A stretch of 20,251 bases of DNA from a virus. The notes below the pieces were generated by a model that did not search any database, was not told the origin of the DNA, and saw only the letters and a program-made list of their open reading frames with translations. The stretch's first letter is position 1, and the number at the start of each line of letters is the position of its first letter. Where the stretch lies: positions 1 to 20,251 of the IMG/VR virus record IMGVR_UViG_3300033571_012196; one strand, 5' to 3'. Positions 1 through 20,251 of this stretch are shown here, piece after piece. Position numbers and translations under genes: made by a program.

Positions 1-1
1 G

Positions 2-187
2 AAAAAGATTTACGAGATTGTCGTAGTTGATAATCGCGTAATCACATCTTGGGGTAAGGCAGAAGAACTCCATAAGCAACAGACCCAAACAAAAGTCTTT
101 GCTTCATCACAGCAAGCACTTTGGTTCGCTTTTGATAAGCAAATGGCGAAAGAAGCCAAAGGCTACGAATTAGTAGCAAGCCTCTAA
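2..187 (+). CDS. WGR-domain protein, C-terminal part (5' truncated by window)
   Basis: An open frame enters from the left edge and stops with TAA at 185-187; 61 residues are visible. The visible part reads as a WGR-like domain: a hydrophobic strand (YEIVVV), then VITSWGK, where WGK replaces the family WGR, then a QQTQTKVF strand, an alanine-rich helix (QQALWFAFDKQMAKE) and the closing KGYEL. WGR domains are known from PARP-type proteins and small bacterial and phage proteins and are thought to bind nucleic acid; that is family knowledge. What lies upstream cannot be seen, so the full architecture is unknown. A strong terminator follows 18 nt after the stop, so this gene ends its transcription unit. 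Confidence 0.75.
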   Translation, partial: KKIYEIVVVDNRVITSWGKAEELHKQQTQTKVFASSQQALWFAFDKQMAKEAKGYELVASL

Positions 188-204
188 AAATTGAATAAGG
201 GGAG

Positions 205-230
205 CCCCGCAGAAATGCGGGGTTTCTTTT
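205..230 (+). terminator. Rho-independent terminator after the WGR gene
   Basis: A perfect 7-bp stem CCCCGCA (205-211) / TGCGGGG (216-222) closes a GAAA tetraloop and is followed by TTTCTTTT. It sits 18 nt after the stop of the WGR gene. The same design (C-rich stem, GAAA loop) recurs at 1382 and 6425. Confidence 0.9.
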
Positions 231-247
231 ACAAAAACGAGAATAGG

Positions 248-259
248 AAAAAGTAAAAA
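248..259 (+). repeat. Dispersed 12-mer AAAAAGTAAAAA, copy 1 of 8 exact
   Basis: Exact plus-orientation copies: 248-259, 1421-1432, 2775-2786, 4141-4152, 5680-5691. Exact minus-orientation copies: 6067-6078, 7518-7529, 8624-8635. Near copies: 2158-2169 (last base T), 3323-3334 (second base T) and 9194-9203 (truncated to AAAAAGTAAA). This copy lies between the AGG of a ribosome-binding site (245-247) and the ATG at 260, so it forms the spacer of a translation start. See the findings for the regulatory hypothesis. Confidence 0.85.
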
Positions 260-373
260 ATGATGAACTTGAATGATTATCTAAATGGAAAAGTTGTTCC
301 TGTATGCGATGAATGTAAAAAAGAACTTAGCCCAGACGAACTAGGCTACGGACACGATTGCGAGGTAGCGTAA
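260..373 (+). CDS. 37-aa CxxC peptide
   Basis: ATG at 260 is preceded by TAGG and the A-rich 12-mer; the TAA at 371-373 overlaps the ATG of the next gene (TAATG), which signals translational coupling. The 37-residue product contains VCDECKKEL followed by a later HDC, so a single CxxC knuckle plus His/Cys could hold one zinc ion. Such mini zinc ribbons are common in phages and mostly uncharacterised. I do not recognise a specific family. It is the first of at least five small Cys-pair peptides in this window (also 946, 1138, 4622 and 6596). Support for its being real is the start context, the tight coupling and the fit between the upstream terminator and the next gene. Confidence 0.65.
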   Translation: MMNLNDYLNGKVVPVCDECKKELSPDELGYGHDCEVA

Positions 374-726
374 TGATTGATTTTGATTTAGTAGAAGAAA
401 GAGTGAGCGAGGCTAAGGCTATTGCTTGGGATACTTGCCACAAGATTTATTTGCTAATGGACGATAAGCAGGTAGAACTAATGCGCGAGTATGGATACGA
501 CCCACTTATTACTAATGCGGAAGCAACACCTGAAAAGATGTTAGAACTTCTAAAAGAGTGGTTCGAGGGTTCTTGCGGTCTTAGATTTATTGATGCGGTG
601 AGCACCCACCCAACAGACCCGAACAAGGGGTTTGAAACTCTCATAGGGCAGGGCGACTATGACCTTGAAGAAGAAGACACGCCACAAGGCGCACAGATTA
701 TAGATTTGACATACAAGCCTATCTAA
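373..726 (+). CDS. Hypothetical acidic protein, 117 aa
   Basis: The frame is open upstream to a TTG at 358, but ATG at 373 is the better start: it has GAGGT at 362-366 with a 6-nt spacer and overlaps the stop of the preceding peptide. The product is acidic and probably soluble, with an N-terminal helical part (DLVEERVSEAKAIAWDT), a central PEKMLELLKEWFEG segment and an acidic LEEEDTPQGAQ tail. There is no signal peptide or membrane helix, and I recognise no domain. It belongs to the rightward small-gene operon that starts at 260 and ends before the promoter at 1076. Confidence 0.75.
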   Translation: MIDFDLVEERVSEAKAIAWDTCHKIYLLMDDKQVELMREYGYDPLITNAEATPEKMLELLKEWFEGSCGLRFIDAVSTHPTDPNKGFETLIGQGDYDLEEEDTPQGAQIIDLTYKPI

Positions 727-763
727 TGTTACTATTGGTCTTAGAAAGAAAGGGGAATACCAA

Positions 764-946
764 ATGGGTATCGCAATAGGCACAACAATTACAGTAACTT
801 TTGATGCACGCCAGATAGCACAACTTGATTGCGTTCTTCAAGAGTTTGAAATGATGAACTACAAAGAAGAAACAGAACACCAGAAGATAAATGTTGAGAG
901 AGTCAATAACATCTTCAAGGCACTACACGAGGCAGGATACAGATAA
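764..946 (+). CDS. Hypothetical protein, 60 aa
   Basis: ATG at 764 is preceded by GAAAGGGGAA (748-757), a good ribosome-binding site. The product begins with a beta-prone stretch (GIAIGTTITVTFDARQIAQLD) and ends with a helical segment (KINVERVNNIFKALHEAGYR). No cysteine pair or membrane span is present and the family is not recognised. Its stop (944-946) shares one base with the ATG of the following CxxC peptide, so the two are probably co-translated. The 37-nt gap from the previous gene has no terminator, so it should be in the same transcript. Confidence 0.7.
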   Translation: MGIAIGTTITVTFDARQIAQLDCVLQEFEMMNYKEETEHQKINVERVNNIFKALHEAGYR

Positions 947-1074
947 TGCGTAAGGTCTTGGAAGATGGGCTAACAGTATGCACGCCTTGCGGTGATGGCA
1001 TAGATGGTGCGCTCATAGATTTTGAGGTAGAACGAAACGAAGCAGAACCAGACTGCGACTTTTGCGGAAAGTGA
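946..1074 (+). CDS. 42-aa zinc-ribbon-like peptide (two CxxC pairs)
   Basis: ATG 946-948 overlaps the TAA of the previous gene and the frame ends at TGA 1072-1074. The 42 residues carry two CxxC pairs, VCTPCG near residue 12 and DCDFCGK at the C-terminus, separated by an acidic linker. That spacing can form a four-cysteine zinc ribbon, but the function is unknown. The stop lies immediately before the -35 box of the next promoter (1076), so this gene closes the first operon. Confidence 0.65.
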   Translation: MRKVLEDGLTVCTPCGDGIDGALIDFEVERNEAEPDCDFCGK

Positions 1075-1075
1075 T

Positions 1076-1104
1076 TTGACTTTCATATTTATGTATAGTA
1101 TGAT
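1076..1104 (+). promoter_or_regulatory. SigA-type promoter
   Basis: TTGACT (1076-1081), a 17-bp spacer and TATGAT (1099-1104). It lies just after the stop of the preceding peptide and 33 nt before the ATG at 1138, so it drives the 74-aa gene. Confidence 0.8.
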
Positions 1105-1137
1105 TTGATTATCAAGGAAAGCGAGGGGGGTGAACAA

Positions 1138-1362
1138 ATGATAACTTTCGGAGATTATGTAAATTGGGTAGAGCCTAATGGCAACTACACTAACTACTGT
1201 ATTCAATGCGGACGCAAGACAGGTAAGAACGCTTATCTAGTAAATGTGTCCACAAGCGGTGCGGTTCTACACCCAGCAAGCGAGGCAGACTCACAAGGGT
1301 TCTGGCAGATAGGCAGAGAGTGTGCAAAGGAATTTGACCAAGGCGCACTAGTCAAGAACTAA
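1138..1362 (+). CDS. Small phage protein with CxxCGR motif, 74 aa
   Basis: The frame is open to a TTG at 1105, but that codon lies within or just after the promoter. ATG at 1138 has a strong GAGGGGGGTGA ribosome-binding site and is the likely start. The product has NYCIQCGRKTGKNAYLVNVSTSGAVL followed by SQGFWQIGRECAKEF; I recall this pairing of a CxxCGR knuckle with a later G-x-x-C-A-K from small hypothetical proteins of actinobacterial phages. The three cysteines and a possible fourth ligand suggest zinc binding (inference). It is monocistronic, with its own promoter at 1076 and a strong terminator at 1382. Confidence 0.8.
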   Translation: MITFGDYVNWVEPNGNYTNYCIQCGRKTGKNAYLVNVSTSGAVLHPASEADSQGFWQIGRECAKEFDQGALVKN

Positions 1363-1381
1363 ATAAAATTGAAAAAGACAG

Positions 1382-1409
1382 CCCCAGAGAAATCTGGGGT
1401 TTTCTTTTT
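1382..1409 (+). terminator. Rho-independent terminator
   Basis: Perfect stem CCCCAGA (1382-1388) / TCTGGGG (1393-1399) on a GAAA loop, followed by TTTTCTTTTT. It ends the 74-aa gene cassette. Confidence 0.9.
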
Positions 1410-1625
1410 GAGGCTGTAGCAAAAAGTAAAAACTCACCAAGATGGCTAGTGAGGTTCTGAAATTGTTTATAGTTGAAAACACCTAGCCACTAAATCAGAA
1501 AATCTCACAGAAAAAAGATGTGAGTTACTTCACAGTAAAAATGTCCGTTTTGTCTTTACACTTTTTTCGCTAAGGGTTTTTACCTTTTCAACTACAAACA
1601 ACTTATGGACTTCAAGGGTCAAAAC
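1410..1625. other. Gene-free stretch with inverted repeats
   Basis: No convincing gene is seen here. The stretch carries an exact copy of the dispersed 12-mer (1421-1432), a 7-bp inverted repeat TGGCTAG/CTAGCCA around 1443-1488, a hairpin CTCACA (1504-1509) / TGTGAG (1519-1524) with a purine loop, and a long-range pair TAGTTGAAAA (1470-1479) / TTTTCAACTA (1585-1594). Homopolymer runs make it notably AT-rich toward 1600. It could hold a small RNA, a replication signal or a multi-operator control region; sequence alone does not decide. Confidence 0.5.
1421..1432 (+). repeat. Dispersed 12-mer AAAAAGTAAAAA, exact copy
   Basis: This copy lies about 12 nt after the terminator T-tract at 1400-1409 in non-coding DNA, so here it is neither a ribosome-binding-site spacer nor coding. 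Confidence 0.85.
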
Positions 1626-1655
1626 TTGACAAGTCTTCATCTAATGTCCTATACT
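1626..1655 (+). promoter_or_regulatory. SigA-type promoter
   Basis: TTGACA (1626-1631), 18-bp spacer, TATACT (1650-1655). The -10 is followed by TATAG, and the ribosome-binding site CGAAAGG and ATG at 1678 follow closely. It drives the 73-aa membrane protein gene. Confidence 0.85.
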
Positions 1656-1677
1656 TATAGAAACGAAAGGAAAACTA

Positions 1678-1899
1678 ATGAAGTATCTACTACACCTACA
1701 CCCCGCCGAGAGGCGTGCCTATAAGATTATCGCCTATGTAATAGGTGCGGTTCTACTATTTGTTCTTTTGCTTGACGCCTCTGCGCTAGGGCTTATCGTG
1801 TTCTTCGCTATGGGTTGGTATGCCAAGAGCAAGTATGACCTCAAACAAAAGAAGATAGCCAAGAAGAAAAAGAAGATAGAAGCACTTGACAAGCAATAA
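1678..1899 (+). CDS. Two-helix membrane protein, 73 aa
   Basis: ATG at 1678 follows CGAAAGGAAAAC. After a short basic N-terminus (MKYLLHLHPAERRAYK) there are two hydrophobic segments, roughly residues 17-31 (IIAYVIGAVLLFVLL) and 34-49 (SALGLIVFFAMGWYAK), then a strongly basic lysine-rich helix (KQKKIAKKKKKIEALDK). The positive-inside rule would put both termini in the cytoplasm. I do not recognise a family. It has its own promoter at 1626, and the promoter of the next gene lies within its last codons (1886). Confidence 0.75.
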   Translation: MKYLLHLHPAERRAYKIIAYVIGAVLLFVLLLDASALGLIVFFAMGWYAKSKYDLKQKKIAKKKKKIEALDKQ

Positions 1900-1914
1900 T
1901 CAGTATGCTACACT
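1886..1914 (+). promoter_or_regulatory. SigA-type promoter inside a gene end
   Basis: TTGACA (1886-1891), 17-bp spacer, TACACT (1909-1914) followed by TATAG. The -35 codes for the LDK end of the preceding protein. It drives the gene at 1946. Confidence 0.85.
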
Positions 1915-1945
1915 TATAGCATAAGGACAACGAAAGGGGAAAGAA

Positions 1946-2128
1946 ATGAAGGGATTACCTGATAGTGCGGTTGTTGGAACATACAAGCGTGCTAAGCACT
2001 ATGCTCGCAAAAATCGTGGTGGTTCTCTAAAACAATGTAAGCGCGAGGAAGAAATTGTTTTCAACGCATTATTCAACCTCACAGTATTCGGATTGAGCAA
2101 GATTGTGAGTTTGACAAAGAAGAACTAA
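1946..2128 (+). CDS. Small basic protein, 60 aa
   Basis: ATG at 1946 is preceded by CGAAAGGGGAAAGAA, an excellent ribosome-binding site. The N-terminal half is rich in Lys and Arg (TYKRAKHYARKNRGGSLKQ), followed by an acidic KREEEIVF and a hydrophobic segment (NALFNLTVFGLSKIVSLTKK) that could be an amphipathic or membrane-associated helix. No family is recognised. The gene has its own promoter, and the next promoter's -35 lies inside its 3' end (2111). Confidence 0.7.
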   Translation: MKGLPDSAVVGTYKRAKHYARKNRGGSLKQCKREEEIVFNALFNLTVFGLSKIVSLTKKN

Positions 2129-2139
2129 TTTGCTAGACT
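2111..2139 (+). promoter_or_regulatory. SigA-type promoter inside a gene end
   Basis: TTGACA (2111-2116), 17-bp spacer, TAGACT (2134-2139). The -35 overlaps the codons for Leu-Thr at the end of the preceding gene. It drives the phosphatase-like gene at 2168. Confidence 0.85.
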
Positions 2140-2167
2140 TACACCAATGACGAAAGGAAAAAGTAAA

Positions 2168-2755
2168 ATGGATAAAGATTTAGATGTAGAGGGTCTTAGC
2201 AGAGACGAACAGTTAGAGAAGTTTCAGGCTAACCTAAAAGAACTTGCACGACCAACTTATGACTTTGAGAGTTACGGACTAGAAGATTTGTGGTCTGAAG
2301 TCCTTCCCGGCCTATGGCAGGGTGGAACAGACGACTTTGATACTATCTACGAAGCAACTCCATACACTCCAACAGAAGAAACACCTATTGGGATTACCAA
2401 GAAGGACTTTGATGTCGTAGTAACAGCCTATGCGTGGGCTAAGCCTGTTGATTGGGGCGTCAAGGAAGTCCGATTTGGTTTCTATGACGCGGATATGAGC
2501 GACATAAATATGGGTGCTGTCTATCGTATTGTCAATGACATACACGCCGATTGGAAGCGTGGAGATAAGGTTCTAGTGCGCTGTCAGGCTGGCTGGAATC
2601 GTTCAGGACTAATCACAGCACTAATCCTTATGAAAGAGGGTTATACGGCTGATGACGCGATTTCGTTGATTAGAAAGAAGCGAAGTCCTCACGCATTATG
2701 TAACAAGAAGTTTGAGAAGTTTCTTCGGGAACTTCCACCCTTCCCAAAGAAGTAA
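2168..2755 (+). CDS. CX5R tyrosine / dual-specificity phosphatase-like protein
   Basis: The 195-residue protein carries the cysteine-phosphatase signature: VRCQAGWNRSG, with nucleophile C139 and phosphate-binding R145 (C-x5-R) followed by Ser. In the family the cysteine forms a phospho-enzyme and an upstream Asp acts as general acid; FYDADMSD, about 35 residues before C139, offers candidate aspartates. The family's H before C is replaced by Arg. After the loop come the usual helices (LITALILMKEGYTADDAISLIRKKRSPHALCNKKFEKFL). It probably dephosphorylates a protein or small phosphorylated substrate in the infected cell; the target is unknown. The frame is open to ATG 2147, but ATG 2168 is preferred because CGAAAGG (2151-2157) then serves as ribosome-binding site, as in the neighbouring genes. 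It has its own promoter (2111) and a hairpin terminator candidate (2761). Confidence 0.85.
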   Translation: MDKDLDVEGLSRDEQLEKFQANLKELARPTYDFESYGLEDLWSEVLPGLWQGGTDDFDTIYEATPYTPTEETPIGITKKDFDVVVTAYAWAKPVDWGVKEVRFGFYDADMSDINMGAVYRIVNDIHADWKRGDKVLVRCQAGWNRSGLITALILMKEGYTADDAISLIRKKRSPHALCNKKFEKFLRELPPFPKK

Positions 2756-2760
2756 GAGCA

Positions 2761-2799
2761 AGGGCTGGCATAGGAAAAAGTAAAAACCTATCCAGCCCT
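2761..2799 (+). terminator. Long hairpin with the 12-mer as its loop
   Basis: AGGGCTGGCATAGG (2761-2774) pairs with CCTATCCAGCCCT (2787-2799) with one bulged C. The loop is exactly the dispersed motif AAAAAGTAAAAA (2775-2786). It starts 5 nt after the phosphatase stop. The downstream T-tract is weak (TTTGCTGTTTC), so it may terminate, protect the 3' end or display the motif. Confidence 0.7.
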
Positions 2800-2837
2800 T
2801 TGCTGTTTCTCAACGACACGCCGAAAGTCAGGAAGGT

Positions 2838-2866
2838 TTGACAAAAGGTCAGGAAGGCTGTAATCT
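2838..2866 (+). promoter_or_regulatory. SigA-type promoter
   Basis: TTGACA (2838-2843), 17-bp spacer, TAATCT (2861-2866). It is followed at once by a perfect palindrome (2872-2892) covering the expected transcription start. It drives the operon beginning at 2915. Confidence 0.85.
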
Positions 2867-2871
2867 TAGGG

Positions 2872-2892
2872 TATTAGTAAAAGTTACTAATA
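2872..2892. promoter_or_regulatory. Putative operator, 9-bp perfect palindrome
   Basis: TATTAGTAA (2872-2880) and TTACTAATA (2884-2892) are exact reverse complements separated by AAG. The site begins 6 bp after the -10 box, where a bound repressor would block transcription start. Related TTAC/GTAA half-sites occur at 7464-7481 and 9073-9088. Confidence 0.65.
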
Positions 2893-2914
2893 AGCAAGAA
2901 AGGGAAATGACGAA

Positions 2915-3097
2915 ATGATAATGCTAATGGATAAGAAGTTTATTGTTCGCAGACGAATTGCTTTTGCTGTTGCTGTTGTTTCTGCGGTTGCTTTACTAGC
3001 ACTCGCAACTATTGGTTTAGACCATCTCAACTGGGTTGGCGATGGTTACTGCTTCAAGTCAAGTCTTGAGTGTTACTTTCCTGAAGGGGGGAAGTAA
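2915..3097 (+). CDS. Single-span membrane protein, 60 aa
   Basis: Three in-frame ATGs (2915, 2921, 2927) follow the ribosome-binding site AAAGGG (2899-2904); the first is used here, although 2921 is equally plausible. A basic N-terminus (KKFIVRRR) precedes one hydrophobic helix (IAFAVAVVSAVALLALATIGL, about residues 15-35), then a short outer segment with two cysteines (GYCFKSSLECYF). The layout suggests a type II or signal-anchor protein whose cysteines could form a disulfide outside the membrane (inference). No family is recognised. The stop overlaps the next start (TAATG). Confidence 0.7.
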   Translation: MIMLMDKKFIVRRRIAFAVAVVSAVALLALATIGLDHLNWVGDGYCFKSSLECYFPEGGK

Positions 3098-3321
3098 TGC
3101 GAATAACTAAAAAAGGAAATGCTTTTATCAAAGACAGAGAAAAACTAAGCACACCTCGTGCGGAATTTTTACTCAAGTTCGCTTCTATGAGCGATGAACA
3201 GTTTGAGAAATGGTCTGAACTGGAAACAAGTGCTGAAGCAAGAGCATTTATGTCAGCAATACCAATGCCTCAAATGAAAACAAATGAAGTATTTATCAAA
3301 CTAGAAAAACAAGAGAGTTAG
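3097..3321 (+). CDS. Hypothetical protein, 74 aa
   Basis: ATG 3097 overlaps the preceding TAA, and GAAGGGGGGAAG is a strong ribosome-binding site. The product is soluble, helical and charged, with MSDEQFEKWSELETSAEARAFMSAIP in the middle. There is no cysteine, no membrane span and no recognised domain. It is the second gene of the 2915-4483 operon, followed after 12 nt by the next small gene. Confidence 0.7.
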   Translation: MRITKKGNAFIKDREKLSTPRAEFLLKFASMSDEQFEKWSELETSAEARAFMSAIPMPQMKTNEVFIKLEKQES

Positions 3322-3333
3322 GATAAAGTAAAA

Positions 3334-3501
3334 ATGGTTCTAGATACAGGCACACTTATTGGAATTACGATTGCGCTCGCAAGTTCTTGCATAGTTATGG
3401 TTATCTCTATACGCTCTCATCGGGAGTTGTTACAAGAGAACAAAGCCTTGAAGGCACTACTTCGTGCCGAAAGAGAAATCAAGAGAGGGGGAAATAACTA
3501 A
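3334..3501 (+). CDS. 55-aa membrane peptide with charged helix
   Basis: The ATG at 3334 is preceded by TTAGG and a one-mismatch copy of the 12-mer (3323-3334), the same start context as the gene at 260. The 55-residue product has one N-terminal hydrophobic helix (GTLIGITIALASSCIVMVISI, residues 6-26) and then a basic helical tail with heptad character (HRELLQENKALKALLRAEREIK). This is the shape of small phage membrane proteins such as Rz-like or holin-accessory proteins, but nothing proves such a role. It overlaps the next gene by one base (TAATG). Confidence 0.65.
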   Translation: MVLDTGTLIGITIALASSCIVMVISIRSHRELLQENKALKALLRAEREIKRGGNN

Positions 3502-3668
3502 TGGAAGAAATTACAACGACAGACGCCGCTTGCGGTTTCACTTGCCAGTTTGAGTGGATTGAAGTTTCATCAAACTTCTTCAACATCTCATTCTATACTC
3601 CAACACTAATCGCTGGACTAGTTGGATACTTTATCTATCGAGTAATCAAGAGAGCAAAGGGTAAGTAA
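3501..3668 (+). CDS. 55-aa C-terminally anchored membrane peptide
   Basis: ATG 3501 overlaps the TAA of the preceding gene and is preceded by AGAGAGGGGGAAAT. The N-terminal half is acidic and contains CGFTC, a CxxxC pair; the C-terminal half is one hydrophobic helix (YTPTLIAGLVGYFIYRVI, about residues 32-49) with a basic end (KRAKGK). Topology by charge is N-out, C-in. No family is recognised. Being the same size as the preceding membrane peptide, with the opposite layout and coupled to it, it may form a pair with it (inference). Confidence 0.65.
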   Translation: MEEITTTDAACGFTCQFEWIEVSSNFFNISFYTPTLIAGLVGYFIYRVIKRAKGK

Positions 3669-4135
3669 TGACAAAGCCAACTTGGGACAAACTAGTTGAG
3701 GCAACACCTATGCACAATGGGAAACTTGTCGAACTAGAGCCTAACCAAACTTTCTGGCACAACAAGTTCTATGTAGTTGTGCGGACAGTCCTTGAACCTG
3801 AACTAGGGGAAAAGAGTGGTCTTCACCTGTCTATCCGACACCAAGAACGAAAAGCAATTCGGGATTGGCGACACTTTCAGCGCATCAAAAACGAACTCGC
3901 TGGGGCAGAACGAGAAGCCGTAGAAATCTTCCCGCCTGAGTCCCAACTTGTTGATACTGCTAACCAGTATCACCTCTGGGTTCTTCCTGAAGGAACTACA
4001 AGTTTCTTTACTTGGAAGGACGGACGCCACGTTACGGACAATGCACAAGACCCCGAGACTGCTCAATGGTTGCGGGACAAAGGTATTGACCCACAATTCA
4101 CACAGAACTCTGTTCAGCGTCCGCAGGAGGAGTAA
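3668..4135 (+). CDS. Conserved phage protein of unknown function, 155 aa
   Basis: ATG 3668 overlaps the previous TAA, preceded by AAGGGTAAG. The centre matches a block I recognise from many phages: LSIRHQERKAIRDWRHFQRIKNELAGAE followed by REAVEIFPPESQLVDTANQYHLWVLPEG. I believe this family is annotated as DUF7694, but I cannot verify the number. No enzymatic motif is evident; it appears to be a soluble early protein. The C-terminal part, about residues 116-155, is less conserved and hydrophilic. It is coupled to the downstream HTH gene by a TAATG overlap at 4135. Confidence 0.8.
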   Translation: MTKPTWDKLVEATPMHNGKLVELEPNQTFWHNKFYVVVRTVLEPELGEKSGLHLSIRHQERKAIRDWRHFQRIKNELAGAEREAVEIFPPESQLVDTANQYHLWVLPEGTTSFFTWKDGRHVTDNAQDPETAQWLRDKGIDPQFTQNSVQRPQEE

Positions 4136-4338
4136 TGGCAAAAAGTAAAAACATCGCAGAATCTGCGGCACAACTCTACGAAGGTGGGTTGTCTGTAGAT
4201 GGTGTCGCTTCAGAACTAAAAGTCTCTTACAGATGTGCCCGTAGGGCTATCAAAAGTAGAGGCGTAATTTTACGAGACCCTTCAGCGCGGTTGAAGGGGA
4301 GAACTTCCCCTAAGAAGAAAAGGACAACAAATGAATAA
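4135..4338 (+). CDS. Small helix-turn-helix protein, 67 aa
   Basis: ATG 4135 overlaps the preceding TAA, with GCAGGAGGAG as a very strong ribosome-binding site. Residues 8-42 read as a helix-turn-helix: SAAQLYEGGLSVDGVASELKVSYRCARRAIKSRG, with the G-L-S turn and a recognition helix containing SYRCARRAI. This resembles the DNA-binding domain of transposase or resolvase-type HTH_23/HTH_28 folds and of phage regulators. The C-terminus is basic (SARLKGRTSPKKKRTTNE). Codons 2-6 encode KSKN using the exact 12-mer (4141-4152). It is a candidate regulator of the phage's small-gene promoters. Confidence 0.75.
   Translation: MAKSKNIAESAAQLYEGGLSVDGVASELKVSYRCARRAIKSRGVILRDPSARLKGRTSPKKKRTTNE
4141..4152 (+). 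repeat. Dispersed 12-mer AAAAAGTAAAAA, exact copy inside a gene
   Basis: This copy sits within the first codons of the HTH gene (encoding AKSKN) in the coding orientation. Confidence 0.85.
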
Positions 4339-4483
4339 CCTCAACATAGTTTGGACTGCCGTAGCAACTATAGGCTTCGGACTTGCTTCTTTTCTCGCTG
4401 CGTGGCAGAATAGTGTTGCTTGGTCTATCAGTCTAGGATTGTCAGCCGTTGCGTCAGCAACGCTGGCTAGCCGAGAGAAGTAG
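4331..4483 (+). CDS. Two-helix membrane peptide, 50 aa
   Basis: ATG 4331 lies 8 nt inside the end of the HTH gene, with AGGACAACAA upstream. The 50 residues form two hydrophobic segments (VWTAVATIGFGLASFLAAW, residues 7-25, and WSISLGLSAVASATLA, residues 31-46) joined by QNSVA and ending in SREK. A hairpin of two helices with short loops is typical of small holins or membrane modulators; the real holin candidate is at 6110, so the role here is unknown. It is the last gene of its operon, followed by the terminator at 4508. Confidence 0.65.
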   Translation: MNNLNIVWTAVATIGFGLASFLAAWQNSVAWSISLGLSAVASATLASREK

Positions 4484-4507
4484 GTCAGGCTACCTCCAAA
4501 GCGCAAG

Positions 4508-4544
4508 ACCCTCTACTACCTTCCTCTGTAGGGGGTTTTGTTTT
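4508..4544 (+). terminator. Rho-independent terminator
   Basis: ACCCTCTAC (4508-4516) pairs with GTAGGGGGT (4528-4536) with one G-T pair, followed by TTTTGTTTT. It ends the 2915-4483 operon. Confidence 0.85.
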
Positions 4545-4554
4545 GGCGTGTCGC

Positions 4555-4583
4555 TTGACTTAGTATAAATAGTGATGTAGTCT
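4555..4583 (+). promoter_or_regulatory. SigA-type promoter
   Basis: TTGACT (4555-4560), 17-bp spacer, TAGTCT (4578-4583). It lies 38 nt before the ATG of the 37-aa zinc-ribbon gene at 4622. Confidence 0.75.
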
Positions 4584-4621
4584 ATGACTATCAAAGAAAA
4601 ACTCAAGAAGGGGGTTTTTAG

Positions 4622-4735
4622 ATGAAAACCAAGAAAGAACAAATCATTTACATAAACTGCTGGAAATGCGGTCAAGTCTTTGCCACGCCTGAGCGTGAGT
4701 ATAGAAATGGGCTCATTTGTGAGAAGTGTTACTAA
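4622..4735 (+). CDS. 37-aa zinc-ribbon peptide
   Basis: ATG 4622 is preceded by AAGAAGGGGG. The product has two clean CxxC knuckles, NCWKCGQVF and ICEKCY, separated by about 20 residues with aromatic positions, the classic mini zinc ribbon. A role as a nucleic-acid or RNA-polymerase binder is an inference from shape only. It is monocistronic with its own promoter at 4555, and the lysis promoter follows about 50 nt downstream. No strong terminator lies between them. Confidence 0.75.
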   Translation: MKTKKEQIIYINCWKCGQVFATPEREYRNGLICEKCY

Positions 4736-4782
4736 AAAACTTTAGATTTTTGGTAGAAAATGATACCTTCCTGACCTTTTTA

Positions 4783-4791
4783 TGCTAATCT
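4783..4791 (+). promoter_or_regulatory. Extended -10 promoter for the lysis cassette
   Basis: TGCTAATCT gives an extended -10 (TGn plus TAATCT, 4786-4791). No good -35 is seen at the right distance. It precedes a leader of about 158 nt and the endolysin gene, so lysis would start from here. Confidence 0.6.
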
Positions 4792-4949
4792 AGAACCCTG
4801 AGAGCGACTCTAAGGACGCATTAGACACGAAAGGTTGAACAGACCTTATCTCCCCAAAGCGGGGGGAATAGAAGGTGGGCTTCTACAGACACCGCGGTGG
4901 TTGGTAAGTCAGACCACTTGTCCCTATCCCCGAACAAAGGAAACACTCA
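4792..4949 (+). other. Hairpin-rich 5' leader of the endolysin gene
   Basis: Between the extended -10 and the endolysin ATG there is a chain of strong small hairpins: AAGGT (4831-4835) / ACCTT (4843-4847); CTCCCC (4850-4855) / GGGGGG (4861-4866) on AAAGC; and TAGAAG (4869-4874) / CTTCTA (4880-4885) on GTGGG. Then comes the palindrome CACCGCGGTG near 4890-4900 and a GGTGGT/ACCAC pairing option. The other promoters of this window have leaders of only about 15-50 nt. This suggests a structured regulatory RNA controlling endolysin expression. I looked for the c-di-AMP (ydaO) riboswitch, known upstream of actinobacterial wall hydrolases, and could not match its conserved core. Confidence 0.5.
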
Positions 4950-5558
4950 ATGAATAGACCTACTAGCGGAGCCATCGAGAAAATCATTAGCGTTGCTGTA
5001 GCGGCTATATTTTTATCAGCATTTTCTGCTGCAACGCAGAACTCAAGTGCTGAAGAGATTGCCAAGATAAAACAACAAGAAGTAAAAACTCAGGCGGATA
5101 TAGAAGCCGAGATTGAAAAGCAAAGACAGAAGATTGCCAAACTCCAACTGCAGAAGTTCTCAGTCCAGAAGACTGCCTTCACAGATGTCGAGTTAGCACA
5201 GATGCTTGCCGCTGTTGGGTTTGAAGGAAAAGCCCTCAAGACTGCGTGGGCTGTCGTAAAGAAGGAAAGTAATGGTCGTCCTCTTGCCTTCAATGGCAAC
5301 ACACGGACTGGCGACTCTTCCTATGGCATATTCCAAATCAATATGATTGGCGGGCTAGGAGTTACACGCCGAGACAAGTATGATTTGGACAGCAACAAGG
5401 ATTTATTTGACGCCGTTATCAACGCACAGATTGCTTACCATATGAGCAATGGTGGCGAGGATTGGACTTCGTGGAAAATCTCAGCCCCTTACACAAACTC
5501 AGATGAGATAAGATTTAGACAGTGGTATGAAAAGTTCCCAGAAGGAGTAGTTGGATGA
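4950..5558 (+). CDS. Endolysin: membrane-anchored lysozyme/transglycosylase
   Basis: The 202-aa protein should cleave the glycan strands of peptidoglycan at lysis. ATG 4950 follows AAAGGAAAC. Residues 11-29 (IISVAVAAIFLSAFSAAT) form an N-terminal hydrophobic signal or signal-anchor helix, followed by a charged coiled-coil linker (about 33-70, EEIAKIKQQEVKTQADIE onward). The catalytic domain runs from about 78 to 180: VVKKESNGRP provides the likely catalytic E106, and SYGIFQIN (124-131) is the typical motif of lysozyme-fold transglycosylase (SLT/GH23-like) domains; NAQIAY follows. The anchor suggests Sec export, with either a SAR-type or a tethered endolysin (inference). It is translationally coupled (ATGA) to the peptidoglycan-binding partner at 5555. 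Confidence 0.85.
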   Translation: MNRPTSGAIEKIISVAVAAIFLSAFSAATQNSSAEEIAKIKQQEVKTQADIEAEIEKQRQKIAKLQLQKFSVQKTAFTDVELAQMLAAVGFEGKALKTAWAVVKKESNGRPLAFNGNTRTGDSSYGIFQINMIGGLGVTRRDKYDLDSNKDLFDAVINAQIAYHMSNGGEDWTSWKISAPYTNSDEIRFRQWYEKFPEGVVG

Positions 5559-6013
5559 GCCAAGAAGATTTAGATTACACAAACTATTATCAAGACGAAC
5601 CTGCTGTTGAAGAGGTTGCGGTTGAAGAAGCAGAAGTTGTTGTTGTTGCAGAACCAGAAGTTGCTGCAGAGCCAATAGCAAAAAGTAAAAAGTCTTCAGC
5701 CGCCGCTGCTGTAGAACCAGAAGTTGTTTATTCTCCACCAGCATCTTCAGCACTGGAGTTGGGCGAGGTTCGTCTTTCAAGTCTTGTGTTTGAGGGAAAT
5801 AGCGTGAACTCTCGGTCAGTTGCGTTAGTGCAGGAACGCCTAGTTGAACTAAGTTTCTATGATGCGGGAAGCGATAATCGCGGTTGGTTGGGTGCTGGAA
5901 CTAAGAAAGCGCTCGCTGATTTCGCAGGTTTGAGCGTAGAAGAAGTTGTTGTAGATAGTGAAGAACTCATCAAGCGTCTCTTCGCAGGAACACAAGTATC
6001 TGTAAGTAAGTAA
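5555..6013 (+). CDS. Peptidoglycan-binding-domain protein, endolysin partner
   Basis: ATG 5555 overlaps the endolysin stop (ATGA) and has AGAAGGAG upstream. The 152-aa product has a very acidic Glu/Val/Ala repeat-like N-terminus (about 14-60), then PPASSALELGEVRLSSL and a PG_binding_1-like domain at about 85-145: SRSVALVQERLVELSFYDAG, then DNRGWLGAGTKKALADFAGL. This matches the usual helix, G-x-x-x-T-x-x-A-L-x-x-F pattern. There is no catalytic motif and no signal peptide. It probably targets the lytic enzyme to the wall, acting as the separate binding subunit of a split lysin. The 12-mer lies in the linker codons (5680-5691). Confidence 0.8.
   Translation: MSQEDLDYTNYYQDEPAVEEVAVEEAEVVVVAEPEVAAEPIAKSKKSSAAAAVEPEVVYSPPASSALELGEVRLSSLVFEGNSVNSRSVALVQERLVELSFYDAGSDNRGWLGAGTKKALADFAGLSVEEVVVDSEELIKRLFAGTQVSVSK
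5680..5691 (+). repeat. Dispersed 12-mer AAAAAGTAAAAA, exact copy inside a gene
   Basis: Coding-strand copy within the low-complexity linker of the peptidoglycan-binding protein, encoding AKSKK. Confidence 0.85.
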
Positions 6014-6026
6014 CTTTCAACAAATC

Positions 6027-6084
6027 AGCGCTCTGGCTGTCAAATAAAATTGACTAGCCAGGGCGCTTTTTACTTTTTGCGCCC
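6027..6084 (+). terminator. Terminator with competing hairpins and the 12-mer as T-tract
   Basis: AGCGCTCTGGCTGTCAA (6027-6043) pairs with TTGACTAGCCAGGGCGCT (6050-6067) over ATAAAA, with one mismatch and one bulge. The following TTTTTACTTTTT (6067-6078) is the dispersed 12-mer in minus orientation and serves as the T-tract. The 12-mer is also flanked by GGGCGC (6061-6066) and GCGCCC (6079-6084), which could form a second, mutually exclusive hairpin. It lies between the lysin genes and the holin. Confidence 0.8.
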
Positions 6085-6109
6085 CGTGTAGACTCGGAAG
6101 GACGACACA

Positions 6110-6394
6110 ATGGCTAAAGAAAAAACTGCTGTGGAAAATAATGATAAGACGATGGATAAAGCGAAGATGCTTGTTGGTCGTGTTATTGCTACTTTTGCAG
6201 CATCAGGACTATCTGTCGTAGGTGCAGGGTCTTTGTTTGGTATTGAAGTATGGAAGTCAATTGGTCTTGCGGGTGGTTTGGGTGTCGCTACTGTTATAGA
6301 AGCGTTGTCTCGTTCTTATCTTGCAGATGGAAAGTTGACTACTGCTGAAATCAACGAAGCATTTAGCAAGGTTGACAAGCGTAAGGCTGAATAG
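6110..6394 (+). CDS. Holin, r1t-like
   Basis: The 94-aa protein is the likely holin that permeabilises the membrane and times lysis. ATG 6110 follows CGGAAGGACGACAC. A charged N-terminus (to about residue 18) precedes hydrophobic segments at about 21-46 (LVGRVIATFAASGLSVVGAGSL and on) and 50-66 (SIGLAGGLGVATVIEALS), then a soluble tail, LADGKLTTAEINEAFSKVD. The IEVWKS-G-LAGGL-x-V pattern and the DGKLT-x-x-E-I tail fit the r1t holin group common in actinophages. Its place directly after the endolysin pair supports this. A hairpin separates it from them, so readthrough or a weak promoter (TAGACT at 6089-6094) may set its level. Confidence 0.8.
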   Translation: MAKEKTAVENNDKTMDKAKMLVGRVIATFAASGLSVVGAGSLFGIEVWKSIGLAGGLGVATVIEALSRSYLADGKLTTAEINEAFSKVDKRKAE

Positions 6395-6424
6395 CATTTA
6401 CCGATAGTTGTTCAAATAAAGAAA

Positions 6425-6446
6425 CCCCCTAGAGAAATCTAGGGGG
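6425..6446. terminator. Bidirectional terminator
   Basis: Perfect stem CCCCCTAGA (6425-6433) / TCTAGGGGG (6438-6446) on a GAAA loop, with A-rich DNA on the left and CTTTCTTTTT on the right. It can serve both the rightward holin gene and the leftward peptide gene at 6458. Confidence 0.9.
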
Positions 6447-6457
6447 CTTTCTTTTTA

Positions 6458-6538
6458 TTACTTCTGAATAGGGTCTTGAAGTAGAGCGATTGCTGTTCCT
6501 ACAAGCCCTGCAAGGATTGCCATTATTGCGATAGCCAT
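6458..6538 (-). CDS. 26-aa hydrophobic peptide
   Basis: Minus-strand ATG (6536-6538) with GGGAAGAGGAA upstream, ending in TAA at 6458-6460. The 26-residue product is nearly all hydrophobic (MAIAIMAILAGLVGTAIALL) with a short polar end (QDPIQK), a single membrane helix. It has its own consensus promoter with an operator palindrome on the -10 and a terminator directly downstream, so this very small frame is unlikely to be chance. It lies tail-to-tail with the holin. A role as an antiholin or a membrane effector is speculation. Confidence 0.6.
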   Translation of the reverse strand: MAIAIMAILAGLVGTAIALLQDPIQK

Positions 6539-6561
6539 TTCCTCTTCCCTTTCTATTCGGT

Positions 6562-6582
6562 ATAAGATATATAATATCTTAT
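6562..6582. promoter_or_regulatory. Operator palindrome over the -10 box
   Basis: ATAAGATAT (6562-6570) and ATATCTTAT (6574-6582) are perfect 9-bp arms around ATA. The leftward -10 (6571-6576) lies inside it, so a protein bound here would block the promoter of the 26-aa gene. Confidence 0.7.
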
Positions 6583-6599
6583 CACACACACTATGTCAA
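6571..6599 (-). promoter_or_regulatory. SigA-type promoter, leftward
   Basis: On the minus strand: TTGACA (6594-6599), 17-bp spacer, TATTAT (6571-6576). The -35 contains the TGA stop of the upstream 48-aa gene. It drives the 26-aa peptide. Confidence 0.85.
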
Positions 6600-6742
6600 G
6601 CAACAACACAATAGTTTATTTTCTTTGTGCCTTCGTTCTTCGTGTGAACCCAAGCGAACACCCAGCCTCGCTCGCGGTGGAAGAGTTCTTTTATCTCCAC
6701 CTGTCCCCCACAAGTATTACAGTTCTTTACTTCTTCAGACAT
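6596..6742 (-). CDS. 48-aa CxxC peptide
   Basis: The minus-strand ATG (6740-6742) overlaps the TAA of the double-HTH gene; the stop is TGA at 6596-6598. The product reads MSEEVKNCNTCGGQVEIKE, then FHRERGWVFAWVH, and ends near a third cysteine (NYCVVA). The CNTCGG knuckle suggests a single-knuckle zinc site, perhaps with His and the last Cys. The family is not recognised. It is co-transcribed with, and translationally coupled to, the HTH protein, so it may assist it (inference). Confidence 0.65.
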   Translation of the reverse strand: MSEEVKNCNTCGGQVEIKELFHRERGWVFAWVHTKNEGTKKINYCVVA

Positions 6743-7395
6743 TACCAACACCTATTTCGGTTCTTCTCCATAATTGGTTGATAAGTCTTTGTCTCGCCGT
6801 GAACTGTTGCCTTGTATCCATAGCGAACAAGTCGGAAAGCAATAGCACTCGGAGTAACACCTAACAACTTTGCTAAGCGGTATTGAGTGCAACCTTGCTT
6901 TATTGCCTCGTTGAGTAGGTAAGAGTATTCCTCTGCCTCTTCACGATACTTTGGTGAGTGCGACCTAACAAGTGCTGCTAATGGTTGTAGTTCCTTCATA
7001 CGAGCCAACATTTCAGGATTAGGTTCCGTGTATACGGGTTTGACCTTTACCTTCATTTGTTTGCGTTCAGGTAGTGGAACTGCAAGTGTTGCAGGTGGGT
7101 GTTCAGTCTGTGTCCAGTTACGGGAGATAAGACGAATACTTTCAGTAGACATCTTCGCTGACCTCGCAATTGCTGTTGCTGTCCAACCTGCACTCTCTAG
7201 AGCCTTGATGTAGTTATTGCGGTCTGACCTGCTAATAATGCTAGCGAAAGCATTAGTAACATTTTCAGGCAATACCTGTCCATACTTTTGCACTACGCCT
7301 TGTTGAATAATCACAGGGCGTTTTCCTTGAGTCTCTCGCATAGCGTGAGCCTTTTGTAGGATTTCAGGGTTTGTCCCAAAATTTACCTTTGACAT
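6742..7395 (-). CDS. Double helix-turn-helix DNA-binding protein, 217 aa
   Basis: Minus-strand ATG (7393-7395) with CGAAAGGAAA upstream. Two HTH-like modules are visible: residues 62-94 (YIKALESAGWTATAIARSA then MSTESIRLISRNW) and 159-193 (YLLNEAIKQGCTQYRLAK then LLGVTPSAIAFRLVRYG). They are joined by a proline/lysine-rich linker and a helical segment (NPEMLARMKELQPLAALVRSHSPKYREEAEEY). The protein at 9511-10011 on the other strand shares this layout, including the Pro-x-Met, LA-x-x-x-R and GVT-x-x-A-x-x-x-RL positions. It is likely a transcription regulator or a DNA-bridging protein. Its promoter at 7424 has an inverted repeat just upstream (7464-7481), consistent with autoregulation (inference). 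Confidence 0.8.
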   Translation of the reverse strand: MSKVNFGTNPEILQKAHAMRETQGKRPVIIQQGVVQKYGQVLPENVTNAFASIISRSDRNNYIKALESAGWTATAIARSAKMSTESIRLISRNWTQTEHPPATLAVPLPERKQMKVKVKPVYTEPNPEMLARMKELQPLAALVRSHSPKYREEAEEYSYLLNEAIKQGCTQYRLAKLLGVTPSAIAFRLVRYGYKATVHGETKTYQPIMEKNRNRCW

Positions 7396-7423
7396 ATATT
7401 TCCTTTCGTTTGGTTATACCCTA

Positions 7424-7452
7424 AGTATATTAGTTAGTATTTATTTTGTCAA
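7424..7452 (-). promoter_or_regulatory. SigA-type promoter, leftward
   Basis: Minus strand: TTGACA (7447-7452), 17-bp spacer, TATACT (7424-7429). It drives the double-HTH gene and the coupled 48-aa gene. Confidence 0.9.
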
Positions 7453-7463
7453 ATCATTTGCTA

Positions 7464-7481
7464 AGTTACCAACCAGTAACT
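7464..7481. promoter_or_regulatory. Inverted repeat upstream of the HTH promoter
   Basis: AGTTAC (7464-7469) and GTAACT (7476-7481) with a 6-bp spacer, 12 bp from the -35 box. The half-site resembles those at 9073-9088 and 2872-2892. It is a candidate operator. Confidence 0.5.
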
Positions 7482-7517
7482 AAGTTGTTTGGAAGTGGGA
7501 CAACCGGCCGCTGCCCA

Positions 7518-7529
7518 TTTTTACTTTTT
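7518..7529 (-). repeat. Dispersed 12-mer AAAAAGTAAAAA, exact copy, minus strand
   Basis: Non-coding copy between the terminator at 7544-7571 and the HTH promoter, oriented with the leftward transcripts. No flanking inverted repeat was found here. Confidence 0.85.
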
Positions 7530-7543
7530 GTTATTGCTTCTTC

Positions 7544-7571
7544 AGAAAATAACCCCCGCGTTGTGCGGGGG
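7544..7571 (-). terminator. Terminator for the leftward 111-aa gene
   Basis: CCCCCGC (7553-7559) / GCGGGGG (7565-7571) on a 5-nt loop; reading leftward it is followed by TTATTTTCT (7552-7544). Confidence 0.9.
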
Positions 7572-7588
7572 CTATCTTCCTCAGTTGT

Positions 7589-7924
7589 TTAGAGTTTGAG
7601 TAGTGTGCGGAGTTCGTTGGCTACTTTGTCGTCAAGACCTAGTGTCTCGCCTTCGTCCCCTGTCCCACCTGTGAAGATTACATCTCCAACAATTACATCT
7701 GTAAAGCCGAAGTGCTTTTCCCATAGTAGGGTTGCGATTGCGTTGATAGGGAGTCCGTTTAGTTTTCCCTCTTCATTTACCCACATCGTTAGATTGTCTG
7801 ATAAATCTACCGCTTCAATGTAACCGCCTACTGCCTTTTGTAATGTAGACAGTTGAGACTCTCCCTCGTTGAGGTCTATCTCTTCTGCCTTGTTACCTTC
7901 TGCCGTTAGTGTTATTGCGAGCAA
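7589..7924 (-). CDS. DUF3846-like protein, 111 aa
   Basis: The start is a minus-strand TTG (7922-7924) with GAGAGGAAAC upstream; no ATG fits. The sequence fits the DUF3846 family found in phages, plasmids and actinobacteria: STLQKAVGGYIEAVDL, DNLTMWVNEEGKLNGLPINA, ATLLWEKH, DVIVGDVIFTGG. Its molecular function is unknown. The C-terminus ends in a short helix (LDDKVANELRTLLKL). The gene is a complete cassette, with a promoter at 7961-7989 and a terminator at 7544-7571. Confidence 0.85.
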   Translation of the reverse strand: MLAITLTAEGNKAEEIDLNEGESQLSTLQKAVGGYIEAVDLSDNLTMWVNEEGKLNGLPINAIATLLWEKHFGFTDVIVGDVIFTGGTGDEGETLGLDDKVANELRTLLKL

Positions 7925-7960
7925 TTTAGTTTCCTCTCTTTGTCGCTTTGTCTTATCGTA

Positions 7961-7989
7961 AGTCTAGAGCATAGAGTTCTATATGTCAA
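7961..7989 (-). promoter_or_regulatory. SigA-type promoter, leftward
   Basis: Minus strand: TTGACA (7984-7989) followed by TATAG, 17-bp spacer, TAGACT (7961-7966). It drives the DUF3846-like gene. Confidence 0.85.
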
Positions 7990-7999
7990 GTATTGGGGG

Positions 8000-8029
8000 A
8001 AAGAAAAACCCCCGCAGGTTATGCGGGGG
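8000..8029 (-). terminator. Terminator for the leftward 85-aa gene
   Basis: CCCCCGCA (8009-8016) / TGCGGGGG (8022-8029) on GGTTA; reading leftward it is followed by TTTTTCTTT. The stem resembles the neighbouring terminators at 7553 and 8424. Confidence 0.9.
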
Positions 8030-8044
8030 CTTCTCTCTAAGCCT

Positions 8045-8302
8045 TTAGGCTGATGTAGTTGAGAAGACTACTGCCTCTTCCTCTACTACCTCTTCAGTAG
8101 TTGTTGGGTGATTGAGGACGAGGTATAGAAGTTCTTCTGCACCCATCTCTTCGTGAGGTTCCCCACGAGTCTCTTTCATTACTACAACCTTCTCAATAGG
8201 TGCGGTAGCACCTAGTAGGAGTTCTCTTACTTGAGCCTTTGTGTCAATGATGTAGTAGTAAGTAGTTCCCTTGATTGTTACTGCTGTTCCATATGCGGTC
8301 AT
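8045..8302 (-). CDS. Hypothetical protein, 85 aa
   Basis: Minus-strand ATG (8300-8302) with AAGGGGAAAACGA upstream. The N-terminal half is beta-rich (YGTAVTIKGTTYYYIIDTKAQ), the middle is mixed (LLLGATAPIEKVVVMKETRG), and the C-terminus is acidic with TTTEEVVEEEAVVF. No transmembrane span and no recognised domain. It is a self-contained cassette between a weak promoter (8351) and a strong terminator (8000). Confidence 0.75.
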   Translation of the reverse strand: MTAYGTAVTIKGTTYYYIIDTKAQVRELLLGATAPIEKVVVMKETRGEPHEEMGAEELLYLVLNHPTTTEEVVEEEAVVFSTTSA

Positions 8303-8350
8303 TCGTTTTCCCCTTTTCTTTATATTGAAGCCCTTTGCTTCAATAAGATA

Positions 8351-8379
8351 AACATATACTACTTCTATACGCTTTGCAA
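8351..8379 (-). promoter_or_regulatory. Probable promoter, leftward
   Basis: Minus strand: TTGCAA (8374-8379), 17-bp spacer, TATGTT (8351-8356). It is weaker than its neighbours but correctly placed for the 85-aa gene. Confidence 0.5.
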
Positions 8380-8416
8380 GTCTAACTAGGTATATGACCA
8401 GTCACACTTTAGTCAT

Positions 8417-8440
8417 AAGAAAACCCCCCTATGCGGGGGG
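8417..8440 (-). terminator. Terminator for the leftward 49-aa gene
   Basis: CCCCCC (8424-8429) / GGGGGG (8435-8440) on TATGC; reading leftward it is followed by TTTTCTT. Confidence 0.85.
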
Positions 8441-8453
8441 CTTTCCTAGAGCC

Positions 8454-8603
8454 TTACCAAAACTTAGACCATACTCTGATTGGTTTCTCTGCTACTTGTA
8501 GAGCCTTTACTATTACAAGTGCAACACTCTCTAGAGTATCTTCAACCTTCTCTAAGATTTCCTTTTCTTCCTTTGAGAAGTTTGCGGTTACCTTGATTTC
8601 CAT
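8454..8603 (-). CDS. 49-aa hypothetical peptide
   Basis: Minus-strand ATG (8601-8603) with AAAGGGGAAAGAA upstream; TAA at 8454-8456. The product MEIKVTANFSKEEKEILEKV continues with EDTLESVALVIVKALQVAEK and ends PIRVWSKFW. It is a short beta strand followed by a long amphipathic helix and a tryptophan-bearing end; no family is recognised. The promoter (8648), the hairpin leader (8618-8641), the good ribosome-binding site and the terminator (8417) together argue that it is real. Confidence 0.7.
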   Translation of the reverse strand: MEIKVTANFSKEEKEILEKVEDTLESVALVIVKALQVAEKPIRVWSKFW

Positions 8604-8617
8604 TTTCTTTCCCCTTT

Positions 8618-8641
8618 GTTAGGTTTTTACTTTTTCCTAAC
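8618..8641 (-). promoter_or_regulatory. Leader hairpin with the 12-mer as loop
   Basis: GTTAGG (8618-8623) and CCTAAC (8636-8641) flank TTTTTACTTTTT (8624-8635). In the leftward transcript this is a 6-bp stem displaying AAAAAGUAAAAA, just upstream of the ribosome-binding site of the 49-aa gene. The arrangement parallels the hairpin at 2761-2799. Confidence 0.7.
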
Positions 8642-8647
8642 ACCTAA

Positions 8648-8675
8648 ATACTATCAAGTCTTTGTTATATGTCAA
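8648..8675 (-). promoter_or_regulatory. SigA-type promoter, leftward
   Basis: Minus strand: TTGACA (8670-8675) followed by TAT, 16-bp spacer, TAGTAT (8648-8653). It drives the 49-aa gene. Confidence 0.75.
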
Positions 8676-8710
8676 GTGTTTACTAATATATCCTCTGTGA
8701 TTTAGGCAAC

Positions 8711-8736
8711 AAGAAAGCCCCCCTTGCGGAGGGCTT
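8711..8736 (-). terminator. Terminator for the leftward 70-aa gene
   Basis: AAGCCC (8715-8720) / GGGCTT (8731-8736), extended inward by CC/GG after one mismatch, on TTGC; the leftward tail is the T-rich complement of AAG at 8711. Confidence 0.75.
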
Positions 8737-8742
8737 CCTTTG

Positions 8743-8955
8743 TTACTTGCCGTTCTTTATATCTATTAGGTCTTGTATGTCTGCTTCCCAAGACTGAACA
8801 TCGTGTAGTTGTTCATCGCTTGCGGATAGTTCCCACTTCTCTACTTCTTGAGCGTATGTCTCTAGTTCTTCTAGCGACTTTGTTTCTGCTAAGTCCAGCC
8901 ATTTGATGTATTCATCATCTGCTAGGTATTCAGCAAGTGTTGGAAGTTTTTGCAT
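8743..8955 (-). CDS. Acidic hypothetical protein, 70 aa
   Basis: The frame is open to an upstream start at 8982, but the minus-strand ATG at 8953-8955 has AGGAAGGGGAAC at the right distance and is preferred. The product is acidic and mostly helical: PTLAEYLADDEYIKWLDLAE, SLEELETYAQEVEKWELS, DEQLHDVQSWEADIQDLIDI. This high Glu/Asp helical character is seen in DNA-mimic and inhibitor proteins of phages, but that is only a resemblance. It is a self-contained cassette with a promoter at 9006 and a terminator at 8711. Confidence 0.75.
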   Translation of the reverse strand: MQKLPTLAEYLADDEYIKWLDLAETKSLEELETYAQEVEKWELSASDEQLHDVQSWEADIQDLIDIKNGK

Positions 8956-9005
8956 TTGGTTCCCCTTCCTAGTGTCAATCACCCCCTGTGATTTCCACTA
9001 ACTAA

Positions 9006-9034
9006 ATACTATTACACTAGGATATATATGTCAA
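9006..9034 (-). promoter_or_regulatory. SigA-type promoter, leftward
   Basis: Minus strand: TTGACA (9029-9034) followed by TATATATC, 17-bp spacer, TAGTAT (9006-9011). It drives the 70-aa gene and is the first promoter of the leftward block. Confidence 0.85.
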
Positions 9035-9246
9035 GTGTTTCCTCTAGGATTTATCTCACATATATGTAAGAGGTTACTCAGGAGTAACTTAGCCAGACGC
9101 TCAGGGGGGTAGTAACTATCAACAACTACTTGACCCTTGACTAGTCAGACACTAGCCAGCCTAGAAAGAAAATAAAATCATAAGAGCAATAGCAAAAAGT
9201 AAACTTGAGTCGCCTTGACTCACCTTTGACAAGTAAAAGTTATTAG
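9035..9246. other. Divergent control region
   Basis: This region separates the leftward block from the rightward late genes; no gene is seen. It contains the inverted repeat at 9073-9088, repeated TTGACC/TTGACT/TTGACA boxes at about 9130, 9137, 9215 and 9226 without convincing -10 partners, the palindrome GACTAGTC near 9139-9146, and a truncated copy of the 12-mer (9194-9203). The density of -35-like boxes suggests regulated or overlapping promoters. Confidence 0.5.
9073..9088. promoter_or_regulatory. Perfect inverted repeat, candidate operator
   Basis: GTTACTC (9073-9079) and GAGTAAC (9082-9088) flank AG. It lies about 40 bp upstream of the -35 of the leftward promoter and on the upstream side of the late operon. 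Confidence 0.6.
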
Positions 9247-9489
9247 TTGTTAGTAATACTCTCCATCTTCCTTGAAAATAATCTGACTAGGCATAAGACC
9301 TTTGTTTTTTCATATAAATCTAGAAAATTAAAAGTTGTTTTGATGTCATTTATTTTTTATCCGGAAACGATTTGGAAAAGCGCTCAATATATGCAGAGCC
9401 TTCTCACAGGCCAAAACCAAAATACGGAAACCTTCATATATTCGTCTGCATCGTCCAAGTATCTTGGAACTGTCTCTGTACGCTTATAA
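9247..9489 (+). CDS. Doubtful small ORF before the late operon
   Basis: The frame runs from a TTG at 9247 (80 codons), with an internal ATG at 9343 (48 codons), and stops just before the late promoter. Neither start has a ribosome-binding site. The last part (FYPETIWKSAQYMQSLLTGQ and ETFIYSSASSKYLGTVSVRL) looks protein-like, whereas the first part is generic. It may be a gene, a remnant of one, or chance; no function is proposed. Confidence 0.25.
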   Translation: MLVILSIFLENNLTRHKTFVFSYKSRKLKVVLMSFIFYPETIWKSAQYMQSLLTGQNQNTETFIYSSASSKYLGTVSVRL

Positions 9490-9498
9490 AAAATACTG

Positions 9499-9510
9499 TA
9501 CAATAGTAGT
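9499..9510 (+). promoter_or_regulatory. Possible leaderless promoter of the late operon
   Basis: TACAAT (9499-9504) ends 6 bp before the ATG at 9511, so a start at the usual 7 bp would begin at that ATG. No ribosome-binding site precedes this ATG, consistent with a leaderless transcript, which is common in actinobacteria. An alternative is TTGGAA (9464-9469), 15 bp, TATAAA (9485-9490). Confidence 0.45.
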
Positions 9511-10011
9511 ATGAAGAAGAAGATAAAGTTACCTGCAGACGAGGTTCGCTTTCTCTCATCTCTTCCTGTAGAAATTTTTCACGGGCGCCTACGGGCTCTT
9601 TGGGAGGCTGGCTGGTCTCTTGGAATTATTGCTAACTCATTAGAACCTAAGCGTCCTAAATCAACTGTGCACTTCTGGGTTCAGAACGCTACTCCTCAAG
9701 AGCAGCGCAGGGCAGTTCCCAATACTCCACCGAAGTCCTTAACAACTACAGCGCCTCTACCTAATACCCCCCGTCTTCGTTCAATCTCACCAAGTGTGCC
9801 CCCTGAGATGAAACCTCAACTACAACACTTGTCTTCTCTTGCAAAGCGCTACCGAGCAAAGTCTGACCCTAATAGTGAATTCGCTATAGCCAATAGAGAA
9901 CTCACAGACCTTGCTAGAAGCCTCTACAACCGCGGTGTGCCCGCTGCAGACATCGCTGAGGCTGCTGGAGTCACCTATAGGGCTATGGCAAGGCGTCTAT
10001 CAAATGGCTAA
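9511..10011 (+). CDS. Double-HTH protein at the head of the late operon
   Basis: The 166-aa basic protein has two HTH-like modules: residues about 24-60 (FHGRLRALWEAGWSLGIIAN, then RPKSTVHFWVQNA) and 131-163 (LTDLARSLYNRGVPAADIAE then AAGVTYRAMARRL). A proline-rich linker joins them (NTPPKSLTTTAPLPNTPRL). It shares this architecture with the leftward protein at 6742-7395. Its position as first gene before portal-region genes fits either a regulator of late genes or a terminase small-subunit-like DNA-recognition protein; no terminase motif allows a decision. No ribosome-binding site is seen and the start may be leaderless. It overlaps the next gene by 8 nt. Confidence 0.75.
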   Translation: MKKKIKLPADEVRFLSSLPVEIFHGRLRALWEAGWSLGIIANSLEPKRPKSTVHFWVQNATPQEQRRAVPNTPPKSLTTTAPLPNTPRLRSISPSVPPEMKPQLQHLSSLAKRYRAKSDPNSEFAIANRELTDLARSLYNRGVPAADIAEAAGVTYRAMARRLSNG

Positions 10012-10351
10012 GACATATAAAACATCTTCTGGAACATTCTCCGAGTCTGAACTAGTCATTGCTATCTGGACAAACCCTAAGCGTGCTAAAGCCAGACCTA
10101 ACGCTAGACCGCTTGAGACGCTTACTTCAGAGAAGTCTACTTTTCCTATCGCGTTCCCTCTCGAAAAACTGCAAACAATAGCCTCTTGGATGTACTGTAC
10201 GGTTGCTAGAGAGTCTAAAGATGTTGATGACGTGCTTGGTTCAGGAAAAGCAACCCGTCAAAGCCCCCTACTTGTTCCACTTAGTTTGGCACGCTCTTAT
10301 CTCGGCTGGGATGAGTTCTATGTACCTACAGAATATACGGATGTGAAATGA
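10004..10351 (+). CDS. Hypothetical protein, 115 aa
   Basis: The open frame extends upstream inside the HTH gene, but ATG 10004 is the sensible start: it overlaps the end of that gene by 8 nt and avoids a long out-of-frame overlap. The product has KTSSGTFSESELVIAIWTNP, a basic RAKARPNARPLETL stretch, a hydrophobic SWMYC and LVPLSLARSYLGWDEFY. It is soluble and without recognised motifs. It ends with an ATGA overlap with the next gene, so it is co-translated within the late operon. Confidence 0.7.
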   Translation: MAKTYKTSSGTFSESELVIAIWTNPKRAKARPNARPLETLTSEKSTFPIAFPLEKLQTIASWMYCTVARESKDVDDVLGSGKATRQSPLLVPLSLARSYLGWDEFYVPTEYTDVK

Positions 10352-10704
10352 AAGTATTGGCAGATGTCTTCCCAGCACTCGTCGCCATTGCTCCACCTAA
10401 CTCCTTAGAAGATAAAAGCAGTTTCAAACCCCGTGGGAAGTCTCCCGAAGGCACTCGCAGACTAGACAGATGCAGAGTAGTTGTCTTCAATGGCAAAATA
10501 CTTATAGGAGTTGATTCCCCCGAAGGTCCGACACTCGTATTCAGAGAAGAGATACTTTCTCATAGTAAAGAGGATAGACTTCATTATGTAGAGACGGTGA
10601 CTGGAAAGGTTCTAGTCTTCCAAAAGGATGAGAACTGCGGTTGTGGTTCAAGATTGAGGTCGTGGATGCCATTCGGAGACATTATGATGGCTAGCGATGA
10701 ATAA
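10348..10704 (+). CDS. Conserved actinophage-type protein with CGCGSRLRSW motif
   Basis: ATG 10348 overlaps the previous TGA. The 118-aa product has RCRVVVFNGKILIGVDSPEG, then PTLVFREEI, and the striking NCGCGSRLRSWMPFG near the C-terminus. I recall the same CGCGSRLRSW end from hypothetical proteins encoded near terminase/portal genes of actinobacteriophages; its function is unknown. The CxC pair and Arg-rich stretch suggest metal or nucleic-acid binding (inference). It overlaps the following membrane-protein gene by 8 nt. Confidence 0.75.
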   Translation: MKVLADVFPALVAIAPPNSLEDKSSFKPRGKSPEGTRRLDRCRVVVFNGKILIGVDSPEGPTLVFREEILSHSKEDRLHYVETVTGKVLVFQKDENCGCGSRLRSWMPFGDIMMASDE

Positions 10705-10990
10705 TTTCTTTTACTTTATGGTTGGAGCCCTTGCCACCTACCGACTCTCCCGTCTTCTAACTAGGGATGAGATTCTTTCCCCAGCCAGAAACTGGCTATG
10801 GAAGCGTTTTCCACCAGAGACTTCTAAGTTTGGATATCTCTTTACTTGTATGTGGTGTATGAGCATTTGGTCAGCATCAATACTCGTACTCTCAGGTATT
10901 ATTATCTTCAAGATAACCTTATACCTCGGATTAGTTCTTTCCTTCTCTGCGGTTACAGGTCTCTTAGCCGCATACGAAGATAGAAATTGA
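10697..10990 (+). CDS. DUF1360-like membrane protein, 97 aa
   Basis: ATG 10697 lies inside the previous gene's end. The sequence follows the DUF1360 pattern: an N-terminal hydrophobic segment (FFYFMVGALATYRLSRLL), a short basic loop, TCMWCMSIWSASILVLSGI with the conserved C-x-W-C-x-S-x-W, and a third hydrophobic segment (LYLGLVLSFSAVTGLLAAY). Such proteins are known from Bacillus and many actinophages, often near structural genes; their role is not established. Three membrane helices are likely. The portal gene starts 10 nt downstream. Confidence 0.8.
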   Translation: MNNFFYFMVGALATYRLSRLLTRDEILSPARNWLWKRFPPETSKFGYLFTCMWCMSIWSASILVLSGIIIFKITLYLGLVLSFSAVTGLLAAYEDRN

Positions 10991-11000
10991 ATCGTATTCC

Positions 11001-12764
11001 GTGAAAAAGACTAGGAGTAAAACATTGGGCGTATTTGTCCGCAAGGATGGCTTACCAGAGCCAGAGAAAACTCCTGTCCCTAAGAGCAAGCCTAAAAAAT
11101 CAACTCGTAAATCAACTCGGTCAACACAAGTTGTATTTAATGCGCCTCCTAAAGTAAGTGGTGCTGCATCAATCTTTCTAAACAATTCTGCACAGTCTGT
11201 TGCATACTCGGCACCAAGAACTCTTACAGCAGCAGCAGTACAAATAAAAGTAAATGATAAAGGCGAGTCTGAACAATTCAAACTTCGTCGCTCTGCAGCA
11301 TCATCATCTTGGCAAGCAGAGGCTTGGGAGTATTACGACGCAATTGGTGAAGTGAAGTATGCCTTCAACCTTGTTGCATCTGTTGTATCTCGTATTCGTA
11401 TTTATGCAGCAGTAATAGATAACCCTTCAGAGGCACCAGCATCAGTTCGTGACTCTTCTAAAATTGAGCCACGTCTTGCTGCTGCAGCAGAGCGTGCACT
11501 TGCTCGTCTTGATTCTGCATACGGCGGACAGGCTGGTCTTCTAAAAGATGCAGCACTGAATCTTTCAGTTGCTGGTGAATGTTATTTAGTTCAAATGCCA
11601 GAGTTGCGTGGAAGCGGACTACCTGAGTCTTGGGATATTCGCTCTGTAGATGAAATTCTTGCTGATGCTCGCGGTGGCTTTAATGTTATTAGTCGTCGTG
11701 AACAAAATAGCGGTCAAGGAATGGTTGGCGTACAGAAACTTGCTAACAAAGCATTCGTAGGACGCATCTGGCGTTCACACCCACGCTATTCAGATGAGGC
11801 AGACTCATCACTTCGTGGATTACTAGACCTTTGTGCAGAACTACTTCTCCTCAACAGAACATTCCGTGCAACAGCACGCTCTCGCCTAAATGCTGGTGCT
11901 CTTTACTTACCAGACGGACTCTCTGTTGCTGCACAAGGCGACCCAGACTATCCATACGATACTGATAGTGAATTAAATCCTGGCTTTACAGCAGAGGAAG
12001 CAGAAGATGAGTTTGAAGAACAACTCATTGATGCAATGACAACTCCAATTCGTGATGAGGAGTCTGCATCTGCTGTTGTTCCACTTATTATTCGTGGTCC
12101 TGCTGAACTTGGTGACAAGATTAAGCAATTTAAGTTTGAGCGTTCGTTCGACCCTGCGTTAGCGCAACGTGCAGACCGTGTTCTAGAACGTATCCTTCAA
12201 GGTCTAGATGTTCCAAAGGATGTAGTAACTGGTCTGGCTAATGTGAAATACTCGAACGCTCTTCAAATTGATGAAGCGCTATACAAAGCACATATCGAAC
12301 CACTTATGTTGCTTATTGCTGATGCTTTAACAATTGTCTATCTACGTCCTTACTTAGAGGCACAAGGATTTAGCCCGTCAGACGTTGAGAAGATAGTTGT
12401 TTGGTATGACCCATCAGCAGTTTCAACTCGCAATGACCGTGCAGCAGATGCTGACGCAGGATTTGACCGCGGAGCAGTCTCCCTACAGACATGGCGTCGC
12501 GCTCATGGGTTCTCTGATGCAGATGCACCTACCCCAAACGAGTTAGCAATTCGTATGCTCTCTGAAAAGGGAATGATTACTCCTGAACTTACAGAAGCAA
12601 TGCTCAGTTCTATTGCTCCAGAGTTAATGAACGCGGTGAAACAATCACAGCAAGCAGCATCTGTTGGTCCACTACCCCCAGAAGTTCAACAAGTATTAGA
12701 GCAAGCAACAAATCCTGGAGGTGAGAGCGTTGAGCAAAACAATCAGCCAGACACCAGCGCCTAA
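11001..12764 (+). CDS. Portal protein
   Basis: The 587-aa protein is the dodecameric portal through which DNA enters and leaves the capsid (family knowledge). The start is GTG 11001, without a clear ribosome-binding site but directly after the previous gene. Recognisable blocks: WEYYDAIGEVKYAFNLVASV (about 107-127); NRTFRATARSRLNAGALYLP (285-304); RVLERILQGLDVPKDVVTGL (from about 393, V404-P405), followed by NVKYSNALQIDEALYKAHIE and a hydrophobic PLMLLIADALTIVYLRPYLE. The N-terminus (1-90) is basic and low complexity. Family size and pattern fit siphophage portals. It overlaps the next gene by 35 nt. Codon use shifts here toward GCA for Ala and CGT for Arg compared with the preceding small genes. 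Confidence 0.88.
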   Translation: MKKTRSKTLGVFVRKDGLPEPEKTPVPKSKPKKSTRKSTRSTQVVFNAPPKVSGAASIFLNNSAQSVAYSAPRTLTAAAVQIKVNDKGESEQFKLRRSAASSSWQAEAWEYYDAIGEVKYAFNLVASVVSRIRIYAAVIDNPSEAPASVRDSSKIEPRLAAAAERALARLDSAYGGQAGLLKDAALNLSVAGECYLVQMPELRGSGLPESWDIRSVDEILADARGGFNVISRREQNSGQGMVGVQKLANKAFVGRIWRSHPRYSDEADSSLRGLLDLCAELLLLNRTFRATARSRLNAGALYLPDGLSVAAQGDPDYPYDTDSELNPGFTAEEAEDEFEEQLIDAMTTPIRDEESASAVVPLIIRGPAELGDKIKQFKFERSFDPALAQRADRVLERILQGLDVPKDVVTGLANVKYSNALQIDEALYKAHIEPLMLLIADALTIVYLRPYLEAQGFSPSDVEKIVVWYDPSAVSTRNDRAADADAGFDRGAVSLQTWRRAHGFSDADAPTPNELAIRMLSEKGMITPELTEAMLSSIAPELMNAVKQSQQAASVGPLPPEVQQVLEQATNPGGESVEQNNQPDTSA

Positions 12765-13692
12765 GTCCGACAAGAAGATTGGTTCTTCTAAGAACTCAAA
12801 GAACTCTGCTTCAGGAACAAAAAAAGCACGAACAATAAAATTTTCTGCTGCAACAGAAGCATCTCTTAAAGAAAAAGTAGCAAAGCACAACGAGAAAGCG
12901 CCAGATGGTCGCAGAGCCTCTCTTGGAATGCTTAAGGCTGTTTACCGCCGTGGTGCAGGAGCATTTTCTACATCTCACCGCCCTGGGATGGACCGCAATC
13001 AATGGGCTATGGCTCGTGTTAATGCTTATCTAAAACTTTTGAAGTCTGGCAAGCCATCTAATGCTGCATATAAATCAGACAATGATTTACTTCCTGCAAG
13101 CCACCCACGTTCGACAAAGAAGTCAGCATCTATTACTGCATCTGGATTAGTTCCAGAAGAGCAGGAGTTAGCAGGTGCTTTGATTGAGATAGCAGATAAG
13201 TATGGAAAGTTTAATGAAGATAGCACTGGCATTTGGGCTGGATACACTCCTGCAGCAGAGAATGAAGTAAGAGAGATTGGCGTTACTTGTGCCAACTGCG
13301 TTCTTTATATTGGCGGCTCTGAGTGCAAGATTATTGCACTACCAGTAGAGCCAGAAGGAAAGTGTCGTTTTGCAGTTATTCCTGAAGGAGTTGTCTCAGG
13401 AAAAACTGATTACAAAGATATTCAAAATGAAATTGAAGATTATATTTTAGAAGAAGAACTTAGTGTAGAACTAAAAAGTAAAGAAGAATACGAGTATGCC
13501 GAAGACGCTATTCTTGCTATGACAGAATATTCTTGCCTAGGTTATGAAGTTGAGCCAGCAATTAGAGCAAGTTGGTTACGCGGAGTCCGCAACGGGGAAG
13601 ATGCATTCTTAAGAGCATCACTTCTTGCTTCTTTGGGATATGAAAGTCTAGACGCAGATTTACTACCAGTGATTGAGGAAGATAATGAGTAG
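12730..13692 (+). CDS. Minor structural/assembly protein candidate with Cys cluster, 320 aa
   Basis: The start is probably TTG 12730, because GGAGGTGA (12717-12724) sits at the ideal distance; GTG 12721 is also in frame but overlaps that site. After a Lys/Ser-rich N-terminus comes a block seen in phage proteins near portals (AVYRRGAGAFSTSHRPGMDR then NQWAMARVNAYLKLL). The motif DLLPASHPRST follows at 119-129. The C-terminal half has YGKFNEDSTGIWAGY and four cysteines (C187, C190, C199, C212) in VTCANCVLYIGGSEC...KC, followed by RFAVIPEG, resembling a small metal or iron-sulfur site. The far C-terminus is acidic. It overlaps the giant gene by 8 nt. The exact role is unknown. Confidence 0.75.
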   Translation: MSKTISQTPAPKSDKKIGSSKNSKNSASGTKKARTIKFSAATEASLKEKVAKHNEKAPDGRRASLGMLKAVYRRGAGAFSTSHRPGMDRNQWAMARVNAYLKLLKSGKPSNAAYKSDNDLLPASHPRSTKKSASITASGLVPEEQELAGALIEIADKYGKFNEDSTGIWAGYTPAAENEVREIGVTCANCVLYIGGSECKIIALPVEPEGKCRFAVIPEGVVSGKTDYKDIQNEIEDYILEEELSVELKSKEEYEYAEDAILAMTEYSCLGYEVEPAIRASWLRGVRNGEDAFLRASLLASLGYESLDADLLPVIEEDNE

Positions 13693-16600
13693 AGTTCGTC
13701 GCTTAAGTTATGCCATTGACCTACAAGGTCGTCGTGCTAACTCTATGCAACAGGCTTCTCGCTTACGCGATACAGCCCTAACACTCATTGAAACAGCAAA
13801 TCAAAATGCATCTATATCTCGTAGAGTTACAAAGAAAGCAGCATTTACTGTAGTTCTTCGCTCTTTAGAGAAGACACGCAATCTTCCGTTCTCACTAAGA
13901 GAGCATATGGCGATGAAAGAACTATCTCGCTACATTAGCCTTGCTCAAACAGATAAAATTGAATCACTCACTCTTTCTCATACTGACCTTCTTCCTATCT
14001 CTCACCCACGCTCTACCCGTGAGCATTCTCTTACAGCGTCAGCACTTCGCTTAACAAAATCACGCTGGTATGCAGATGACCCACGCATTACAGATGAACG
14101 TGCCAGAGTAATTCTTGCTTCTGCTTTTTCAGCAGAGCCAGGTTCTGTAGAACACACTTACTACTCATCAATTCTTTCTGGACTATCTCAGGGAATGATT
14201 CCTGCAGATGCTCTTATTGCAGCAGGTAATCCTTTCTCTGGTAAAAATTCTTCAGCAGAACGTTCACTTCGTGCTCGCTTGCAGCGCCGTGACCGCGAAG
14301 GAAAGTTCGCATTCATGGGTGGTGGACTAAGTGCACTTGTTCGTAGAGCAAATGGTCAAGTATTTAACCTTGTTGGTCGTCCTGTTATTGATGGACCAAA
14401 TGGTGATGATATTCAGATGGAACTTCCTAATGGAAAGATTGTAAATATTCCTGCATCAAAAGGTATGTTTACAAAAGCAATCATCAATCAGACTTCTGAC
14501 GGATTTAGCAAGAACCCTGCAAAGGCAGCAACAACAAGCAACATCATTAACGAATCAGATTTAGTTTTTGTTGACGCCCCTAATGGCTGGAACAAAATTG
14601 CTGAAAATGTTTGGTCAAATGGTTCTTGGGAAGCATCTAAAGGAAAAGATGGCAATTTTATAATTGATAGAGATGCTAATAATGGAAAAAGAGAAGTAAT
14701 TAAAGGTAATTTCTCCGACTGGGAAGATGTTCTTGATGGTATTGCTGATTATGAAGAAAAAGGCGATAAGAAAAAAGCAACTCTTCCTGAGTCAGAACAA
14801 AAGCCTAAGGCTCAAGTTCCAAATGGTGGAGATGGCGAAGGACCAAAGGGTCCTAAGAAGTTTGAGTTTGAATATCCTCAGGGTGCATACAAGATTCAGC
14901 AAGGAAAAGAATATGACCCAGAAGGTCGTATTGATGAAGAGTCAACAGATTTTACTGATGACCCTGTAGAACTTGCTCAGATGCAAGATGTTCGTGACCT
15001 TATTAATGGATTAGAACAAGCAGTTCTTCCTCAAGGTAATAACGAGAATGCTTTTGGATATGGTGCACTTCGTTTTAATCGCGGAGATGAATTAGTACCT
15101 GCAGATGCAATCTATAACGCTCTCAAAGAGGCTGGGGAAGATGCTGACCTTGAGTTGGCACGCATTTACGATAAGGGACTTGACTCAAACGCTAATGAGA
15201 ACGCTCTTATTGATTCTCGTAAGGGTGCAGAGTCTGTCGGACAAGCATCTCCTAAACTTGAAGAATCATTTAAGCGTATTACAGAAGAAGGAACTCCTGA
15301 TGTTGCACCTGCTGCAATAGAAGAGCCTTTTGTAGAAGAGCAAAGAGACCTAACTCCTCTTCCACCACTTCTAGATGGTATGTCAGAAACAGAAGTTGCT
15401 CGTTTCGTTGAGACAAAAGACCACACTCCTTTCCTTCCAAAAAATGAAGACATTCAAATGCCAGAGGGATATAACACTCTTAATCCAGAACCGTTCCAGT
15501 CATGGCAAGAAGTAACACCAGATAATCCAAGTGATGTTCTTCCAGAAGGTTTCTCAGATAATCCTGTATTTCTATCTCAACTTCCTAAGAGCGAACTTCT
15601 CTCTGAACTCCGCCGCTCCATCGAGCCAGGAAATGAAGCACCAGGTTATGGCGCTATATCTTTAGAAACAGAAGATGGAGAAAAGTTCACTGCTAACGTT
15701 CCAGGAGAAGCAATTCGTGATGCTCTTCAGTTACAAGGTGTAGATACAAACGCAGAGATTAAAAAGATTGCTGATGAAGGCTTTGTCGGTCAAGAAGATG
15801 AGAAGCAGAAAGCAACTCTTCCAACTGATGAGCCAGTTGCAGAACTTCCTCTAGATATTCCTGTAGAGAAGAAGCCAATGAATGCTTATGAGCGTTTGAT
15901 GGCAGAGAATCAAGCAGCAAGAGACGCTGTTGAAAATCGTAAAGCAGAACTTGATAAGGCTGCTGCAGACCGTGTAGATGAGCAGGGTCGTAATGTTCCC
16001 GAAGGCTGGGGAATTGAAAGAAAGAATAAGCCTTTCTTTGGTGCACTAGATAGACCAGAAAACCACTTTAACGTTTACGGACGTAATAATTTTGAAGCCC
16101 GTGTTGATGCAAACGGAAAGATTACTCTCAAAGATAATAACAACCTTCTTGAGGCTAAGACATATGACTCATGGGAAGAACTACAAGCAGACTTCGATGC
16201 TCGTAAAGCAGAATACGCTGCAGCCTCTCGTGCACAGATTAAAGAGTGGGCAAAGGGATTTGGTTTCTCTGACGAGCAAGTAAACGCATTTGATTCAATG
16301 ACTGAGCAAGAGATTGCTGACTTCTTTGCTAACCCAGAAAACCATACACCAGAGTATGCAAGCGCTTTAGATGATGCTGATACTTCATGGGCTGTTGACC
16401 TTCCAAACAATGCACAGAAGCAACGCTGGAATAACTTTAGAAAGAATGAACGCATTGCAGAACACGCTGGAGATTTCCCAGATGGAAATGTTCCTCAGGC
16501 AGAACTTCCAGCAAAAGCAAACACACCTGAGCAAATTTCAGGAGTGCCTCAGTTTAAGAGAATAGACGAAGACCCTAACTATTTACCAGGTGTTAGTGGT

Positions 16601-19600
16601 CCAAATGTTCCAGGAAGAGAAAAGAAAACTGTCTCTGCTGAAGCACCTAATGATTTTGAAGTAGATTCGATTGAAGAAGTTCCAGACGGTCTTGCTGAAT
16701 ATCCAAAGCCAGCAGATGTCGCTCCAGCAGATGGTCCTAACGGTCCATATCGCATTAAGGTTAAAGTTACTGACTTACAGCCAGGAGATATCACTGTTGG
16801 TGACCACTTTGTTATTGAAGCAATTGGCGAGAAGGTTCCAGGAACTGACCGAGTAAAGATTAAGGGTCACTATCCAGGGCACGTCTCACAAGATACAAAG
16901 CAGTGGAATGATTACCGTGAAATTGAAGTTATCCGTGGTGCTGTTGCACCAGAGGCTGGAGAACTACCTGTTCTTAGTAAGCCAAAGGAACAAGAGTTTG
17001 GAAAGCGTAAGCGTAATGCAGATGGTTCTTGGGGATTTGCAGACCCAGCAAACCAAGAAGCGTTTGATGCTGCAATGGCAGAATACAACGCACGTCTAGA
17101 TGAAGCGAAGAAGCGTTTCCCAGACCCAACATCTCCTTCTAACCAGCCACAACGCACAATTGTTCGTGCTGCTGATTTGAAACCTGGTGATGTAACTACT
17201 GACCCTAAGAAGGGTCACTTCGTAATTGAAAGAACATTTGTTGATGAAACAACAAAGCCAGGATTTGTTAGCGTTGAGGGTTACTACCCAGGACATACTT
17301 CACAACGTAAAGAGTGGAGAGTAGATACTCAGATTGACGTTCTTCGTAACGTCGAGGCACCTGCAAAGGGAGACCTACCTGAACTACATCGCCCTAATAA
17401 GGTTGTAAATGGTAAGTGGATTCCAGATAACGATGCTGCAAAGAATGAAGAGTGGCAAAAGCAGATTGATGAAGCCGCTGCTCGTTGGCAAGCACCAGAA
17501 AATCTTCCACTGGTTGAAAATAATGAACAAACACCAGAGGCTGAAAAAGATATTCCAAATGTTGTTGCAGTAAAGCGTCCTGCAGCACCTCAGCGGCCAG
17601 CAATGCCAGCATTCCAAGGTGATTGGGCTGCTATTGCTCGTGAAGCAGGTGGAGATTGGAATAAGTTTAAGGAACTTCTTAAAGGAAAGACTCTTGTCTT
17701 CTTTGACTTTGAAACAACAGGACTAAAAGTTGGCGATGGCGACGAGCCATGGCAGATTGGTGCTGTAAAAGTTGTTGATGGAAAGATTGTAGAACGTAAG
17801 AACATCTACATGAACCCAGGGCGCTCTATTGACGGCACTTTTGCTGCTGGAGATAAAGATGGAGTTCCAAATGCTGTTGATGCAGATGGAAATAAACTTA
17901 CAGATGAATTTTTAGCACAGCAGCAAGACCAGAAGGCAGCATTTGAAGAGTTTCTTGCTTGGGCAGGGCCAGATGCACTCTTTGGTGCACACAATGTTGT
18001 ATTTGATGACATGGTTGCACGCCATCTAGCCGACAAGCACGGTGTTGATTTCCGTCCTGCTGGTTATGTAGACACAATGGTAATGGCACGAGATATTTTT
18101 AAGAACCAAGAGGGTGAAAACAAGCCAGCCAATAATAAACTTGTTGGTCTTGCAGAACATCTAGATGTAGAACTTACAAATGCTCACTCAGCAGATGCTG
18201 ACTCAGAAGCAACAGCAAATGTCTTTGGAAAACTTGTTGATAAGGCAATTGAACTTGATGCAGGTAAAGACCTTCTTGATGTTGATGCTCGTGAAGAAGA
18301 ATATGTTAAGAAACTTGATGACTACAACATCCGTCTTGCTCATTACGAGACAGATATTGCAAACTTTGCTGCTGTTAAGGCAATGAACGATGCATTCAAT
18401 GGTAAAGAAGTTAAACTTGATGATGTTGTTACAGAAGCAAAGGGTGTTGACCCTGTTGACCCTGAAGGAATCTCTCTAGGTCAAGTTGGTAATGAGTTTG
18501 AACAGCCAGTAGAGAAGAATGATGTTGTAGTCCTTGACTTCACACCTAATGCTGACTATCCAAAGGGCAAGATGCGTCTTATGCCTAAGGAATGGATTCT
18601 CAATGATGAGAATACCTTCCTTATGGATAGAGAAGATGCTCGTCTACGCAATCTTCTTCCTGGAGACTTCATGTCTTCTAAAGATGGAAATACTGTTTGG
18701 CAAGTAGTCGCAGTTCGCGCTGGTGAAGACTTCATGCTTGATGCAGGAAAGGTTCGCGTTTATCGCCGTAACGTAGATACAGGCGAAATGAGCACATACG
18801 AAAACTTCCACGGAATGCGTGCTGACGGAGTTCGCCGTCCTAAGAACCCTGCTGATTTGAATATCCCAGATACAGTCGGACCAGAAGATACTTCTTATGT
18901 TGCTAATAAGGAAGACCTTGCATCTGCTCTAGAGAACAAAGAGTTTAGTTCTGATGTTATGGAAAAGATTGACTATCCAATTGGAGCAGGTCGTATCTTT
19001 ATCAAGAAGGCTGAAGATGGAAAGTTTGCTCTTAAGGCTGTCTTCTTTGATGAAGAAGGAAATGAAGCCTACATAGTTGAAGATACTTACCGCACAGCCG
19101 CTGGGGCACACGCAGAAGGCCGTGCTCTTCTAGATGCTCACGTTAATGATTTGATTGCTGCAAAGCGCGAAGAGCAAGCAGAGCCAGCAGAATCACGTCC
19201 GAAGGATGTTCCTATTTCTCGCGGTGTTATTCCTGCAGGTGAAGACAATGCACCACAAATTATTGAAGTAGATAATCTTCCAGAAGAGTATCAAGGAAAC
19301 ATTCAAATCTCCGATAAGGGAATTGAAAAGCCTAACTACAGTTCTGAAGCAGTGCTCCAAGATAAAGATGGAGAAATGCTTGGACAACAGACAACAGAGC
19401 ATTCAAATAAGAAGGAAGCAGAGTCTGAAGGACGTGACTTCCTTAAGCGCATGATTGAGGCTCTAGAGGCTCAACTAGATGGTGCTATTGCAAAGCAAAA
19501 GAATGAAGGAGATGGAGGAGGACCTTCAAATCCTTCTAAACCATCTAAGCCTAAGAAAGAAAAAGAACTTTCTGAAGCAGACATTCGTGTTCTAGAAAAT

Positions 19601-20251
19601 AACGACTGGGTTGAAGAAAATGCTGGCGCTCTTGGAGATATGAGAGCCATTGAAGCAAAGGTAGGAGACTTCTTCTACAACCGATTCTTTAATCGCTATG
19701 AAGAGATTCGTGACATTAGATATATTGGAAATGTCAACGGTGTCTATAACCGCGTTGAGTTTGAAGTATTCAATGTTTACAACGGACAACTAGAGATGCG
19801 TTATTTTGAAGCAGACTCACCGCTTCGTAATATGCGTCGTCCTGGAATTGAAGACCAACTTACACCAGAGCGTGTATCAAAGGGTAAGGCAAGAGGAGGA
19901 CCTCGCGGTCTCGTTGCTCGTAAACCTCTTGAAGAAAGAATTCTTGCAAAAGACCGACCTATGGCTGGAAAAATTGGCGAAGATGCTGGATTCTTCGTTG
20001 CTCGTAACGGTGTTGCTTTGCAACCTGGAGATATTGTTCGTCACAAGGATGCAGGTAAAGATGCTAAGTGGGGCCGTGGCGTAGTAAAGATGCGTGTAGG
20101 TGCTCAGGTTGATGAAGGTGCAAAAGCACGAGGACTTGTTCGTGGTAAAGGTGCTGCTAAAAAGGTCATCATTGATGAATTGTGGATTCAATGGGAGAAC
20201 GAACAAGAAGAGTATGCTCTTAATCAAGGTGGACGACCTGCAAAGGCTCGC
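13685..20251 (+). CDS. Giant multidomain phage protein with embedded DEDDh exonuclease (3' truncated)
   Basis: ATG 13685, with GAGGAAG upstream, opens a frame without a stop to the window end: 2,189 codons visible. The N-terminal ~190 residues are helical and contain DLLPISHPRST (101-111), also present in the preceding protein. Residues ~200-262 read RRDREGKFAFMGGG, then a small beta module ending in PASKG. There follow paired modules: WE-type (about 300-359 and 775-840), GYGA-type (435-499, 636-700) and LxPGD-type (1024-1085, 1158-1222; looser copies near 1658, 1993 and 2112). Between them lie acidic, proline-rich linkers. Residues ~1334-1520 form a DEDDh 3'-5' exonuclease: D1341 and E1343 in DFETTG, D1441 in NVVFDD, H1501 and D1506 in HSADAD. 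Gene order puts it among virion or assembly genes; a role inside the capsid or ejected with DNA is inference. Confidence 0.9.
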   Translation, partial: MSRVRRLSYAIDLQGRRANSMQQASRLRDTALTLIETANQNASISRRVTKKAAFTVVLRSLEKTRNLPFSLREHMAMKELSRYISLAQTDKIESLTLSHTDLLPISHPRSTREHSLTASALRLTKSRWYADDPRITDERARVILASAFSAEPGSVEHTYYSSILSGLSQGMIPADALIAAGNPFSGKNSSAERSLRARLQRRDREGKFAFMGGGLSALVRRANGQVFNLVGRPVIDGPNGDDIQMELPNGKIVNIPASKGMFTKAIINQTSDGFSKNPAKAATTSNIINESDLVFVDAPNGWNKIAENVWSNGSWEASKGKDGNFIIDRDANNGKREVIKGNFSDWEDVLDGIADYEEKGDKKKATLPESEQKPKAQVPNGGDGEGPKGPKKFEFEYPQGAYKIQQGKEYDPEGRIDEESTDFTDDPVELAQMQDVRDLINGLEQAVLPQGNNENAFGYGALRFNRGDELVPADAIYNALKEAGEDADLELARIYDKGLDSNANENALIDSRKGAESVGQASPKLEESFKRITEEGTPDVAPAAIEEPFVEEQRDLTPLPPLLDGMSETEVARFVETKDHTPFLPKNEDIQMPEGYNTLNPEPFQSWQEVTPDNPSDVLPEGFSDNPVFLSQLPKSELLSELRRSIEPGNEAPGYGAISLETEDGEKFTANVPGEAIRDALQLQGVDTNAEIKKIADEGFVGQEDEKQKATLPTDEPVAELPLDIPVEKKPMNAYERLMAENQAARDAVENRKAELDKAAADRVDEQGRNVPEGWGIERKNKPFFGALDRPENHFNVYGRNNFEARVDANGKITLKDNNNLLEAKTYDSWEELQADFDARKAEYAAASRAQIKEWAKGFGFSDEQVNAFDSMTEQEIADFFANPENHTPEYASALDDADTSWAVDLPNNAQKQRWNNFRKNERIAEHAGDFPDGNVPQAELPAKANTPEQISGVPQFKRIDEDPNYLPGVSGPNVPGREKKTVSAEAPNDFEVDSIEEVPDGLAEYPKPADVAPADGPNGPYRIKVKVTDLQPGDITVGDHFVIEAIGEKVPGTDRVKIKGHYPGHVSQDTKQWNDYREIEVIRGAVAPEAGELPVLSKPKEQEFGKRKRNADGSWGFADPANQEAFDAAMAEYNARLDEAKKRFPDPTSPSNQPQRTIVRAADLKPGDVTTDPKKGHFVIERTFVDETTKPGFVSVEGYYPGHTSQRKEWRVDTQIDVLRNVEAPAKGDLPELHRPNKVVNGKWIPDNDAAKNEEWQKQIDEAAARWQAPENLPLVENNEQTPEAEKDIPNVVAVKRPAAPQRPAMPAFQGDWAAIAREAGGDWNKFKELLKGKTLVFFDFETTGLKVGDGDEPWQIGAVKVVDGKIVERKNIYMNPGRSIDGTFAAGDKDGVPNAVDADGNKLTDEFLAQQQDQKAAFEEFLAWAGPDALFGAHNVVFDDMVARHLADKHGVDFRPAGYVDTMVMARDIFKNQEGENKPANNKLVGLAEHLDVELTNAHSADADSEATANVFGKLVDKAIELDAGKDLLDVDAREEEYVKKLDDYNIRLAHYETDIANFAAVKAMNDAFNGKEVKLDDVVTEAKGVDPVDPEGISLGQVGNEFEQPVEKNDVVVLDFTPNADYPKGKMRLMPKEWILNDENTFLMDREDARLRNLLPGDFMSSKDGNTVWQVVAVRAGEDFMLDAGKVRVYRRNVDTGEMSTYENFHGMRADGVRRPKNPADLNIPDTVGPEDTSYVANKEDLASALENKEFSSDVMEKIDYPIGAGRIFIKKAEDGKFALKAVFFDEEGNEAYIVEDTYRTAAGAHAEGRALLDAHVNDLIAAKREEQAEPAESRPKDVPISRGVIPAGEDNAPQIIEVDNLPEEYQGNIQISDKGIEKPNYSSEAVLQDKDGEMLGQQTTEHSNKKEAESEGRDFLKRMIEALEAQLDGAIAKQKNEGDGGGPSNPSKPSKPKKEKELSEADIRVLENNDWVEENAGALGDMRAIEAKVGDFFYNRFFNRYEEIRDIRYIGNVNGVYNRVEFEVFNVYNGQLEMRYFEADSPLRNMRRPGIEDQLTPERVSKGKARGGPRGLVARKPLEERILAKDRPMAGKIGEDAGFFVARNGVALQPGDIVRHKDAGKDAKWGRGVVKMRVGAQVDEGAKARGLVRGKGAAKKVIIDELWIQWENEQEEYALNQGGRPAKAR
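14987..15181 (+). repeat. Protein module GYGA, copy 1 (residues 435-499)
   Basis: The module runs from DVRDLINGLEQAVLPQGN through FGYGALRF to ADAIYNALKEAGEDAD and ARIYDKGL. It aligns with the second copy at residues 636-700: L-x-x-L, P-GN, GYGA, d-G-e, A-I-x-x-A-L-x-x-x-G-x-D, I-x-D-x-G. It is a diverged internal duplication. Confidence 0.7.
15590..15784 (+). repeat. Protein module GYGA, copy 2 (residues 636-700)
   Basis: SELLSELRRSIEPGNEAPGY, GAISLETEDGEKFTANVPGE, AIRDALQLQGVDTNAEIKKI, ADEGF. It matches copy 1 in order and spacing. Confidence 0.7.
16754..16939 (+). repeat. Protein module LxPGD, copy A (residues 1024-1085)
   Basis: VTDLQPGDITVGDHFVIEAI, then VKIKGHYPGHVSQDTKQW and IEVIRG. 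It matches copy B in every block, including the GHYPGH/GYYPGH turn. Confidence 0.8.
17156..17350 (+). repeat. Protein module LxPGD, copy B (residues 1158-1222)
   Basis: AADLKPGDVTTDPKKGHFVI, then VSVEGYYPGHTSQRKEW and IDVLRN. It is a diverged tandem-type duplicate of copy A, separated by a lysine-rich linker, and lies immediately before the exonuclease domain region. The fold suggests a small beta barrel (inference). Confidence 0.8.
17684..18244 (+). other. Encoded DEDDh 3'-5' exonuclease domain (residues 1334-1520)
   Basis: The ExoI motif is KTLVFFDFETTGL (D1341, E1343). The ExoII motif is GAHNVVFDD (N1437, D1441). YVDTMVMARDIF and NKLVGLAEHLDVEL are the usual helices, and ExoIII is NAHSADADSEATA with H1501 five residues before D1506. 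All four acidic ligands and the catalytic His are present, so the domain should be active. The closest overall pattern is the DnaQ/PolC proofreading group, but no polymerase is attached. Confidence 0.9.

Follow-up and report, generated by a model that had tools for sequence, protein, structure and literature searches.

We propose that the giant protein encoded in this lake-virus window, by which we mean the entire 20,251-nucleotide stretch that was analyzed, is probably a phage polyvalent protein that is packaged in the head and injected into the host together with a DEDDh exonuclease payload. The initial annotation had suggested a virion-packaged nuclease from gene order, and that suggestion gains partial support from the position of the gene in relatives, a motif in the N-terminal module (N-module), and the ArdC-N and MPTase-PolyVal domains carried by some relatives. 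The portal gene and the features downstream of it are as follows.

11001 to 12764, plus strand: portal protein (phrog_776, E=6.5e-109; 74% identical to the DSL-LC01 portal; LTAAA at residue 75)
12721 to 13692, plus strand: 323-amino-acid (aa) DUF5824 protein (PF19141, E=3.4e-9; ITASG at residue 138; four-cysteine module)
13685 to 20251, plus strand: giant protein gene (2,189 codons, 3' end beyond the window)
13685 to 14479, plus strand: N-module, residues ~1 to 265 (alignments of 7 and of 19 to 20 relatives; ~197 IMG/VR relatives)
14030 to 14044, plus strand: LTASA motif, residues 116 to 120, a proposed prohead-protease site (conservation and head-gene enrichment)
14855 to 15199, plus strand: duplicated module copy 1, residues ~391 to 505
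15452 to 15802, plus strand: duplicated module copy 2, residues ~590 to 706
16493 to 19453, plus strand: exchangeable segment, residues ~937 to 1923 (comparison with L033)
16724 to 16996, plus strand: beta-rich repeat 1, residues ~1014 to 1104
17126 to 17407, plus strand: beta-rich repeat 2, residues ~1148 to 1241
17696 to 18226, plus strand: DEDDh exonuclease domain, residues 1338 to 1514 (RNase_T, phrog_192, alignment, fold match)
19454 to 20251, plus strand: C-terminal region, residues 1924 to 2189, common to members without the exonuclease (gene continues past the window)

Beginning with the ATG at position 13685, the frame comprises 2,189 codons with zero stops and reaches the last base of the window at 20251, which bears out the original description of an open frame of at least that length. 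Because the frame stays open to the end of this 20,251-base virus record, the 3' end of the gene is cut off, and because relatives are longer, several hundred C-terminal residues of the protein are probably missing. Residues 1 to 1427 are matched at 100% by another IMG/VR record of this virus (L002, 53 kb), which also ends within the giant gene. The initial annotation placed the gene next to the portal and the exonuclease between duplicated modules, and each statement holds in part. The portal does lie upstream, but the gene at 12721 to 13692 separates the two; duplicated modules do exist, but both beta-rich copies are N-terminal to the exonuclease. The 3' end of that intervening DUF5824 gene overlaps the giant gene start by 8 bases, and this overlap suggests coupled translation.

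Relatives of the N-module were found at ~197 loci in IMG/VR, and the complete proteins of the family span 1,939 to 4,611 aa, a range from which one 798-aa frame was left out. No near match to the window DNA was found among named phages. The nearest named phage, Actinomycetia phage DSL-LC01, is represented by a complete genome assembled from Dishui Lake metagenomic data, and its host is predicted to belong to the Actinomycetia (PMC10611076); the 3,289-aa homologue in this phage, WJZ48510, is annotated merely as a "hypothetical protein." The family belongs to DSL-LC01-like phages, whose predicted hosts are freshwater Actinomycetia. A scan of genome contigs with the N-module found no relative and hence pointed to no host genome or prophage. 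In DSL-LC01 and five long IMG/VR relatives, the giant gene occupies the stretch between the portal and maturation protease/major capsid protein genes; the window carries the portal upstream and stops short of any maturation protease or major capsid gene.

A short motif, [ILMV]TA[SAG][AG], recurs in the N-module, the portal, the major capsid protein of relatives, and the neighboring proteins. In the N-module it reads LTASA, which is conserved in one alignment (A1) and nearly invariant in another (A4). The head proteins of DSL-LC01 hold 8 copies in 7,391 aa against a single copy in the 30,838 aa encoded elsewhere, and 500 trials with shuffled head proteins gave a mean of 0.49 and a maximum of 3. 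Five further genomes (G004, G011, G018, G020, and G023) display a comparable contrast (Fisher p from 6e-3 to 2e-5), such that enrichment in head genes ranges from 7-fold to more than 30-fold across the six. We read this enrichment as support and not as proof, because the six genomes are related, which makes the tests nonindependent, and because the motif was picked after the window and DSL-LC01 had been viewed. One copy in the major capsid protein (ITAGADIPGYTAG) is kept in all six genomes; the placement of some other sites varies between genomes, with several, for example, in the protease gene of G023. On this enrichment, the motif is probably a prohead-protease site, in which case the giant protein would sit inside the capsid. 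We therefore propose the N-module (residues ~1 to 265) as a capsid-targeting and propeptide region. Comparison of the N-module with solved structures returned no convincing fold (best Foldseek E 0.14, best Z 4.8), and the matches covered the beta part at ~199 to 271 only.

The family reveals which segments of these proteins are fixed and which are exchanged. With hidden Markov models (HMMs) made for this analysis, the N-module was found in all members, the duplicated module in the longer proteins, and the cassette of beta repeats plus exonuclease in only part of the family. Members that lack this cassette include DSL-LC01, L032, L033, and L036, and the latter three are the window's nearest relatives by N-module (70 to 71%). 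The window and L033 are alike at residues 1 to 706, 727 to 936, and 1924 to 2189 and unlike between them, and L033 has an unrelated stretch of ~300 aa where the window carries residues ~937 to 1923. Swap boundaries are visible in comparisons of the window with L033, L036, and L037, and on the N-module tree the distribution of the exonuclease requires at least four gains or losses. The domains recognized across the family are the exonuclease, UvrD, ArdC-N, MPTase, WYL, and a weak PI3/PI4-kinase match; the exonuclease is the sole recognized domain in the window's 2,189 residues, which lack the C terminus and hold neither MPTase-PolyVal nor ArdC-N. The names ADP-ribosyltransferase and HipA-like kinase, given by eye to segments of DSL-LC01 and G004, were dropped because Pfam, PHROGs, and PDB sequence searches gave no support for them in DSL-LC01. 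We prefer to read the exonuclease as one exchangeable payload carried by an injected multienzyme protein.

Some of these domain combinations could also be taken to mean that the phage's own DNA is the target, inside the virion or during entry, with the enzyme trimming or readying ends for packaging, circularization, or recombination and a helicase helping in some relatives. In both G004 and L009, a UvrD/DEAD-type helicase comes after the exonuclease, and in L105 and L096 the exonuclease is joined with UvrD (E=1.6e-15), ArdC-N (E=5.9e-31), and MPTase-PolyVal (E=1.7e-29); the domains of L105 were read directly, and for L096 a two-member domain tally and a helicase HMM point to them. The giant gene is, moreover, close to the portal. 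The exonuclease is nevertheless absent from related phages that share these portal, terminase, and capsid genes, so packaging does not need it, and we regard action on the phage's own DNA as unlikely.

The domain itself is intact. The Pfam RNase_T profile matches residues 1338 to 1514 over its full length (164/164 positions; E=1e-17; 65.6 bits against a cutoff of 24), and phrog_192 matches with an E of 1e-31. In an AlphaFold model of the beta-repeat/exonuclease cassette, confidence is high across the exonuclease, and the modeled domain resembles the PolC and DinG exonucleases (Z ~21) and Pol III epsilon (Z ~19), with TM scores of 0.82 to 0.84 (by target length) to epsilon and DnaQ; the predicted fold is RNase H-like, of the DnaQ type. 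The full-length profile match and this predicted fold confirm that the exonuclease is, as first described, complete and DnaQ type. All five residues named as catalytic (D1341, E1343, D1441, H1501, and D1506) are correct, and none varies across 16 aligned sequences, of which those other than the window are 31 to 67% identical to it. The domain is under purifying selection, with dN/dS values of 0.07 to 0.12 among relatives and 0.22 to 0.32 between the window and its relatives. Its catalytic activity and its substrate are what we infer from here on. A further exonuclease match lies inside a 3,158-aa open frame in the record of L094 (G022, C1:11872-12366); by its coordinates it may sit apart from the L094 giant gene, which would point to a second giant gene or to an artifact of assembly.

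The resemblance to PolC, DinG, and Pol III epsilon would also suit a phage replication or repair enzyme, such as a proofreading subunit freed by proteolysis, whose fusion into a structural gene is accidental, and the DNA polymerase of DSL-LC01 is annotated as Pol I. An RNase_T search of the complete DSL-LC01 genome and of the long relatives G011, G019, and G020 returned zero matches, however, which indicates that the exonuclease is not required for basic replication. Its repeated gain or loss within the family likewise speaks against such a role, and we give this explanation little credence. Least probable of all is a head scaffold or tape-measure-like structural protein that is never injected and whose enzyme domains are vestigial: the very long frame in a structural cluster and the repeated modules would fit, but no catalytic residue varies among 16 homologues, dN/dS values are low, and DSL-LC01 and G004 each encode a separate tape measure protein, for which reason we rejected the giant protein as the tape measure itself.

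We return to an injected polyvalent protein, for which we infer late expression, cleavage at the motif, packaging, and ejection. The giant protein would be made late, together with the head genes, and the ~117 residues of the N-module up to LTASA would steer it into the prohead, where the maturation protease would cut it at that site. The packaged protein would then be ejected with the phage DNA, and its DEDDh payload would act as a 3'-5' exonuclease that trims DNA or oligonucleotide ends in the newly infected cell. Candidate substrates include host or competitor DNA, single-stranded DNA, short oligonucleotides made by defense systems, and the termini of the incoming genome. Among the purposes suggested at the outset (trimming or protecting DNA ends, attacking host or competitor DNA on entry, or processing packaging ends), a part in virion assembly is unlikely, given that the giant protein occurs without the exonuclease in close relatives; the others are all candidates. 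Since the exonuclease is dispensable within the family, we think counterdefense or the takeover of host nucleic acids likelier than processing of the phage's own ends. The scheme makes a simple prediction, cleavage at TA[SAG][AG], and, if it is true, the N-module acts as a signal for loading into the head, of which none has been described for this phage group.

The genes around the giant gene have features of their own. The C-terminal four-cysteine module of the DUF5824 protein is 64% identical to the C terminus encoded by a DSL-LC01 gene annotated as capsid maturation protease. The protein also has matches among genes of Roseobacter phages CRP-821 and CRP-823 that carry a major capsid protein annotation, and in records of 183 Salinibacter phages (Salinibacter ruber); no mention of DUF5824 was found in the literature searched. 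At four loci (L008:6494-7597, L009:8332-9993, L013:8191-9414, and L006:9260-10399), the gene between the portal and the giant gene fuses a ferritin/Dps-like domain to a motif-bearing region, with DUF5824 recognized in L008, L009, and L013, and its product is possibly a DNA-protecting or iron-handling head protein. Farther upstream, the window encodes a dual-specificity phosphatase domain (positions 2147 to 2755; DSPc, E=2.3e-11) and a lysozyme-like SLT_3 domain (positions 4950 to 5558; E=7.6e-15). Because the neighboring DUF5824 and ferritin-like proteins bear the motif, head loading of this kind may involve more than one protein. We tentatively extend this to a modular delivery scheme, in which an N-terminal signal common to these proteins and cut at TA[SAG][AG] could load swappable effectors, including an exonuclease-helicase machine and, via the DUF5824 neighbors, a ferritin/Dps-like domain, into the head and thence into the host.

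Among the closest known parallels to the reading we prefer are the phage polyvalent proteins of Iyer et al. (2017), for which those authors predict capsid packaging and injection along with the DNA; ArdC-N and MPTase-PolyVal are among their hallmark domains (PMC5512222). The present proteins likewise form a giant multidomain family with unrelated enzyme domains in a head-gene neighborhood, with relatives that carry ArdC-N, MPTase-PolyVal, and UvrD; unlike the proteins described there, they add the N-module and the proposed cleavage motif, and the part seen in the window has no MPTase. A DEDDh payload appears to be undescribed in that study, since its main text uses "exonuclease" once and "DnaQ" never, and no direct precedent for virion-associated DnaQ exonucleases was evident from the titles and abstracts in our literature search. 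DSL-LC01 WJZ48510 shares with the window protein the N-module, the place between the portal and the maturation protease seen in relatives, and residues 395 to 499, and differs in having no exonuclease and different middle segments. The PolC and DinG exonucleases share the fold and the DEDDh motifs (Z ~21), whereas the exonuclease described here comes without a polymerase or the DinG helicase and is embedded in a giant head-cluster protein. The head proteins of SPN3US have cleaved N-terminal propeptides of mostly 111 to 254 residues (PMC10052503), a length to which the proposed ~117-residue propeptide is comparable; the internal or ejected head proteins of SPN3US and T4 bear an AXE motif where the giant protein has TA[SAG][AG], and the proposed likeness is one of propeptide processing. 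If our reading is true, a DEDDh exonuclease joins the injected phage enzymes, among which the virion RNA polymerase of N4, a giant enzyme that is packaged in the head and injected (PMC5512222), resembles the giant protein by description and differs in that its payload is an RNA polymerase, not an exonuclease.
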